DNA from: Amnibacterium kyonggiense
GTDB taxonomy: Bacteria; Actinomycetota; Actinomycetes; Actinomycetales; Microbacteriaceae
Reading direction: 5' to 3'
DNA: 64,000 nucleotides
Assembly (NCBI RefSeq): GCF_004364555.1
Contig: NZ_SOAM01000002.1
Location: 868,001 to 932,000, forward strand
The notes beneath the pieces were generated by a model. That model worked only from the letters and a program-made list of their open reading frames with translations. It had not been told where the DNA came from and did not search any database. Positions 1 to 64,000 of the stretch are shown here, in pieces. Made by a program: the position numbers and the translations under genes. Positions within the stretch are counted from its first letter, which is position 1; each line of letters begins with the position of its first letter.

Positions 1-813
1 TCGCCTTCGCCTTCGCCTCGGCCTGCACGACCTGCTGCTGCGCCGACACCTGCGCGGCCTCCAGGAGGTTCTTCTCCGTCGACACCTTGATCTGCGCGTT
101 CTGCGCGGCCGCGTACGCGTCGGTGACGCTCTTCGGGGGCGTGATCTGCTGCAGGCTCACGGAGTCGACGGTCACGCCTGTCCCCTCCCACCGCTTCGAG
201 AGGCCTCCTGGATCGCGGTGTTCACGTCGGCGCGCTTCGTGATGAGATCGAGCGTCGTGAAGGCGTTCGGCGCGTCCCGGACCGTCGAGCGGATGTCCTG
301 CGTCACGAACTGGGACACGAAGTTCGTCTCGTCGCGGAACTGCTTGTAGATCGTCGTCACCTGGTCGGAGCGGATCGAGTACCGCACCGCGATGTCGATG
401 TCGCTCGTCACCCCGTCCGCGTCCTGCACGGTGATGCCGGGGCCGAGCGCGGAGCCGCCGGTGAAGTCCGTCGACGCGCGGGTGCCTGCGAAGACGACCT
501 GCTGGTTGCGCACGCTGAAGGTCTTCACCTCGCTCCACGGCGCCTTCACGTGGAGGCCCGGCGTCGTCTCCTGGCCGAGGATGTCGCCGGTCCACGACAC
601 GATGACGCTCGCGTCGCCGGTGTCCTGCGCGTAGGCGCTCGAGGCGCCGACGAAGGCGACGCCGAGCAGGCCGCCGACCCCTGCGGCCAGGCCGAGGATG
701 ACGCCGGTCCGGCGCTGCGCCGCGCTCGACTGCCCGCCTCTCCGTCGACGTCGCAGCACGACGACGAGCAGCACCGCGGCGGCGATGAGGAACAGGAGGC
801 CCACGACGAACAC
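1..813 (-). pseudogene. SPFH/Band 7 (prohibitin-like) protein, frame-shifted, cut by left edge
   Basis: The N-terminus has a membrane helix (residues about 3-20), a short Arg-rich stretch, a second hydrophobic segment, then a Band-7/SPFH fold with SWTGDILGQETTPGLHVKAPW and the downstream GVTVDSVSLQQITPPKSVTD region typical of the family, ending in an Ala/Gln/Lys coiled coil that runs off the window. SPFH proteins scaffold membrane microdomains. The reading frame breaks near 199-207: upstream of the break one frame ends at a stop at 172, while the homologous sequence continues in another frame to base 1. One missing base explains this. Start GTG at 813 is preferred because a TAGCGT -10 lies 6 bases upstream; GTG at 819 is the alternative. 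It may be a true pseudogene or a sequence error. Confidence 0.75.
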
Positions 814-819
814 GTGCAC

Positions 820-825
820 ACGCTA
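820..825 (-). promoter_or_regulatory. -10 hexamer of the SPFH gene, leaderless layout
   Basis: TAGCGT on the minus strand, exactly 6 bases before GTG at 813. The distance implies transcription starting at or next to the start codon. Confidence 0.5.
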
Positions 826-959
826 GAGGTGCGGAGCCTCCACGACGAAATGGTGCGCGGGATCAGACCGGATGGAGGATGATCGCCCTCGGCGCCGACC
901 CGGGCGCCACCGCTCGAACGCCCCCGGAGCACCATGCCCTCCACCCCCGCGACCCGCTC

Positions 960-1952
960 ATGAGGATCGCCGCCTTCATCGTCGCGCTCGTGGTGACGAA
1001 CCTCGTCGTCACCGGCGGCATCCTCCTGATCGTCGTGTCCAGCCCCGAGCCGTTGATGCCGCTGATCTGGCTCCCGACGTCGGCGCTCATGCTGCTCGTC
1101 TATCCTCCGCTCCTCGCGGGCATGCTCCTGTCGTGCTGGGACGTCCGGTCGAGCGAGGAGGCCGCCGTCTACTTCCGGCGCTGGTGGATCGGGCTCGGCA
1201 GCGCGCAGGCGCTCGGCGCCGTCGCGGTCCTGACGTTCAGCGTCCTCGCCGGCACGGCGTGGTGGCTGACACCCGCCTACCTCGTCGTCGCCGTGCTGCT
1301 CGACCTCCTCGTGGTCCGGGTCGGCCGGGCGCTCCGCCTGCGGGAGGAGGCGACCCGTCCGCGCCAGGTGCCGTGGACCCCGATGTCGCGCCAGGAGATC
1401 GTGCGTCGGATCGTCGTCATCGCCGGCGTCTTCGTGCTGGTGCTGCTCGTCGCCGGAATCGGACTCTCCCTGCTGACCACGGCCGTCGGGGCCCCGCGCG
1501 AGCGGACCGACGTACCCGCGCTGCTGTTCGCGGTCGAGTTCGCGTTCCTGGCCGCCGCGCTCACCTGCACCGCGACCGCGCTCCGACTGCAGCGCCAGGT
1601 GCGCGAGCAGGTGACGCGGGACGTCGGGATGCTGCGGCGCATCGCGAAGGTCGTCGCGCGCGGCAAACGGATCGACCTGGCGCCGGACGAGGAGGTCCTC
1701 GCCGCCCGTTACGCCGCGATCATCGCCGTGAGCCTGCCGTTCACCCTCGGGTTCACGGTGCTGCTCTACGCCGCGCTCGCCGCGCAGCAGGCGGAGCAGA
1801 TCCTCTCGGGACGCCTCGGCTGGTTCCCGGTGGGATTCCTCGTCTTCCTCGTCGTCGCGCTGGTGGCCCTGACTCCGCTGCAGATCGTGCGCATCCGCCG
1901 GGTCCGCGCCTACGCCCGCACGCACGCCGCGCTGCTGCACGAGGTCCCCTGA
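960..1952 (+). CDS. polytopic membrane protein, unknown function
   Basis: A 330-residue protein with about eight hydrophobic helices, beginning RIAAFIVALVVTNLVV and including segments around residues 28-55, 75-100, 150-180 and 255-320. A soluble stretch near residues 215-250 carries many Arg, Asp and Glu. No catalytic or transport motif was recognised. ATG at 960 starts directly at the first helix; an in-frame ATG at 879 with GGAGG touching it would add 27 residues unlike a membrane N-terminus. The gene is divergent from the SPFH gene and stands 35 bases before a hydrolase gene with its own promoter, so it is probably monocistronic. Confidence 0.6.
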   Translation: MRIAAFIVALVVTNLVVTGGILLIVVSSPEPLMPLIWLPTSALMLLVYPPLLAGMLLSCWDVRSSEEAAVYFRRWWIGLGSAQALGAVAVLTFSVLAGTAWWLTPAYLVVAVLLDLLVVRVGRALRLREEATRPRQVPWTPMSRQEIVRRIVVIAGVFVLVLLVAGIGLSLLTTAVGAPRERTDVPALLFAVEFAFLAAALTCTATALRLQRQVREQVTRDVGMLRRIAKVVARGKRIDLAPDEEVLAARYAAIIAVSLPFTLGFTVLLYAALAAQQAEQILSGRLGWFPVGFLVFLVVALVALTPLQIVRIRRVRAYARTHAALLHEVP

Positions 1953-1975
1953 CAGCCGCCGTCCGCGGGCGGTCC

Positions 1976-1981
1976 TAGGGT
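1976..1981 (+). promoter_or_regulatory. -10 hexamer of the alpha/beta hydrolase gene, leaderless layout
   Basis: TAGGGT lies 6 bases before the ATG at 1988, and no ribosome binding site is present between them. Confidence 0.5.
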
Positions 1982-1987
1982 CGGCGC

Positions 1988-2779
1988 ATGACCGACGGGA
2001 CCCTGCAGCTGGACGGTGCGCACCTCTCCTGGTCGGTGCTGGAGGGCGACCGGCCGACGGTCGTCCAGCTGCACGGCCTGAGCTCTTCCCGCGCGAGCGA
2101 GGCGACCGCCGCGTTCTTCGACTGGTCCCCGGTGTCCGCCGCGGGTCGCCGCCTCGTCCGGTACGACGCCCGCGGGCACGGGCGGTCGACCGGTCGCGCG
2201 GTGCCGGACGACTACGCCTGGCCGGCGCTCGCGGAGGACCTCTTCGCCCTGCTCGACGAGGTCGCCCCGGGCGAGGCCGTCGACGCGATCGGGGTGTCGA
2301 TGGGCGCCGGGACGCTGCTCCACGCGGTGACGCAGCGCCCCGAGCGGTTCCGTCGGCTCGTCCTCGTCATCCCGCCGACCGCGTGGGCGACGCGAGCGGC
2401 GCAGGGCGACGCGTACCGGCAGATGGCCGCACTGGTCGAGGCGCAGGGCTACGACGCCCTCGTCCGCGCGACGGCCGCGTTCCCGCCGCTGCCGCTGCTG
2501 GAGGAGGGCGGCTGGACCGTCGCGCCGCCGCCCGATCTCGACCCCGCGATCCTCCCGGCCGTGTTCGAGGGCGCCGCGGCGACCGACCTCCCCGCGACGG
2601 AGGCGATCGCCGCGATCCGGCAGCCCGTGCTGCTGAAGCCGTGGGTCGGCGACCCCGGCCATCCCGTCTCGACGTCGGAACGGCTGCACGAGCTCCTGCC
2701 GGAGTCGACGCTCGAGGTGATGGCGGCGCCGGAGGACGTCCGCGCCCTCGGCGAGCGCGTCGCCGGCTTCCTCGCGTGA
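1988..2779 (+). CDS. alpha/beta hydrolase fold protein
   Basis: A 263-residue cytoplasmic hydrolase. It shows the oxyanion region VVQLHGLSS (about residue 24), the RYDARGHGRS motif (about 57) and a nucleophile elbow GVSMGAG with Ser near residue 105. The usual C-terminal acid is plausible in GDPGHPVSTSERL. Where the catalytic His normally sits near the C-terminus, the sequence reads VMAAPEDVRALGERV, with no His. The protein could therefore use a displaced His (the one in GHPV) or be catalytically altered. Substrate unknown. The start is supported by the -10 hexamer 6 bases upstream. The gene converges on the GH3 gene, with a palindrome between them. Confidence 0.75.
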   Translation: MTDGTLQLDGAHLSWSVLEGDRPTVVQLHGLSSSRASEATAAFFDWSPVSAAGRRLVRYDARGHGRSTGRAVPDDYAWPALAEDLFALLDEVAPGEAVDAIGVSMGAGTLLHAVTQRPERFRRLVLVIPPTAWATRAAQGDAYRQMAALVEAQGYDALVRATAAFPPLPLLEEGGWTVAPPPDLDPAILPAVFEGAAATDLPATEAIAAIRQPVLLKPWVGDPGHPVSTSERLHELLPESTLEVMAAPEDVRALGERVAGFLA

Positions 2780-2791
2780 ACCCGCTCCGCA

Positions 2792-2834
2792 CTCTTCGTC
2801 TCGGAGGACTCGCCGTCCTCCGAAACGACGAGCG
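2792..2834. repeat. dispersed palindrome, copy A (possible bidirectional terminator)
   Basis: Arms TCGTCTCGGAGGAC and GTCCTCCGAAACGA pair over 14 bp with one mismatch around a short loop. It lies between convergent gene ends and belongs to a five-copy family in this window (also near 23804, 47402, 57377 and 59590). There is no T-tract on either strand. Confidence 0.7.
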
Positions 2835-2854
2835 CGTGCGGGTGGGGACGCGGT

Positions 2855-4045
2855 TCAGTCGGCGAGGCGGAGCCGGGCGGTCACGACGCGGACCGCGGCT
2901 GCGGTGAGCGCCCGGTCGAACGCGGCGTCGTCGGTGGCCGTGGAGACCAGGGCCGCGTGCATCGTCGGCAGGTCCGCGGGCTGCACGTCGAGCAGGAGAT
3001 CGCCGCCGGCCCGCACGAACTTCACCGCGCGCTGCCCGGGGCTCCAGGCGCGCACGGCCACCGCTCCCCCGACGTCGTCCGACACGACGACGCCGTCGAA
3101 GCCGAGCCGGTCGCGCAGCATCCCCCGCACGATCCGGGACGAGAACAGCGCCGGTGTGCCCGGATCGATGCGCGCGTACTCCGCGCTCGAGACCATCACG
3201 AAGCCCGTCCCGGCCGCGATGCCGTCCTCGAACGAGCGCAGCCGCGGCGAGTCCGCGGTCGTCGTCCGGTCGACGACGTGCGCCGCCGTGTCCGTGTTCG
3301 CGGTGACGCAGCCGAGGCCCGGGAAGTGCTTCACCGCCGTCTCGACGCCCGCCGCGCGCATGCCCGCCACGAAGGCGTCGACGTGCGCGCCGGCCACGGC
3401 GGGATCGGACGAGTACTGACGATCGAGCGCGGCGACCGGCGGGTTGTCGTGCAGCGTCGCCGCGCACGGCACGTCCGCGACGGGCGCGAGATCGAGCCGC
3501 ACGCCCGCCGCCGCGAGCTGCCGTCCCCAGCGCTCGGCATCGGACCGCGTCGCCGACGCGCTCCCCCGCCCCTGCACGACCGCGCTCGCGATGCGGGAGA
3601 AGCCGGGCCCGCTGAGCACCTGGACGGTCCCGCCCTCCTGGTCCGTCGCCGTCAGCAGCGGCAGCCCGTCCGGCGCCGCAGCCCGGACCGGCCCGAACGC
3701 CTTCGCGACGGCCGCCGTGCCGGCGCCGCTGCGGCCCCGCACCATCACGCCCGCCACGTGGTAGCGATCGACGACGGACGCGAGCCCCGGCAGCTGCGCC
3801 ACGGTGCCCGCCGTCATGAGGACCTGACCGGCGCGCTCCGCCGGCGACATGGCCGTGACGAGCGCCTCCGCCCGCTGCGTGAGCGACGGCGTGGCGGTCG
3901 CGGTCGGCGTCGGCGTCACCGCTGGAGCGAGCGGTGCGCTGGAGACCGGCGCGACGTCGGGGGCGCCGCTCGTGCAGCCCGCGAGCAGCAGGCCGACGAG
4001 GAGCGCCGGGACGAGCGACCGGACGCGGCGGAGGCCGCGGGTCAA
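2855..4045 (-). CDS. glycoside hydrolase family 3 lipoprotein
   Basis: A 396-residue putative beta-N-acetylhexosaminidase-like enzyme. The N-terminus has a lipoprotein signal: Arg-rich n-region, a hydrophobic core VPALLVGLLLAGC with lipobox LLAGC, then a Ser/Pro/Thr-rich linker (about residues 25-55). The GH3 barrel follows, with ATDQEGG, KHFPGLG and the nucleophile region GFDGVVVSDD. The NagZ-type Asp-His loop (GDSH) is replaced by an NTDTAAH stretch, so the substrate or acid/base mechanism may differ. The start is TTG at 4045, overlapping the stop of the upstream glycosyltransferase, which indicates translational coupling. The product is probably attached to the outer face of the membrane and acts on cell-wall sugars or other glycans. 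Confidence 0.8.
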   Translation of the reverse strand: MTRGLRRVRSLVPALLVGLLLAGCTSGAPDVAPVSSAPLAPAVTPTPTATATPSLTQRAEALVTAMSPAERAGQVLMTAGTVAQLPGLASVVDRYHVAGVMVRGRSGAGTAAVAKAFGPVRAAAPDGLPLLTATDQEGGTVQVLSGPGFSRIASAVVQGRGSASATRSDAERWGRQLAAAGVRLDLAPVADVPCAATLHDNPPVAALDRQYSSDPAVAGAHVDAFVAGMRAAGVETAVKHFPGLGCVTANTDTAAHVVDRTTTADSPRLRSFEDGIAAGTGFVMVSSAEYARIDPGTPALFSSRIVRGMLRDRLGFDGVVVSDDVGGAVAVRAWSPGQRAVKFVRAGGDLLLDVQPADLPTMHAALVSTATDDAAFDRALTAAAVRVVTARLRLAD

Positions 4046-5283
4046 TCCGTGATCGCGCTCTTCGCCCGCTTCGCGAGCGATCGGAACTGCTCCCGCACCT
4101 TCGCCGACAGCGGCGGCACGTCGGTCTCCGGGTCGGTGACCTCCTCGCCGCGGTAGAGCCGCTCGAAGATCGTGATCGTCGTGTCGATGTCGTGCGGCTC
4201 GAGGAGGCGGAGGGAGGCGCGCTGCATGACCTCGCGCTCGTCCTGTGGCATCGAGAGGACGCGCGTCAGCCGGTCCGCGAGCGCGTCGATGTCGCGCGGC
4301 GGGAACAGGTAGCCGTTCTCGCCGTCCTTCACCAGGTGCGGGAGGGCCATCGCGTCCGCCGCGACGACGGGCAGGCCGCTCGCCATCGCCTCCATGGTGG
4401 CGATCGACTGCAGCTCGGCCGTCGACGGCATCGCGAACACGGTCGCGCGGGTGAGGATCGTACGGAGGTCCTCGTCGCTGACCCGGCCCGGGAAGTGCAC
4501 GCGGTCGGCGATGCCGAGGCGCTGCGCCTGCTGCTCGAGCTGGCGCTTGATGTCGCCCTCGCCGACGAGGTCGAGCTGCGCGTCGAGCTCCCGCGGGATG
4601 CGCGCGACGGCCTCCACGAGGTCCGGCAGCATCTTCTCGCCGGTGATCCGGCCGACGAACACGATGCGGTTGTCGGGCTTGGCCTCGAAGTCGGGCGTGT
4701 AGTCGCTCATCCGGATGCCGCACGAGATCGCGTGCACGTTCCGCAGCCCGGTCCTCGCCTCGAGGTACGCGGCGGCGCGCTTCGTCGGCGTGGTGAGGGC
4801 CGCCGCCTTCCTGTAGAGGCGCGTGCAGTCCTTCCACGCCAGCCAGGTGATGAGCGGCCACGTGAACTTCGGGAAGGGCGTGTGCTCGATCAGGTTCTCG
4901 GGCATGAAGTGGTTCGTCGCGATGATGCGGATGCCGCGCTTGTACGACTCGGTGGTGATCCCGCGACCGATCAGCATGTGCGAGTTCATGTGCGAGACGT
5001 CCGGGCGGACCTCGTCGATGATCCTCGCCGCGTTGTGATGGATCCGCCACGGGTAGACCGCGCGCAGCCAGTCGTGCAGCGGCCAGCGGAAGCTGTTCAG
5101 GCGGTGCACCGTGAGCATCTGGCCCAGGTGCTCCTCGCGGTACGTGCCCTGCTTCACGCCCTTCGGGGCCTGGGCGATGATGTGCACGTCGTGCCCGCGG
5201 GAGGCGATCCCGGACGCGAGTCGCACCTGGAAGCTGGCCGCCCCGTTCACATCGGGAGCGAACGTGTCGCCGCCCATCAGCAT
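4042..5283 (-). CDS. GT4-family glycosyltransferase
   Basis: About 413 residues with a GT-B fold. N-terminal domain: MLMGGDTFAPDVNGAASF, HDVHIIAQAPKG and SHMNSHMLIGRG. C-terminal nucleotide-sugar site: RIVFVGRITGEKMLPDLVEA, the DLVGEGDIKR region and a PSTAELQSIATMEAMASGLP motif containing the E-x7-E pair. Cytoplasmic; probably mannosyl- or glycosyl-transfer to a lipid or wall glycan. No ATG, GTG or TTG lies in frame between 5283 and the upstream gene region that matches the family N-terminus. A GAGGAG sequence stands 6 bases before an in-frame ATC at 5325, so the real start may be that ATC, adding 14 residues. The gene is coupled to the downstream GH3 gene. Confidence 0.85.
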   Translation of the reverse strand: MLMGGDTFAPDVNGAASFQVRLASGIASRGHDVHIIAQAPKGVKQGTYREEHLGQMLTVHRLNSFRWPLHDWLRAVYPWRIHHNAARIIDEVRPDVSHMNSHMLIGRGITTESYKRGIRIIATNHFMPENLIEHTPFPKFTWPLITWLAWKDCTRLYRKAAALTTPTKRAAAYLEARTGLRNVHAISCGIRMSDYTPDFEAKPDNRIVFVGRITGEKMLPDLVEAVARIPRELDAQLDLVGEGDIKRQLEQQAQRLGIADRVHFPGRVSDEDLRTILTRATVFAMPSTAELQSIATMEAMASGLPVVAADAMALPHLVKDGENGYLFPPRDIDALADRLTRVLSMPQDEREVMQRASLRLLEPHDIDTTITIFERLYRGEEVTDPETDVPPLSAKVREQFRSLAKRAKSAITD

Positions 5284-5426
5284 CGTGAAGCGCGGCAGCG
5301 CGGCGTCCTCCGTCGGCTCGCTGATGGCGGTCTCCTCGGGGCGGTTCGGGCCCCGTCGGGAGGGGCCGGGCGAATCAGACGGTACCGCACCCCCGAGCGA
5401 GGGCCGCGCGGAGCGTCGGCGCGCCC

Positions 5427-6365
5427 TCAGCGGGTCTTCGTGCCCTCCCGGGCGGCGACCTCGGGGTGGTGGCGAGACAGCTCGACGACCCCGAAGACGG
5501 CGATCGCGCCGGAGACGAGGAACGCCGGCCCCGCCCACCACGGGGCGTTCGCGGCTTCGCCGAGCACGCTCACGCCGATGCCGACCGCCACGATCGGGTC
5601 GACGACGGTCAGGCCCGCGATGACGAGGTCGGGCGGCCCGACCGCGTACGCGGTCTGCACGAGGTACATCCCGGCCGCACCCGCGGTCAGCAGGCCGACC
5701 CCGCAGAGGACCGTCAGCCAGTCGAACTGCCCGGTGACCAGGCGGTTGATCACGGTCTTCGCCATCGTCGCGACGAACCCGTAGAGCACGCCGGCGCCGA
5801 CGATGTACGCGATCGGGATCATCCGGGCACGGAAGACGGCGTACAGCACCCCGAAGGCGACGAGGACGATCGCGAGCAGCACGAGGATCGTTCGGAGGTC
5901 GTCGTCGCTGATCGCGCTGTCGGTCGCGTTCGGGGCGGCGATGGACACGAAGATCGCGACGCCGCCGACGCAGAGCACGATCGCGCGGATCACCTTGCGG
6001 CTCAGGTGGATGTGGTTCATCCGCGCGTTCAGGATCGCCGTCACGACGAGGGCGATCGCGCCGATCGGCTGGACGACGATCAGCGCCGCGAACCGCAGGC
6101 TGGTCAGCTGGAGGACGACCGCGAGCCCGAGCGCGAGGCTGCCGAACAGCCACGAGCGGGTGCGGATCAGCTGCAGCAGCTCGGAGCGGCCGAGCTCGGT
6201 GCCGGCGGTGGCCCGCCGCGCCTCCACCTGCTTCACGCCCCGCGACTGGAACTGCGCGCCGAAGGAGAGGAAGACCGCGCCGACGAGCGCGATCGGGATG
6301 CCGACGGCCTGCGCCGTGTTGATGACCACCTCGCCGCCGATCCGGATGTCGAGAAGCGGCGCCAC
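5427..6365 (-). CDS. DMT/EamA-like multispanning permease
   Basis: A 312-residue integral membrane protein with about nine to ten helices spread over its length (for example residues 20-40, 75-100, 100-115, 125-150, 160-180, 185-210, 215-240 and 245-300). The arrangement of two similar helix blocks and loops such as QPIGAIALVVTA and VGPPDLVIAGLTVVDPIVAV fit the drug/metabolite transporter superfamily. Substrate unknown. The GTG start at 6365 has a TATCGT -10 six bases upstream. It is transcribed toward the glycosyltransferase gene but separated from it by about 140 bases, and is divergent from def. Confidence 0.75.
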   Translation of the reverse strand: MAPLLDIRIGGEVVINTAQAVGIPIALVGAVFLSFGAQFQSRGVKQVEARRATAGTELGRSELLQLIRTRSWLFGSLALGLAVVLQLTSLRFAALIVVQPIGAIALVVTAILNARMNHIHLSRKVIRAIVLCVGGVAIFVSIAAPNATDSAISDDDLRTILVLLAIVLVAFGVLYAVFRARMIPIAYIVGAGVLYGFVATMAKTVINRLVTGQFDWLTVLCGVGLLTAGAAGMYLVQTAYAVGPPDLVIAGLTVVDPIVAVGIGVSVLGEAANAPWWAGPAFLVSGAIAVFGVVELSRHHPEVAAREGTKTR

Positions 6366-6371
6366 GGCCGA

Positions 6372-6377
6372 ACGATA
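6372..6377 (-). promoter_or_regulatory. -10 hexamer of the DMT-like permease gene
   Basis: TATCGT on the minus strand, 6 bases before the GTG at 6365. Confidence 0.5.
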
Positions 6378-6405
6378 GCGGCCCGACCGTCGAGGGAGGC
6401 CCCGC

Positions 6406-6411
6406 TACGCT
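6406..6411 (+). promoter_or_regulatory. -10 hexamer of def
   Basis: TACGCT about 44 bases before the def ATG. Unlike many neighbours, def also has a GGAGG ribosome binding site, so its transcript likely has a short leader. Confidence 0.45.
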
Positions 6412-6454
6412 GATGAGACCCCTGTTTCTGACAGAGCCGCGGAGGTTCGACGGG

Positions 6455-7021
6455 ATGACCGTGCTGCCCATCCGGATCACGGGCGACCCCGTGCTCCACA
6501 CCCCGGCGGCGCCGGTCGTGACGTTCGACGAGGAGCTGCGGACCCTCGTCGCGGACATGTTCGAGACCATGGACGCGGCGCCCGGCGTCGGACTCGCGGG
6601 GCCGCAGGTCGGCGTGCCGCTGCGCCTCTTCGTCTACGGCTACGAGCACGATCCGGACGGCCCGCAGCGCGGCGTCGCCATCAACCCGGTGCTCTGGATC
6701 ACCCCCACGCCGACCGGCGAACCGGACGAGGACGCCGAGTCCGAGGGGTGCCTCTCCGTGCCCGGCGAGCGCTTCCCGCTGCGCCGCTCCCCGAGAGCCC
6801 GCTTGGAGGCCGTCGACATCGACGGGAAGCCGTTCACACTGGAGGCGCGCGGCTGGTTCGCGCGGATCCTGCAGCACGAGACCGACCACCTCGACGGGAC
6901 GCTCTACGTGGACCGGCTCGACTTCCTCCACCAGCGGCGCGCGAAGAAGGCGATCAGCGGCAACAAGTGGGGCCGGCCCGGCAACAGCTGGACACCGGGG
7001 GTCGACGACCTGGAGGCGTGA
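6455..7021 (+). CDS. def: peptide deformylase
   Basis: A 188-residue Fe(II)/Zn metalloenzyme that removes the formyl group from the initiator Met of nascent proteins. All three signature motifs are present: GVGLAGPQVG (residues about 45-54), EGCLSVP (about 98) with the metal-binding Cys, and QHETDHLDG (about 140), the HExxDH motif giving two His ligands and the catalytic Glu. The start ATG at 6455 has GGAGG about 10 bases upstream; an upstream in-frame ATG at 6413 sits too close to the promoter. The next gene starts 1 base after its stop, so an acetyltransferase is probably co-transcribed. Confidence 0.95.
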   Translation: MTVLPIRITGDPVLHTPAAPVVTFDEELRTLVADMFETMDAAPGVGLAGPQVGVPLRLFVYGYEHDPDGPQRGVAINPVLWITPTPTGEPDEDAESEGCLSVPGERFPLRRSPRARLEAVDIDGKPFTLEARGWFARILQHETDHLDGTLYVDRLDFLHQRRAKKAISGNKWGRPGNSWTPGVDDLEA

Positions 7022-7022
7022 C

Positions 7023-7295
7023 GTGGAGTTCGAGCACCAGGCGGACCGCCGCCGCTACCTCGGCCGCATCGACGGCGAGGTGATCTGCTCGCTCGACTAC
7101 GCGGACGACGGCGCGGTCGTCTCGATGACGCGCACGTTCACGAACCCGCCGCACCGCGGGCGCGGGTACGCGGCGCAGATCACCGCGCACGCCGTCGCCG
7201 AAGCGGAAGCCGCCGGCCGCCTGGTGCGGCCGATGTGCTGGTACGTCGCCCAGTGGTTCGACGAGCACCCGGAGAAGGCCGCCCTCCTCGCCTAG
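7023..7295 (+). CDS. small GNAT-type N-acetyltransferase
   Basis: A 90-residue minimal acetyltransferase of the YjdJ/Gtn type. The acetyl-CoA site reads TFTNPPHRGRGYAAQI (about residues 39-54), and the C-terminal MCWYVAQWFDEHPEK is typical of this short family. It probably acts in the cytoplasm on an unknown amine. GTG at 7023 follows the def stop by one base, suggesting co-translation. Its TAG stop overlaps the TAG stop of the convergent receiver gene in the palindromic CTAG. Confidence 0.85.
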   Translation: MEFEHQADRRRYLGRIDGEVICSLDYADDGAVVSMTRTFTNPPHRGRGYAAQITAHAVAEAEAAGRLVRPMCWYVAQWFDEHPEKAALLA

Positions 7296-7711
7296 GAGGC
7301 GGGGATCGTCCGGAACGCCGCCGCGTCGCGGATCGCGGCGGACAGCTCGGCCGGGTCGGCGTCCTTGTAGAGGACGGCGTCCGCGCCGGCCGCGCGCCCC
7401 GGTCCCGCGTAGCGGTCGAGGTCGGTGGCGGTGACGAGCACGACGCGGGTCACCGGCGAGTGCTGCATGAGCCGGATGCGCGCGTCGGTCGCGACGGCCT
7501 CCGTCACCTGGACGCCGCCGAGCCGCGGCATCCGCACGTCCACGACCGCGACGTCGACGGCCGTGCGGCGCAGCACGGCGAGCGCCTGCACGCCGTCCGG
7601 CACCTCCGCGACCACCTCGAGGTCGGGCTGCGCGTCGAGGACGAGACGCCAGCCCTCCCGCTGCAGCGGGTCGGCGTCGGCGAGGAGCACCCGGATCGGC
7701 GCGCTCGTCAC
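7292..7711 (-). CDS. receiver-only response regulator
   Basis: A 139-residue single REC domain: N-terminal acidic cluster VLLADADPLQREG, phosphoacceptor Asp in VAVVDVRMPRLGG (about residue 58), Thr in VLVTATD and the conserved Lys in AVLYKDADP. It ends after the receiver, with no HTH output domain, unlike NarL-type regulators normally paired with HisKA_3 kinases. It overlaps the kinase gene by 4 bases, so the two are one operon. It may work by protein-protein contact or as a phosphate sink. I see no output domain downstream in another frame. Confidence 0.8.
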   Translation of the reverse strand: MTSAPIRVLLADADPLQREGWRLVLDAQPDLEVVAEVPDGVQALAVLRRTAVDVAVVDVRMPRLGGVQVTEAVATDARIRLMQHSPVTRVVLVTATDLDRYAGPGRAAGADAVLYKDADPAELSAAIRDAAAFRTIPAS

Positions 7712-8601
7712 CGTCGGCTGAGGTCGACGCCGTGGACGCCGTTGTGGAACCGGATCGAGGGGAACACCGCCGAGATCGAGAACCCGACGCCGGGCGTCTC
7801 GGTGGCGGTGAGCGTGCCGCCGAACAGCTCGGTGCGGGCGCGCATCTCCTGGATGCCGGGGCCGGCGATCTCCTGCGTCAGGGAGCGCAGGTCCTCCTCC
7901 ACGCCGTAGGAGAGCTCCGCGGCCGCGTCGTCGGGCGTCAGCCCGCGGCGGAGGACGGCGTTGCGGAACCCGTCGTCGTCGACGCGGACGGCGAGGCCGG
8001 ACGAGGTCCAGGTGAAGACGACCCGGACCTCGGTGCCGTCGCCGCCGTACTTGAGGGAGTTGGAGAGCGCCTCCTGGAGGATGCGGTAGACCGCGAGCTC
8101 CGCGCCCGAGTTCAGGTCGTACGCCTCGCCGTGCTCCTCGACGACGACGCTGAGCCCCGCGTCGCGCATCGTCTTGAAGAGCTCGCGCGTCGACTTCAGT
8201 CGTGGCTGCGGTGCGGCCTCCGCCTCGCTCTCGCGGACCAGGGTCATGACGCGGCGCATGTCGGCGAGCGTCGCGCGGCCCGTCTCGGCGATGGTCTGCG
8301 CCGCGCGCACCGCCGCGGTCGGATCGGTGGCGCCGGCGTACCGGGCGCCGTCCGCCTGGGCGACGATCGCGGAGACGCGGTGGACGGCGACGTCGTGCAG
8401 CTCCCGGATGATCCGGAGCCGGCCGCCCTGGTCCGCGACGGAGACCTGCAGCTGCGCGGTGAAGCGGTCGTCCTCCGCGGCCTGCCGGCGCTCCTCGCGG
8501 AGCCGCCGGGCGGTCGCGAGCCAGAGCACGAGCAGCACGACGGCGACGACCAGCAGGCCGCCCGCGACGGCGAGCCAGACGGTCTGGGGCAGGCTCGGCA
8601 T
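7708..8601 (-). CDS. NarL-type sensor histidine kinase
   Basis: A 297-residue kinase with one N-terminal helix (LAVAGGLLVVAVVLLVLWLA), a short coiled coil, a HisKA_3 dimerisation segment with phosphorylatable His in RELHDVAVHRVS (about residue 72), and a HATPase_c domain with N-box LQEALSNSLKYGG and a G1-like VRVDDDGF. There is no extracellular sensor domain, so it may sense through its membrane segment or a partner. ATG at 8601 is chosen because TAGACT stands 7 bases upstream. It is co-translated with the receiver-only protein downstream. Confidence 0.85.
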   Translation of the reverse strand: MPSLPQTVWLAVAGGLLVVAVVLLVLWLATARRLREERRQAAEDDRFTAQLQVSVADQGGRLRIIRELHDVAVHRVSAIVAQADGARYAGATDPTAAVRAAQTIAETGRATLADMRRVMTLVRESEAEAAPQPRLKSTRELFKTMRDAGLSVVVEEHGEAYDLNSGAELAVYRILQEALSNSLKYGGDGTEVRVVFTWTSSGLAVRVDDDGFRNAVLRRGLTPDDAAAELSYGVEEDLRSLTQEIAGPGIQEMRARTELFGGTLTATETPGVGFSISAVFPSIRFHNGVHGVDLSRR

Positions 8602-8608
8602 GCGACGG

Positions 8609-8614
8609 AGTCTA
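8609..8614 (-). promoter_or_regulatory. -10 hexamer of the histidine kinase/receiver operon
   Basis: TAGACT on the minus strand, 7 bases before ATG at 8601, with no ribosome binding site. Confidence 0.5.
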
Positions 8615-8670
8615 CGAACCGGCGATGCGCACGCCCGGAGGCGCACGGGAGGACCCGGCCGGATCCGAGG

Positions 8671-9195
8671 TCAGCCGACGCCGGCGTCGCGCAGCAGGCC
8701 CATCAGCACGATGTCCTCGTAGGAGCCCCGGACCCACGCGTGCTCGCGCAGGCGCCCTTCGACGACGAAGCCCGCCTTCTCGTAGGCGCGGATGGCGCGG
8801 GCGTTCGACGCGATCGCCTGGAGGTGCAGCCGACGGAGGTTGCGGCGGACGAATGCGAACTCGACGATCTCCCGGATCGCCGCGGTGCCGATGCCGCGGC
8901 CCCGCGCCTCGGGGAGCAGGGCGATGCCGACCTCGGCGTGCCGGGCGAGGTCGTCCTCACCCATGAGCGTGACCGTGCCGACGGCGAGCCCGTCGGCCTC
9001 GATGACGAACCGGACGACGTCGGAGCCCTCGCTCTCGACACGGGCGAGCCGCGCCTCGAAGGCGGCGCGGCTGAGCGGCGCGGGCGACGACGGGCCGCGC
9101 TCCTCCCAGCTCGAGAGCTCCCCGGCGAGCCGGTAGAGCGCGTCCGTGTCGGCGTCGATGCGGGCGCGCAGCGTCACGGTCGGCGAGTCGGGCAC
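8671..9195 (-). CDS. RimJ/RimL-type GNAT N-acetyltransferase
   Basis: A 174-residue acetyltransferase. The acetyl-CoA pyrophosphate loop is LLPEARGRGIGTAA (about residues 94-107), followed by the family-typical IASNARAIRAYEKAGFVVEGRLRE. The substrate could be a protein N-terminus, a ribosomal protein or a small amine. The GTG start at 9195 has TAGCGT six bases upstream; that hexamer overlaps the stop codon of the HNH gene upstream, so the gene can be transcribed independently. Confidence 0.9.
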   Translation of the reverse strand: MPDSPTVTLRARIDADTDALYRLAGELSSWEERGPSSPAPLSRAAFEARLARVESEGSDVVRFVIEADGLAVGTVTLMGEDDLARHAEVGIALLPEARGRGIGTAAIREIVEFAFVRRNLRRLHLQAIASNARAIRAYEKAGFVVEGRLREHAWVRGSYEDIVLMGLLRDAGVG

Positions 9196-9201
9196 GAGCG
9201 C

Positions 9202-9207
9202 ACGCTA
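9202..9207 (-). promoter_or_regulatory. -10 hexamer of the acetyltransferase gene, overlapping HNH stop
   Basis: TAGCGT on the minus strand; its TAG is also the stop codon of the HNH endonuclease gene. The spacing to GTG at 9195 is 6 bases. Confidence 0.45.
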
Positions 9208-9930
9208 GTCGAGACGGTCGTCGTCCGTCCGCCCGCGCCCAGCACGCATCCGCGCGTTCAGCTCGGCCCGGCAGACGAGACAGGTGCGACGGCCGCTCAG
9301 CCCGATCCGGTGGGACCCCGGCTCGTATCGGTGCCCGTTCAGGCATCGGTCCGGCCGCTCACCGCGCTTCGCGAGCCGTGCCGAGCTGTTCTTCCGCTGC
9401 CGACGCTCGGCGTCGTCGTCGAGCTCGCGCCGGCGGTCGATGCGGCGCGCGCGCTCCTCATCCGAGCGGACCGCGTACTCCTCCCGCCCGAGTCGTCGCT
9501 CGCAGGCGCTGCAGCGTCGACGTCCGGATGGATGGACCTTGTCGAACGCATGGCCGTGCACGCAGCCGGACATCCGTGCGTCGGCGGCAGCGACGCCGCC
9601 GCTCCGCAGCGTGTTCTCGCGCGGCGTCACGGCTTGCAGGTGGCGCGGGTTGACACAGCGACGACGGGGGCAGGCGTCGGTGGCGCTGCAGCGGGCCGGG
9701 TCGTGGCACCGGTGGTCGATCTGGAACCCGGCCGGGATCAAGCCGTAGGCCGCCCAGTAGGCGATGCGGTGCGCTGAGGTCACGATGCCGCCGACCTGGA
9801 GCTTGTTCGGGTACCCGTCGGGGTCGACGTGCCCCGTCCAGAGCAGGCACGGCGTGCCGTCGAAGACCTCGGTGGCGCTGGTCACTGATCGCGCCCGGAG
9901 GCGCCTTCTCGCTTCGTCGACGTCGAGCAC
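9205..9930 (-). CDS. HNH endonuclease with two Cys-His repeats
   Basis: A 241-residue protein of phage or mobile-element style. The HNH_3-type domain reads CLLWTGHVDPDGYPN, then SAHRIAYWAAYG, then IDHRCHDPARC and CVNPRHLQAVTPRENTLRSG, giving the catalytic H and metal-binding N/H positions. Two C-terminal repeats follow, each with a C-x2-GH element and a distal C-x2-C (GCVHGHAF...CSACE and RCLNGHRY...CLVC), likely zinc-binding DNA-contact modules. GTG at 9930 is the best start, since a longer reading would run through the tRNA gene. The position just 3' of tRNA-Asn suggests an insertion hot spot. Possibly a homing endonuclease or a phage relic. Confidence 0.8.
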   Translation of the reverse strand: MLDVDEARRRLRARSVTSATEVFDGTPCLLWTGHVDPDGYPNKLQVGGIVTSAHRIAYWAAYGLIPAGFQIDHRCHDPARCSATDACPRRRCVNPRHLQAVTPRENTLRSGGVAAADARMSGCVHGHAFDKVHPSGRRRCSACERRLGREEYAVRSDEERARRIDRRRELDDDAERRQRKNSSARLAKRGERPDRCLNGHRYEPGSHRIGLSGRRTCLVCRAELNARMRAGRGRTDDDRLD

Positions 9931-10016
9931 GCGCGCACCGTAGGCGCAGCCGACGACATCGGTCGGCGAGTTCGAGGTCGCAGAAACTCGCCCTCGAACG
10001 GGCGGACCGGGAGTGG

Positions 10017-10089
10017 CTCCCCGAATAGGACTCGAACCTATAACCTGCCGGTTAACAGCCGGCTGCTCTGCCAATTGAGCTATCGAGGA
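10017..10089 (-). tRNA. tRNA-Asn(GTT)
   Basis: A 73-base cloverleaf on the minus strand: acceptor arms TCCTCGA and TCGGGGA, D-arm with AGCTCAATTGGCAGAGC, anticodon stem GCCGG/CCGGC with loop CTGTTAA (anticodon GTT), and T-loop GGTTCGAGTCC. The discriminator is G. CCA is not encoded. Confidence 0.95.
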
Positions 10090-10152
10090 AGGCTGGCGGT
10101 GGTGTGCCGCCGTGGCCGTACGAGTGTAGCCCACCGGACGCCCCTGCATCGG

Positions 10153-10283
10153 ACCGCCGGGCCCGCGTGCCGTGCATTCCCCTCGCGCGGTACCGCCGGG
10201 CCCGCGTGCCGTGCATTCCCCTCGCGCGGTACCGCCACCCTCGCGCGGTACCGCCGGCGACGTGCGGTCCGCATGCGGACCGC
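10153..10283. repeat. tandem 39-bp direct repeats plus 20-bp perfect palindrome
   Basis: Two exact adjacent 39-base units (10153-10191 and 10192-10230), each running from ACCGCCGGGCCCGCG to CCCCTCGCGCGGT, are followed by a 19-base unit (10231-10249) with the middle 20 bases missing. A perfect palindrome, centred on GCATGC, occupies 10264-10283. The whole lies between the ABC cluster end and the tRNA-Asn gene. The rest of 10090-10334 shows no coding signal. Confidence 0.85.
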
Positions 10284-10334
10284 GCGAGGGCGCGGCTACC
10301 GCGCGACGCGATCGCGCGACGCGGGCGCTCGGCG

Positions 10335-10967
10335 TCAGGCGGGGAGGACGCGGCCCTGGTCGACGACGAGGACCAGGTCCGCCCGGGCCGCGAGCGTCCT
10401 GTCGTGGGTCGCGATCAGGACCGCGGTGCCCCGGGCGGGCAGCGCGAACAGCAGGTCCGCGACATGCTCGCGGTTCTCCGCGTCGAGGGCGGCGGTCGGC
10501 TCGTCCGCGATCAGCAGCGCGGGGCCGGTGACCAGGGCCCTCGCCACGGCGACGCGCTGCTGCTGACCGCCGGACAGGGCCTCGACGAGGTGGCTGGCGA
10601 CGTCGGTCAGGCCCACCTCGGCGAGCGCCGCGTGCGCTCGCCGCCGCACCTTCGCCCGCGGCACCGGACGGCGGCCGGGCGCCTGCAGCGGGACGGCCGC
10701 GTTCTCCTCGGCGGTCAGGAGGCTGACGAGCCCGTGCCCCTGCAGCACGAGCCCGAGGTCCTCCGGCGGCAGCGTGCGCTCGATCGTGCCCGTATCCGGC
10801 TGCTCGAGCCCGGCGATGAGCGCCAGGAGCGTCGACTTGCCCGATCCGGATGGGCCGACCAGCGCGAGCGACGACGCGGGCCGGACGTCGAGGTCGACCT
10901 CCTGCAGCACGGTGCGGCCCGCTCGGACCGCGCCGACGCCACGCGCACGGACGATCACGTCGGTCAC
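10335..10967 (-). CDS. ABC transporter ATP-binding protein (MacB/LolD-type)
   Basis: A 210-residue ATPase: Walker A GPSGSGKST (about residue 38), Q-loop VLQGHGLVS, signature LSGGQQQRV (about 138), Walker B LLIADEP and H-loop IATHD. Its short length and sequence match ATPases that serve FtsX/MacB-type permeases. It overlaps the upstream ATPase gene by 4 bases, which in turn overlaps the FtsX permease gene, making a three-gene operon. Cytoplasmic face of the membrane. It probably powers mechanotransmission or export by the 1012-residue permease. Confidence 0.9.
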   Translation of the reverse strand: MTDVIVRARGVGAVRAGRTVLQEVDLDVRPASSLALVGPSGSGKSTLLALIAGLEQPDTGTIERTLPPEDLGLVLQGHGLVSLLTAEENAAVPLQAPGRRPVPRAKVRRRAHAALAEVGLTDVASHLVEALSGGQQQRVAVARALVTGPALLIADEPTAALDAENREHVADLLFALPARGTAVLIATHDRTLAARADLVLVVDQGRVLPA

Positions 10968-11644
10968 GGGGCCACGACCTTCCCGCCGTCGAGGACCAGG
11001 ACGCCCCCGAGGCGGTCGGCGACGACCCGGTCGTGCGTGATCGAGATCAGCGTGGCCCCCTCCCCCGCGACGCGCTCGAGCAGGTCGAGCACCTCGTCGC
11101 GCGAGCGCGCGTCGAGCGCGCTGGTCGGCTCGTCGACGAGCAGCACGTCGGGGTCCAGCGCCAGCCCGGCCGCGATCGCGATCCGCTGCCGCTCCCCGCC
11201 GGAGAGCCGGTCGACCCGGTCGTGGGCGACCGCGTCCAGCCCGAGGGACCGGAGCAGCTCGATCGGGTCGCGCCGCCGGACGCCCCGCCCCGCCGGGCGC
11301 TGCGCGAACCGCACGTTGTCGACCGCGGTGCCGTAGGGCAGCAGGTTCCGCCGCGGGTCCTGCACGACCACGGCCAGGTGCTGCCGGCGGAGGGTGACGA
11401 GCTCGGTCTCCGAGAGCGCGGTCAGGTCCTGGTCGCCGACGAGGACGCGACCGCCGGTCGGCCGCTGCAGCCCCGCGAGCACCGTCAGCAGGGTCGACTT
11501 GCCGGACCCCGACGGTCCGACGACCGTGAGCCGCTCCCCCGCCGCGACCTGGAACGCGACGTCCACGAGCGCCTGCACCCGCTCGCCTTCGGCCTCGTAC
11601 TCGTGATCGAGGTGCTCCGCGCGCACCGGCAGGCCCGCGCTCAT
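10964..11644 (-). CDS. ABC transporter ATP-binding protein (MacB/LolD-type)
   Basis: A 226-residue ATPase with Walker A GPSGSGKST (about residue 44), Q-loop VVVQDPRRNLLPYG, signature LSGGERQRI, Walker B VLLVDEP and H-loop SITHD. It is a paralogue of the downstream ATPase. ATG at 11644 overlaps the permease stop as ATGA. Two non-identical ATPases with one double-length permease suggest a heterodimeric motor, each ATPase docking on one half of the permease. Confidence 0.9.
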   Translation of the reverse strand: MSAGLPVRAEHLDHEYEAEGERVQALVDVAFQVAAGERLTVVGPSGSGKSTLLTVLAGLQRPTGGRVLVGDQDLTALSETELVTLRRQHLAVVVQDPRRNLLPYGTAVDNVRFAQRPAGRGVRRRDPIELLRSLGLDAVAHDRVDRLSGGERQRIAIAAGLALDPDVLLVDEPTSALDARSRDEVLDLLERVAGEGATLISITHDRVVADRLGGVLVLDGGKVVAP

Positions 11645-14600
11645 TCCTCCGCCTCCCGCAGCCGCGTGGCGGATCCCGCCCGCACCACGCGCGCCGCCGA
11701 CACGAGCACGGTCACGGTCACCAGCGCGACGAGCACGACCGCGCACAGCACGATCGGCAGGGCGGGCGGCAGGGCGGCGAGCGGCACCGGGGAGTCGTCC
11801 GCGAACTGCGGCACGGCCGGCAGGGCGAGCACCAGCGCGAGCACACCGGCGGGCACGCCGACGACGACCGCGGTGCCGAGCAGCAGGAGCTGCTCGACGA
11901 GCGCGGCGCCGTAGAGCTGCCCACGGCGGATCCCGACCGTGCCGAGCGCGGCGGCCTCGTACGAGCGGCGGCGCACCGCCGCGCCGATCGAGACCGCGGT
12001 CCCGCCCATGGCGAGCAGCGCGCCGGTCACGGCGCAGACCGCGAGCAGCAGCAGGGCGAGGGCCGGGCCCTGCCGCGTCAGCTCGGCGTCCCGCGCCGCG
12101 ATCGACGTCCCGCCGTCCACGACCAGGCCCTGCGCGCGCAGCCGCTCGACGGCGTCCTTCGGCGCACGGGGGCCGAGCCACACCGACCACTGCGCGTCCA
12201 CGGCGAACGTCGGCAGCGCCGCCTGGAACGACCGGAGGTCGACGAGCACCCCGTCGTCGAGCACGACCGGCACCACCGGTGCCGCGTCGACCACGCGCAA
12301 CCGCACCGACGAGCCGTCCGAGGCCTGCGTCGACGGCTTCGCGCCGATCCGCGGCGATGCGGCGCCGTGGCCGCCGACGACCGCGGGGACCGGGTCGAGC
12401 ACGTCGCCGTGCACCAGCCCGCCGGTGCCGCCCGACCCGACGCTGAAGCGGTCCTCGAGGCCTTCCGAGGTCGCGCGCACCCGGTCGCGCGCGTCGCCGA
12501 GGGGGTCGGCGGCGCGCCACGAGCCGGATCGGGCGAAGCCGGTGTCGACCGCGGCGCCGTCCACCGACAGCCGGTCGATCCGCATCGTGCCGCTGACGGT
12601 CCCGGTCGCACGGGCGTCGCTCGACACGTCGATGCCGGCCAGCTGGCAGCCGCGCGCGCACGGCACGGCGGCGCGGTACTCGGCGGTGCCCGGGCGCAGC
12701 GTGTCCGAGTTCACCTGCAGCGCGGAGCCGTCGACTGCGCGGAGGTCGAAGCGGATCCGCGGCAGCGGGCCGCCCGACGGGTCCGTCACGGTGATCCGGA
12801 CCGCCATCGACCGGCCCCGGACGACCGTCGGGTCGACGGCGCCGCGCGTCAGCAGCGCCGCGGCGGGCGCCGGGGCGAGCAGGCCGTCCGCGCGCGCTCC
12901 GACCGCGGCGAGGCGGGACGCATCGACCGCGAGCACCGCACCGGGCACCTGGTCGCCGCCGAAGCCGAGCCACTCCGCGGCGGCGGCCGCCCACCGTTCC
13001 TGCGGGTCGGCCCGGCGCACCTGCGCCACGACGTCCTCGCCGGGTGTGTACTGCAGCGCGACGACCCGCGCTGCGCCGATCTCGGCGGCGGCCCGGGTCG
13101 CCCGGTTGCCGCTCGCGACGACCTGCCCGCCGACGCCGAACACGGCGAGGCCGACGGCGACGGTCAGCAGCGCGACGAGCCGCAGCCCCGCGGGCCGCCG
13201 CGCCACCTGCCGGACGGCGAGGAAGAGCGCGATGCGTCGGGATGCGGCGGTCGCGGGAACGGCGGCCCGCAGCACTACCGGCAGGAGGCGTGCGCCGCCG
13301 AACCCCGCTGCGCTGACGAGCAGACCGGGTCCGATCAGGGTCACCGGACCGCCGCCCGGGCCGGCGGCCCTGAGCGCGACGAACGCCGCGAGGGCGACGA
13401 CGGCGACCGCGACGTCGGCGATCACCCCGGTGCGGGTGCCGTGACGGTTCGTGCTGGTCCGACGCCACTGGTCGAGCACCGGGCGGCGGAGCGCGCTCCA
13501 CGCGCTCTGCACGATCGCACCGACGCCGCCCGCGACCGCGGCGACGAGCGCGAGCCCCGCCTGCCACGGGAACACCACGGGCGTCGCCGGCAGCAGCACC
13601 GCCCGGGTCAGCAGGAGGGCGCCGGCGTACGCGAGCGCCGCGCCCACGGGGACGGCGACGAGCAGCAGGACGAACGGCTCGCCGAGGCCGAAGCGGAGCA
13701 GCTGGAGCCGCCGGAACCCGCGGAGCTTCGCCAGCGCGATGTCCGCGCTGCGGGCCTCCACCGTGTCGACGAGGACGCGGTGCAGCACGAGCCAGCCGAG
13801 CACGCAGAGCTGCAGCACCACGAGCGCCGTCGCGGCGTCGATGCGCGCCTGCGCCGTTCGGGCGTCGTCGAGCACCGCCCCGATGTCGGAGGACACCGTG
13901 AACCGCCCCCGCGTCTCCGCGCGCAGCGTCCCGAGCTGGGCACGCAGACCGTCGAGGTCCGCGATGCGCACCGAGGCGTCATCGAGCGGGAGGTCGACCG
14001 CCTGCTGCATGAGCGCGGTCGGGGGCAGCGCCCCGAACGTCGGACGGGACACGAACACCGTGTCGGTGAAGGGGATGCCGTCCTTGTCCTGCCCGATCTG
14101 GAAGTACGACTGCCCCGACCAGCGCGGGGACGCCGTCGAGATCGGCGTGTACGCGCCGACGATCCGCACGTCGGTGCTGAAGCCGTCGACCGTCGACGTC
14201 AGCGTGAGCTGCTCGCCGACCTTCCAGCCGAGCTCGGCGGACACGGACCGGCTCGACACCATCGCCTCGCCCGGTCCCGTCGGGCACCGGCCGGCGGTGA
14301 GCCGGACCTGGGAGCAGACGCCGTCGCGCCAGACCATGCGCGTGTGCATCACGCCCGAGCCCACCGCACCGTCGGCCTGCACGTACAGCGAGCCGATCCG
14401 ATCCGGGCGGTGGGCGATCCCGGGCAGCCGCTCCGCGGCGGTCAGGCGCTGCTGCGCCTGCGCGAGGGTCACCTGCGGCGAGCCGTCGACGGTGCCGAGC
14501 AGTCGGACCCCGGTCGACGCACCGGCCTCCCGGAGGACGTCCTGCAGCCCGCTCTCGGCGGCGGCGAGCGCGAAGACGGGGCCGAGCGCGGCACCGGCGC

Positions 14601-14679
14601 AGACGACGACGGCGCAGATCCAGACGGTCAGGGACAGCCCCGCGCGCCAGCGGAGCGCGCGCAGCACCAGACCGGGCAC
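11641..14679 (-). CDS. large FtsX-family ABC permease
   Basis: A 1012-residue membrane protein. An N-terminal helix (about residues 14-38) is followed by a long extracytoplasmic domain (40-280), an FtsX helix block (about 285-400), further helices near 420-460 and 490-515, a second large extracytoplasmic domain (about 520-870) and a C-terminal FtsX block (875-1000) that includes RRRSYEAAALGTVGIRRGQL. The two-half layout matches actinobacterial MacB-like permeases that act in export or in signalling to periplasmic partners rather than in import. GTG at 14679 has GGAGGGG upstream. It is coupled to two ATPases downstream. Confidence 0.85.
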   Translation of the reverse strand: MPGLVLRALRWRAGLSLTVWICAVVVCAGAALGPVFALAAAESGLQDVLREAGASTGVRLLGTVDGSPQVTLAQAQQRLTAAERLPGIAHRPDRIGSLYVQADGAVGSGVMHTRMVWRDGVCSQVRLTAGRCPTGPGEAMVSSRSVSAELGWKVGEQLTLTSTVDGFSTDVRIVGAYTPISTASPRWSGQSYFQIGQDKDGIPFTDTVFVSRPTFGALPPTALMQQAVDLPLDDASVRIADLDGLRAQLGTLRAETRGRFTVSSDIGAVLDDARTAQARIDAATALVVLQLCVLGWLVLHRVLVDTVEARSADIALAKLRGFRRLQLLRFGLGEPFVLLLVAVPVGAALAYAGALLLTRAVLLPATPVVFPWQAGLALVAAVAGGVGAIVQSAWSALRRPVLDQWRRTSTNRHGTRTGVIADVAVAVVALAAFVALRAAGPGGGPVTLIGPGLLVSAAGFGGARLLPVVLRAAVPATAASRRIALFLAVRQVARRPAGLRLVALLTVAVGLAVFGVGGQVVASGNRATRAAAEIGAARVVALQYTPGEDVVAQVRRADPQERWAAAAAEWLGFGGDQVPGAVLAVDASRLAAVGARADGLLAPAPAAALLTRGAVDPTVVRGRSMAVRITVTDPSGGPLPRIRFDLRAVDGSALQVNSDTLRPGTAEYRAAVPCARGCQLAGIDVSSDARATGTVSGTMRIDRLSVDGAAVDTGFARSGSWRAADPLGDARDRVRATSEGLEDRFSVGSGGTGGLVHGDVLDPVPAVVGGHGAASPRIGAKPSTQASDGSSVRLRVVDAAPVVPVVLDDGVLVDLRSFQAALPTFAVDAQWSVWLGPRAPKDAVERLRAQGLVVDGGTSIAARDAELTRQGPALALLLLAVCAVTGALLAMGGTAVSIGAAVRRRSYEAAALGTVGIRRGQLYGAALVEQLLLLGTAVVVGVPAGVLALVLALPAVPQFADDSPVPLAALPPALPIVLCAVVLVALVTVTVLVSAARVVRAGSATRLREAEE

Positions 14680-14739
14680 CCGCCACCGCCCCTCCGGGCC
14701 GAGCGCCCGGCAGCACCCTAGTTGCCGGGTGGCAAGGAC

Positions 14740-15606
14740 TCAGCGCGGCGCCGCAGCCCCGGCGAGCTCGTCCGCGGCCTCCACGACGCGCGGCGACGTC
14801 ACGCCGATCGCGCCGGTGCGGAGGAAGTAGTCGTCCCGCAGGCCGCGGACGTACGGGTGCGCCGGGTCGGCGAGCACCTGCTCGGCGGTGCCGGCCGCGA
14901 TGAGCACGCCGCGGTGCATCACGACCACGCGCTGCGTGGTGCGATGCATGACCGCCGCATCGTGGCTGATGATCACGGCGGAGAAGACGCGCTCGGCGTG
15001 GAGATCGAGCAGGGTGTCGAGGACCGGGCCGCGCGTGGCCACGTCGACGCTCGAGGTCGGCTCGTCCGCCACCCACAGCATCGGCTGGAGGATCAGCGAC
15101 CGGGCGATCGCGACGCGCTGCCGCTGCCCGGCGGAGAGCTCCCACGGGTACCGGGACATGGTCGAGAGCGGCAGCTGCACCGCGTCGAGGAGCTCGGCGG
15201 CGCGGGTGCCGGCGTCGCGGCGATCGAAGCGGCGATCGCGCCCGAACAGCGGCGCGGTCACGTTCTCCACGACGGTCAGGCCGGGCGTGAGCGTGCGGCC
15301 CGCGTGCTGCGGGAGGTAGCCGACCTGGGCACCGAGGACGCGGGTCGTGGTGCGGCCGGGACGCTCGGCGCGCATGCCGAGCACCGAGACGGAGCCGCCG
15401 AGGACGCGCGGCGCCCGCTTGCCCCGCACGCGGCCGGCGAGCACCTGCGCGAGCGTCGACTTGCCCGCGCCCGTCTCGCCGACGATCCCGACGAGCTCGC
15501 CGGGCTCGATCCGGAGGTCCACCCCGCGGACGGCGTCGAACCGGGCCGCGCCCGGGTAGCCCACCGTGAGATCGCGTGTGACGACCACCGCACCGCTGTC
15601 GATCAT
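14740..15606 (-). CDS. ABC transporter ATP-binding protein (oligopeptide DppF-like)
   Basis: A 288-residue ATPase with Walker A GETGAGKST, the PGLTVVENV segment, signature LSAGQRQRV, Walker B LWVADEPTS, H-loop IISHD and the C-terminal HPYVRGLRDDY typical of Dpp/Opp ATPases. It lies directly upstream of the FtsX operon (60 bases) and is probably co-transcribed with it, but belongs to a different ATPase subfamily. ATG at 15606 has GGAGGGG about 7 bases upstream. It may be an ATPase for the same permease or an orphan subunit. Confidence 0.85.
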   Translation of the reverse strand: MIDSGAVVVTRDLTVGYPGAARFDAVRGVDLRIEPGELVGIVGETGAGKSTLAQVLAGRVRGKRAPRVLGGSVSVLGMRAERPGRTTTRVLGAQVGYLPQHAGRTLTPGLTVVENVTAPLFGRDRRFDRRDAGTRAAELLDAVQLPLSTMSRYPWELSAGQRQRVAIARSLILQPMLWVADEPTSSVDVATRGPVLDTLLDLHAERVFSAVIISHDAAVMHRTTQRVVVMHRGVLIAAGTAEQVLADPAHPYVRGLRDDYFLRTGAIGVTSPRVVEAADELAGAAAPR

Positions 15607-15698
15607 CCGCACCCCTCCGTCGGTGCTCGGAGCGTATCTCCGGCGCGGCGCGCCGGACCCGCGACACCCCAGGACTGGGGCGGCCCGCCGCGGCTCCT

Positions 15699-15832
15699 CG
15701 CTGGTCGAGGTGCGAGCGAAGCGATGGGCCCCACGGGCGGTGTTCCCGCCCGAGGGACTCGAGACCACCCCGAGCGCGCGATCCGCTCGGGGAGGTCTCG
15801 ACACGGGCGCAGAGCGCCCGGCTCAACCAGCG
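15699..15832. repeat. nested inverted repeat, REP-like intergenic element
   Basis: Outer arms CGCTGGTCGAG (15699-15709) and CTCAACCAGCG (15822-15832) pair with one mismatch, and inner arms TCGAGACCACCCCGAGCG (15759-15776) and its complement (15784-15801) pair over 17 of 18 bases. Similar CGCTGGTCGAG/TCGAGACC palindromes are common between genes in related actinobacteria, to my knowledge. The right end overlaps the last codons of the GH2 gene. Bases 15607-15698 hold nothing else recognisable. Confidence 0.7.
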
Positions 15833-18207
15833 AAGCGGGCGGAGTCGTCGCGGATCAGCACCTCGTCGAGGCCCTCCGCGCGGAGGGTGATGGCCGTCGA
15901 GCCGGCGGGACGGACGAAGACGATCAGGCGTCCGTCGCGCGTGCGGCGCTCGGTCGACGGGTACGGCGTCGGATCGGCGAGGTCGCCGCTCTCGATGCCG
16001 AGCAGCTCGCCGCCCTCGACCGCGACCGCGACGAGGCGGTCGTCCCCGGCCGGCTCGCCGGCACCGTCGACGAGCCGGACCTCCACCTGCAGCAGCTCGT
16101 CGAGGGGCAGGCCAGCGGCGCGGACCGCCGATGCGACGTGCTCCGGGGCGCGCCATGCGGTCGCTTCGACCCGCTCGGCCGGTCCAGCGGTGCGGACCTC
16201 GTCGCGGGCGACCGTGCGGCCGTCGCGCCGGATTTCGAGCACCAGCGGCTCGGCGCGCGGCGTCGCGACCGCGGACCACCAGCCGTGCTCCTCGTCCCGC
16301 TCGAGCGGGATCCGCTCGTCGCCCCAGCGCAGCTCGACCTCGTCGCCGTTCGCGAAGGCGAGCACCTGCAGGGGGTCGCGGCCATTCCAGCCGCGCACCG
16401 CGCGGCCCTCCCGCAGGTCCCCGTCCTCCCCCGCCGGGCGGAGGACGACGTGCGCGACCGGCTCCTCGGCCCACCAGGAGCGCCGCAGGTGGTAGCCCGG
16501 CTTCGGGAAGCCGGCGATGGTCAGCAGCCCGGCCCGGGAGCCGTGGTTCGGCCACAGGGTCGTCTCGCCGAGGAAGTCGACACCGGTCCAGAGGAACTGA
16601 CCGGCCACCCACTCGTTCCGCACGACCGCGAGCCAGTCGACGTAGCGGTGGGAGGTCTCGCTGCCGACGAAGGGCTTGTCCGGGAAGCGCGCGTGGTCCT
16701 CCGCGTACCTGGCCTCGCGGTAGTTGTAGCCGACGAGGTCGAGGTCGTCGAGCAGCCCGGTCCGGCTCGACAGCTCGGGGAACGCGGCGGCGAGCGTCAC
16801 CGGCCGGGTCGGGTCCGCCGCGCGCACGATGGCGCCGAGCCGCTTCGCGATCGTCGTCAGGCGACGGATGTCGGGCCGGTTCGGGTCGTACACGCGCTCG
16901 GCGGCGGGCTTGCCGGCGTCGTTGTTGCCGACCGACTCCTGGAAGAGCGGGTGCGCGTACGGGTCGTTCGGGTAGTCGACCTCGTTCCCGATGCTCCAGG
17001 CGATCACCGACGGGTGGTTGCGGTGCGCCTCGACCATCGCCGTGAGGTCGCGCTCGTGCCACTCCGGGAACTCCCGTGCGGGGCCGTCGTGCTTCGGCGG
17101 ATACACGTTGTGGCCCTGCCACCACTTGTTCTTCGGGTTCTCCCACTCGTCGAACGCCTCGTCGATCACGAAGAGGCCCAGGACGTCGCAGAGCGCGTAC
17201 AGCTCGGGCGAGTGCGGGTTGTGCGCCATCCGCACCGCGTTCGCGCCCATCTCCCGCAGCGTCAGGAGGCGCCGGAGCCACACGTCGGCCGGCACGGCGG
17301 TGCCGAAGGGACCGCCGTCGTCGTGGAGGCAGACGCCGCGGAGGACGCGGCGCTCGCCGTTCACGGAGAACCCGTGGTCCGGGTCGAAGCGGATCGTCCG
17401 GATGCCGACGATCTCGGTGTACTCGGCCCGCTGCGCGGCCCCGTCGGTCGTCCACGACAGCGTCGACGTCAGGCGGTGGAGGCGCGGATCGGTGTCCGTC
17501 CACAGCTCCGGGTCCGCGATCGTCACCACCGCCACCGCGATCGCCTCCGTGCGCGCCGGCACCGTGACCTCCGCTTCGAACGCGTGCGAGCGATCGGTCG
17601 ACAGCGAGCGGAGCTCATGCCGCACCGCGACGACGACCGCCGCGTCCGTGTCGTTCGCGATGCGCTGCACGACCCGCACGACGGCCTCCGCCACGTCGGC
17701 CCGCTCGGTCGTGACCACGGTCCCGTGCTCGCGGAGGTGCACCGGCTCGTGCACCTCGAGCTCGACCCGCCGGTTCAGGCCCGTGCCGTTGAACCAGCGG
17801 GAGTCGGCGGTCTCGAGGCGCGAAACGCGGACCGCGATCACGAGGTCGTCATCGGGGGCGTAGGAGGCGATCTCGGTCAGGTCGAAGGAGAACCGGGCGA
17901 ACCCGGACGGCCGGGCGCCGAGGTGGTACCCGTTCACCCACACCTCGGCGTCGCGGTACACGCCGTGGAAGACGAGCCGGACGTGCTGCCCCGGCGCGGC
18001 CGTGAACGGCACGTGCGCCCGGTACCAGCCGATCCCGCCCGGGAGGTAGCCGGTACCGCTCGAGTGCTCCTCGGCGAAGGGCTGCTCGACGCTCCAGTCG
18101 TGCGGCACGCGCACGCGCCGCCACGCCGCGTCGTCGAAGCCCTTCGCGGACGCCCCCCGCTCGTCTCCGAGCCGGAACGCCCACCGATCGATCACCGCAC
18201 TGTGCAC
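15823..18207 (-). CDS. glycoside hydrolase family 2 enzyme (beta-galactosidase/glucuronidase-like)
   Basis: A 794-residue GH2 protein without a signal peptide, so probably cytoplasmic. Order: N-terminal sugar-binding jelly roll (VRVPHDWSVEQPF, GGIGWYR, VWVNGYHLG), immunoglobulin-like domain, then a TIM barrel with RGVCLHDDGG, MGANAVRMAHNPHSPE, FVIDEAFDEWENPKN, the acid/base Glu in IAWSIGNEVDYP and the nucleophile Glu in KPFVGSETSHRY. C-terminal beta domains follow. Exact substrate unknown: the layout resembles enzymes acting on beta-galactosides or decorated plant glycans. It stands alone, with no transporter or regulator beside it. The GTG start is supported by TAGGCT 6 bases upstream. Confidence 0.88.
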   Translation of the reverse strand: MHSAVIDRWAFRLGDERGASAKGFDDAAWRRVRVPHDWSVEQPFAEEHSSGTGYLPGGIGWYRAHVPFTAAPGQHVRLVFHGVYRDAEVWVNGYHLGARPSGFARFSFDLTEIASYAPDDDLVIAVRVSRLETADSRWFNGTGLNRRVELEVHEPVHLREHGTVVTTERADVAEAVVRVVQRIANDTDAAVVVAVRHELRSLSTDRSHAFEAEVTVPARTEAIAVAVVTIADPELWTDTDPRLHRLTSTLSWTTDGAAQRAEYTEIVGIRTIRFDPDHGFSVNGERRVLRGVCLHDDGGPFGTAVPADVWLRRLLTLREMGANAVRMAHNPHSPELYALCDVLGLFVIDEAFDEWENPKNKWWQGHNVYPPKHDGPAREFPEWHERDLTAMVEAHRNHPSVIAWSIGNEVDYPNDPYAHPLFQESVGNNDAGKPAAERVYDPNRPDIRRLTTIAKRLGAIVRAADPTRPVTLAAAFPELSSRTGLLDDLDLVGYNYREARYAEDHARFPDKPFVGSETSHRYVDWLAVVRNEWVAGQFLWTGVDFLGETTLWPNHGSRAGLLTIAGFPKPGYHLRRSWWAEEPVAHVVLRPAGEDGDLREGRAVRGWNGRDPLQVLAFANGDEVELRWGDERIPLERDEEHGWWSAVATPRAEPLVLEIRRDGRTVARDEVRTAGPAERVEATAWRAPEHVASAVRAAGLPLDELLQVEVRLVDGAGEPAGDDRLVAVAVEGGELLGIESGDLADPTPYPSTERRTRDGRLIVFVRPAGSTAITLRAEGLDEVLIRDDSARFAG

Positions 18208-18213
18208 CCGTCG

Positions 18214-18219
18214 AGCCTA
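18214..18219 (-). promoter_or_regulatory. -10 hexamer of the GH2 gene
   Basis: TAGGCT on the minus strand, 6 bases before GTG at 18207; leaderless layout. Confidence 0.5.
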
Positions 18220-18238
18220 GGGAAGGGCGCGCACCGGG

Positions 18239-20110
18239 TCAGACCCCGCGGAGCGTCCTCCGGTCCGCCTCGACGCCGACGAGCCGTTGGCGCAGCTCCC
18301 GCAGGCGCTCCGCGTCGGCGGCGCCCTCGGTGCGCTGCAGCTGCCGGACGAGGTCGGCCTTCTGCCGCAGCAGGTGCCGGTCCACGAGCGACGCCACGGT
18401 GGCCTTCGCCGTGCGCGCGAGCTGCTCCTCCTGGCTCGCCCGCACGGGCAGCGGGAGGAACGCGAGCTCCTGCACGATCGGCGCGATCGGCTCCGGCACC
18501 TCCGCGGTCAGCCGCTCGAGCCAGCCGGCGCCGCCGAGCTGCGCGAGCTGCGAGCCGATGGCGTCGCGCACGACGGCGAGCGTCGCGTTGTGGAAGCCGA
18601 CCTCCGTCGAGCGGCGGATCAGGTCCCCGCCGACGAGGTGCGGCACCTGCACGATCATCATCAGCGCCTCGCGCTCGAGGCGGGTCGCGGGGTCGTCGGG
18701 CAGCGAGCGGAGCGAGGCGGGCGGCCGCGGCGGTCGGGTGGGCGCCTCCTGCTCCCGGGAGGGCCGACGGTCGGGGTCCGCGCGCGCCGGCCGGTTCCGG
18801 CCGCGCCGCACCGCGCGCTCGACGGTCGGGAGGTCCATGGCGAGCCAGCGCGCGAGGAGCCGGACGTACGCGGGCCGGACGTTGTCATCGCGGATCGTCG
18901 CGACGATCGGCACGGCGGCCTCGAGCGCGGCCACCTGGCCCTCGACGGCGTCGAGGTCGTGCATGTCCAGCACACGCCGGATCATGTACTCGAACATCGG
19001 GTGCTTCGCCTCGACCATCGCGCGGACGGCGGCGTCGCCGCGCTGCGTGCGGAGGTCGCTGGGGTCGAGCCCGTCCGCGCCGACCGCCACGAACGTGCGC
19101 GCCGAGAAGCGCTGCTCCTCCGCGAACGCGCGCACGGCGGCCTTCTGCCCGGCCGCGTCGGGGTCGAACGTGAAGACGACCTCGCCGTTCGCGCTCGCCT
19201 CGTCGCCGAGCACGCGGCGCAGGACCTTGATGTGGTCCGCGCCGAACGCGGTGCCGCAGGTGGCGACCGCGGTCGTGACGCCGGCGAGGTGGCAGGCCAT
19301 CACGTCCGTGTAGCCCTCGACGACCACGACGCGGTGCTCGCGGGAGATGTCGCGCTTCGCGAGGTCGAGCCCGTAGAGCACCTGGCTCTTGTGGTAGATC
19401 GCCGTCTCCGGCGTGTTCAGGTACTTCGGCCCCTGGTCGTCCTCGAGCAGGCGCCGGGCGCCGAAGCCGACGACCGCGCCGGTGAGGTCGCGGATCGGCC
19501 AGACGAGCCGGCCGCGGAACCGGTCGTAGACCCCGCGGTCGCCGGAGGAGACGAGGCCCGCGGCGGACAGCTCCGCCTCCTGGAACCCGCGCCCCTTCAG
19601 GTGCTTCGTGAGCGCGTCCCAGGACTTCGGCGCCCAGCCGACCCCGAAGTGCGCGGCCGCCGCCTCGTCGAAGCCGCGCTCGGTGAGGAACTGCTGCCCC
19701 GGCGCCGCGGCCGGGGTGCGGAGCTGCGCGGTGAAGTACTCGGCGGCGAGCCGGTTCGCCTCGAGCAGGCGCACGCGGTTGGACGTGTCCTGCTGCGGCT
19801 GCCCGTCCTCATAGGTGAGCGTGAAGTTGATGCGCGCGGCGAGCGACTCGACCGCGTCCGTGAAGGACAGGTGGTCCAGCTCCATGAGGAAGCTGATGAC
19901 GTCGCCGTCGACCCCGCAGCCGAAGCAGTGGTACCGGCCGACCGCCGGCCGCACGGTGAAGCTCGGGCTGCGCTCGTCGTGGAACGGGCAGAGGCCCTTC
20001 AGCGAACCGACGCCCGCCGGCTTGAGCGCGACCTGCTCGCCGACGACCGCGGCGATGTCGGTGCGGCTGCGGACCTCGTCGACATCGCTGCGACGGATCC
20101 GGCCTGGCAC
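18239..20110 (-). CDS. dnaG: DNA primase
   Basis: A 623-residue primase that makes RNA primers at the replication fork. N-terminal zinc finger CPFHDERSPSF...YHCFGCG (CHC2 type, residues about 41-68), the RNA-polymerase core with GVYDRFRGRLVWPIRD, Toprim motifs VVVVEGYTDVMAC and FTFDPDAAGQ, and a C-terminal helicase-interaction region ending in a helical tail (about residues 480-623). Length is normal for actinobacteria. The GTG start has TAGAAT 7 bases upstream. It is followed downstream only by the independent GH2 gene. Confidence 0.96.
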   Translation of the reverse strand: MPGRIRRSDVDEVRSRTDIAAVVGEQVALKPAGVGSLKGLCPFHDERSPSFTVRPAVGRYHCFGCGVDGDVISFLMELDHLSFTDAVESLAARINFTLTYEDGQPQQDTSNRVRLLEANRLAAEYFTAQLRTPAAAPGQQFLTERGFDEAAAAHFGVGWAPKSWDALTKHLKGRGFQEAELSAAGLVSSGDRGVYDRFRGRLVWPIRDLTGAVVGFGARRLLEDDQGPKYLNTPETAIYHKSQVLYGLDLAKRDISREHRVVVVEGYTDVMACHLAGVTTAVATCGTAFGADHIKVLRRVLGDEASANGEVVFTFDPDAAGQKAAVRAFAEEQRFSARTFVAVGADGLDPSDLRTQRGDAAVRAMVEAKHPMFEYMIRRVLDMHDLDAVEGQVAALEAAVPIVATIRDDNVRPAYVRLLARWLAMDLPTVERAVRRGRNRPARADPDRRPSREQEAPTRPPRPPASLRSLPDDPATRLEREALMMIVQVPHLVGGDLIRRSTEVGFHNATLAVVRDAIGSQLAQLGGAGWLERLTAEVPEPIAPIVQELAFLPLPVRASQEEQLARTAKATVASLVDRHLLRQKADLVRQLQRTEGAADAERLRELRQRLVGVEADRRTLRGV

Positions 20111-20117
20111 AGACCGG

Positions 20118-20123
20118 ATTCTA
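20118..20123 (-). promoter_or_regulatory. -10 hexamer of dnaG
   Basis: TAGAAT on the minus strand, 7 bases before GTG at 20110. Confidence 0.5.
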
Positions 20124-20186
20124 GGTTCGTGCGGCGACGCCCGGGCGCGGTCTCCACAACCGGGCCCGCCCCGCCGACGCGCGGCG

Positions 20187-20522
20187 TCAGTCGACGCGGT
20201 CGACGGCCTCGCGGAGCAGCGCGACGGCCTCGGCGCGGTCGAGCCCGCGCTCCTCCAGCAGCACGAGCGCGCGGTGCAGCAGCAGTCCGGTCGGTCCGAT
20301 GAGGTCGGAGACGTCGATGCTCACGCCGATCTCGTCGTCCGCCCCGTCCTCCTCCGATTCGGCGATCTCGACGTCGACGCGGACGGCGTCCGCCTCGAGC
20401 AGCCGCTCGACGGCGACGTTCGCGGTCTCGAAGTTCTGCTCGGGATCGGCGTCGCCGTCCCAGGCGTTCGCGACGTCGAGCAGGACGTGACCGGCCGCGC
20501 GGGCCGCTTCGGGGATGGGCAT
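20187..20522 (-). CDS. small acidic protein, unknown function
   Basis: A 111-residue acidic protein rich in Glu and Asp, with the central stretch EIAESEEDGADDEIGVSIDV and a C-terminal helix HRALVLLEERGLDRAEAVALL. No signal peptide or known motif. The start ATG at 20522 is well supported by TACGAT 6 bases upstream. It sits between dnaG and the MpaB-like gene, with its own promoter. Confidence 0.65.
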   Translation of the reverse strand: MPIPEAARAAGHVLLDVANAWDGDADPEQNFETANVAVERLLEADAVRVDVEIAESEEDGADDEIGVSIDVSDLIGPTGLLLHRALVLLEERGLDRAEAVALLREAVDRVD

Positions 20523-20528
20523 GCCGCG

Positions 20529-20534
20529 ATCGTA
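20529..20534 (-). promoter_or_regulatory. -10 hexamer of the small acidic protein gene
   Basis: TACGAT on the minus strand, 6 bases before ATG at 20522. Confidence 0.5.
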
Positions 20535-20555
20535 GATCCCGGCTCCGTCACGGCC

Positions 20556-21344
20556 TCAGCCGAGCGCGCGGCTCGCGGCGGCGAGGATGCGCCGGGCGGG
20601 CAGGCGCCGGAGGGAGCGCGGCAGCGACCGGGTCAGCGGCGCGACGCGGCGGGCGAGCGGCAGCAGGTCGGGCGCGCCGCGCGGCACGAGCGGCTCGAGC
20701 GCGGGGCGCAGGGCCGGCAGCGTGCCGACGGTGGCGCGCAGGTACGCGGGCATGATCCGGCGCAGCCACCAGGGCGTGCCCCGCGCGGCGATCAGCGCCC
20801 GCACGACGGGCAGCGTCTCCGCGTCGAAGGCCAGGACGGCGGCCTCCGCCTCGACCGCCCGCTCGAAGGCCGCCCGCCCGACGGGCCACTCCTCCGCCGG
20901 CAGGCCGAGCGCGGTCGCGAGCCGCCCCATCCGGGCGAGCAGCTCGTCGGCGAGCGCCGGCGGGAGCGGCCCCCAGGTCGCCTCCGCGATGCGGAGCGCG
21001 GTGTCCGCGATCGTCGCCGCCACCCACCGCTGCAGCGCCGGATCCCGGGCGTCGTACGCGACCGCCTCGTCCGAGGCGCTCACGACCGGGCGGTGCGCCC
21101 GACCGACGGCCCGCGCCGACCGGCGCACGAGGTCGTCGTCCCCGGCCGCGACGACGTAGACGTAGCGAAGCGTCCCCCACAGCCGGGCGAGCGGATCCGC
21201 CTCGAAGGCGCTGTGCCGCGCGACGCCGTGCCCGACCGCGGGGTGCGCGAGCTGCAGCAGCAGCGCGCGGAGCCCGCCGGCGAGCAGCACCCCCTCGAGC
21301 TGCAGCTGCGCCGCGGGCGGGATGCGGCGGGTCCGCCGCCTCAC
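20556..21344 (-). CDS. oxygenase MpaB family protein (DUF2236)
   Basis: A 262-residue protein of the MpaB/latex-clearing-like family, which uses heme in characterised members. Family signature LLAGGLRALLLQLAHPAVGH (about residues 20-40) is followed by ARHSAFEADPLARLWGTLRYVY; later AWVG-like helices include DPALQRWVAATIADT and GTPWWLRRIMPAYLR. The HPAV and RHS histidines are the candidate heme ligands. GTG at 21344 overlaps the dgt stop as GTGA, so it is translated with dgt. Role unknown. Confidence 0.8.
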   Translation of the reverse strand: MRRRTRRIPPAAQLQLEGVLLAGGLRALLLQLAHPAVGHGVARHSAFEADPLARLWGTLRYVYVVAAGDDDLVRRSARAVGRAHRPVVSASDEAVAYDARDPALQRWVAATIADTALRIAEATWGPLPPALADELLARMGRLATALGLPAEEWPVGRAAFERAVEAEAAVLAFDAETLPVVRALIAARGTPWWLRRIMPAYLRATVGTLPALRPALEPLVPRGAPDLLPLARRVAPLTRSLPRSLRRLPARRILAAASRALG

Positions 21345-22597
21345 CGCACGAGCCGCCCGTGCCACGCGAGCGCGGACTGGTCGGTGAGGCTGGCGACCTG
21401 GTCGACGATCACCCGCTGCCGGGCGCGGTCGTCCTCCGCGGCGGCCCAGTCGGCCGAGAACGCGGTGTCGAGGTGCTGCGGCGCGGCGTGGAGGGCGTCC
21501 GCGAGCTCCTGCAGCAGCTCGCGCTGCTGCACGTAGACGGGGCGCCGGTCGTCGTTCGCCATCACGAAGGCGGCGACGATGCCCTTCAGCGCGGCGATCT
21601 CCGCCTCGATGCCCCGGGGCACGACGACGTCGGCGTTGAACCGGACGAGATCGCCGCCCGGGTGCGCGCGCCGCGTCGCCGTGGTCGCGGCGCCCGAGAA
21701 GCGGCCGATCAGCTGGCTGGTCAGGTTCTTCAGCGCCGCGTGCGCGCGCCGCGAGCCGTCCCACTCGACGATCCACGAATCCATGGCGCGCAGCCGGTGG
21801 AGGGCCTCCACGAGCTCGTCCTGGTCGAACGCGCCGCCGACCCACGCCCACATCGCGCCGACGACGTCGCGCTGCGAGGCGTTCGAGCGCAGCGCCGCGA
21901 GGTCGACGGAGCCGCCGACGACCGCGTCCTCGAAGTCGTGCACCGAGTAGGCGATGTCGTCGGAGAGATCCATGACCTGCGCCTCGATGCAGGGCCGACG
22001 CGGCGGCGCACCGCTGCGCAGCCAGGCGAACGCGGCCTCGTCCTCCGGGTAGTAGCCGAACTTCGCCCGCCCGCTCGGGTCGCCCACCGGGGCGTCGAGG
22101 CCCCACGGGTACTTGAGGGATGCGTCGAGGCTCGCCCGGGTGAGGTTCAGGCCGTAGGGCTGATCGTCGGGCCCGAACACCTTCGGCTCGAGCCGCGTCA
22201 GCAGCCGCAGCGACTGCGCATTGCCCTCGAAGCCGCCGATGCCGGCACTCCACTCGTTCAGCGCGCGCTCGCCGTTGTGGCCGAACGGCGGGTGGCCGAG
22301 GTCGTGCGCGAGGCACGCGGTGTCGACGACGTCGGGGGCGAGCCCGAGGTTGCCCGCCAGCTCCCGGCCGACCTGCGCGACCTCGAGCGAGTGGGTCAGC
22401 CGCGTCCGCGCGAAGTCGAGGCCGAGCGTCGGCGACAGGACCTGCGTCTTCGCCGCCAGCCGACGGAGCGCGCCGGAGTGCAGCAGGCGGGCCCGGTCGC
22501 GGGCGAAGTCGCTGCGCCGGGAGGAGTGGTCCTCCGGCAGCCAGCGGTCGCGGTCGGACTCGCCGTACCCGAGGTCGGCGTCCCGCGCGTCACCCAC
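21341..22597 (-). CDS. dgt: deoxyguanosinetriphosphate triphosphohydrolase-like protein
   Basis: A 418-residue HD-domain dNTPase (dGTP to deoxyguanosine plus triphosphate). Motifs: RTRLTHSLEVAQVGRELA (first His), LAHDLGHPPFGHNGE (HD pair) and MDLSDDIAYSVHDFED (C-terminal metal Asp). It belongs to the deoxyguanosine triphosphohydrolase-like group common beside dnaG. GTG at 22597 is chosen because the sequence GDARDADLGYGESDRDRW that follows is the conserved N-terminus; a longer reading would be low-complexity shadow sequence. It overlaps the dusB stop by 8 bases. Confidence 0.92.
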   Translation of the reverse strand: MGDARDADLGYGESDRDRWLPEDHSSRRSDFARDRARLLHSGALRRLAAKTQVLSPTLGLDFARTRLTHSLEVAQVGRELAGNLGLAPDVVDTACLAHDLGHPPFGHNGERALNEWSAGIGGFEGNAQSLRLLTRLEPKVFGPDDQPYGLNLTRASLDASLKYPWGLDAPVGDPSGRAKFGYYPEDEAAFAWLRSGAPPRRPCIEAQVMDLSDDIAYSVHDFEDAVVGGSVDLAALRSNASQRDVVGAMWAWVGGAFDQDELVEALHRLRAMDSWIVEWDGSRRAHAALKNLTSQLIGRFSGAATTATRRAHPGGDLVRFNADVVVPRGIEAEIAALKGIVAAFVMANDDRRPVYVQQRELLQELADALHAAPQHLDTAFSADWAAAEDDRARQRVIVDQVASLTDQSALAWHGRLVR

Positions 22598-23759
22598 CGC
22601 TCGAGTCCAGCTCCGCACCGGCGACGGCGGCGCGGTCGGCCGCATCGAGCGTGCGCGACTCGAGCCAGCGGTCCGGCAGCGCCGGCGACTTCGGCGTCCC
22701 GGCGCGGCCGCGCTGGCCCTCCGCCGGCTCCCCCGGGTACGGCTGGTCGCGCTCGAGCTGCCCGAGCAGCTCGTCGAGGTGCGCCAGCGACTCGACCTGC
22801 GCCAGCTGCGAGCGCAGCTGGCCGCCGACGCCGTAGCCCTTGAAGTACCAGGCGACGTGCTTGCGGATGTCGCGGCAGCCGCGATGCTCACCCCCGTCGG
22901 CGTCGTCGCCGAAGAACTCGACGAGCAGCTCCGCGTGCCGCTTGAACGCGTCCGCGACCTCGCCGAGGCTCGGCGGCTCCGGCGCGACGCCGCGGCCGAA
23001 CGCGGCCGCGAGGTCGCCGAAGAGCCACGGCTTGCCGAGGCAGCCGCGACCGACGACGACGCCGTCGCACCCGGTCTCCGCCATCATCCGCAGCGCGTCG
23101 TCGGCGCTCCAGATGTCGCCGTTGCCGAGCACGGGCACGTCGGTGACCGTCTCCTTGAGCTTCGTGATCGCGGACCAGTCGGCGTGCCCGGAGTAGAACT
23201 CCGACGCCGTGCGGGCGTGCAGGGCGATGGAGGCCACCCCGGCGCCCTCGGCGATGCGGCCCGCCTCGAGGTACGTGAGGTGGTCGGCGTCGATGCCCTT
23301 GCGCATCTTCACCGTGAGCGGCAGGGGGCCGGCGGCCCGCACGGCGCGCTCGACGATGTCGCGGAAGAGGTCGAGCTTCCAGGGCAGCGCGGAGCCGCCG
23401 CCCTTGCGGGTGACCTTCGGGACGGGGCAGCCGAAGTTCAGGTCGATGTGGTCCGCGCGGTCCTCCTCGCGGAGCATCGTGACCGCCGCCTCGACCGTCG
23501 CCGGGTCGACGCCGTAGAGCTGGACCGACCGGGTCGTCTCGGACTGGTGGAACGTGATGAGCCGCATCGACTCGCGGGTGCGCTCGACGAGCGCGCGGCT
23601 CGTGATCATCTCGCTCACGTAGAGCCCGGCGCCGTACTCGGCGCAGAGCCGCCGGTACGCGGTGTTCGTGATGCCGGCCATGGGCGCGAGCACGACGGGG
23701 ACGTCGAGGTCGAGGGGCCCGATGCGCAGGATCGGCGCGGGCGCGAGTGCCGTGGTCAC
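22590..23759 (-). CDS. dusB: tRNA-dihydrouridine synthase
   Basis: A 389-residue FMN enzyme reducing uridines in the tRNA D-loop. TIM-barrel motifs: VLAPMAGITNTAYRRLC (about residue 23), the catalytic Cys in HIDLNFGCPVPKVTRKGGGS (about 110), VKMRKGID, ALHARTASEFYSG and VLGNGDIWSADDA with GVVVGRGCLGKPW for FMN phosphate binding. First gene of dusB-dgt-mpaB-like operon. Its GTG start has a weak GAGAAT hexamer 6 bases upstream. Confidence 0.94.
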   Translation of the reverse strand: MTTALAPAPILRIGPLDLDVPVVLAPMAGITNTAYRRLCAEYGAGLYVSEMITSRALVERTRESMRLITFHQSETTRSVQLYGVDPATVEAAVTMLREEDRADHIDLNFGCPVPKVTRKGGGSALPWKLDLFRDIVERAVRAAGPLPLTVKMRKGIDADHLTYLEAGRIAEGAGVASIALHARTASEFYSGHADWSAITKLKETVTDVPVLGNGDIWSADDALRMMAETGCDGVVVGRGCLGKPWLFGDLAAAFGRGVAPEPPSLGEVADAFKRHAELLVEFFGDDADGGEHRGCRDIRKHVAWYFKGYGVGGQLRSQLAQVESLAHLDELLGQLERDQPYPGEPAEGQRGRAGTPKSPALPDRWLESRTLDAADRAAVAGAELDSSGG

Positions 23760-23803
23760 GCCCCCATTCTCCCGGACGCCTGGGACACCCCGTTCCCGCC
23801 CGG

Positions 23804-23850
23804 CACCCTTCGTTTCGGAGGAGTCGCACTCCTCCGAGACGGAGGGTGCG
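23804..23850. repeat. dispersed palindrome, copy B
   Basis: Arms CACCCTTCGTTTCGGAGGAG and its near-complement on the other side pair over 19 of 21 bases. It lies just downstream of the small Cys-containing gene (minus strand) and upstream of dusB, so here it would terminate the DsbA-like operon. Confidence 0.75.
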
Positions 23851-23988
23851 TCAGGAGTCGGCGGGATCGAGCGGGAGGGCGGCCGCCGGGAGGCAGTCGT
23901 CGCCCTCGCAGGCCGGACCGGCGCCGGGCAGCATCGTAAACGCGATCGGTGCGAGCGGCTCGGCGACCGCCGGTGCGGCGTCGCTCAT
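23851..23988 (-). CDS. 45-residue protein with a CX4C motif
   Basis: A very short protein, MSDAAPAVAEPLAPIAFTML at its start and a central GPACEGDDCLP, then a proline/alanine tail. Its ATG at 23988 overlaps the stop of the DsbA-like gene as ATGA, which argues that it is truly translated. The paired cysteines beside a thiol-disulfide oxidoreductase hint at a redox or metal link, but no function is known to me. Too short for reliable family assignment. Confidence 0.55.
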   Translation of the reverse strand: MSDAAPAVAEPLAPIAFTMLPGAGPACEGDDCLPAAALPLDPADS

Positions 23989-24638
23989 CGGGCGGCCGCC
24001 TGCTCGGCGGCGACCTGCGTGAGCGCGCCGGCGAAGACCTCCGGCGCCTGCGCCCCCGAGACGCCGTAGCGCCCGTCGATGACGAAGAAGGGGACGCCGC
24101 GGATGCCGTAGGCGACCGCCTGCGCGAGGTCGGCCTGCACGTCGCCGGCGTGGCGGTGCTCCTCGAGCGCGGCGCGCGCCTCGTCGCCGTCCAGGCCGAC
24201 CGACTCGGCGATCGCCACGAGCTCGTCCACGTGCCCGACGTGCTCGCCGTCGACGAAGTAGGCCTTGAACAGAGCCTCCGTCACCTCGAGCTGCTTGCCG
24301 TGCGCCTTCGCGAAGTGGGAGAGCTCGTGGGCGAGCAGCGTCTTCGTGTGCCGGATGTCCTCGTAGTGGTACTCGAGGCCGACCTCCGCCGCGATCGCGG
24401 AGACCTGGTCGGTCATCTGCTTCGCCTGCTGCAGCGGGATGCCCTTGTGCCCGGAGAGGAAGTCGACCGCGCTGCCCTCGAAGTCGACCGGGGTGTCCGG
24501 CGAGAGCTCGAACGAGTGGTACTCGACCTCGACGGGCACGCCCGAGGCGGCCGCGCCGGCCTCGAACTTCCGCTTGCCGATGTAGCACCAGGGGCACGCG
24601 ACGTCCGACCAGACGTCGATCTTCACGGGGGTGTTCAC
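23985..24638 (-). CDS. DsbA family oxidoreductase (FrnE-like)
   Basis: A 217-residue thioredoxin-fold protein with active site SDVACPWCYIGK (CPWC, residues about 12-22), the insertional helical domain (residues about 60-150) and the cis-Pro loop AYGIRGVPFFVID. No signal peptide, so cytoplasmic like FrnE/2-hydroxychromene isomerase relatives. GTG at 24638 begins NTPVKIDVWSD, the family N-terminus. It is coupled to the 45-residue CX4C protein downstream and divergent from the YbaK-type gene. Confidence 0.9.
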   Translation of the reverse strand: MNTPVKIDVWSDVACPWCYIGKRKFEAGAAASGVPVEVEYHSFELSPDTPVDFEGSAVDFLSGHKGIPLQQAKQMTDQVSAIAAEVGLEYHYEDIRHTKTLLAHELSHFAKAHGKQLEVTEALFKAYFVDGEHVGHVDELVAIAESVGLDGDEARAALEEHRHAGDVQADLAQAVAYGIRGVPFFVIDGRYGVSGAQAPEVFAGALTQVAAEQAAAR

Positions 24639-24691
24639 GGCTCAGCGAACCGTGCCGCGTCCTGCCGCATTCCCTCCGGGTCCGAGCCCGT

Positions 24692-24697
24692 TAGCGT
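24692..24697 (+). promoter_or_regulatory. -10 hexamer of the YbaK-type gene
   Basis: TAGCGT, 6 bases before ATG at 24704; leaderless layout. Confidence 0.5.
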
Positions 24698-24703
24698 TCC
24701 AGC

Positions 24704-25159
24704 ATGGGCAGCGAACGCGTGACGGAGGCCGCCGAGCGGCTCGGGCTGGACGTCGAGCTGGTGGAGCGGCCGGCGGCGGACTCGCTCGAGGGCGCCGCCG
24801 CGCTGCTCGGGCTCGACCCGGCGTCGATCGTGAAGTCGCTCGTGGTCGCCCGGAGCCACGGCACGTTCCTCTTCGCGCTCGTCCCCGGCGACCGGCAGAT
24901 CGCCTGGGCGAAGCTCCGCGCCGCGGTCGGCGTGAACAAGCTGCGCCTGCCGAGCGCGGACGAGGCGCTCGCCGCGACCGGCTACGAGCGCGGCACGATC
25001 ACCCCGCTCGGCAGCAGCACGGCCTGGCCCGTCTTCGCGGACGAGCGGATCACGGGCCGCATCGCGATGGGCGCCGGCGCGCACGGCTTCAGCGCCTTCG
25101 TCGACGGCCCGGCGCTGCTCACCGCGCTCGACGCGCGCGTGGCGGACATCAGCAGCTGA
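24704..25159 (+). CDS. YbaK/EbsC-type aminoacyl-tRNA deacylase
   Basis: A 151-residue editing-domain protein that in characterised homologues hydrolyses mischarged tRNA such as Cys-tRNA(Pro). Family features: the catalytic Lys in ASIVKSLVV (about residue 45), VNKLRLPSADEALAATGYERG and the substrate-pocket GTITPLGS, and the late GRIAMGAGAHGFS. It stands alone as a trans-editing factor. The start is fixed by the -10 hexamer 6 bases upstream. Confidence 0.9.
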   Translation: MGSERVTEAAERLGLDVELVERPAADSLEGAAALLGLDPASIVKSLVVARSHGTFLFALVPGDRQIAWAKLRAAVGVNKLRLPSADEALAATGYERGTITPLGSSTAWPVFADERITGRIAMGAGAHGFSAFVDGPALLTALDARVADISS

Positions 25160-25232
25160 CGCCCGCACGCCCGCCGCGGGACTGTCGGACCCGCCCCCTA
25201 CCGTGCCCCTGCCCGTGCCGGGTGAGGAAGGA

Positions 25233-25694
25233 ATGCGGAAGAACGATCCCCGGATCGACGGGGCGCCGGTCCGACGGCCGACGCAGGGGCGGGGGACGGC
25301 GGTGCTCCTGGCCGTCGACGGCTTCTCCGAGCCCGGCCGCGAGTGCGTGCCGGGCGAGCTGCTCATGCCGCCGGCCGGCTGCGGCCGCGCGAACTGCACG
25401 TGCGAGGACGACTTCCACGGCGTCGCGTCGCACGGCGTGACCTCGATCGGCCGGGTGCGGCTGCTCCGGGGCGTGTCCCGAGCCCTGGTGGCCGGCGAGA
25501 TCGCGGCGGCGCTGCGGCAGGACGGCGAGGTCGACGACCCGCTCCGCCGCGCGATCGCCTACCTGGACGAGGTCGCGACGATCGAGGAGGGGCGTCTCGT
25601 GCGACGGGAGGTGCACGTCCTGCTGCCCTTCCCCGCCGCAGCGCGGATCGTGGCGCCCCACGAGATCGAGTACCGGCTCGACGACGCGCCGTGA
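25233..25694 (+). CDS. protein of unknown function with a Cys cluster
   Basis: A 153-residue protein. The N-terminal third reads AVLLAVDGFSEPGRECVPGE and continues to GCGRANCTCEDDFHG, giving a CX4CXC cluster that could bind metal. The C-terminal half is helical and ends VLLPFPAAARIVAPHEIEYR. I recognise no family. ATG at 25233 has GAGGA about 5 bases upstream, and a TACCGT hexamer near 25199 could be its promoter. It converges on the FAD reductase gene, with 11 bases between stops. Confidence 0.65.
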   Translation: MRKNDPRIDGAPVRRPTQGRGTAVLLAVDGFSEPGRECVPGELLMPPAGCGRANCTCEDDFHGVASHGVTSIGRVRLLRGVSRALVAGEIAAALRQDGEVDDPLRRAIAYLDEVATIEEGRLVRREVHVLLPFPAAARIVAPHEIEYRLDDAP

Positions 25695-25705
25695 CCGGGC
25701 TGCGG

Positions 25706-26782
25706 TCAGCGGTGGAGGACGCGGAGGCCGGCCTCGCCGCGGCTGAACCGGACGAAGCGCCGGGCTCCGGGCCCGGTGCGCGTCACCGCGAGGTGCGCGA
25801 GCGCCGGTGCGCGCTCGAAGACCCGCAGCAGACGCGCGCCGGCGCGCTGGTCCGGCTCGAGCTCACGCGCGACGAACGCCTCGTAGCCGGGGAGGTCGTC
25901 CTCCGCGGCGGCCGCACCGGCCGCGAGGCCCGAGCGCAGCGCGGCGGTGATGCCCTCCCGCGTCCACGGCTCGAGCAGGCCCGCGGCGTCGCCCGCGACG
26001 AGCACGCGGCCGCGTCGCACCGGGGAGCCGGGCTCGCGCCACCGGGTCAGGTGCCCGGAGTCGTGCAGCCGCTCGCGGTCCTCCAGCCCGAGCCCGGCGA
26101 GCAGGCGCGCGAGGTAGGCGCGCGTCGCGGTCCCCTCGCCCTTGCGCTGGATCACGCCGACGGTGAGCCGGTCCGCCTTCGGGAAGACCCAGCCGTAGGT
26201 GCCGGGGTCGTGCCCCCAGTCGAGGTGGACGCGGTGCTCCCACGCCTCCCCGACGCCCGCGAGCTCGACCTCCAGCCCCAGGTCGGCCCGGGCGATCCGG
26301 ACGCCGACGTGCCGCGCGACGACGCTCGCGGAGCCGTCGGCGCCGACCACCGTGCGCGCGAGGACGGGCCCGTCGGAGGTCGTCAGCGCGACCCCGTCCC
26401 CGGTCTCCGCGAGCCGGGTCACCCGCGTGCCGTCGCGGAACGTCGCGCCGGCGGCGACCGCGGCGTCGACGAGCGCCTGGTCGAGCACCTCGCGGCGGGC
26501 GAGCGCGAGGAACGGCCGCGTCGACCGGACGCGGCGCTCCGGACCGCCACGGAGGGAGAAGGACACCGTCGCGACGCGGCGTTCGACCGCGGTCAGCGCC
26601 GCGGACGGCAGCAGCTCGAGCGCGGTGCCGATGAGCCCGCCGCCGCAGGTCTTGTACCGCGGGAACCGGGCCGCGTCGAGCAGCAGCACGCGCCTCCCCC
26701 GCTCGGCGGCGACCCGCGCTGCGCTCGAGCCGGCCGGACCGGCGCCGACCACGACGACGTCCCAGACCTCCGCGTCGGTCAC
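25706..26782 (-). CDS. geranylgeranyl reductase family FAD-dependent oxidoreductase
   Basis: A 358-residue flavoprotein. The N-terminal Rossmann fingerprint is VVVVGAGPAGSSAA (about residues 8-21), then the family motif PRYKTCGGGL, the second FAD motif VVGADGSASVVA and the third, RVLVAGDAAGLLEPWTREGI. Relatives saturate isoprenoid chains of menaquinone or lipids. GTG at 26782 overlaps the DUF2071 stop as GTGA, indicating a two-gene operon with 26779-27549. Confidence 0.88.
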   Translation of the reverse strand: MTDAEVWDVVVVGAGPAGSSAARVAAERGRRVLLLDAARFPRYKTCGGGLIGTALELLPSAALTAVERRVATVSFSLRGGPERRVRSTRPFLALARREVLDQALVDAAVAAGATFRDGTRVTRLAETGDGVALTTSDGPVLARTVVGADGSASVVARHVGVRIARADLGLEVELAGVGEAWEHRVHLDWGHDPGTYGWVFPKADRLTVGVIQRKGEGTATRAYLARLLAGLGLEDRERLHDSGHLTRWREPGSPVRRGRVLVAGDAAGLLEPWTREGITAALRSGLAAGAAAAEDDLPGYEAFVARELEPDQRAGARLLRVFERAPALAHLAVTRTGPGARRFVRFSRGEAGLRVLHR

Positions 26783-27549
26783 CGATCGCCGATCGGGGCC
26801 GAGAAGCGCGTCGTGACACCGGGCGACACGAGGACTGAGTCGGGCGACCGATCCGCGAGCCCGGGGAACCCGGCGGAAGCGAGCAGCTCGTCGTCGAGGT
26901 CCATCAGCTCGCCCCGGTGCAGCGGCCACGCCTCGTGCTCGTTGCGCCAGTACCGCGTGCCCCAGGGCCGGCCGACGTGCATCGCCCACCGCGCCGTGAG
27001 GAAGTCGGCGAGCGCGTCGCCCTCCACGCGTCCGGGCAGCCGCCGCACCGCGATGCGCGTGCGCGGCCGGACCGCGCCCTCCAGCCGCTCCGAGGCGTAC
27101 CGGAGGACGTCGCCGTGGCGCTCGCCCCGCATCCGCGCCCAGCGGTACGGCAGCCCCAGACCGATGCGCGCCGCGAGCACCGGCAGCAGGTGCGCCGCGT
27201 CCAGGCTGCGGAACACGACGCTGCGCCGGCCGCGCTCGTCGACGGCGTACAGGCGGACGTTCGTCTCGAGGAAGGTGCCGAGCCACGGCACGACCGGCAG
27301 CGGCGGGAACGCGGTGCGCTCCAGCCGGAAGGGGATCAGCCCGACCCACGTCGCGCCGTCCTCGGTCGTGTCCGGCCGGGTGCCCGGCGGCAGCCAGCCG
27401 GCGACCTCGCCCGGCTCGACCCGCCAGTGGAGGAAGACCGCGTCGCTCCACCGCTGGCGGATGACCGCGCGCCCCGGCAGCGGAGCGGCGGCCGTCGAGA
27501 CGGGCTCGACCTCGATCCCGGACGCGGGACCGGATGCGCGCGCGGTCAC
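26779..27549 (-). CDS. DUF2071 (YqjF-like) family protein
   Basis: A 256-residue soluble protein matching the YqjF/DUF2071 pattern: QRWSDAVFLHWRVEPGEVAG, LPPGTRPDTTEDGATWVGL, RTAFPPLPVVPWLGTFLETN, the aromatic GLPYRWARM, and a C-terminal stretch GRPWGTRYWRNEHEAWPLH. Fold related to acetoacetate decarboxylase; function unknown. Operon partner of the FAD reductase, so it may handle a related lipid or isoprenoid compound (inference). Confidence 0.8.
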   Translation of the reverse strand: MTARASGPASGIEVEPVSTAAAPLPGRAVIRQRWSDAVFLHWRVEPGEVAGWLPPGTRPDTTEDGATWVGLIPFRLERTAFPPLPVVPWLGTFLETNVRLYAVDERGRRSVVFRSLDAAHLLPVLAARIGLGLPYRWARMRGERHGDVLRYASERLEGAVRPRTRIAVRRLPGRVEGDALADFLTARWAMHVGRPWGTRYWRNEHEAWPLHRGELMDLDDELLASAGFPGLADRSPDSVLVSPGVTTRFSAPIGDR

Positions 27550-27574
27550 GGGTCCGGGATCGGGAACGAACGGC

Positions 27575-28957
27575 TCAGGCGCCGACGAGCGCCGACGCGA
27601 GGTAGCCGTGCAGCCGGTCGAGGCCCACGCGCTCCTGCTGCATCGTGTCGCGGCCGCGCACGGTGACCGACTGGTCGTCGAGCGAGTCGAAGTCGACGGT
27701 GATGCAGAAGGGCGTGCCGATCTCGTCCTGCCGGCGGTACCGGCGGCCGATGGCGCCCGCGTCGTCGAACTCGACGTTCCAGTCCTGACGCAGGTCCGCC
27801 GCGACCTGCTTCGCCAGCGGCGACAGGCGCTCGTTGCGGCTGAGCGGCAGCACCGCGGCCTTGACCGGTGCGAGCCGCGGGTCGAGCCGCAGGACCGTCC
27901 GCTTGTCGACGCCGCCCTTCGTGTTCGGCGCCTCGTCCTCCGAGTACGCGTCCACGAGGAACGCCATCAGCGAGCGCGTCACGCCGGCCGCGGGCTCGAT
28001 GACGTAGGGCGTCCAGCGCTCCCCGGCGCCCTGGTCGAAGAAGCTGAGGTCGGTGCCCGACGCCTTCGAGTGCGTCGACAGGTCGTAGTCGGTGCGGTTC
28101 GCGATGCCCTCGAGCTCGCCCCACTCCCCGCCGGTGAAGCCGAACCGGTACTCGATGTCGACGGTGCGCTTCGAGTAGTGGGAGAGCTTCTCCTTCGCGT
28201 GCTCGTACAGGCGGAGGTTCTCGGGCTTGATCCCGAGGTCCGTGTACCAGCGGTGCCGCTCCTGGATCCAGTACTCGTGCCACTCCTCGTCCGTGCCGGG
28301 CTCGACGAAGAACTCCATCTCCATCTGCTCGAACTCGCGGGTGCGGAAGATGAAGTTGCCGGGCGTGATCTCGTTCCGGAAGCTCTTGCCGATCTGGCCG
28401 ATGCCGAACGGCGGCTTCATGCGCGCGGACTGCAGCACGTTCGCGAAGTTCACGAAGATGCCCTGCGCGGTCTCCGGGCGCAGGTAGTGGAGGCCGGCCT
28501 CGTCGTCGACGGGGCCCAGGAACGTCTTCATCAGGCCGGAGAACGCGCGCGGCTCGGTCCAGGAGCCCGGCTGGCCGGTCTCCGGGTCCCGGATGTCCGC
28601 AAGGCCGTTGACCGGCGGGTGACCGTGCTTCGCCTCGTACGCCTCGATGAGGTGGTCGGCGCGGTACCGCTTGTGCGTGTGGAGGCTCTCGACGAGCGGG
28701 TCGGAGAACACCTCGACGTGGCCGGAGGCCTCCCACACCCGGCGGGGCAGGATCACGGAGGAGTCGATGCCGACGACGTCCTCGCGGCCGCGGACCATCG
28801 TGCGCCACCACTGGCGCTTGATGTTCTCCTTCAGCTCGGCCCCGAGGGGGCCGTAGTCCCAGGCCGACCGGGAGCCGCCGTAGATCTCACCCGCCTGGAA
28901 GACGAAGCCGCGCCGCTTGGCGAGGGCGATGACGCTGTCGAGCGAGGTGGCTGCCAC
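27575..28957 (-). CDS. glyS: glycine--tRNA ligase (single-chain alpha2 type)
   Basis: A 460-residue class II synthetase charging tRNA-Gly. N-terminal [38 protein letters not shown]; motif 2 region [20 protein letters not shown]; motif 3 region [18 protein letters not shown]; a C-terminal anticodon-binding domain (about residues 350-460) ending in [16 protein letters not shown]. The length fits the bacterial alpha2 class. No T-box leader was seen upstream. The gene stands alone: 25 bases beyond its stop lies the DUF2071 start. Confidence 0.96.
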
Positions 28958-29153
28958 GGTTCTCCCGTTCCGGGCCTCGCCGGCTGCGGGGCCTCGTCGT
29001 GTGTGCCGGGCAAGCCTACCGACCGCGCGCGGGCCGTCCCCCGGACTCGGGCGCCGCAGTGCTACGCCGTGTGACCGGCCCCGTGGACCGGGCCCCGACC
29101 CCGCCCTACCGTGGCTCCACCGCCGGACGGCCCGGCGAGTTCAGGAGCGGACG

Positions 29154-29480
29154 ATGACGCACCACGCAGCCCAGCAGCAGGCCCTCTCGGCGTGCGAGCA
29201 GGGCGCGATGTGCATCGACGACCACCCCGGCCACGCGGTGACGCTGATGCGCCTCCGGCTCGCGCACCTCCACCCGGAGGGCTGGGTCGACGCCGTCGTC
29301 GCGGGCACCGCGGAGGACGGAACGATCGCGCTGCACCGCTGGTCCGACGGCGCGGCGGTGCACGTGTGGCACCACACGCACCGCAGCGACCTGCTCGTGC
29401 CCGGCTCGCTCGTCGCCGTGCACGAGCGCTACGGCGTCCTCGCAGCCGGCGAGCACCGGCTGAACGTGGCTCCTCGCTAG
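29154..29480 (+). CDS. small protein, unknown function
   Basis: A 108-residue protein, His-rich, with a central beta-like stretch HPEGWVDAVVAGTAEDGTIA and HRWSDGAAVHVWHHTHR, then VPGSLVAVHERYGVLAAG. The pattern resembles a small OB- or barrel-type fold, but I assign no family. ATG at 29154 has AGGAG about 8 bases upstream, and a TACCGT hexamer at 29107-29112 could be its -10. It converges on the copper-binding protein gene; only 4 bases separate their stops. Confidence 0.6.
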   Translation: MTHHAAQQQALSACEQGAMCIDDHPGHAVTLMRLRLAHLHPEGWVDAVVAGTAEDGTIALHRWSDGAAVHVWHHTHRSDLLVPGSLVAVHERYGVLAAGEHRLNVAPR

Positions 29481-29484
29481 CGCG

Positions 29485-29895
29485 TCAGGCGTCCGTCGCC
29501 ATCGAGGCGAGCAGCGCGCTGCACGCCGCGTTCGTCCCCTCGCACGCGTCGGCGCACATCGCGCAGGTCGCGCTCATGTCGGCGTGCGTGCGGCACTCCT
29601 CCATGCACGCGGCGGTCATGGCGATGCAGGCCTCGAGCATGGCGACCATCGCGGTCCGCTCCATGCCGGCGGGGCGCATCATCATGCGCATCGTCGTCAT
29701 GCAGACGTCCGAGCACATGGCGCAGCGGGACGCGCAGACGCCCATGCCCTCCATGCCGCCCATCGCGTCGGCGCACATCGTGCAGGCCTGCATGGACATC
29801 GAGCAGGCGTCGATGGCCTCCTGCATCTTCATCATGTCCATGGCCATGCCCTCGGGCTTCGCCATCGAGCGCATCATCGTGGTCGTCGTCTCCAT
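29485..29895 (-). CDS. four-helix-bundle copper-binding/storage protein (DUF326, Csp-like)
   Basis: A 136-residue protein extraordinarily rich in Met and Cys. About thirteen cysteines occur in helical spacing (DACSMSMQACTMCADAM, VCASRCAMCSDVCMTTM, EACIAMTAACMEECRTH and SATCAMCADACEGTNAACS), the pattern of Csp proteins, where Cys thiolates line a four-helix bundle and bind many Cu(I) ions. An N-terminal Met cluster (METTTTMMRSMAKPEGMAMD) lacks a Tat signal, so the protein is probably cytosolic, like Csp3. No copper exporter or CsoR lies beside it. Confidence 0.85.
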   Translation of the reverse strand: METTTTMMRSMAKPEGMAMDMMKMQEAIDACSMSMQACTMCADAMGGMEGMGVCASRCAMCSDVCMTTMRMMMRPAGMERTAMVAMLEACIAMTAACMEECRTHADMSATCAMCADACEGTNAACSALLASMATDA

Positions 29896-30020
29896 CACGT
29901 GCACGTCCCCGTCCTCGAAGCCGGCGGCCCGCCCGCGCCGGGCGACGTCCTCCCGTCGGCTGCGTTCCCGATCGAGGGTACGGAGGAAGCCTGCGGAGCG
30001 GCAGGGGCGTTCCGACCCGG

Positions 30021-30812
30021 TCAGCCGCTCGCGGCCCCCGGCGCGTCGACCGCGCCGCCGAAGCGCCGGTCGCGCGCGTTGTACTCCGCGATCGCATCCC
30101 ACAGGTGGGTGCGGCGGTAGTCCGGCCAGAGCGTGTCCTGGAACACGAGCTCCGCGTACGCGGACTGCCACAGCAGGAAGTTCGAGGTGCGCTGCTCCCC
30201 GGACGACCGGACGAAGAGGTCGACGTCCGGCATGTCCGGCAGGTAGAGGTGCCGCGCGATCGTCCGCTCCGTGATCGCACTCGGCTTGAGGCGACCGGCG
30301 GCGACCTCCTTCGCGACCTCGCGGACCGCGTCCTGGATCTCGACCCGGCCGCCGTAGTTGATGCACATCGTCAGCGTGAGCGTGCGGTTGTCGCGGGTCA
30401 GTTCCTCCGCCGCCCGGAGGTCGCCGATGACCGTGCGCCAGAGGCGCGGGGTGCGGCCCGCCCAGCGGATCCGGACGCCCCACGCGTTCAGCTGCTCGCG
30501 CCGGCGGCGCAGCACCTCACGGTTGAAGCCGAGGATGAAGCGCACTTCGTCGGGCGAGCGCGCCCAGTTCTCGGTCGAGAACGCGTAGGCGGAGATGTGC
30601 TTCACGCCGGCCTGCAGGCCCCCGGCGACGACGTCGAGCAGGGAGGCCTCCCCCGCCCGGTGCCCCTCGATGCGCGGCAGTCCCCGCCGGTTCGCCCAGC
30701 GGCCGTTGCCGTCCATGACGATGGCGACGTGCTCCGGCACCTTCGCGAACGCCGGCGGGTACTCCTGCGTCCAGTCGATCGGACGGATCGGATCCAGCTG
30801 CACCCGCGCCAT
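30021..30812 (-). CDS. uppS: cis-prenyltransferase (isoprenyl diphosphate synthase)
   Basis: A 263-residue enzyme that builds the polyprenyl diphosphate lipid carrier for cell-wall synthesis. Family regions: [17 protein letters not shown] (Asp for Mg and substrate), [40 protein letters not shown] and the C-terminal [23 protein letters not shown] at 30812 overlaps the recO stop by one base. Product chain length (C50 or C55) cannot be read from sequence alone. Confidence 0.93.
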
Positions 30813-31582
30813 CAGGCGGTGGTCCCGGTGGGTGCGAGGCCCGCCGCGGCGGGCGCGGTGACCGAGCGGTCGAGGTGGTTCAGCGACTTGAGCCCGCGCT
30901 CCAGGTGCCACTGCACGTAGGCGGCGATGACGCCGGACGCCTGCCCCCGCGTCGACTGACCGGAGGCGTCCGCGATCGCCCAGTCCCCCGTGAGCAGCGC
31001 GCCGAGCAGCTCGATCGTCTCGGTCTTCAGGCGCGGCACGCCCGGCGGCGCGACCGCGTCCGCCACGACCCCGCCGAGCTGCGCCACGAACGCGGTGTGC
31101 GGTCCGGGCGCACCGGTCACCGCGCAGTCGCCGAAGGTCGGCGCCCAGCCCGCGATCGAGAGGGCGCGCAGCAGGTAGGAGTCGAGGATCAGGGAGGCCC
31201 CGTGGTCGCCGCGGGCGAGCGCACGCAGCGCGCCGACGAGCAGCAGGTACTGCTGCGGCGACGCCTCGTCCGTCAACCGGTCGGCCGTCTCGACGATCAC
31301 GTTCGCCGCGGTGAAGCTCGCGTAGTCGGCGGCGATCGCCGACCCGTAGGTGCCGAGCGACTCCGCCTGCTGGATCACGTCGAGGCTGCGGCCCTCGTAG
31401 CACTGCAGGTCCACGACCATGAAGGGCTCGACGTGCGATCCGAAGCGGCTGGAGGTGCGCCGCACGCCCTTCGCGACCGCGCGGATCTTGCCCCGGTGCT
31501 TGCCGAGCATCGTGATGATGCGGTCCGCCTCCCCCAGCTGGTGGGTGCGGAGCACGACGGCTTCGTCGCGATAGGTCGGCAC
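30812..31582 (-). CDS. recO: DNA repair protein RecO
   Basis: A 256-residue mediator that loads RecA onto SSB-coated DNA. N-terminal OB fold: [20 protein letters not shown], then [21 protein letters not shown] (basic, DNA-binding) and [22 protein letters not shown] helical C-terminal domain follows. The zinc-finger cysteines of many RecO proteins are largely missing here; only one (GDCAVTG) is seen in that region. GTG at 31582 begins [11 protein letters not shown]; a GACAAT hexamer lies 6 bases upstream. Followed by uppS. Confidence 0.92.
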
Positions 31583-31661
31583 CGTCCGATTGTCGCAGTT
31601 CCCACCGACTGTGCAGCGGCTCGCGGTACCCAGGAGGTCGACACCGACGGAAGGAGTTCCC

Positions 31662-31838
31662 ATGGCGGGACTGTTCGACAAGGCGCAGGAGTTCCTGAAG
31701 ACCGACAAGGGCGAGCAGGTCAGCGACCAGGTGCTCGACAAGGCCGCTGCTGCCGCGGACAAGGCCACGGGCGGCAAGCACACCGACGCGATCGCGTCCG
31801 GGCGCGACACGGCCGACAAGCACCTCGGGACCGAGTGA
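31662..31838 (+). CDS. Rv0909-type antitoxin-like protein
   Basis: A 58-residue acidic/lysine-rich helical protein: [20 protein letters not shown] followed by [20 protein letters not shown] and a TDAIASG tail. This is the layout of the small MT0933/Rv0909 family annotated as antitoxins. No toxin gene lies beside it, so a toxin-antitoxin role is doubtful; a stress-related CsbD-like role is also possible. The start has GGAAGGAG about 6 bases upstream. A strong terminator follows. Confidence 0.75.
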
Positions 31839-31856
31839 CGGCCTCCCGCAGGACGG

Positions 31857-31899
31857 GACAGGAGGAGGGCGGCCGCAGCGCGACCGCCCTCCTCCTGTC
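31857..31899. terminator. bidirectional hairpin terminator
   Basis: A perfect 16-bp stem, GACAGGAGGAGGGCGG (31857-31872) with its complement at 31884-31899, around an 11-base loop. It lies between the convergent small antitoxin-like gene and the NTF2-like gene. Confidence 0.8.
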
Positions 31900-31923
31900 G
31901 GTGCAGCCGGAGCCGCGGTGGTC

Positions 31924-32298
31924 TCAGGCCGCCTGGGCCAGCGGGAAGGCGCGCGCCTCCTCCAGCGAGGCGAAGCGGTGGATGCTCGAGATCGAGCCGT
32001 TGCGCAGGCCGAAGGTCGAGTAGACCGTCAGCGGGGTGTTCGTCGTGTCGCTGTTCCAGGTCGCGTCCTGCGCCACGACGATCCCTCCGGGGACGTCGTA
32101 GCAGTCGCGCGGCATCAGCCGCACGCCGGCCGTCTCCACCCATCTGACCATCTCGTCGCGACCGGTGGACTCGCCCTTGGGCCCCGCGACCACGACGTCG
32201 TCGGTGCAGGCGGCGGCAGCGGTCGCCCCGTCCCCGTTGTTCACCGCGACGTGCCAGATGACGATGACGGAATCGAGCGTCGAAGTCGTGAGCGTCAT
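31924..32298 (-). CDS. NTF2-like (SnoaL/DUF4440-type) protein
   Basis: A 124-residue single-domain cone-fold protein: [20 protein letters not shown] then [40 protein letters not shown] and a C-terminal sheet [20 protein letters not shown]. Such proteins are small enzymes or ligand-binding domains; specific function unknown. The start has a CACCCT hexamer 6 bases upstream. It faces the antitoxin-like gene across a terminator. Confidence 0.75.
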
Positions 32299-32451
32299 GG
32301 CCCCAGGGTGCCCGACCGGGTCCCGGCACGCCAGCGCCGTTCACGGAATGTTTCCTATGCGTCGCTGAAGTTCGCGCATAACGAACACATCACGGGGAAT
32401 CGCCCCGGGAAAGCCCTGGCACCCGTTTCACCGATCTTCCAATCGACACGG
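32299..32451. other. AT-richer intergenic segment
   Basis: This stretch is visibly lower in GC than its surroundings, especially 32338-32450. It contains a small inverted repeat TTCG/CGAA around 32370-32385. No ORF or RNA gene was recognised. It holds the promoter side of the NTF2-like gene and the outflow of the leuA terminator. Confidence 0.5.
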
Positions 32452-32496
32452 AAAAGGGCCGCCGGAGACCGTTTGCGCGGGTCCTGGGCGGCCCTT
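32452..32496 (-). terminator. Rho-independent terminator of leuA
   Basis: On the minus strand the stem AAGGGCCGCC pairs with GGCGGCCCTT across a 23-base loop and is followed by a TTTT run. It stands 15-60 bases after the leuA stop. Confidence 0.85.
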
Positions 32497-32510
32497 CGGC
32501 ACCGAGCGGA

Positions 32511-34280
<1,770 letters not shown>

Positions 34281-34301
34281 CTACTCGTCGGTTCCGGCCA
34301 G

Positions 34302-34351
34302 CGCGAGGACTCCGCGACGAGGAGGGCCTGAGGAGTTAGGCCTCGTCGCGG
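34302..34351 (-). promoter_or_regulatory. leuA attenuator hairpins
   Basis: In the minus-strand transcript, CCGCGACGAGG (end of the leader ORF) pairs perfectly over 11 bp with CCTCGTCGCGG just beyond its stop (34312-34351). The 3' arm can instead pair with the following segment (34302-34316, CGCGGAG/CTCGCG type). The two structures exclude each other. A ribosome stalled on the Leu codons would cover the 5' arm of the first hairpin. No T-run follows, so control may act on leuA translation or Rho. Confidence 0.65.
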
Positions 34352-34380
34352 CAGCGAAGGAGGAGGAGCGCCGTCTGCAC
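34336..34380 (-). CDS. leuL: leucine leader peptide of leuA
   Basis: A 14-codon ORF, GTG start, encoding MQTALLLLRCRDEA and ending in TAA, with four consecutive Leu codons (CTC CTC CTC CTT). It lies 71 bases upstream of leuA on the same strand. A TACCCT hexamer sits 7 bases before the GTG, so the peptide probably starts at the very 5' end of the transcript. Its last codons form the 5' arm of the strong hairpin. These are the hallmarks of ribosome-mediated leucine attenuation; leaders of this kind have been predicted before leuA in other actinobacteria. Not experimentally shown here. Confidence 0.8.
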   Translation of the reverse strand: MQTALLLLRCRDEA

Positions 34381-34387
34381 GGTGGCC

Positions 34388-34393
34388 AGGGTA
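34388..34393 (-). promoter_or_regulatory. -10 hexamer of the leuL-leuA transcript
   Basis: TACCCT on the minus strand, 7 bases before the leader GTG at 34380. Confidence 0.55.
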
Positions 34394-34430
34394 GCACCGC
34401 GGCCGCGAGGAGGGCTCGGAGCCGGACCGC

Positions 34431-36974
34431 CTACCGGCGCTCCTCCCCCGCCGGCGCGCCCTGGTCCTGCGGGGCGGCCGCCGCGAGCGTCCGGATCCGG
34501 GCCTCGTCCTCGTCCTCCTCGGGCCGGAGAGCCCCGACCATGCGGGCGAGCACGGGGAGGGTGATGTCCGGCAGGTAGGCGCGCGCGACGGCGATGCTGA
34601 TCGCCGGCAGCGCGACGGCGTCCGCGTAGGCGAGCACCTGGGGGCGGTGCTCCGGGCGGAACTTCTGCTTGTACGCCGCGAGCGAGCGGAAGCCGTAGGC
34701 GGGCTCGAGCAGGCGGCCGAGGCTTCCCAGCAGCCGTTCGAGCCGGTCGTCGGCGTCGGACGACGCGCCCGCGAGCGGAGCGACGGAGAGGCTGACGAAC
34801 CGCAGGGCGCGCTGCGCGGCGTGGCCGATGACGGCGGCGATGACGAACTCCATGACGCCGTTCGGCGAGCCCGGCCTGCGGCGCATGAAGTCGAGCGTCA
34901 GGCCGACGAGCTCGCCGTCCTGCCACGTGGGGAGCCAGGAGGTGACGCCCTCGATGCGGTCCCCGGGGCCGACGGCGAGCATCAGCCGCACCTCGCGGTC
35001 GACGAGCTCGCCGACGCCGCCGAGGGTGAAGCCGAGCTCCGGCAGCCGCTTGTCCGCGACCCACTCCTCGCTGATCGACTCGATCTGGGTGCGCCAGCCG
35101 AGCGGCAGCTCGGCCCAGCCCGTCCAGACCGAGCGGATGCCGAGGCGGTCCGCCCGGTTGATGGAGGAGCGCACGTCCTGCCAGTGCTTGCCCTTCATGG
35201 AGAACGAGGTCGGGTCGATGACCGTGTCCTCGCCGACCTCGACCGACGCCCAGGCCGCGCCGGGACCGCCGAGCCCCTCGGCGAACTCCGGCCGCACGGA
35301 GTAGAAGGCCGGGGTGAGTCCGATGTCGTCGCAGTGGACGGCGAAGGCGCGCGCCGCCTCCATCGCGCCGTCGTCGGGCCCGACCGGCTCCCCGAGGGTG
35401 AGCGCGACGCCCGAGCCCTCGCGGTAGGCGACGGCGTGCCGACCGTCCGCGCTGAACCAGTACCGGTTGCCCGGCCAGGTCGCCATCCAGGAGATCGATC
35501 CGCGCCCGCCGGCCTGCAGCAGGGTGCGCACGCGCGCCAGGTCGCGCTCGGAGGTCGCGCCCAGCACGGAGCGGGCCACGACGATCCCGGCGACGAGCAG
35601 GGCGAACCAGGCGAGCGGCCCGACCCATCCCTCGAGCAGCTGCGCGACCGGTCCGACCGGCACGAAGTCGACCCGGCGGAACCGGAGGAAGCCGACGGGC
35701 ACGTAGCGCTGCGGCAGCTCGAGGAGCAGGTCGAGCACCGACGGGACGGGTTTGAACTGGGCGCGCACGAGCGTGCCGAGGCCGACGTAGAGCACCGCGG
35801 AGAGGACCGTCGCGCCGCCGAAGACGGCGCCGCCCACGAGCACCGCCTGTCGCGAGGGGCGCGCGGTCAGATGCCGGCGGCCCACCAGGACACCGACGAC
35901 GAGCGCGAGCGGCACGAGGACGGCGAGGATCGACTGCAGCGTGAGCTGAGCGCGGATGTCGGCGATCTGGTCCGGGTCGCCGAGGGCGGGGAACAGCCCG
36001 TAGTAGACCGCGGCGAACAGCGCGAGCAGGCCGTTCACGAGGATCGAGAGCCAGGCGCCGACGCGTCGGCCCCGCTGGACGGCGAACGCGGCGAGCAGCG
36101 CGACGAGCAGCGGGAGCACCGTGAGCACGAGCGCGCCGGGACCGTTCAGCCGGGCGAGCGCCAGCTCCCGTCCGCAGCCGGGCTCCGCACCGATCCGCGC
36201 GCAGCGCTCGGCCAGCGCCCCCGCGCCGGGGAGCGTGTCGCGGAAGAGCCGCCCGAACGGCCGCAGCAGGCCGTACCCGGTGGGCTGGACGATCGCGACG
36301 ACCGGGCCGATCGCGGAGACGGCGAGCACGACCGCGAGCAGGCTGCGCGCCTCGTGGTGCGAGCTGCGGAGGAAGACGAGGCGAGGCCGCCGACGGGCGA
36401 GCACCCAGCCGAGCGCGAGGCCGCCGAGGGCGGCCGCGAGACGGTTCACGTCGCTCGGCTGGCCCGAGTAGAGGAGCAGGACGATCAGCGCGGCGAAGCC
36501 GACGAGCCGGATCCGCCGGCGCCAGAGCGGCCCGGCGAACGCGCTCGTCGCCATGACGACGCCCACGATCGGCGTGATCGGGTCGAGCACGATCGAGGTG
36601 GCGGGCGGGGTTGTCCAGTACTCGCGCGTGAGGAGACCGGCCGCCTGCGCCGCCGTCCCCAGCAGGCCGCCCAGCACCGCGGTGACGATCCAGGCGAGCA
36701 GGACGCGGCCGGTGCCGATCAGCCGCTCGCAGGCGCCGACGCCGAGCACGAGCGCGAGCACCGCGACCGGCAGACCAGGGCCGCGCGCGAAGAGCACGCT
36801 CGAGACCAGCCGCCAGACCTGGCCGCGTTCGTACAGCTCCCGGATGTCGAGCCCGACCGCGGCCGCGAGGCCGGAGTCCTGCCCCGGGACGAACGAGCGG
36901 GTCGCGATCGCGAGCAGCAGGAGGAGGACGGCGAGGCCGACGGAGGCGGGTCGCTGACGGATCCAGGCGATCAC
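34431..36974 (-). CDS. rhomboid-like/MprF-type fusion: aminoacyl-phospholipid synthase domain protein
   Basis: An 847-residue membrane protein. The N-terminal region (about residues 1-230) looks rhomboid-like: VWRLVSSVLFARGP, then GACERLIGTGRVLLAWIVTA, but the expected GxSG catalytic motif reads DPITPIVGVVMATSAF with no equivalent serine. More helices follow to about residue 520. The C-terminal 300 residues are the DUF2156 (MprF synthase) domain: WPGNRYWFSADGRHAVAYRE, DPTSFSMKGKHWQDVRSSIN, RRPGSPNGVMEFVIAAVIGH and GFRSLAAYKQKFRPEH. Such domains transfer an amino acid from tRNA to a membrane lipid. GTG at 36974 overlaps the esterase stop as GTGA, so the pair is co-translated. Confidence 0.82.
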   Translation of the reverse strand: MIAWIRQRPASVGLAVLLLLLAIATRSFVPGQDSGLAAAVGLDIRELYERGQVWRLVSSVLFARGPGLPVAVLALVLGVGACERLIGTGRVLLAWIVTAVLGGLLGTAAQAAGLLTREYWTTPPATSIVLDPITPIVGVVMATSAFAGPLWRRRIRLVGFAALIVLLLYSGQPSDVNRLAAALGGLALGWVLARRRPRLVFLRSSHHEARSLLAVVLAVSAIGPVVAIVQPTGYGLLRPFGRLFRDTLPGAGALAERCARIGAEPGCGRELALARLNGPGALVLTVLPLLVALLAAFAVQRGRRVGAWLSILVNGLLALFAAVYYGLFPALGDPDQIADIRAQLTLQSILAVLVPLALVVGVLVGRRHLTARPSRQAVLVGGAVFGGATVLSAVLYVGLGTLVRAQFKPVPSVLDLLLELPQRYVPVGFLRFRRVDFVPVGPVAQLLEGWVGPLAWFALLVAGIVVARSVLGATSERDLARVRTLLQAGGRGSISWMATWPGNRYWFSADGRHAVAYREGSGVALTLGEPVGPDDGAMEAARAFAVHCDDIGLTPAFYSVRPEFAEGLGGPGAAWASVEVGEDTVIDPTSFSMKGKHWQDVRSSINRADRLGIRSVWTGWAELPLGWRTQIESISEEWVADKRLPELGFTLGGVGELVDREVRLMLAVGPGDRIEGVTSWLPTWQDGELVGLTLDFMRRRPGSPNGVMEFVIAAVIGHAAQRALRFVSLSVAPLAGASSDADDRLERLLGSLGRLLEPAYGFRSLAAYKQKFRPEHRPQVLAYADAVALPAISIAVARAYLPDITLPVLARMVGALRPEEDEDEARIRTLAAAAPQDQGAPAGEERR

Positions 36975-38269
36975 GGCAGCTTCCACCACGGCGTGAGGAC
37001 GTCGAGCCCGTACGAGAGGCCCGCGGCGCCGGTGTTCCAGTTGTGCGCCAGGCCGGCGAGCGTCTCGAAGTGCGTCGTGATCCCGACCTTCTTCGCCGCC
37101 GCGACGAGCAGCGGGGTGTCGGCGCCGTAGCGGAGGTCGTCGGCGCCCACGCTGAACGCGATGGCGGTCGCCGGGTAGTGCCCCACCCGCTTCATGATCG
37201 CGATCGGCTGCGCCGCCGCGTAGGCCTTCCTGCTCCCGTGGAAGCCCACCGCGATCGTGTGCGCGACCGAGCCGTTGCGCGGCCCGAGTTCGGAGGACAC
37301 GGCGATCGCCGACCCGAACAGGGTCGGGTGCTCGGTCGCGAACTGCACCGCGCAGGTGGCGCCCTCCGAGAAGCCGGCGACGGTCCAGGCGAGCCGGTTC
37401 GTCGACACGGGGAGGTTCTGGAGGATCCAGTCGCGGACGTCGTCCGTGACGTAGGTCGCGACGTTCCCGAGCTTCGAGTTCACGCACATCGGGTTCTTCG
37501 CGTACCCGCCGAGCTGATCGGGGACGACCACGATCGGCGCGATGCCCTTGTGCTTCGCGGCGAGCGCGTCGAGCGGCGCCTGCAGGTTCCCGGCGAGGAA
37601 CACGTCCGAGGGACCGCCCGGCTCGCCGGAGAACGCCACGATGACCGGCAGCTTCGGCGGGTGCTTCACGAGCGCGGCCGGCGGCAGGTAGATCCACGCC
37701 TCGCGCGCCTTGAAGTGCGACTCGGTGCCCGGGATCGTGCGGGTGCCCAGGGTGCCGGTGGTCGGCATGTCGGCGGGCGGAACCCAGTTCTTGAGGGAGT
37801 GGCCCTTCCCGCCCACCACGTCGATCGGCAGCGTCGTCACCCCGGTGTCGCCGACGACGTCGCCGAGCCGCGGGTAGTAGGCGACGTCCCGGTTGATCAT
37901 GAGGCCCGATGCGGCGATCACCGCGGGGAGGGCGACGATCGCCACGACCTTGCGCCACCAGCGCGTCCGGACGAGGTTGACGACGGCGAGGCCGATGCCC
38001 GCGCCCGCGGCGAGCGCCGCCGCGAAGATCACGGCCGAGGCCGGGGCGCCGAAGAGGTCCTGCACGACGACGACCTCGTAGACGGCCACCCAGCCGAGCA
38101 GGGCGCCGACGCCCGCGGCGAGCGCGAGGACGCCGATGCGCGTCCGCAGCCGCCATCCGGTGCCGGGGCGCGGCAGGAGCAGCACCGCCAGCAGCACCGC
38201 CGCGACCACGTACACCGGCACGAGCACGTGATCGCGCTCGATCGGCAGATCTCTCAACCAGCTCGGCAT
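36971..38269 (-). CDS. membrane-anchored alpha/beta-hydrolase (esterase D/antigen 85-like)
   Basis: A 432-residue protein with four N-terminal helices (about residues 15-35, 43-65, 75-100 and 108-125), then an extracytoplasmic hydrolase domain: VIVAFSGEPGGPSDV (oxyanion), nucleophile elbow TVAGFSEGATCAV, acid in AFSVGADDLRYG and catalytic His in LAGLAHNWNTG. It resembles actinobacterial esterases of the antigen-85 group. Coupling to an MprF-type synthase suggests a role in removing or transferring the aminoacyl group on membrane lipids (inference; such synthase/hydrolase pairs are known). ATG at 38269 has AAGGA about 10 bases upstream. Confidence 0.85.
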   Translation of the reverse strand: MPSWLRDLPIERDHVLVPVYVVAAVLLAVLLLPRPGTGWRLRTRIGVLALAAGVGALLGWVAVYEVVVVQDLFGAPASAVIFAAALAAGAGIGLAVVNLVRTRWWRKVVAIVALPAVIAASGLMINRDVAYYPRLGDVVGDTGVTTLPIDVVGGKGHSLKNWVPPADMPTTGTLGTRTIPGTESHFKAREAWIYLPPAALVKHPPKLPVIVAFSGEPGGPSDVFLAGNLQAPLDALAAKHKGIAPIVVVPDQLGGYAKNPMCVNSKLGNVATYVTDDVRDWILQNLPVSTNRLAWTVAGFSEGATCAVQFATEHPTLFGSAIAVSSELGPRNGSVAHTIAVGFHGSRKAYAAAQPIAIMKRVGHYPATAIAFSVGADDLRYGADTPLLVAAAKKVGITTHFETLAGLAHNWNTGAAGLSYGLDVLTPWWKLP

Positions 38270-38383
38270 CGCCGTTCGTTCCTTCTCCGGCGTCTGTCGT
38301 AGCGCCGCGGACCAGGTTCTCGTCCACGATGCAAGACAACGTGCAGAAATCGCGCGAAATGGTTCCGTGCTCGGACGGACGGG

Positions 38384-39034
38384 TCAGCCGCCGTGCCAGT
38401 GCACGACGAGCTGCACGCGGTCGCGGAGCCCGAGCTTCGCGAGCACGCGCGAGACGTGCGTCTTCACCGTCGCCTCGCTGACGTACTCGTGGGCGGCGAT
38501 CTCGGCGTTGCTGAGACCGCGGCCGGCGAGGTCGTAGATCTCGCGCTCGCGCGGGCTGAGCACCGCGAGCTCGTCGTCGCGGCCGCGGTGCCCCGAGCCG
38601 AAGGTGTCGAGCAGGTGCCCGATCGCGGCCGGCGCGATGACGGCGGCGCCCGCGTGGACGGTGCGCACCGCGGCGAGCAGGAACTCGGGCCGCGCGTCCT
38701 TGAGGACGAAGCCGGACGCGCCGGCCCGGAGCGCACGGGCGGCCGCCTCGTCGAGGTCGAACGTCGTCAGCACCAGCACCCGCGGCCGGGCGCCGCGGGC
38801 GGCGAGGCGCTCGGTCGCGGTGACGCCGTCCATCCCGGGCATCCGCACGTCCATCAGCACGACGTCCGGATCAGTGCGCTCCACCTCGGCGAGCGCCGCG
38901 GCGCCGTCGGCGGCCTCGCCGACGACCTCGATGTCGTCCTGGCTGTCGAGCAGCATGCGGAGGCCGGAGCGGAACAGCGCCTGGTCGTCGACGAGGACGA
39001 CGCGGATCGGCGCGATGTGGCCGACGTCAGGCAC
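38384..39034 (-). CDS. NarL/LuxR-family response regulator
   Basis: A 216-residue regulator with a receiver domain (VVLVDDQALFRSGL, phosphoacceptor Asp in VVLMDVRMPGMDG, Lys in SGFVLKDARPE) and a C-terminal LuxR-type HTH (LSPREREIYDLAGRGLSNAE, EYVSEATVKTHVSRVLAKLG). It overlaps the kinase stop by 8 bases and forms a standard two-component pair with it. Targets are unknown; the adjacent lipid-modification pair is a candidate by position. Confidence 0.93.
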   Translation of the reverse strand: MPDVGHIAPIRVVLVDDQALFRSGLRMLLDSQDDIEVVGEAADGAAALAEVERTDPDVVLMDVRMPGMDGVTATERLAARGARPRVLVLTTFDLDEAAARALRAGASGFVLKDARPEFLLAAVRTVHAGAAVIAPAAIGHLLDTFGSGHRGRDDELAVLSPREREIYDLAGRGLSNAEIAAHEYVSEATVKTHVSRVLAKLGLRDRVQLVVHWHGG

Positions 39035-40280
39035 GGGGCTCGGCGAGCTGCGCCATCAGCGCAGCGAGCGGGTTCGGCGCCGCATCGGCGGGCGCCGCCT
39101 CCGTCGTCGTCTCGGCGGCGATCGGCAGCGCGACGCGCACGCGGAAGCGGCCGTTCGTGCCCGTGCCCGCGGAGCAGTCGCCGCCGGCGTCCAGGGCGCG
39201 CTCGCGCATGCCGGTGATGCCGTGGCCGGCGCGCTCGGTCGCGGCGACCGCCTCCACCGGCACCGCGTTGCTCACCACCAGGACCACCTCCCGCTCGCCC
39301 CAGTCGAGCTCGAAGCCGACCGGTTCGAGGCGGTCGCCGTGGCGCATCGCGTTCGTGAGCGCCTCCTGCGCGATGCGGTAGAGCGCGAGCCCGGTCCGCT
39401 GGTCGAGCGGGCGCGCCTGCCCGAAGGACGCCTCATCGACCTCGACGCCGAGCGCGCGCACCCCGTCGACGAGCCCGGCGAGGTCGTCGGGACCGGGCAC
39501 GACGCCGCTCTCGCCGCTCGCCCGCAGGTCGTGGAGCATCGTGCGCACCTCGCCGAGCGCGCGGCGGGCGGTGTCGGAGATCGCCTCGAGCGCCGGCGCG
39601 ACGGAGGCCGGCTTCGTCTCCGCCGCGAAGCGGGCGCCGTCCGCCTGCGCGATCACCACGGCGAGCGAGTGGGCCACGACGTCGTGCACCTCCCGCGCGA
39701 TCCGGTTGCGCTCGAGCTCGAGCAGGACGTCGCGCTCCGCGGCCTCGCTCCGCGCAGTGGTGTCGACGAGCCGACCGGACACCGTGCCGAGGTCCCGAGC
39801 GAGCCGAGCCACGACCCACGGGCCGAGAGTCAGCGCGATGAAGGGCAGGCCGAGCGTGACTGCGACACCGCTGCTGCCCGCGAAGCGGGTGGCGATGAAG
39901 AGGGCGCCCGCCACCGCCACGAACCCGGTGAACGCGACGCCGATCCTCCGGACGCGCTCGTCGTCGCTCCGCGCCGCCCCGAAGATGGCGAAGGTTGCAG
40001 CGGACTGCTGCGTCGCGTCCTGAATGGCGAACCCGTTGGTCATCGCCCACGCCATCAGGAGGATCCCCGTCGCACTGAACCCCATCGCCAGGACCGGCCG
40101 AGATCGGAAGGCGACGAGGACCAGCGCGGCAGGTATCGCGGTGACGATGATGCTTCCGGTCCTGCCGATCTCGCCGGCGACGACCACCGCGTAGTACGCA
40201 CCGGCGGCCACCACCCACACCGCAGCCCGAAGTCGCGGGTCGACGACCCACTGCCGCTTCAGCCATCCGAGGAGATCCAC
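39027..40280 (-). CDS. NarL-type sensor histidine kinase
   Basis: A 417-residue kinase with about six N-terminal membrane helices (residues about 15-160), then a HisKA_3 segment with phosphorylated His in IAREVHDVVAHSLAVVIAQA (about residue 215) and a HATPase_c domain with N-box YRIAQEALTNAMRHGD and the G-rich ATERAGHGITGMRERA. No extracellular domain. GTG at 40280 is chosen because TACGCT is 6 bases upstream. Membrane-embedded sensing, as in actinobacterial wall-stress kinases, is likely but unproven. Confidence 0.92.
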   Translation of the reverse strand: MDLLGWLKRQWVVDPRLRAAVWVVAAGAYYAVVVAGEIGRTGSIIVTAIPAALVLVAFRSRPVLAMGFSATGILLMAWAMTNGFAIQDATQQSAATFAIFGAARSDDERVRRIGVAFTGFVAVAGALFIATRFAGSSGVAVTLGLPFIALTLGPWVVARLARDLGTVSGRLVDTTARSEAAERDVLLELERNRIAREVHDVVAHSLAVVIAQADGARFAAETKPASVAPALEAISDTARRALGEVRTMLHDLRASGESGVVPGPDDLAGLVDGVRALGVEVDEASFGQARPLDQRTGLALYRIAQEALTNAMRHGDRLEPVGFELDWGEREVVLVVSNAVPVEAVAATERAGHGITGMRERALDAGGDCSAGTGTNGRFRVRVALPIAAETTTEAAPADAAPNPLAALMAQLAEPRA

Positions 40281-40286
40281 GATGCG

Positions 40287-40292
40287 AGCGTA
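40287..40292 (-). promoter_or_regulatory. -10 hexamer of the kinase/regulator operon
   Basis: TACGCT on the minus strand, 6 bases before GTG at 40280. Confidence 0.5.
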
Positions 40293-40404
40293 CGAACACC
40301 GCCGGTCGAGGCACAGGCTCGAGCAGACCATTCATCCTCCGGGATGACGGGAATCAGCCGATCGGGTCTGCCGCGCGACGGCGCCGCGCCGATGGGCTGC
40401 GGGC

Positions 40405-41565
40405 ATGCGGATCGCGATCGTCCTCGACTACTCCCTCGATCTGATCGGCGGCGCGCAGCGCGCTGCCCTGAACGAGGCGGCGGCGCTCGTCGCCGCGGGG
40501 CACGGGGTCGTCCTCGTGGCGCCGCGGCCGACCGATCCGCGCTCGGTGCTGCCGCTCGGCGTCGATGCGCTCTGGACGTCGGCGCGGCGGCTGCCCGCGC
40601 TCGACTTCCCGCTCGTCCCGGACGGCGAGGAGCTGCGCGGCCGACTGGTGCGCCATCTCCGCGCGGCCCGCATCGACGCGGTGCACGTGCACTCCGAGTT
40701 CGGGCACGCGCGGGCCGCGCTCCACGCGGCACGGGTCCTCGGCCTGCCCGTCGTGCACACGGTCCACACGGCGTACTGGCCGGGCGTGCCCGGTCCGCTG
40801 CGGCCGGTCGCCCGCGACCTGCTCGCGCGCCTCGCGGGTCCGGTGCCGCATCGGACCCGCAACCCCCTGCTCGACCACACCGTCGACCTGGCGCTCGCCG
40901 CGGACGTCGTCGTCTCGCCGTCGGCGCACCAGGCGGCGGACCTCGTCCGGCTCGGCGTCCCCGCGCCCGCGGTCCGACCGAACTGCGACGCGGGCGGCGC
41001 TCCCCCGCTCCCGCTGCCGTCGTTCGAGCACCTCCGCGTCGCGTGGGTCGGGCGCTGCGTGCCGGAGAAGCGCCTGCTCGCCTTCGTCCGGGCGGTCCGC
41101 ATCGCCCGGTCGCGCCTGCCGGAGGACCGGCTCCGGGTCGCCGTCGCGGGCCGGGGACCGCTGCTCCCCGTCGCGCAGCGGATCGCGGGACCCGGGGTCG
41201 TCTTCCTCGGCCGTCTCGACCGCGCCGGCGTCCGGCACCTGCTCGACGCGTCGCACCTGACCGCGCTCACCTCCCACGGGTTCGACAACCAGCCGATGAC
41301 CGTCGTCGAGTCCGTCCGCGCGGGACGCGGCGTGCTGCACACCGACCCTCGGCTCCGGGAGGGGCTCGATCGCGCCGGGCTGCTGGCGGCCGCGCCGGAC
41401 ACCGAGGCGATCGCGGACCTCCTCGTCGAGCTCGCGCTCGACCCGACCCGGGTCCGCGCCGCGGCCGTCGGCGCGCGCGCGTCCGCCGCGCTCTTCGCAC
41501 CGGAGGCGCACGTGGCCCGCCTCCTCCCGCTGCTCGCGGGCGGACGAGCGGCCGCCGCGGCGTGA
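40405..41565 (+). CDS. GT4-family glycosyltransferase
   Basis: A 386-residue GT-B enzyme. N-terminal acceptor domain: MRIAIVLDYSLDLIGGAQRA, HSEFGHARAALHAARVLGLP, and TVHTAYWPG. C-terminal donor domain: RVAWVGRCVPEKRLLAFVRA, AGRGPLLPVAQRI, LTSHGFDNQPMTVVESVRAG with the E-x7-type signature. Cytoplasmic. Sugar and acceptor unknown; a wall or surface glycan is likely. Plus strand, alone among minus-strand genes; nothing resembling a strong ribosome binding site lies upstream. Confidence 0.85.
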   Translation: MRIAIVLDYSLDLIGGAQRAALNEAAALVAAGHGVVLVAPRPTDPRSVLPLGVDALWTSARRLPALDFPLVPDGEELRGRLVRHLRAARIDAVHVHSEFGHARAALHAARVLGLPVVHTVHTAYWPGVPGPLRPVARDLLARLAGPVPHRTRNPLLDHTVDLALAADVVVSPSAHQAADLVRLGVPAPAVRPNCDAGGAPPLPLPSFEHLRVAWVGRCVPEKRLLAFVRAVRIARSRLPEDRLRVAVAGRGPLLPVAQRIAGPGVVFLGRLDRAGVRHLLDASHLTALTSHGFDNQPMTVVESVRAGRGVLHTDPRLREGLDRAGLLAAAPDTEAIADLLVELALDPTRVRAAAVGARASAALFAPEAHVARLLPLLAGGRAAAAA

Positions 41566-41595
41566 CCGCACAGCCGCTGGTGCGGCTCGAACGCG

Positions 41596-41625
41596 CTGAT
41601 GCGGCCCCGCATTCGACCGCATCAG
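41596..41625. terminator. hairpin between convergent glycosyltransferase and era
   Basis: CTGATGCGG (41596-41604) pairs with CCGCATCAG (41617-41625) around a 12-base loop. Further related GCGTCAG/GCATCAG copies surround it. Confidence 0.6.
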
Positions 41626-41671
41626 CCCGTTCGGACCGCGTCAGTGCGGCGTCACGACCTCGTGCGCCGGG

Positions 41672-42577
41672 CTAGAACCCGAGGCGGCCCAGCTGCTTCG
41701 GGTCGCGCTGCCACTCCTTGGCCACCTTGACGTGGAGGGAGAGGAACACCTTCGTGCCGACGAGCGGCTCGATCTGCGCCCGCGCCGCGGTGCCGACCTG
41801 CTTCAGCCGGGAGCCCTTGCTGCCGATCATGATGATCCGCTGGCTGTCCCGCTCGACCCAGACGTTCGCGAAGACGCGGGTCATGCCCTCCTGCTCCTCG
41901 ACGTCCTCCACCGTCACGGCGAGGGAGTGCGGCAGCTCCTCGCGGGCGCCCTCGAGCGCGGCCTCGCGGATGAGCTCCGCGATGCGCTGCTCGAGCGACT
42001 CGTCCGTCACCGCCTCGACCGGGTAGAGCGCCGGCCCCTCCGGCATCAGCTTCAGCGCCTCGGCCACCAGCACGTCGAGCTGGATCCCGTCCTGCGCCGA
42101 GACGGGGATGATGCTGTCCCACTCGCCGAGTCCACTGACGGCGAGCAGCTGCTCGCCGACGCGGTCGCGGGGCACCGCGTCGATCTTCGTCACGATCGCG
42201 ATCCGCTTCGCGCGGGGCGCGTCGTCGAGGCGCTTGTGCAGGAAGCGGTCGCCGGGGCCGATCGGCTCGGCGGCCGGGACGCAGAAGCCGACGACGTCGA
42301 CGTCCGAGAGCGTCGTCGCGACGACGTCGTTGAGCCGCTCCCCCAGCAGGGTGCGCGGGCGGTGCATGCCAGGGGTGTCCACGACGACGAGCTGCCCGTC
42401 CGGCCGGTTCACGATGCCGCGGATCGCGCGGCGGGTCGTCTGCGGCTTCGGCGAGGTGATCGCCACCTTCTCGCCGACGAGCGCGTTCATCAGCGTCGAC
42501 TTGCCGACGTTCGGCCTGCCGACGAACGTCAGGAACCCCGACCGGAACCCCTGCTCCTCCACCGGTCCGTCGGTCAT
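41672..42577 (-). CDS. era: GTPase Era
   Basis: A 301-residue GTPase that binds 16S rRNA during 30S maturation. G1 GRPNVGKSTLMNAL (about residue 20), G2 PQTTRRAIRGIV, G3 VDTPGMHRP, G4 VTKIDAVP, G5 VSAQDG; C-terminal KH domain with VERDSQRIIMIGSKGSRLKQVG (split over about residues 238-265). Normal length. ATG at 42577 overlaps the CBS protein stop as ATGA. Last gene of the phoH-ybeY-CBS-era operon. Confidence 0.96.
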   Translation of the reverse strand: MTDGPVEEQGFRSGFLTFVGRPNVGKSTLMNALVGEKVAITSPKPQTTRRAIRGIVNRPDGQLVVVDTPGMHRPRTLLGERLNDVVATTLSDVDVVGFCVPAAEPIGPGDRFLHKRLDDAPRAKRIAIVTKIDAVPRDRVGEQLLAVSGLGEWDSIIPVSAQDGIQLDVLVAEALKLMPEGPALYPVEAVTDESLEQRIAELIREAALEGAREELPHSLAVTVEDVEEQEGMTRVFANVWVERDSQRIIMIGSKGSRLKQVGTAARAQIEPLVGTKVFLSLHVKVAKEWQRDPKQLGRLGF

Positions 42578-43875
42578 GCGCCCAGCACCTTCGCGTCCTC
42601 CTCGGCCTCGCTGTCGTCGTCGCCGATCCGCTCCACGAGCACCCGGCTCAGGCCGCGGCGGCGGCCCTCGATGTGCTCGGCGGTGAGCCGCAGCCCGTCG
42701 ACCTCCACGCGGTCGCCGAGCATCGGCAGCCGGTCGAGGTGCTTCGTCAGCAGGCCGCCGACGGAGTCGACGTCCTCGTCCTCCACCTCGCCGCCCACCA
42801 GGTCGGACAGCTCGTCGAGCTGCATGCGGGCGGAGACGAGCCAGCGCCGCTCGCCGACCTCGACCGCCTCCGGCGCCTCCCGGTCCGACTCGTCGGTGAT
42901 GTCGCCGACGAGCTCCTCGATCAGGTCCTCGAGCGTCACGAGGCCGGCGATGCCGCCGTACTCGTCGACGACCATCGCGAGGTGGTTCGACGCCGACTGC
43001 ATCTGCCGCAGGGTCTCGTCCGCCTTCTTCGAGTCGGGCACGAAGAGCACGGGCCGCGCCAGCTCCGCCGCGGTGGGCGGCTTCGGACCCTTCTTCGTCT
43101 GGTCCGTGAGCACCCGCGCGACGTCGCGGAGGTGGAGGACGCCGACGATGTCGTCCGCGTCCTTGGCGCGCACCGGCACGCGGGACAGCGCGCGGTCGAG
43201 CAGCAGCCGCATCGCCTTGTCCGCGCGGGAGGTCGACTCGATCGTGACCATGTCCGTGCGCGGCACCATGACCTCGCGCACCGGGGTGTCGCCCCATTCG
43301 AAGATCGAGTGGATCAGCTCGCGGTCGACCTGCTCGAGCACGTCGAGCTCGGTCGCCTCGTCGACCATGCTGAGCAGCTGCTCCTCCGACGTGAACGTGG
43401 AGGCGGCGCGGGCGCGACCGGGCGTCACGCGGTTCCCGAGCCACACGAGCACGTTCGCGAGCGGGCCGAGGATCAGCCGGGACGCGCGGACGATCGGCGC
43501 CGCCGCCTTGAGCAGCCCGCGCGGGTGCGTCCGGCCGACGCTGCGCGGGCTCGCGCCGACGAGCACGAAGGACACCCCGGTCATGATCACCGCGGCGATC
43601 AGCAGGACGAGCCACGGGTTCTCGACGATCGCGGCGAAGGCGAGGGTGACGAGCACCGCCGCGCTCGTCTCCGCGAGCACGCGGAGGAAGTTCACCGCGT
43701 TGATGTGCGCGCCGGTGTCGGCGGCGATCGCGAGCAGCGACGCCCGGAACCGGGCGCGGATCGCGGTCTCCTGCAGCTCGGCGCGCGACAGGGTGACCAT
43801 CGCGGCGTCGCACGCGGCGAGGAGGCCGCCGAACACGACCAGGAGGAACGCGGCGACGAGGAAGAGGGGGGTCAT
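42574..43875 (-). CDS. CBS-domain hemolysin-family membrane protein (CorC/HlyC-like)
   Basis: A 433-residue protein with a DUF21 transmembrane domain (four helices within residues 1-150, starting MTPLFLVAAFLLVVFGGLL), a CBS pair (VREVMVPRTDMVTIEST to LVTLEDLIEELVGDI) and a C-terminal CorC/HlyC domain (GERRWLVSARMQLDELSDL). Such proteins are linked to Mg2+/divalent cation efflux. Overlaps ybeY upstream and era downstream by 4 bases each. Confidence 0.92.
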   Translation of the reverse strand: MTPLFLVAAFLLVVFGGLLAACDAAMVTLSRAELQETAIRARFRASLLAIAADTGAHINAVNFLRVLAETSAAVLVTLAFAAIVENPWLVLLIAAVIMTGVSFVLVGASPRSVGRTHPRGLLKAAAPIVRASRLILGPLANVLVWLGNRVTPGRARAASTFTSEEQLLSMVDEATELDVLEQVDRELIHSIFEWGDTPVREVMVPRTDMVTIESTSRADKAMRLLLDRALSRVPVRAKDADDIVGVLHLRDVARVLTDQTKKGPKPPTAAELARPVLFVPDSKKADETLRQMQSASNHLAMVVDEYGGIAGLVTLEDLIEELVGDITDESDREAPEAVEVGERRWLVSARMQLDELSDLVGGEVEDEDVDSVGGLLTKHLDRLPMLGDRVEVDGLRLTAEHIEGRRRGLSRVLVERIGDDDSEAEEDAKVLGA

Positions 43876-44342
43876 GCCCGTTTCTGCTGCTTCTCCTGCA
43901 CCGCGAAGCCGACCAGGATGTCGCGCTGGACGCCGAACATCTCGCGCTCGTCCTCCGGCTCGGCGTGGTCGAACCCGAGCAGGTGCAGGAGGCCGTGGGC
44001 CGTCAGCAGCTCGATCTCGTCGAGCACGGAGTGCCCGGCGGTCTTCGCCTGCGCTTCCGCGACCTGCGGGCACACGACGATGTCGCCGAGCAGCCCGGCC
44101 GGGGTCGGCGCGTCGTCGGTGCCCGGGCGGAGCTCGTCCATCGGGAAGCTGAGCACGTCGGTCGGACCCGGCTCGTCCATCCACTGCACGTGGAGCTGCT
44201 CCATCGCGGCCTCGTCGACGAAGAGGATCGCGACGTCCGCGTCCGGGTGCACGTGGAGGAGGTCGAGGCCGAAGGTCACGAGCCGCTGGATCGCGGACTC
44301 GTCGACGGGCACCCCGGACTCGTTGTTCAGCTCGACGCTCAT
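43872..44342 (-). CDS. ybeY: endoribonuclease YbeY (rRNA maturation)
   Basis: A 156-residue Zn-dependent endoribonuclease in 16S 3'-end processing and ribosome quality control. The H3-H-H zinc motif is ELLTAHGLLHLLGFDH (about residues 117-132), preceded by TDVLSFPMDE and LGDIVVCPQVA. Start ATG at 44342 overlaps the phoH stop. Standard position between phoH and the CBS gene. Confidence 0.95.
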   Translation of the reverse strand: MSVELNNESGVPVDESAIQRLVTFGLDLLHVHPDADVAILFVDEAAMEQLHVQWMDEPGPTDVLSFPMDELRPGTDDAPTPAGLLGDIVVCPQVAEAQAKTAGHSVLDEIELLTAHGLLHLLGFDHAEPEDEREMFGVQRDILVGFAVQEKQQKRA

Positions 44343-45502
44343 CGGTGGCGGCCCTCCGTGCGGTCCGCTCGCCGCTCGGCGCGGTTCTGCGGCGGTCGAT
44401 AGTCCGTCGGGAGCCGAGAGGTCGCGACCTCGTCCGGACCGCTGCGTTCCGGCCGTCGCGCGGCCGCCGCGGCGAGACGCTCCTCGTCATACCGGCTGTA
44501 GGCGTCCACGATGCGGCCGACGAGCGAGTGCCGAACGACGTCCTCGCTGCCGAGGCGCGAGAAGTGGATGTCGTCGATCCCGTTCACGATGCGCTGGACC
44601 GTGCGCAGACCGGACACGTTGCCCGGCAGATCGACCTGCGTGATGTCGCCAGTGACGACCATCTTCGAGTTGAAGCCCAGGCGGGTGAGGAACATCTTCA
44701 TCTGCTCGGGCGTCGTGTTCTGCGCCTCGTCGAGCACGACGAACGAGTCGTTCAGCGTCCGGCCGCGCATGTACGCGAGCGGCGCGACCTCGATCGTCGA
44801 CGTCGCCATGAGCTTCGGGACCAGCTCCGGGTCCATCATCTCGTTCAGCGCGTCGTAGAGCGGCCGCAGGTAGGGGTCGATCTTGTCCGTGAGCGTGCCG
44901 GGCAGGTAGCCGAGCCGCTCCCCGGCCTCGACGGCAGGCCGGGTCAGGATGATCCGGCTCACCTGCTTGCGGGTGAGCGCCTGCACCGCCTTCGCCATCG
45001 CGAGGTACGTCTTGCCGGTGCCGGCGGGACCGATACCGAAGGTGATCGTGTTGTGGTCGATCGCCTCGACGTACGCCTTCTGCCCGAGGGTCTTCGGGCG
45101 GATCGCCCTGCCCTTGGCCGTCAGGATCGCCTGACCGAGCAGCTCGGCGGGGTGCGAGTCGCGGTCGCCCTCGAGGATGCGCGCCGACGAGTTCACGTCG
45201 ACCGGGCCGAGCTCGTGGCCGTTGCGGACCATCTGCAGCAGCTCCTCGATCAGCCGCTGCGCCGCATCGACCTGCGCGGGCTCGCCGTCGAGCGTGATCT
45301 CGTTGCCGCGGACGAGCACCTCCACCAACGGGAACTGCTGCTCGATCTGCCCGAGCAGGCGGTCCTGCGGGCCGAGCAGCCGCACCATGGCGATGCCGTC
45401 GACCGACATCGTCCGGGTCTCGGAAGCGGCGGCCGGGTAGCGGCGGGTCACGGACGAGGAGGTCCGGCCCGCGGTCGGACGGAGGTCGTCGGAGTCGGTC
45501 AA
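44339..45502 (-). CDS. phoH: PhoH-like ATPase
   Basis: A 387-residue protein. N-terminal KH-like region (NEITLDGEPAQVDAAQRLIE), then the PhoH ATPase with Walker A GPAGTGKTYLAMA (about residue 170), RPAVEAGERLGYLPG and Walker B SFVVLDEAQNTTPEQMKMFL. The C-terminus is Arg-rich. Usually co-transcribed with ybeY and linked to RNA metabolism. TTG at 45502 overlaps the HIT gene stop and is the likely start, giving a low-complexity N-terminus; ATG at about 45408 (SVDGIAMVRLL) is an alternative. Confidence 0.92.
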   Translation of the reverse strand: MTDSDDLRPTAGRTSSSVTRRYPAAASETRTMSVDGIAMVRLLGPQDRLLGQIEQQFPLVEVLVRGNEITLDGEPAQVDAAQRLIEELLQMVRNGHELGPVDVNSSARILEGDRDSHPAELLGQAILTAKGRAIRPKTLGQKAYVEAIDHNTITFGIGPAGTGKTYLAMAKAVQALTRKQVSRIILTRPAVEAGERLGYLPGTLTDKIDPYLRPLYDALNEMMDPELVPKLMATSTIEVAPLAYMRGRTLNDSFVVLDEAQNTTPEQMKMFLTRLGFNSKMVVTGDITQVDLPGNVSGLRTVQRIVNGIDDIHFSRLGSEDVVRHSLVGRIVDAYSRYDEERLAAAAARRPERSGPDEVATSRLPTDYRPPQNRAERRADRTEGRHR

Positions 45503-45894
45503 GCTTCCTCTCCATCGGGCAGGCCGCCCGCCATCGTCGCCTCGGCGAGACCGCCGAAGCGCGTCGCCAGCACGTGCGCGTGCACGTGGAAGACGGTCTG
45601 ACCGGCGCCGACGCCGGTGTTGAAGATGAGTCGGAAGTCCGCGGCACCGGCCTGGGACGCGGCCACCCGCGCGACCTCGACCATGCTCGCGAGCAGCTTC
45701 GGGTCGCCCGCCGCCAGCTCGACGACGTCGGCGTACTCGTCCGCCTTCGGGATGACGAGCAGGTGGATCGGCGCCTGCGGCGCGATGTCCCGGATGACGA
45801 ACACGTCGTCGGTCTGCAGCACGATCTCGCTCGGGATCTCCCCGCGCAGGATGCGCGTGAAGATCGAGGGCTCCGTGCCGACGCGCTCCGTCAT
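45499..45894 (-). CDS. HIT family nucleotide hydrolase/transferase
   Basis: A 131-residue histidine-triad protein: FTRILRGEIPSEIVLQTDD, then the triad in QTVFHVHAHVLATRFGG (HxHxHxx), the His of which forms the nucleotidylated intermediate. Acts on AMP-linked or similar substrates. ATG at 45894 has TAGACT 8 bases upstream, a divergent promoter from argG. First gene of the HIT-phoH-ybeY-CBS-era operon. Confidence 0.92.
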   Translation of the reverse strand: MTERVGTEPSIFTRILRGEIPSEIVLQTDDVFVIRDIAPQAPIHLLVIPKADEYADVVELAAGDPKLLASMVEVARVAASQAGAADFRLIFNTGVGAGQTVFHVHAHVLATRFGGLAEATMAGGLPDGEEA

Positions 45895-45902
45895 GGGCCG
45901 AG

Positions 45903-45908
45903 AGTCTA
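45903..45908 (-). promoter_or_regulatory. -10 hexamer of the HIT-phoH-ybeY operon
   Basis: TAGACT on the minus strand, 8 bases before ATG at 45894. Confidence 0.5.
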
Positions 45909-45957
45909 CGTGGGGGCCCGCATCCGGGCGCGTCGGATCCGCCCCGTCGCACCCCGG

Positions 45958-47385
<1,428 letters not shown>

Positions 47386-47401
47386 CCGCTCGCTCGCACT
47401 G

Positions 47402-47436
47402 TTCGTTCCGTAGGAAGCCGCGTCCTACGAAACGAA
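47402..47436. repeat. dispersed palindrome, copy C
   Basis: TTCGTTCCGTAGGA pairs with TCCTACGAAACGAA (one mismatch) around AGCCGCG. Compared with other copies the stem has GTAGG/CCTAC instead of GGAGG/CCTCC: both arms changed together, which supports selection on pairing. Between the convergent ends of argG and rsmE. Confidence 0.75.
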
Positions 47437-47444
47437 GCGTCCGG

Positions 47445-48167
47445 TCAGGGCCAGAGGTCGAGCCTCGCCGCAAGGGCGGCGAGCGCCGCGGGGCCAGCGG
47501 TGGAGGTGCGGAGGACGAGGGGCCCGAGGCGCACCGCGGTCGCGCCGGCGGCCTCGAGCCTCGCGCGCTCCTCGGGCGCGATGCCGCCCTCCGGCCCGAC
47601 CACGAGCACGAGGTCGCGACCGTCGGGCGGACCGACGTCGAGCAGCCGGGCGTCGGCCGTCGGCTCGAGCAGGAGCATCGTCGAGGACGCTGCCAGCTCC
47701 GCGAGATCCGTGGTCGTCGCGAGCGGGCGCACCTCGGCCGCCCAGGGGCGCATCGACTGCTTGCCCGCCTCCCGCACGATCGCCGACCACCGCGCGACGC
47801 CGGCGTCGACCTTCGGTCCGGTCCAGCGCGTCACGCTGCGGGCCGACTGCCACGGCACGACGGCCGCGACGCCGAGCTCGGTCGCGGCCTGGATCGCCGA
47901 CTCGTCCCGGCCGCCCTTCGCGAGCGCCTGCACCAGCACGACGCGGGGCGACGGCTCGGGCGTCTCCCACAGGTCGAGGACCCGGAGGACGACCCGGTCG
48001 CGGGCGACCTCCACCGCCTCCGCGTCCGCCACCCGGCCGGCGCCGTCCCCGACGACGACCGCCTCGCCCACCCGCAGCCGCGCGACCTGGGCGGCGTGGC
48101 GCGCCTCCTCCCCCGTCAGCTCCGCCGCCTCCGCGGTGAGCGACGAGGCGAGGTAGAAGTGCGCCAT
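47445..48167 (-). CDS. rsmE: 16S rRNA (uracil-1498-N3)-methyltransferase
   Basis: A 240-residue SPOUT methyltransferase. N-terminal PUA-like domain (HFYLASSLTAEAAELTGEEA, ARHAAQVARLRVGE), then the knotted SAM domain: VQALAKGGRDESAIQAATEL, REAGKQSMRPW, VVGPEGGIAPEERARLEAAG and LGPLVLRTSTAGPAALAALA. ATG at 48167. It follows dnaJ by about 20 bases on the same strand and is the last gene of the hrcA-dnaJ-rsmE operon. Confidence 0.95.
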   Translation of the reverse strand: MAHFYLASSLTAEAAELTGEEARHAAQVARLRVGEAVVVGDGAGRVADAEAVEVARDRVVLRVLDLWETPEPSPRVVLVQALAKGGRDESAIQAATELGVAAVVPWQSARSVTRWTGPKVDAGVARWSAIVREAGKQSMRPWAAEVRPLATTTDLAELAASSTMLLLEPTADARLLDVGPPDGRDLVLVVGPEGGIAPEERARLEAAGATAVRLGPLVLRTSTAGPAALAALAARLDLWP

Positions 48168-48189
48168 CAGCAGCCAGCGGGGCAGGACG

Positions 48190-49281
48190 TCAGACGCCGA
48201 GGAAGCGGTCGCGGAGCTTCGCGAACAGGCCCTGCTGGAAGTGCGCGAAGGCCGGCGCCTTCTGCTTGTTCCGGCCCGCGAGCTGGCGGACGAGCTCGGT
48301 GGCCTTCGCGTCGAGCTTCGTCGGCGTCACGACCTGCACGCCGATCCGGAGGTCGCCGCGACCCGAGCCGCGCAGGCGGGTGATGCCGCGCCCGGGCACG
48401 GTGATGACCTCCGCGCTCTGCACGCCGGGCTTCACCTCGATCTCGACAGGGCCGTCGAGCGAGTCGAGCTTCGCCGTCGTGCCGAGGATCGCGTCGGTCA
48501 TCTGCACCTCGAGCGTCGCGAGCAGGTCGTCGCCCGCCCGGCTGAACACGTCGTGGTGCCGCACCTTGATCTCCAGGTACAGGTCGCCGGCGGGGCCGCC
48601 CGCCTGACCGACCTCCCCCATGCCCGACATCTGGAGCCGGAGGCCGGTCTCGACGCCGCCGGGGATGTCGACCGGGATGGTCGTGCGCGCCCGCACCCGT
48701 CCCTGCCCCGCGCAGTTCGTGCACGGGTACGGGATGACGGTGCCGTAGCCCCGGCAGACGGTGCACGGCGTGGAGGTCATGACGTTGCCGAGCAGCGAGC
48801 GGACCGCGCGCTGGATCTGGCCGGAGCCGTGGCAGATGTCGCAGGTCGCGACGGAGGTGCCTGGCTGCGTGCAGGCGCCGTGGCAGACCTCGCAGAGCAC
48901 GGCGGTGTCGATCTCGAGGTCGCGGTGCGTCCCGAAGACGACGTCCTCCAGGTCGATCTCGACCCGGAGCAGGGCGTCCTGCCCGCGCTCCTGCCGCGAC
49001 TTCGGGCCGCCGCCGCGCATCCCGCCGCCGAAGAACGACTCGAAGATGTCGCCGAACCCGAACGACTGGGCGCCGCCCGAGCCGCCCATGTCGTACTCCT
49101 GCCGCTGGCGCGGGTCCGAGAGCACGTCGTAGGCGTGGGTGACGTCCTTGAACCGCTCCGACGCGTCGGGGCCCGGGTTCACGTCGGGGTGGAGCTGCCG
49201 CGCGAGCCGGCGGTACGCCTTCTTGATGTCATCGGCCGATGCGTCGCGGGCGACGCCCAGCACTTCGTAGTGGTCAGCCAC
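48190..49281 (-). CDS. dnaJ: chaperone protein DnaJ
   Basis: A 363-residue Hsp40. J domain with KKAYRRLARQLHPDVNPGPD (HPD), a short Gly/Phe linker (GGSGGAQSFGFGDIFESFFG), four CxxCxGxG zinc repeats (CEVCHGAC, CDICHGSG, CTVCRGYG, CTNCAGQG; the first lacks the final Gly) and C-terminal substrate domains. GTG at 49281 has GAGGAGG 6 bases upstream; an earlier start would add a non-family tail. Second gene of the hrcA operon, so likely HrcA-controlled. Confidence 0.95.
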   Translation of the reverse strand: MADHYEVLGVARDASADDIKKAYRRLARQLHPDVNPGPDASERFKDVTHAYDVLSDPRQRQEYDMGGSGGAQSFGFGDIFESFFGGGMRGGGPKSRQERGQDALLRVEIDLEDVVFGTHRDLEIDTAVLCEVCHGACTQPGTSVATCDICHGSGQIQRAVRSLLGNVMTSTPCTVCRGYGTVIPYPCTNCAGQGRVRARTTIPVDIPGGVETGLRLQMSGMGEVGQAGGPAGDLYLEIKVRHHDVFSRAGDDLLATLEVQMTDAILGTTAKLDSLDGPVEIEVKPGVQSAEVITVPGRGITRLRGSGRGDLRIGVQVVTPTKLDAKATELVRQLAGRNKQKAPAFAHFQQGLFAKLRDRFLGV

Positions 49282-49347
49282 GTGGGCCCTCCTCGTCGCC
49301 GCGTCCGATCGCGGCGGCACGTCGTGGCCGTGGGACGGCCAGGTGGG

Positions 49348-50382
49348 TCACTCCTCGCCGAGGAGCTTCGAGAGGTAGCGCGCCACCGCACGGACGGCGG
49401 CGATGTTCTGCGAGTAGTCCATGCGGGTCGGCCCGAGCACGCCGATGCGCGCGACCTCGCCCGCCGACGAACGGTACCCGCCGGCCAGGATGGACGTCTC
49501 GGCGAGCCCGACCAGCGGGTTCTCCCGCCCGATCGAGATCGAGACGCCGCGCTCGTCGAGCTCCATCTCCCGGAACAGTCGCAGCATGACGACCTGCTCC
49601 TCGATGGCCTCGAGCACGGGGAGGATGCTGCCCGGGAAGTCGCGCTCGGTCCGGGCCAGGTTCGCCGTGCCCGCGAGCAGGAGGCGGTCCTGCCGCCGGT
49701 CGTCGACGGTCGCGGCGAGCGCGGCCGCGACGCGCTCGAGTACCGCGCGAGCGGCCGGCGCGAGCTCGTCGGCGAGCGCCGCCAGGGCGGTGTCGACCTC
49801 CGAGATGAGCCGCCCGACGAGCGCGCCGTTGATCCGCGCGCGCAGCTCGGCCTGCCCCGCGTCGTCGAGGCGCTCCGCGTCCCCCGGCGGCAGCTCGACG
49901 ACCCGCTGGTCGACCCGCCCGGCGTCCGTGATCAGGACGACGAGCAGCCGGGTCGCAGAGAGGCTCACGAGCTCGACGTGCCGCACGTACGAGCGCGGCA
50001 CGACGGGCACCTGCACCAGCGCGACCTGGTTGGTCAGCTGCGACAGCATCCGGACGGTACGCGCCAGGACGTCGTCGAGGTCGGCGCCCTCCTCGAGGAA
50101 GGTGCGGATCGCCAGGCGCTGCGCGGTGCTGAGCGCCCGGATCTCGGCGAGGTGGTCGACGAACATCCGGTAGCCCTTGTCGGTGGGCACCCGGCCGGAG
50201 GAGGTGTGCGGCGCGGCGATCAGGCCGTCCTCCTCGAGCGCGGCCATGTCGTTGCGGATCGTGGCGGCGGAGACGCCGAACGAGTAGCGGTCGACGATCG
50301 TCTTCGACCCGACCGGCTCGCGGGACGCCACGTAGTCCTGGACGATCGCCCGCAGGACGTCGAGGCCGCGTTCCGAGACCAT
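49348..50382 (-). CDS. hrcA: heat-inducible transcription repressor HrcA
   Basis: A 344-residue repressor of chaperone genes. N-terminal winged HTH: GLDVLRAIVQDYVASREPVG, SKTIVDRYSFGVSAATIRND, HTSSGRVPTDKGYRMFVDHL. Then a GAF-like dimerisation region and the C-terminal NPLVGLAETSILAGGYRSSA, GVLGPTRMDYSQNIAAVRAV. ATG at 50382 has GGAGG about 7 bases upstream. It is autoregulated through the CIRCE operator at 50397-50423. Confidence 0.96.
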   Translation of the reverse strand: MVSERGLDVLRAIVQDYVASREPVGSKTIVDRYSFGVSAATIRNDMAALEEDGLIAAPHTSSGRVPTDKGYRMFVDHLAEIRALSTAQRLAIRTFLEEGADLDDVLARTVRMLSQLTNQVALVQVPVVPRSYVRHVELVSLSATRLLVVLITDAGRVDQRVVELPPGDAERLDDAGQAELRARINGALVGRLISEVDTALAALADELAPAARAVLERVAAALAATVDDRRQDRLLLAGTANLARTERDFPGSILPVLEAIEEQVVMLRLFREMELDERGVSISIGRENPLVGLAETSILAGGYRSSAGEVARIGVLGPTRMDYSQNIAAVRAVARYLSKLLGEE

Positions 50383-50396
50383 CGCCCACCCTCCGT

Positions 50397-50423
50397 CTGG
50401 CACTCGCTGCTGAGGACTGCCAA
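50397..50423. promoter_or_regulatory. CIRCE operator of hrcA-dnaJ
   Basis: On the minus strand TTGGCAGTC-N9-GAGTGCCAG, the classical 9-9-9 inverted repeat bound by HrcA. One stem position (G for C in the left arm) departs from perfect symmetry. It directly follows a TAGAAT hexamer. Confidence 0.85.
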
Positions 50424-50428
50424 TTCTA
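50423..50428 (-). promoter_or_regulatory. -10 hexamer of the hrcA operon
   Basis: TAGAAT on the minus strand, touching the CIRCE element, so bound HrcA would block the start site. Confidence 0.6.
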
Positions 50429-50532
50429 CCGCCCGTGACCCGGAGGTCTGGCGTCGCACACCGGCCTGTCGATACCCTGAACGCCGTCCAACGGTGCGTC
50501 GAGAGCACCGTGCGAGGTCAGGAGCATCCGCG

Positions 50533-50949
50533 ATGTCGGGGTCCCAACCAACCGGTGCGGCCCAGCCGCTGTCGCCGGCGGACGAGAAGCTCTGGTCCAC
50601 CCTCGCGCACGTCGGCAACATCATCGGCTTCCTGCCGTCGCTGCTGATCCTCCTCATCCTCGGGCCGCGCAGCGGGCGGGTGCGGGAGGAGTCGCGGGAG
50701 GCGCTGAACTTCGTCATCACCGCGACCATCGCCTGGGTCGCCCTGCTGATCCTCGGGCGCATCGTCGGCGCCCTGTACTCCGCGACGCCGACGGGCCTCG
50801 ACCTGATCTTCGGGCTGCTCGGGCTCCTCATCGGCCTGGCGCAGTTCGCGGTGTGGATCGTCGTGGTCGTCTTCTCGATCGTGGCCGCCGTGCGCGTCAA
50901 CAACGGGGGCTCGTACCGCTACCCGTTCGCGCTCCGGCTCGTCAAGTAG
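50533..50949 (+). CDS. DUF4870 membrane protein 1
   Basis: A 138-residue protein with a soluble N-terminus (LSPADEKLWSTLAHVGNIIG), three helices (about residues 33-50, 65-88, 95-120) and the DUF4870 features FVITATIAW, VAAVRVNNGG. First of three tandem paralogues (50533, 50975, 51432). ATG at 50533 has AGGAG 8 bases upstream and TACCCT near 50472. Function unknown; possibly a membrane-associated stress or dye-type protein. Confidence 0.8.
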   Translation: MSGSQPTGAAQPLSPADEKLWSTLAHVGNIIGFLPSLLILLILGPRSGRVREESREALNFVITATIAWVALLILGRIVGALYSATPTGLDLIFGLLGLLIGLAQFAVWIVVVVFSIVAAVRVNNGGSYRYPFALRLVK

Positions 50950-50974
50950 TCCTCCCCAACCGAAAGGCACGTCC

Positions 50975-51340
50975 GTGACCAGTGACCAGCCCCCCGCCTA
51001 CACGCCCGCCCAGCCGCTCAGCCCCAGCGACGAGCGCCTGTGGGCGACCCTGATCCACGTCGGCGGCATCATCATCGGCTTCATCTCGCCGCTGCTCGGC
51101 TACCTCCTGCTGAAGGACCGCAGCTCGTTCGTCGGCGAGAACGCGAAGAACGCGCTGAACTTCCAGATCACCGTGCTGATCGGGTACATCGCCTCGGGCG
51201 TGCTGATGTTCGTGCTCATCGGCTTCCTGACCTACCCGCTCGTGTGGGTCTTCAGCATCGTCTTCTCGATCGTCGCGGCCGTCGCGGCCAACCGCGGCGA
51301 GGTCTACAGGTACCCGCTGACGATCCCGTTCATCAAGTAG
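50975..51340 (+). CDS. DUF4870 membrane protein 2
   Basis: A 121-residue paralogue: LSPSDERLWATLIHVGGIII, the core motif LNFQITVLIGYIASG and a C-terminal VAANRGEVYRYPLTIPF. GTG at 50975 follows the first copy by 25 bases, so they form one operon. Terminator hairpin at 51367-51403. Confidence 0.8.
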   Translation: MTSDQPPAYTPAQPLSPSDERLWATLIHVGGIIIGFISPLLGYLLLKDRSSFVGENAKNALNFQITVLIGYIASGVLMFVLIGFLTYPLVWVFSIVFSIVAAVAANRGEVYRYPLTIPFIK

Positions 51341-51366
51341 ACCCCGGCTCGGACGGATCCGCGGGA

Positions 51367-51403
51367 CAGGGCCGGCGGCGCGTGGTGCGCCTCACCGGCC
51401 CTG
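51367..51403 (+). terminator. hairpin after the second DUF4870 gene
   Basis: CAGGGCCGG (51367-51375) pairs with CCGGCCCTG (51395-51403), with an inner GCGC/GCGC pair in the loop. Confidence 0.65.
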
Positions 51404-51431
51404 CTCCGTGCCCGCCGCCAGGATGGTGCGC

Positions 51432-51809
51432 ATGACCGACGACCTCCGAACGACGCGGCCGCTGAGCGACCACGACGCGCGCCTCTGGGCGACGCTGACC
51501 CACGTGAGCGCACTGATCGGGATCGTGGTCGGCGCCGGCTTCATCGGCTGGCTCGGCCCGCTGATCATCCTGCTCGTGCTGAAGGACCGCAGCGCCTTCG
51601 TCGCCGACCACGCGAAGACGACGCTGAACTTCCAGATCACCATGTTCATCGTCGCGGTGATCGCGGCGGCGACCTGGATCATCCTCGTCGGCTTCCTGCT
51701 GACCGCGGCGGTCTACGTCGTGGTGATCGTGTTCTCGATCATCGCCGCGGTGGCGGCGGACCGCGGTCAGCGGTACGAGTACCCGCTGACGATCCGCTTC
51801 ATCAGGTAG
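51432..51809 (+). CDS. DUF4870 membrane protein 3
   Basis: A 125-residue third paralogue: TRPLSDHDARLWATLTHVSA, TLNFQITMFIVAVIAA and VAADRGQRYEYPLTIRF. ATG at 51432 has a CAGGAT hexamer 7 bases upstream, so it may be transcribed separately after the terminator. Its last 8 bases overlap the end of convergent hemW. Confidence 0.8.
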   Translation: MTDDLRTTRPLSDHDARLWATLTHVSALIGIVVGAGFIGWLGPLIILLVLKDRSAFVADHAKTTLNFQITMFIVAVIAAATWIILVGFLLTAAVYVVVIVFSIIAAVAADRGQRYEYPLTIRFIR

Positions 51810-53052
51810 CGGGGTCGAGCGCCGCCTCGAGCGGCAGCAGCCTCCGGACCACCGCGTCGGCGAGGAGCCGCCCGGAGCGGGTGAGCACCACCCGGCCGCG
51901 GAACGCGGAGGACGGCTCGACGAGCCCGTCCGCGATGAGTCCGGCGACGGCGCGGCGCCCCGCCGCGTCGAGCCGGTCCACGGGCATCCCGTCGGCCAAG
52001 CGCGTCTCGAGCAGCACCCGCTCGACGGCGCGGGTGGCGTCGTCGAGCGTCTCGCGGCCGGCCGCCGGCGACAGCCCCGCCGTGAGCCGCTGCGCGTACG
52101 CGGCCGGGTGCTTCACGTTCCACCACCGCACGCCGCCGACGTGGCTGTGCGCGCCCGGCCCGACGCCCCACCAGTCCTCGCCCGTCCAGTACGCGAGGTT
52201 GTGGCGGGACCGGGCGTCCGGGCGCCGCGCCCAGTTGCTCACCTCGTACCAGTCGTAGCCGGCGGCGGCCAGGCGCTCGTCCGCGAGCTCGTACATGTCG
52301 GCCTGCAGGTCGTCGTCCGGCTGCAGCACCTCGCCGGACCGGATGCGGCGCGCGAGCGCGGTCCCCTCCTCGACGATCAGCGCGTAGGCGGAGAGGTGGT
52401 CCGGCTCGAGGGCGAGTGCCGCGTCGAGGCTGCGGGACCAGTCCTCCAGCGACTCCCCCGGCGCGCCGTAGATGAGGTCGAGGCTGACGTCGAGCCCCGC
52501 CTCGCGCGCCCATCCGACCACGAGCGGGACGCGCTCCGGGTCGTGGGTGCGGTCGAGCACCTCGAGCACGTGCGGCACCGCGGACTGCATGCCGAACGAC
52601 ACCCGGGTGAAGCCGGCGTCGGCGAGCGTCCGCAGCGCCGCCGCGTCGACGGAGTCGGGGTTCGCCTCGGTGGTGATCTCGGCGCCGGGGGCGAGCCCGA
52701 TCGACGCGCGGACGGCGCCGAGCATGTGCGCGAGGTCGGGCGCGGGCAGGAGGGTCGGCGTGCCGCCCCCGAAGAAGACGGTGCTCGCCGGCCGGGCGGG
52801 GAGGCCCGCCGCGTCGAGCACGCGACGCGCGAGCGCGACCTCCTGCGCCGCCTGCCCGGCGAAGTCCGACCGCTTCGCGCCCCGCAGCTGGTCCGCCGTG
52901 TAGGTGTTGAAGTCGCAGTAGCCGCAGCGGACCCGGCAGAAGGGCACGTGGAGGTAGACGCCGAGCGCCCGGTCCTCGGCACCGACGAGGACGGAGGCCG
53001 GGAGCGCGCCGTCCGCGGGGGCCGGATCGCCGATCGGGAGCGCGCTGGGCAT
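51802..53052 (-). CDS. hemW: radical SAM heme chaperone HemW
   Basis: A 416-residue radical SAM protein. Cluster motif CRVRCGYCDF (CX3CX2C, about residue 42), then STVFFGGGTPTLLP, TTEANPDS, RVSFGMQSAVPHVLEVLDR and DLIYGAPGESLEDW. C-terminal HemW region with YALIVEEGTALARR, HNLAYWTGEDWWGVGPGAH. It carries heme to respiratory proteins rather than making coproporphyrinogen. ATG at 53052 has GACAAT 6 bases upstream. Confidence 0.93.
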   Translation of the reverse strand: MPSALPIGDPAPADGALPASVLVGAEDRALGVYLHVPFCRVRCGYCDFNTYTADQLRGAKRSDFAGQAAQEVALARRVLDAAGLPARPASTVFFGGGTPTLLPAPDLAHMLGAVRASIGLAPGAEITTEANPDSVDAAALRTLADAGFTRVSFGMQSAVPHVLEVLDRTHDPERVPLVVGWAREAGLDVSLDLIYGAPGESLEDWSRSLDAALALEPDHLSAYALIVEEGTALARRIRSGEVLQPDDDLQADMYELADERLAAAGYDWYEVSNWARRPDARSRHNLAYWTGEDWWGVGPGAHSHVGGVRWWNVKHPAAYAQRLTAGLSPAAGRETLDDATRAVERVLLETRLADGMPVDRLDAAGRRAVAGLIADGLVEPSSAFRGRVVLTRSGRLLADAVVRRLLPLEAALDPAT

Positions 53053-53085
53053 CCGTCCATTGTCCGGCTCCGGAAGACTGGACCC

Positions 53086-53754
53086 GTGCGGATCGTGCTC
53101 TGGGACGTCGACGGGACCCTGCTGCTGAACTCGAAGAAGGCGGGCGCCTTCTACCACGACGCGATCCGGGAGGTCGCGGGCGTCGTACCGCCGCCGGGCG
53201 AGCCGCACGCCGTCGAGCACGGGAAGACCGACGCCCAGATCATCACCGAGCGGCTGACGCGGTGGGGCGGCGACCTCGCCCACTTCGACGCGGTGTCGGC
53301 GCGGATGGACGAGCTGTCGGACGCCTACCTGACCGATGCGGCCCGGCGGGAGGCCGCGGTCGGCGTGCCCGAGGCCCTGCGGGCGTTCGCCGACGCCGGC
53401 TGGACGAACGGGCTGCTGACGGGGAACTCGCGGCACCGGGCGCGGGTCAAGCTCGAGGGCGCGGGCGTCGACGTCGGGGCGTTCGACTGGACGCGCTCCT
53501 ACTTCGGCGACCGGTTCGTGCGGCGCAGCGACCTCACGTCGGCGGCGCGGGACGAGCTGGCCGAGGCGACGGCGGTCATCCTCGGCGACACCCCGGCGGA
53601 CGGCGAGGCGGCGGACGCGGTCGGCTTCCCGTTCCTCGCGGTCGCGACCGGCGCGTACTCGGTGGCGGAGCTGCGCGAGACCTCCGCCCGATCGGTCGTC
53701 CCGGACCTGGAGCAGGGCCTTCCGTCCCTCCTGGAGACCCTCCGGGCCCTCTGA
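53086..53754 (+). CDS. HAD-superfamily hydrolase (phosphatase-like)
   Basis: A 222-residue HAD protein: motif I VLWDVDGTLLLNS (nucleophile Asp), motif II GLLTGNSRHR, and motif III/IV in VILGDTPADGEAADAVG. Resembles phosphoglycolate phosphatases. GTG at 53086 is only about 30 bases from the divergent hemW start, so the promoters overlap. Substrate unknown. Confidence 0.85.
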   Translation: MRIVLWDVDGTLLLNSKKAGAFYHDAIREVAGVVPPPGEPHAVEHGKTDAQIITERLTRWGGDLAHFDAVSARMDELSDAYLTDAARREAAVGVPEALRAFADAGWTNGLLTGNSRHRARVKLEGAGVDVGAFDWTRSYFGDRFVRRSDLTSAARDELAEATAVILGDTPADGEAADAVGFPFLAVATGAYSVAELRETSARSVVPDLEQGLPSLLETLRAL

Positions 53755-53758
53755 GCGA

Positions 53759-54268
53759 CTACCCCTCCGCGCGGAGCAGGCTGCGGAGGTACCGCTCGGT
53801 GAAGCGCTGCTGCAGGAGCAGGCCGACCGGAGCGGCGAGCGAGTACGGGAACGCGGGGCGCGAGAGCGCGCGCAGCTCGAAGACGGTCTCGGGGCCGATC
53901 CGGCGGACGAGGAAGGCCTCCTCCCCCACCTCCGGATGCCCGGGCAGCGTGCCGTACGCGAAGCCGACCCGGTCGGGCTCCTGCACCACCGCGGTCACGC
54001 GGAACGGCGCTCGCACCGGCACGCCGAGAGCGGGCACCACGACGACGCCCTCGAGGCCCTCCGAGGCGCGCGGCGCGTCGTCGCCGCTGTCGAACAGCGC
54101 CCGGACGCCGCTCCGCCGCTGGACCGCCCAGTCGAGCACCTCCTCGGCCGCGGTCGGGAACCGCTCGGCGGTGCCGATCACCGTGCGGCGCTCGAGACGG
54201 CGGTAGCCCCGCGGCGTCGCGTCCGTCAGGACGGTGCCCGGGAGGAAGTCGAAGGTGAAGCGGCGCAT
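53759..54268 (-). CDS. DUF1990-like protein 1
   Basis: A 169-residue soluble protein: MRRFTFDFLPGTVLTDATPR, ERFPTAAEEVLDWAVQRRSG, VVVVPALGVPVRAPFRVTAV, DRVGFAYGTLPGHPEVGEEA and FELRALSRPAFPYSLAAPVG. The VGFAYGTLPGHPE/GEEAF pattern is DUF1990. Paralogue of 54380-55009. ATG at 54268 with a CAGGAT hexamer 9 bases upstream, inside the palindrome-bearing gap. Confidence 0.75.
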   Translation of the reverse strand: MRRFTFDFLPGTVLTDATPRGYRRLERRTVIGTAERFPTAAEEVLDWAVQRRSGVRALFDSGDDAPRASEGLEGVVVVPALGVPVRAPFRVTAVVQEPDRVGFAYGTLPGHPEVGEEAFLVRRIGPETVFELRALSRPAFPYSLAAPVGLLLQQRFTERYLRSLLRAEG

Positions 54269-54289
54269 GGTGCGCCCATCCTGCCCGGC

Positions 54290-54375
54290 GTCCGCGGATC
54301 CGGAGATCCCGCTCGACACGCCGCGGTCAGCAGCCCGTCGTCGGGGTGTCGTCGAGGATCTCCGGATCCGCGGAC
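54290..54375. repeat. long palindrome between DUF1990 paralogues
   Basis: Two 20-base arms, GTCCGCGGATCCGGAGATCC at 54290-54309 and its exact complement at 54356-54375, extended by about 10 imperfect pairs, with a 20-base loop. On the minus strand it would end the transcript from lepA/DUF1990-2; no T-tract follows. Confidence 0.85.
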
Positions 54376-54379
54376 GGGC

Positions 54380-55009
54380 TCAGGACGCGTTGCTGGGGTG
54401 CAGGGCGCGGACGATGCGCTCGTCGACCTTGCGCTGCCGCGCGTCGGCGGCGCGGGCGAGGCGGTTCAGCCGCGACGTCGGCGCCTCCCACATCGACCGG
54501 AGGACGACCTGGACCGCGTCCTCGTCGTCGTGCTCGACGAGGAGGAGGCGCTCCGCGCACTCGGCGCTGCCGGTCATCGAGCCGAACACGTAGCCGATGC
54601 GGCCCGGCTCGTCGATGACGCTCACGACCTTGACGGGGCCGCCGGCGCCTCCGGGCTCCGTCGCGGTGAGCGACGCGGTCATGCCGGGCGTGATCCAGGG
54701 CGTGCCGTCCTCGAGGAACAGCGGCCCGGCGCCCCGCGGCGAGTGCGTGGCCGGTTCGGCGTGCACGTCCTCGACCCGGAACCCGGCGGAGCGCAGCGCG
54801 CCCCAGGTCATGAGCGCGCGGCCGGCGAGGTCGAAGCGGCGCGCGCCGCTGCCGATGCGGTGCCGGTACTCGGCGGAGTGGAACCCGGACGGCGGGAACG
54901 GCAGCACGTCGGGGCGCGCGGTGGCGCCGATCGCCGCGTAGTTCAGGCCGTGGTCGACGGCGGCGGCGCCGCCGCGACGCATCGGCCCGACGGCTCGGAC
55001 CGCGCTCAC
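54380..55009 (-). CDS. DUF1990-like protein 2
   Basis: A 209-residue protein: [80 protein letters not shown] and [20 protein letters not shown]. Same DUF1990 fold as the neighbour, with its N-terminal half (absent from copy 1) intact. GTG at 55009 overlaps the lepA stop as GTGA. Confidence 0.78.
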
Positions 55010-56850
55010 TTCTTCGCTGCCTCGGTGTCGCCGGAGAGCGCCGCGATGAACGCCTCCTGGGGGACGTCGACGCGACCGATGGTCTTCATGCGCTTCTTGC
55101 CCTCCTTCTGCTTCTCGAGCAGCTTGCGCTTGCGGGTGATGTCCCCGCCGTAGCACTTTGCTAACACGTCCTTGCGCATGGCCCTGATCGACTCGCGGGC
55201 GATGATGCGGGCTCCGATCGCGGCCTGGATCGGGACCTCGAACTGCTGCCGCGGGATGAGCTTCTTCAGACGCTCCGTCATGAGCGTCCCGTAGGCGTAG
55301 GCCTTGTCGCGGTGGACGATCGCGCTGAAGGCGTCCACGCGCTCGCCCTGCAGCAGGATGTCGACCTTCACGAGGTCGGCGACCTGCTCGCCGACCGGCT
55401 CGTAGTCGAGCGACGCGTAGCCGGCCGTGCGGCTCTTCAGCTGGTCGAAGAAGTCGAAGACGATCTCGCCGAGCGGGATCGTGTACGAGATCTCGACGCG
55501 CTCCTCCGACAGGTACTCCATGCCGATCAGGGAGCCGCGGCGGCTCTGGCACAGCTCCATCACCGTGCCGACGTAGTCCTTCGGCGCGAGGATCGCGGCC
55601 TTCACCATCGGCTCGCGCACCTCGGCGACCTTGCCGACCGGGTACTCGCTCGGGTTGGTGACGGTGACCTGCTTGCCGTCGTCGGTCGCGACCTCGTAGA
55701 TCACGGACGGGGCGGTGGCGATCAGGTCGAGGCCGAACTCGCGCTCGAGCCGCTCGGTGACGATCTCGAGGTGGAGGAGGCCGAGGAATCCGCATCGGAA
55801 CCCGAAGCCGAGCGCGACCGAGGTCTCCGGCTCGTACACGAGCGCGGCGTCGGAGAGCTTCAGCTTGTCGAGGGCCTCGCGCAGCTCCGGGTAGTCGGAG
55901 GCGTCGATCGGGTACAGACCGGAGAAGACCATCGGCTTCGGCTCGGTGTAGCCGGCGAGCGGCTCCGACGCGGGCTTCACCGCGGTCGTGACGGTGTCGC
56001 CGACCTTCGACTGGCGCACGTCCTTCACGCCCGTGATCAGGTAGCCGACCTCGCCGACACCGAGACCCTTCGTCGGCGTCGGCTCCGGGGCGGAGACCCC
56101 GATCTCGAGGATGTCGTGGGAGGCGCGGGTCGACATCATCTGGATCCGCTCGCGCGGGTTCAGCTGTCCGTCGACCATGCGGACGTAGGTGATGACGCCG
56201 CGGTACGCGTCGTAGACGGAGTCGAAGATCGCGGCCCGCGCGGGGGCGTCGGGGTTCCCCTTCGGCGCCGGGATCCGCTCCACGACGCGGTCGAGCAGCG
56301 CCTCGACGCCCATCCCGGTCTTGCCCGAGACGCGCAGCACGTCGCCGGGATCGCCGCCGATCAGGTTCGCGAGCTCGGCCGCGTACTTCTCCGGCTCTGC
56401 CGCGGGCAGGTCGATCTTGTTGAGGACCGGGACGATCTCGAGGTCGTTCTCGAGCGCGAGGTAGAGGTTCGCGAGCGTCTGCGCCTCGATGCCCTGCGCG
56501 GCGTCGACGAGGAGGATCGCGCCCTCGCACGCGGCGAGCGACCGGGAGACCTCGTACGTGAAGTCGACGTGGCCCGGGGTGTCGATCATGTTCAGCGCGA
56601 ACACGTCGTCCCCGACCTGCCACGGCATGCGGACGGCCTGGCTCTTGATCGTGATGCCGCGCTCCCGCTCGATGTCCATCCGGTCGAGGTACTGCGCGCG
56701 GGCGTCGCGGTCGGACACGATCCCGGTGATGCCGAGCATGCGGTCGGCGAGCGTCGACTTGCCGTGGTCGATGTGGGCGATGATGCAGAAGTTGCGGATG
56801 CGCGCCGGATCCGTCGCGGCGGGCTGCAGGGGGGTGAGGGCGCGGGGCAT
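55006..56850 (-). CDS. lepA: elongation factor 4 (LepA)
   Basis: A 614-residue translational GTPase that back-translocates or remodels ribosomes under stress. G1 [15 protein letters not shown], switch [16 protein letters not shown]3 [14 protein letters not shown]4 [12 protein letters not shown]; domain II and EF-G-like C-terminus, and the LepA-specific C-terminal [23 protein letters not shown] at 56850; an ATG at 56871 is possible. Divergent from the Nudix gene. Upstream gene of the DUF1990-2 operon. Confidence 0.96.
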
Positions 56851-56883
56851 GGCGCCGACAGTCTCCCCCATGCGCGTCACGAC

Positions 56884-56889
56884 TAGCGT
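56884..56889 (+). promoter_or_regulatory. -10 hexamer of the Nudix gene
   Basis: TAGCGT, 6 bases before GTG at 56896; divergent from lepA. Confidence 0.5.
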
Positions 56890-56895
56890 CGAGCC

Positions 56896-57375
56896 GTGCC
56901 GACGCCCGAGTTCATCCTCCGTCTCCGCGCCTCCGTCGGGCGGACGCCGCTCTGGCTCGTCGGCGCGACCGCCGTCGTGGTGCACGAGGACCGGCTGCTG
57001 CTGGTGAAGCGCGCCGACACCGGCGAGTGGTCGCCCGTCGCCGGGATCGTCGAGCCGGGCGAGCACTCCGCGGACACCGCCGAGCGGGAGGTGTGGGAGG
57101 AGGCGCGCGTGCACGCCGTCGTCGAGCGCCTCGCCGCCGTCGGGGTGACGCGCGAGTACGAGTACCCGAACGGCGACCGGACCCGCTTCACCGACCACAC
57201 GTACCGGCTCCGGTACGTGTCCGGAACGCCGGAGGTCGGCGACGACGAGTCGACCGACGCGGGCTGGTTCCCGATCGACGACCTGCCCGAGATCCCGGAG
57301 CGGTACCTCGCCCGGATCCGCCGCGCCCTCGCGCCCGGCACCGAGACCCTGCTCGTCCGCGACGCCGAGGCCTGA
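56896..57375 (+). CDS. Nudix hydrolase
   Basis: A 159-residue Nudix protein, [20 protein letters not shown], then [20 protein letters not shown] with the catalytic REVWEE core of the Nudix box (about residues 54-73). The last Gly of the box is replaced by Arg. Substrate may be a nucleoside diphosphate derivative. Leaderless start. Followed by palindrome copy D and the recQ gene. Confidence 0.9.
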
Positions 57376-57376
57376 T

Positions 57377-57432
57377 CGTCCGACCCTTCGTTCTGCAGGA
57401 CGCGCCGTCCGATAGAACGAAGAGTCGGACGG
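57377..57432. repeat. dispersed palindrome, copy D
   Basis: The longest copy: outer arms CGTCCGAC and GTCGGACG, inner CTTCGTTCT and AGAACGAAG, with loop GACGCGCCGTC. The core TTCGTTCT-like/AGAACGAA motif is shared with copies A, B, C and E. It lies after the Nudix gene and before recQ, both plus strand. Confidence 0.7.
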
Positions 57433-57463
57433 GGCTGTCACCGGGGCGTGGCACCCTCCCCGC

Positions 57464-59587
57464 GTGACCGACACCCGGACCGACACCCGCGCGGCGGCGC
57501 TCGACGTGCTGCGCACGCTCGTCGGACGCCCCGACGCCGACTTCCACGACGGCCAGTACGACGCGATCGAGGCGATCGTGGACGACGCCCGCCGCGCGCT
57601 CGTCGTGCAGCGCACCGGCTGGGGCAAGTCGGCCGTCTACTTCGTCGCGACGAAGCTGCTGCGGGACCGGGGCGCCGGGCCGACGCTGCTCGTCTCACCG
57701 CTGCTCGCGCTGATGCGCGACCAGGTCGCCGCGGCCGCGCGGGCGGGCGTGCTGGCCGCCTCGATCGACTCCGCGAACCAGCACCTGTGGGACGAGGTGC
57801 GCGAGCGCCTCGACCGGGACGAGATCGACGTCCTGCTCGTGTCGCCGGAGCGTCTGAACAACCCGGACTTCCGCGACGGCCAGCTGCCGGGGCTCATCGA
57901 GCGGACCGGCCTCATCGTGATCGACGAGGCCCATTGCATCTCCGACTGGGGCCACGACTTCCGGCCGGACTACCGGCGGCTGCGCGACCTCGTGGCCGCC
58001 GCCGGCAGCACGCCGGTCCTGGCCACCACCGCGACCGCGAACGGCCGCGTGGTCGCGGACGTCGCCGCCCAGCTCGGAGGTCCGGACGAGGTGCTCACGA
58101 TCCGCGGGCCGCTCGCGCGGGCGTCCCTCCGGCTCGGCGTGCTCCGCACCCGCGATCAGGCGACGCGGCTCGGCTGGCTCGTGGAGCACCTCCGCGACCT
58201 CCAGGGCTCCGGCATCGTCTACGCCCTCACCGTGTCGGCGGCGGAGGACACCGCGCGGCTGCTGCGCGAAGCCGGCTACGACGTGCTCGCCTACACCGGC
58301 AAGACGGAGAACGCCGAGCGCGAGACCGCCGAGCAGGCGCTCAAGGAGAACCGGGTGAAGGCGCTCGTCGCGACGAGCGCGCTGGGGATGGGGTTCGACA
58401 AGCCGGACCTCGGCTTCGTCGTGCACCTCGGCGCCCCGTCCTCCCCCGTCGCGTACTACCAGCAGGTCGGGCGCGCGGGGCGCGCCACGGACTCCGCCGA
58501 CGTCCTGCTGCTGCCGGGCGCGGAGGACGAGGCGATCTGGTCGTACTTCGCGACCGCGAGCATGCCGACGGAGGAGCAGGCGGCCGCGGTGCTGCGTGAG
58601 CTCGACCCCGACCGGCCGCTGTCCACCCCGGCCCTCGAGGCGCTGGTCGACGTCAAGCGCAGCCGGCTCGAGCTTCTGCTCAAGGTGCTCGACGTGGACG
58701 GCGCGGTGCGCCGGGTGCGCGGCGGCTGGGTGGCCACGGGCGAGCCGTGGACGTACGACGCGGAGCGCTACGAGCGGATCGCGGAGGCCCGCCGCGCGGA
58801 GCAGCAGCACATGCTCGACTACGAGGCGCTGCCCGAGGGGCCGGAGGGCTGCCGGATGGCGTATCTGCAGCGGGTGCTCGACGACCCGTCGGCGGCGCCG
58901 TGCGGCCGGTGCGACCGCTGCACGAGCGCCTGGTACCCGGCCGAGGTCTCCGGCGACGCGGCCGGGACGGCCGGCGCGGCCCTGCAGCGCGTCGGCGTCG
59001 CGATCGAGGCGCGCAAGCAGTGGCCGACCGGGGCCGAGTCCCGGGGCCTGCCGGTGAAGGGGAACATCGCGGTCGGCGAGCGCCCCGAGGAGGGGCGGGC
59101 GATCGCCCGGCTCACCGACCTCGGCTGGGGCGGGACGCTCCGGCGCCTGCTCGCCCCGGGCACGCCGGACGCGGAGGTGCCCCGCCCCGTCGTCGACGCG
59201 GCGGTCCAGGTCCTCCGCGCATGGGACTGGGCCGAACGGCCGGTCGGCGTCGTGGCGATGCCCTCGCACGGCCACCCGCGGCTCGTCGACTCGACTGCGC
59301 GGGCGCTCTCCGAGATCGGGCGGCTACCGCTGCTCGGTGCGCTCGAGGCGGCGACGTCCGGCCCACCGGAGGGCGCCGGCGGCGCGAGCCTCGCCCGCCT
59401 CGCCGGCGTCTGGAGCGCCTTCCGGGTGCCGGACGACCTCCGGGAACGGCTCACGGCGTCGACCGGACCCGTGCTGCTCGTCGACGACGCGGCCGACAGC
59501 CGCTGGACCTTCACGGTCGCCGCCCGCCTGCTCCGGCAGGCCGGAGCGCCCGGCGTCCTCCCGTTCGCCCTGGCCCTCCAGGCCTGA
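57464..59587 (+). CDS. recQ: RecQ-type helicase with phosphoribosyltransferase-like C-terminus
   Basis: A 707-residue DNA helicase. Walker [13 protein letters not shown] (about residue 48), motif Ia [19 protein letters not shown] box [48 protein letters not shown] and the zinc-binding CRMAYLQ...CGRCDRC. The C-terminal 200 residues depart from E. coli Rec[21 protein letters not shown] and [20 protein letters not shown], the latter a PRPP-binding-type motif of phosphoribosyltransferases. GTG at 57464 with a CACCCT hexamer 6 bases upstream. Converges on the aminotransferase via palindrome copy E. Confidence 0.88.
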
Positions 59588-59589
59588 CG

Positions 59590-59634
59590 CATCCTTCGTT
59601 TCGGAGGAAGCCGCGTCCTCCGGAACGGAGCGGG
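59590..59634. repeat. dispersed palindrome, copy E
   Basis: TTCGTTTCGGAGGA pairs with TCCTCCGGAACGGA around AGCCGCG, a loop identical to copy C. Between the convergent ends of recQ and the aminotransferase. Confidence 0.75.
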
Positions 59635-59642
59635 CGTCGACG

Positions 59643-60788
59643 TCAGGGCGTCGGGAGGCGGCGGAGGCCCTCGAGCAGGTCCTCGCGGGACGCGGCGGCG
59701 CAGACGCGGATCCAGCCCTCGCCCGCCGCGCCGAACGCGCTGCCGGGCGCGACCGAGACGCGGCGCTCGAGCAGGAAGCGCTCGGCCCAGGAGGTGACGT
59801 CGCCGTCCGTCGCGTGGGAGAGATCGATCCACAGGTAGAACGCACCGTCCGGCTCGCGGTACCGGATGCCGCGCTCGTCGAGCAGCGCCGTCGCGGCCCG
59901 GAGGTTCTCGCGGTAGTGCGCGGCGGCGGCGGTGACGGCGTCCTGCGGTCCCTCGAGCGCGGCGACGGCGGCGCGCTGGGCGGGCGAGTTGACGCAGGAG
60001 ATCAGCGCCTCCTGGAAGCTGCGGAGCAGACTCGCCGGCGTCGGCGGGGTCACGAGGTAGCCGACCCGGCCGCCGGTGAGCGCGTACGTCTTCGAGAACG
60101 ACTGCACGGTCAGCACGCGCGTCGGGTCGATCGAGGCCGGGCTCACGTGCGGCAGCCCGTAGGTGAACGCCTCGTAGACCTCGTCGCTCACGATCCAGAG
60201 GTCGTGCCGCTCGGCGAACGCGACGAGCTCGCGCACCGTCCGCTCCGGGAAGACGACGCCGAGCGGGTTCGACGGCGAGTTGAGGATGATCGCCCGCGTC
60301 CGGGAGGTCACGAGGGCGTCGAGGTCGGCGGCGCGCGGGAGGAACGCCTGCGCCGGGTCGAGCCGGTACGGCACCGGGACCGCGAACTGCATCCGCGGCG
60401 CCATCGTGAAGGTCGTGTAGCCCGGGTCGGGGATGAGCACCTCGTCGCCCGGCGCCAGGATGAGGCCGAGCGCGAGGTAGAGCGCCTCCGTCGCGCCGGG
60501 CGTCACCCACACCTGATCGGCGCCGACGTCGATGCCGTTGTCGCGGCGCAGCTTCGCGGCGATCGCGGCCCGCAGCTCGGGAATGCCGCCGTTGCCGGTG
60601 TACCGGGTGTCGTCCGCGAGCCATGCGGCGCTCCCCGCCTCGAGCACGTGGGGCGCGACCGGCAGATCGGGCTCGCCCACGGCGAGCGCGATGATGTCGT
60701 CGAGCGTGAGCGCGATCTCGAGGATGCGGCGGATGCCGCTCTCGGGGACGGCCAGGGCGTTGGCGGTGTAGGACGGCATCGGATCCAT
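59643..60788 (-). CDS. class I/II pyridoxal-phosphate aminotransferase
   Basis: A 381-residue fold-type I aminotransferase. Substrate loop [57 protein letters not shown], the PLP-ring residue in [11 protein letters not shown] and [10 protein letters not shown], the PLP Lys in [17 protein letters not shown] and the Arg near the C-terminus ([18 protein letters not shown]). Amino acid partner unknown. ATG at 60788 or the second Met at 60779. Divergent from rpsT. Confidence 0.9.
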
Positions 60789-60821
60789 TGAACCGCCGTC
60801 GCGGCGCCGCCGCCGTGCTGA

Positions 60822-60827
60822 TAGGCT
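60822..60827 (+). promoter_or_regulatory. -10 hexamer of rpsT
   Basis: TAGGCT about 105 bases before the rpsT ATG, giving a real leader with GGAG before the start, unlike the leaderless genes. Confidence 0.45.
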
Positions 60828-60931
60828 GCCGGTCGGCTTTCGGGCACCCGCGCGCCCTCCGCGCCGCCCGTCGAGGCTCCTCCCCCACTGGAGCGGCCTC
60901 CCACCGATTCTCGAACAGCAGGAGCATCCGC

Positions 60932-61192
60932 ATGGCCAACATCAAGAGCCAGATCAAGCGCATCGGCACCAACAAGAAGGCGACCGAGCGCAACAAGGCC
61001 GTCAAGAGCGAGCTGAAGACCCACATCCGGGCCGTCCGCACCGCCGTGACCGCTGGCGACAAGGACAAGGCGACCGCCGCCCTCGGCCTCGCGACCAAGA
61101 AGCTGGACAAGGCCGTCTCCAAGGGCGTCATCCACAAGAACCAGGCCGCGAACCGCAAGTCCGCGATCGCGAAGCAGGTCGGCGCGCTCTGA
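60932..61192 (+). CDS. rpsT: 30S ribosomal protein S20
   Basis: An 86-residue very basic protein: [60 protein letters not shown] and [16 protein letters not shown], the typical S20 pattern. Binds 16S rRNA in the small subunit body. GGAG lies 9 bases upstream of ATG at 60932. A strong terminator follows. Confidence 0.97.
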
Positions 61193-61204
61193 GCCGAGCA
61201 GCAT

Positions 61205-61242
61205 GACGAAGGCCCCGCCGAGCGATCGGCGGGGCCTTCGTC
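61205..61242 (+). terminator. rpsT terminator
   Basis: A perfect 17-bp stem (GACGAAGGCCCCGCCGA with its complement), loop GCGA, followed by GTTCCGTT. Confidence 0.9.
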
Positions 61243-61247
61243 GTTCC

Positions 61248-61295
61248 GTTCCCGCCTGCGGAGGTCCGACGGCCGGAATCTCCGCAGCCGGGAAC
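61248..61295 (-). terminator. terminator of the HerA-like gene
   Basis: GTTCCCGCCTGCGGAG (61248-61263) pairs with CTCCGCAGCCGGGAAC (61280-61295) over 15 of 16 bases. It sits back to back with the rpsT terminator. Confidence 0.7.
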
Positions 61296-61296
61296 C

Positions 61297-63132
61297 TCAC
61301 CTGCGCTTGCGGGTGCCGAAGATGCCGCCGAGCACGTCGCCGATGATCCGCTGCGTCTGCCGGTTGCCGAGGACCTTCGTGATCGCCCCGACGCCCTGCT
61401 GCATCGCCTTGTCGCGCGCAGCCGTCTGGCGCTGCGCCTCGCGCTGCGCGGCGGCGCGCTCCCGCTCCGCCTCCTTGCGCGCGGCCTCGTCCTTCCGCGC
61501 CTCGGCCGCGGCGACCTTCGCCGCCGCGGCGTCCTCCTTCGCCTTCGCGGCTGCGGCCTTCGCGGCCTGATCGGCCGCCGCAGCGGCGTTCATCTTCGCC
61601 GTGAGGAGCTCGTACGCGGTCTCGCGGTCGACGGCGGTGCCGTACTTCGCCTGCAGCGGGGACGCGGCGACGGCGGCGCGCATCGCGTCCGGCGCGCTCG
61701 GCGACATCGATCCCTGCGGCGCGCGCAGCCGCGTCCACGCCACCGGCGTCGGCGCGCCGTTCTCGTTCATCACCGTGACGACCGCCTCGCCGATGCCGAG
61801 CGTCGTGAGGACCTCCTCGAGGTCGTACGCCGATTTCGGGTAGGTCTGCACGGTCGCCCGCAGCGCCTTCGCGTCGTCCGGGGTGAAGGCGCGCAACTGA
61901 TGCTGCACGCGCGAGCCGAGCTGCCCGAGCACCTCCCCCGGCACGTCCTTCGGCGTCTGCGTCACGAACACGATGCCGACGCCCTTGGACCGGATCAGGC
62001 GGACCGTGCGGACGACCTGGTCGAGGAAGTCCTTCGACGCGTCCGCGAACAGCAGGTGCGCCTCGTCGAAGAAGAACACGAGCTTCGGCTTGTCCGCGTC
62101 GCCGACCTCGGGGAGGTCGTTGAACAGGTCGGCGAGCAGCCACATGAGGAACGTCGAGTACAGCGCGGGCCGGTCGGCGACGCCCGGCACCTCGAGCAGA
62201 CTGATGACGCCGCGCCCGTCGGGGGTCGTGCGGAGGAACTCGCGGGTGTCGATCTCGGGCTCGCCGAAGAAGCCCTCCGCACCGGCGTCCGCGAAGCCGA
62301 CGAGCTCCCGGAGGATGACGCCGACCGTCGCCGGCGAGATGCCGCCGAGGCCCGCCAGCTCCGCCTTGCCCTCGTCGCCGGTCAGGTACTGGAGCACGGC
62401 GCGGAGGTCCTCGAGCTCGGCGAGCGCGAGTCCGTGCTCCTCCGCGTAGTGGAACACGAGGGCGAGACTCGACGCCTGCGTCTCGTTCAGCCCGAGGACC
62501 TTCGCGAGCAGCAGCGGACCGAACCCGGACACCGTCGCACGGATCGGCACCCCCGTGCCGTTGCCGCCGAGCGAGAAGTACTCGACCGGGAACGACGCCG
62601 GGCTCCAGTCCTGCCCGATCGCGGACGTACGGGCGGTCAGCTTCGGGTTCGCGGTGCCCGGGGTCGCCACCCCGGACAGGTCGCCCTTGATGTCCGCCGC
62701 GAACACGGCGACGCCGTGCGCGGAGAGCTGCTCCGTCAGCGTCTGGAGCGTGCGCGTCTTGCCGGTGCCGGTCGCCCCGGCGATCAGGCCGTGGCGGTTC
62801 AGCATCGCGAGCGGCACGCGCACCTGGGCGTCGACCACCGGGGAGCCGTTCAGCAGCGCGCCGAGCTCGAGGGCCGCGCCATCGAACGCGTAGCCCTTCC
62901 GGATCGCCGCGACCTCGGCGTCGGAGAGCGGACCGGCCGCAGGCGCTGCGGCCGGGGCCGCGGATGCCGCCGGTGCGGCTGCAGCGGCGGCGCGGGCCTT
63001 CGCCGCCTCCACGGCCGCAGCAGCAGCGGCCGCCGCCTGCTGGGCACGCTCGAGGGCCGCCTGCGCCTCCGCCTGCAGCCGTTCGGCCTCGGCCGCCGCC
63101 GCGGCCGCCTCGTCGATCGTCGGGTCGCTCAT
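61297..63132 (-). CDS. HerA/FtsK-like ATPase (DUF853 family)
   Basis: A 611-residue P-loop protein. N-terminus: Ala/Glu/Gln coiled coil (about residues 5-70). Core: PVVDAQVRVPLAMLNRHGLI, Walker A GATGTGKTRTLQTL (about residue 115), ADIKGDLSGVATPG, FADAGAEGFFGEPEIDTREF and the DEAH-like Walker B KLVFFFDEAHLLFADAS. C-terminus: a second Ala/Lys/Glu coiled coil (about 515-600) and the tail GDVLGGIFGTRKRR. Bacterial HerA-like proteins of this type have uncertain roles in DNA translocation or repair. ATG at 63132 with a CAGGAT hexamer 6 bases upstream. Confidence 0.9.
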   Translation of the reverse strand: MSDPTIDEAAAAAAEAERLQAEAQAALERAQQAAAAAAAAVEAAKARAAAAAAPAASAAPAAAPAAGPLSDAEVAAIRKGYAFDGAALELGALLNGSPVVDAQVRVPLAMLNRHGLIAGATGTGKTRTLQTLTEQLSAHGVAVFAADIKGDLSGVATPGTANPKLTARTSAIGQDWSPASFPVEYFSLGGNGTGVPIRATVSGFGPLLLAKVLGLNETQASSLALVFHYAEEHGLALAELEDLRAVLQYLTGDEGKAELAGLGGISPATVGVILRELVGFADAGAEGFFGEPEIDTREFLRTTPDGRGVISLLEVPGVADRPALYSTFLMWLLADLFNDLPEVGDADKPKLVFFFDEAHLLFADASKDFLDQVVRTVRLIRSKGVGIVFVTQTPKDVPGEVLGQLGSRVQHQLRAFTPDDAKALRATVQTYPKSAYDLEEVLTTLGIGEAVVTVMNENGAPTPVAWTRLRAPQGSMSPSAPDAMRAAVAASPLQAKYGTAVDRETAYELLTAKMNAAAAADQAAKAAAAKAKEDAAAAKVAAAEARKDEAARKEAERERAAAQREAQRQTAARDKAMQQGVGAITKVLGNRQTQRIIGDVLGGIFGTRKRR

Positions 63133-63150
63133 GTCGCGATCCTGGCATCA

Positions 63151-63189
63151 CCGGCTGGTGCGCGGAACCGCGGCGTCGCTGCCAGCCGG
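63151..63189 (-). terminator. hairpin at the end of holA
   Basis: CCGGCTGG (63151-63158) pairs with CCAGCCGG (63182-63189), just after the holA stop on the minus strand. Confidence 0.6.
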
Positions 63190-63191
63190 GG

Positions 63192-64000
63192 TCAGCCCGG
63201 CTCGCCGCGTTTCGCGATGAAGGCCACGAGCCGCTCGACCGCGTACTCGGGATCCCGGGCCGCGCCCTTGACCCGCTCGTCGGTCTCGGCGGCGAACACG
63301 ATGGCGCGGCCGAGTCCCGCGGTCTCCCAGCCCTGCGCGTCCCGCCGCGCCCGGTCGATCTGCCAGGGTGCCATGCCGTACTCGGCTGCGATCCTGGCCG
63401 CGGGGCCACGCGCGTCGAGCACCTTCGCCATGGATCGGAGCTTCATCGCGAGCGCGGCGACGATCGGCACCGGGTCGGCGCCGCTGTCGATGGCGTGCCG
63501 CAGCAGCACGAGCGCCTCCCCCGCCCGGCCGGCGAGCGCGGCGTCCGCGACCGCGAACGCGTCGGTCTCCATGCGGCCCGCGTAGTACGTCTGCACGGTC
63601 GACTCGCGGATGTCGCCGGAGGTGTCCGCGATGAGCTGCTGGCAGGCGCTCGCGAGCTCGGCGAGGTCGCCCTGGAAGGCGGAGACGAGCACGCGGAGCG
63701 CGCCGGGCGCGACGCGTCGACCCGCAGCGCGGAACTCGCCGGAGGCGAACGCCGACCGGTCCGCGTCGCGCTTCACCTCGGCGCAGGCGATCTCGATCCC
63801 GCCGCCGGCGCCGCTCCGGACGGCGTCGAGGAGCTTCTTGCCCCGTACCCCGCCGGCGTGGCGGAGGACGACGGTCGCCCCGTCCGCCGGCGCCTCCAGG
63901 TAGCGCAGCGCCTCGGTCAGGAACGCCTCCGACAGCCGCTCGACGCCGCCGACCCGGATCAGCCGGGGCTCGCCGAAGAGTGAGGGGCTGGCGAGGGTGC
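63192..64000 (-). CDS. holA: DNA polymerase III subunit delta, 5' part outside window
   Basis: The C-terminal 269 residues of the clamp-loader delta subunit. Recognisable are GGVERLSEAFLTEALRYLEA, LRHAGGVRGKKLLDAVRSG, ASGEFRAAGRRVAPGALRVL, FQGDLAELASACQQLIADTS and DPVPIVAALAMKLRSMAKVL with the WQIDRARRDAQGW C-terminal helix. It loads the beta clamp with DnaX. The start lies beyond 64000. Next to rpsT, as in many actinobacteria. Confidence 0.93.
   Translation of the reverse strand, partial: TLASPSLFGEPRLIRVGGVERLSEAFLTEALRYLEAPADGATVVLRHAGGVRGKKLLDAVRSGAGGGIEIACAEVKRDADRSAFASGEFRAAGRRVAPGALRVLVSAFQGDLAELASACQQLIADTSGDIRESTVQTYYAGRMETDAFAVADAALAGRAGEALVLLRHAIDSGADPVPIVAALAMKLRSMAKVLDARGPAARIAAEYGMAPWQIDRARRDAQGWETAGLGRAIVFAAETDERVKGAARDPEYAVERLVAFIAKRGEPG

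Follow-up and report, generated by a model that had tools for sequence, protein, structure and literature searches.

A predicted leaderless LEU element before leuA of Amnibacterium kyonggiense, with related copies before leuC and leuB in Actinobacteria

The classical enterobacterial leu attenuator encodes a Leu-rich leader peptide, which senses Leu-tRNA charging, and a terminator with a U tract. The element described here has a similarly Leu-rich leader, but it lacks a terminator and its output is probably translation.

In Actinobacteria, Seliverstov et al. (2005) predicted a LEU element before leuA in most members of the group, with a stem between a run of Leu codons and the Shine-Dalgarno (SD) sequence and a pseudoknot; the element was also found within one transposase gene (PMC1262725). 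Seliverstov and colleagues favoured a protein ligand (ML1624 helicase family) because mutations of the Leu codons in S. coelicolor did not fit attenuation (PMC1262725). In S. lividans TK24, the leader LeuL1 (MRFGLLLLSCRGEGL) lies upstream of leuA and is leaderless by transcriptome data (PMC8079986). Leaders with four consecutive Leu codons, as in the locus studied here, also precede leuA in Corynebacterium glutamicum (PMC4046766, PMC3890552) and C. diphtheriae (MNRANLLLLRRGGSQA; PMC5784534). In C. diphtheriae no transcript start could be assigned (PMC5784534), and the likeness of these leaders to the locus studied here is one of sequence.

The window analysed here is a 64-kb stretch of A. kyonggiense DNA, and all features described in it are on the minus strand. 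The product of leuA (32511..34265, ATG at 34265) matches TIGR00970 with 836 bits (cut-off 697) and is a 2-isopropylmalate synthase. Upstream of it is the leader ORF MQTALLLLRCRDEA (34336..34380), whose 14 codons and stop read GTG CAG ACG GCG CTC CTC CTC CTT CGC TGC CGC GAC GAG GCC TAA. The GTG (34380-34378) is the predicted transcript 5' end, the Leu run CTC CTC CTC CTT occupies 34357..34368, and the last base of the TAA (34336) is 71 bases from the leuA ATG. The hexamer TACCCT (34388..34393), separated from the GTG by 7 nt, is the predicted -10 element of a leaderless promoter; a consensus scan identified no sigma-70 -35/-10 pair. This arrangement (TAnnnT, 6-8 nt, ATG or GTG and an ORF of 8-30 codons) occurs once in the window, at the leuA leader. 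The ORF, its four Leu codons, the hexamer and the distance to leuA are all as described in an earlier note on this DNA. leuA itself has a weak SD-like sequence, AGAGAGAA (34275..34282), and the best anti-SD duplex near its start has an energy of just -3.1 kcal/mol. With a Leu-run ORF directly before leuA in an actinobacterium, the locus has the gene arrangement of the LEU element, and the note's statement that such Leu attenuators had been predicted before actinobacterial leuA agrees with the published record (PMC1262725). The element is not found through Rfam 15, which gave two weak matches in 34000-34700, far under the gathering cut-off and neither covering the leader, and no match at the cut-off in the eight scanned of the 132 leuA loci compared below.

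The end of the leader ORF forms a perfect hairpin of 11 bp in which CCGCGACGAGG (34351-34341) is complementary to CCTCGTCGCGG (34322-34312) and the leader stop codon lies in the loop. The 5' arm CCGCGACGAG (34342..34351) encodes R-D-E and pairs with the 3' arm CTCGTCGCGG (34312..34321), the eleventh pair being contributed by 34341 and 34322. For comparison, 67 diverse leuA cores were picked and 59 were aligned, with the window standing for L001 (left out: L016, L057, L082, L084, L099, L108, L126 and L132). The ten central pairs are near-invariant, each forming in at least 57 of the 59 sequences, and two of them covary; one of two outer pairs that were added forms in just 27. Seven of these 12 pairs are invariant. 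The 46-nt hairpin folds with -25 kcal/mol (z -4.15, for a stretch picked by the analyst). The entire 121-nt leader is barely stabler than its shuffles (z -0.83), and whole-leader fold energy is uninformative. The hairpin is not followed by a T run, and a scan of 34200-34500 that admits loops of 3-8 nt found no Rho-independent terminator; the missing T run accords with the earlier note, and classical attenuation by a terminator was rejected on these grounds. LeuL1 of S. lividans is alike in its position before leuA, its leaderless type and its lack of a typical Rho-independent terminator, and differs in that its start was mapped by transcriptome (PMC8079986) whereas that of the window is predicted.

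Covariation suggests a second structure, in which the hairpin loop pairs with a segment further downstream. In the window, GGCC in the loop (34325..34328) would pair with a downstream GGCC (34296..34299), these 4 bp being the window's share of a pseudoknot between alignment columns 39-44 and 70-75. Across the 59 sequences, 76% of cells are paired, compared with 60% in shuffles, and 54 cells are changed on both sides, compared with 21 +/- 4. Kinship alone can push sequences past shuffles, so the control in which one strand is slid matters here: the optimum is at slide 0, and the slid registers reach at most 50% paired and at most 31 both-side-changed cells. A swap between sister pairs gave no significant result for the loop-downstream pairing (21 better, 16 worse) or for the hairpin arms (10 better, 3 worse). 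Covariation backs a loop-to-downstream pseudoknot, a feature that was also described for the LEU element (PMC1262725). A guess at the published helix (columns 11-15 with 71-75) has 63% of cells paired and is best at its own register; it has 10 both-side-changed cells against 4.1 in shuffles, yet sliding it by -3 or +3 gives 10 as well. A further helix nested in the hairpin loop (GGCCT/AGGCC) is prominent in the window's own fold. As a conserved competitor it was rejected, with 69% of cells paired and a native energy (-3.67) no better than the swapped one (-3.68). The note did not specify which second hairpin can replace the first; of these two pairings, it is the pseudoknot that comparison of the sequences backs, and the nested helix is the less conserved.

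The leader was compared at 132 leuA loci, comprising 30 from relatives, 80 from named contigs and 22 more from the family Microbacteriaceae; some genomes are counted twice (128 distinct cores), and the named contigs include some from other Micrococcales or Kineococcus. At 132/132 loci there is a leader containing two or more consecutive Leu codons, and at 128/132 TAnnnT is positioned 6-8 nt before its start, as located by a finder that favours Leu runs and TAnnnT. A separate frame test sought only TAnnnT and an ATG or GTG upstream of the conserved hairpin motif. The start codon was in frame with a conserved CGC codon at all 126 loci having both (6 of 132 not found), at distances of 18, 27, 30, 33 and 39 nt, which differ by multiples of three; because 88 of the 126 loci share the distance of 30, common descent limits how many of these events are independent. 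The leader stop codon is 6-18 nt 5' of the 3' arm at all 130 loci with an identified arm (none was identified at 2). Leader codons 2-4 lack a clear synonymous excess, with 21 synonymous and 46 other steps against 113 to 290 expected, which counts against a coding signature. Taken together, the comparison indicates that the leuA leader is not a chance ORF and that the window leader is an actinobacterial LEU element, another case of the known leuA type. It shares with the 2005 element the gene, the Leu-run leader and the pseudoknot as described there (PMC1262725), whereas the base stem between Leu run and SD is seen in the mean of the family and is weak in the window; the leaderless start signature, the stop in the loop, the leuC copies in Microbacteriaceae and the Val/Leu/Ile copies before leuB are additions of the present analysis. 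The comparison of leuA leaders in relatives that the note had proposed thus finds the Leu run kept, and its prediction of a leaderless-type leader holds through the TAnnnT spacing and the start frame. Overall, the observation in the note is correct and its interpretation is supported, by comparison of related loci, as largely right.

The choice of Leu codons suggests that the run has a second role as an anti-SD strand. CTT makes up 45% of the 468 Leu codons in leaders but 2.8% of the 5161 in leuA. The run ends in the rare codon CTT (codon 8) in 66/66 distinct 14-amino-acid leaders (of 114 distinct leaders overall), more invariance than one would expect pairing with a variable SD to need. When the Leu run was tested against the 24 nt before leuA in 120 distinct pairs, the mean duplex energy was -10.9 kcal/mol, compared with -9.6 for swapped regions (0/2000 permutations as low), -7.3 with shuffled SD regions and -6.6 with windows inside leuA. 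Plain codon repeats against the leuA SD at 125 loci gave -7.9 (CUG), -8.7 (CUC) and -9.0 kcal/mol (CUU). The swap test is inflated because the loci are related, and swaps with the nearest sister gave no significant difference (27 better, 16 worse, 21 ties; p 0.13), which counts against the model, as do the weak duplex (-7.5 kcal/mol) and the weak SD (-3.1 kcal/mol) of the window itself. Secondary structures without pseudoknots were also folded with a ribosome footprint of 31 nt. At 125 leuA loci, the unpaired value of the SD is 0.45 when the ribosome sits on the Leu codons, 0.29 when it is at the stop codon and 0.24 in its absence; a shift greater than 0.05 runs in the predicted direction at 91 loci and in the opposite direction at 18. 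Two results go against the model: the SD is nearly as open with a ribosome at the start codon (0.43) as with one on the Leu codons, and folding of the window runs opposite, with values of 0.51 on the Leu codons and 0.68 at the stop. The comparative data nevertheless lean towards translational control of leuA, since pairing of the Leu run is stronger with its own leuA SD than when that region is shuffled or swapped. The choice of CTC/CTT and the complementarity to the SD point to a translational output for both leuA and leuC, the latter being discussed below.

The proposed model, to which a probability of roughly 0.6 is assigned, is that the LEU element controls leuA by translational attenuation, with the Leu run doubling as the anti-SD strand. 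Transcription would start at the leader GTG and the ribosome would begin at the 5' end. With ample charged Leu-tRNA, the ribosome would pass the Leu codons and end at the stop codon in the hairpin loop; the freed Leu run could then pair with the leuA SD, held in place by the hairpin and pseudoknot, and little leuA would be translated. When leucine is short, a ribosome stalled on the Leu codons would cover both the base of the hairpin and the anti-SD strand, allowing leuA to be translated. The signature of a translated frame, the stop in the loop, the hairpin, the pseudoknot and the codon choice are supported by comparison of related loci, while the transcript start, stall, switch and leucine response are inferred. 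Codon sensing is favoured by three features: a start in frame, a stop codon inside the loop and sensor codons that change from operon to operon.

Three other explanations were considered. The earlier note left open whether control acts on leuA translation or through Rho. Transcription could be controlled without an intrinsic terminator if translation of the leader, or its arrest, decided whether RNA polymerase pauses or is terminated by Rho ahead of leuA. A hairpin without a T run would suit this mechanism, and Rho was suggested for actinobacterial cys leaders (PMC1262725), but there are ~70 nt between the leader stop and leuA, and the CTT/CTC choice, the complementarity of Leu run and SD and the pseudoknot would be left unexplained. 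Control through Rho or pausing is considered unlikely; it is the translation side of the note's alternative that the pairing of Leu run and SD favours. A similarly low probability is given to the proposal that the element is a protein-binding site, with the ML1624 helicase family of Seliverstov and colleagues as the candidate, and that the leader codons are not leucine sensors. The strong conservation of the hairpin's primary sequence, with seven of the 12 pairs invariant, and the authors' reading of the S. coelicolor mutations are in its favour; these mutations, as retold in that paper, behaved unlike classical attenuation and count against the attenuation model (PMC1262725). The signatures of start frame and stop in the loop point instead to codon reading, as do sensor codons that become Val/Leu/Ile before leuB.

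The least probable explanation, given little credence, is that constitutive masking of the SD sets a low level of leuA translation and that an anti-SD run of pyrimidines reads as Leu codons only incidentally. The CTC/CTT choice suits such pairing, and constant masking would agree with the last Leu being CTT in all 66 distinct 14-amino-acid leaders and with leader codons 2-4 having no clear synonymous-step excess. It would not account for a start codon in frame at 126/126 loci and near the predicted transcript start at 128/132, nor for the leuB type, in which mixed Val/Leu/Ile codons do not form an anti-SD run.

The element before leuA was already known. The value of the present case is that a mechanism left open in 2005 gains a specific, falsifiable model, in which sensor codons are at the same time the anti-SD lock, and that it shows how a leader with neither an SD nor a terminator could regulate. 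The leuC copies, and the leuB copies with their other codons, serve as natural replicates. A covariance model has two strong matches in the source genome (75.6 and 60.6 bits; the next is 22). The second LEU element (L170:656-735, equal to C1:1383655-1383734) precedes leuC-leuD, encodes the leader MLRGALLLPCRDEV and has TAACGT 7 nt upstream. Its loop-downstream pairing is CCGGC:GCCGG where the leuA copy has GGCC:GGCC. The model matches 291/299 genomes of Microbacteriaceae, approximately 180 of them (by hand count) two or more times. Among 28 second copies fetched from this family, 27 are before leuC and one is before leuA, proportions that are not frequencies because the copies were picked from genomes with more than one match; all 28 have a Leu-run leader with TAnnnT 6-7 nt upstream, as found by a finder rewarding both. 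One family member has a third copy (L186; G265:C1:1157764-1157842), with the leader MQFHGLLLLRRRGEG; the gene behind it is leuA-like, and its product shares 56% identity with the window LeuA.

The leuC copies were not used to define the pseudoknot and have 93% of its cells paired, with no compensatory change among these copies alone; a test of the longest loop-downstream helix is at chance level (4.6 native, 4.6 swapped, 4.7 shuffled). Their Leu run pairs with the SD at -10.1 kcal/mol, compared with -8.9 swapped and -5.8 shuffled (27 loci). Footprint folding runs in the predicted direction at 14 of the 27 loci and opposite at 4, and the copy from the source genome does not switch (0.27 and 0.27), a result that goes against the model. 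Outside Microbacteriaceae, the leuC type was absent from 29 other leuC loci (the best 30 matches from 60 genomes, the source genome's own being the only one with the element).

Across the class, 366/394 genomes match the model at an E-value of 0.01 or better, and all eight matches examined outside Microbacteriaceae, from the top of the list, lie before leuA. Twenty further copies, one within Microbacteriaceae and 19 outside, were taken from genomes that the model matched more than once; nine lie before leuA (by tblastn), nine before leuB and two were assigned to neither, numbers that again reflect this choice of genomes and are not frequencies. In one of these two (L200), leuB is 1.5 kb away behind another ORF; in the other (L204), no leu gene was recognised within 2.2 kb. 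The nine leuB-type copies (L187, L188, L190, L192, L195, L198, L199, L201 and L202), in which leuB was named from the analyst's reading of translations, belong to other Actinobacteria and have leaders with mixed Val/Leu/Ile codons, such as MRQVLVLITCRGGA and MARQLVILSSRGEFR. Five of these leaders were located by script (L188, L198, L199 and L201, with L190 as a longer ORF) and the rest by eye. Their starts lie 6-10 nt past TAnnnT (by eye), and so the leaders would be leaderless or nearly so. The gene after leuB is ilvE in eight of the nine; the stretch of L195 ends too soon. Among 30 leuB loci of the class, the element is upstream on the leuB strand in six, three of them in genomes within the nine. 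The longest loop-downstream helix averages 7.3 bp in leuB copies, compared with 5.7 bp swapped and 5.3 bp shuffled (11 of 12 copies). For the source genome, a branched-chain leader upstream of leuB was rejected, as none matched the model or was apparent by eye.

Because the sensor codons are Leu before leuA and Val/Leu/Ile before leuB, they follow the operon, which favours codon sensing. The leuB-type codons are not an anti-SD run and the element is roughly 200-660 nt from leuB, so the output may differ from that of the leuA type. There is perhaps an even chance that Actinobacteria have a branched-chain amino acid regulon built on the LEU element as a modular RNA switch, leaderless and with exchangeable codons: Leu before leuA and, as a copy, before leuCD in Microbacteriaceae, but Val/Leu/Ile before leuB-ilvE in other groups. 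In this reading the sensor codons would themselves be the anti-SD strand in the leuA and leuC types, and the S. coelicolor mutations of the Leu codons would have altered sensor and lock together, which would also explain their paradoxical results. The leuC and leuB copies may be the new part. The words leuB, ilvE and leaderless are absent from the 2005 paper in its available text, where matches to "leuC" belong to leucine, leucyl and similar words (PMC1262725), and no report of either copy was found in titles and abstract openings of the open-access literature, a body that leaves most subscription papers outside.

At six or more of the leuB-type loci (L187, L188, L190, L192, L201 and L202), a small SD-bearing ORF, 20-50 codons long, is located between the leader and leuB. 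No Pfam match near the cut-off was found for these six, nor any NCBIfam match for the four scanned. The small ORFs share a tail, such as QTALDLRDNGG..RPDDN or ALQEAMDRRDNGG.
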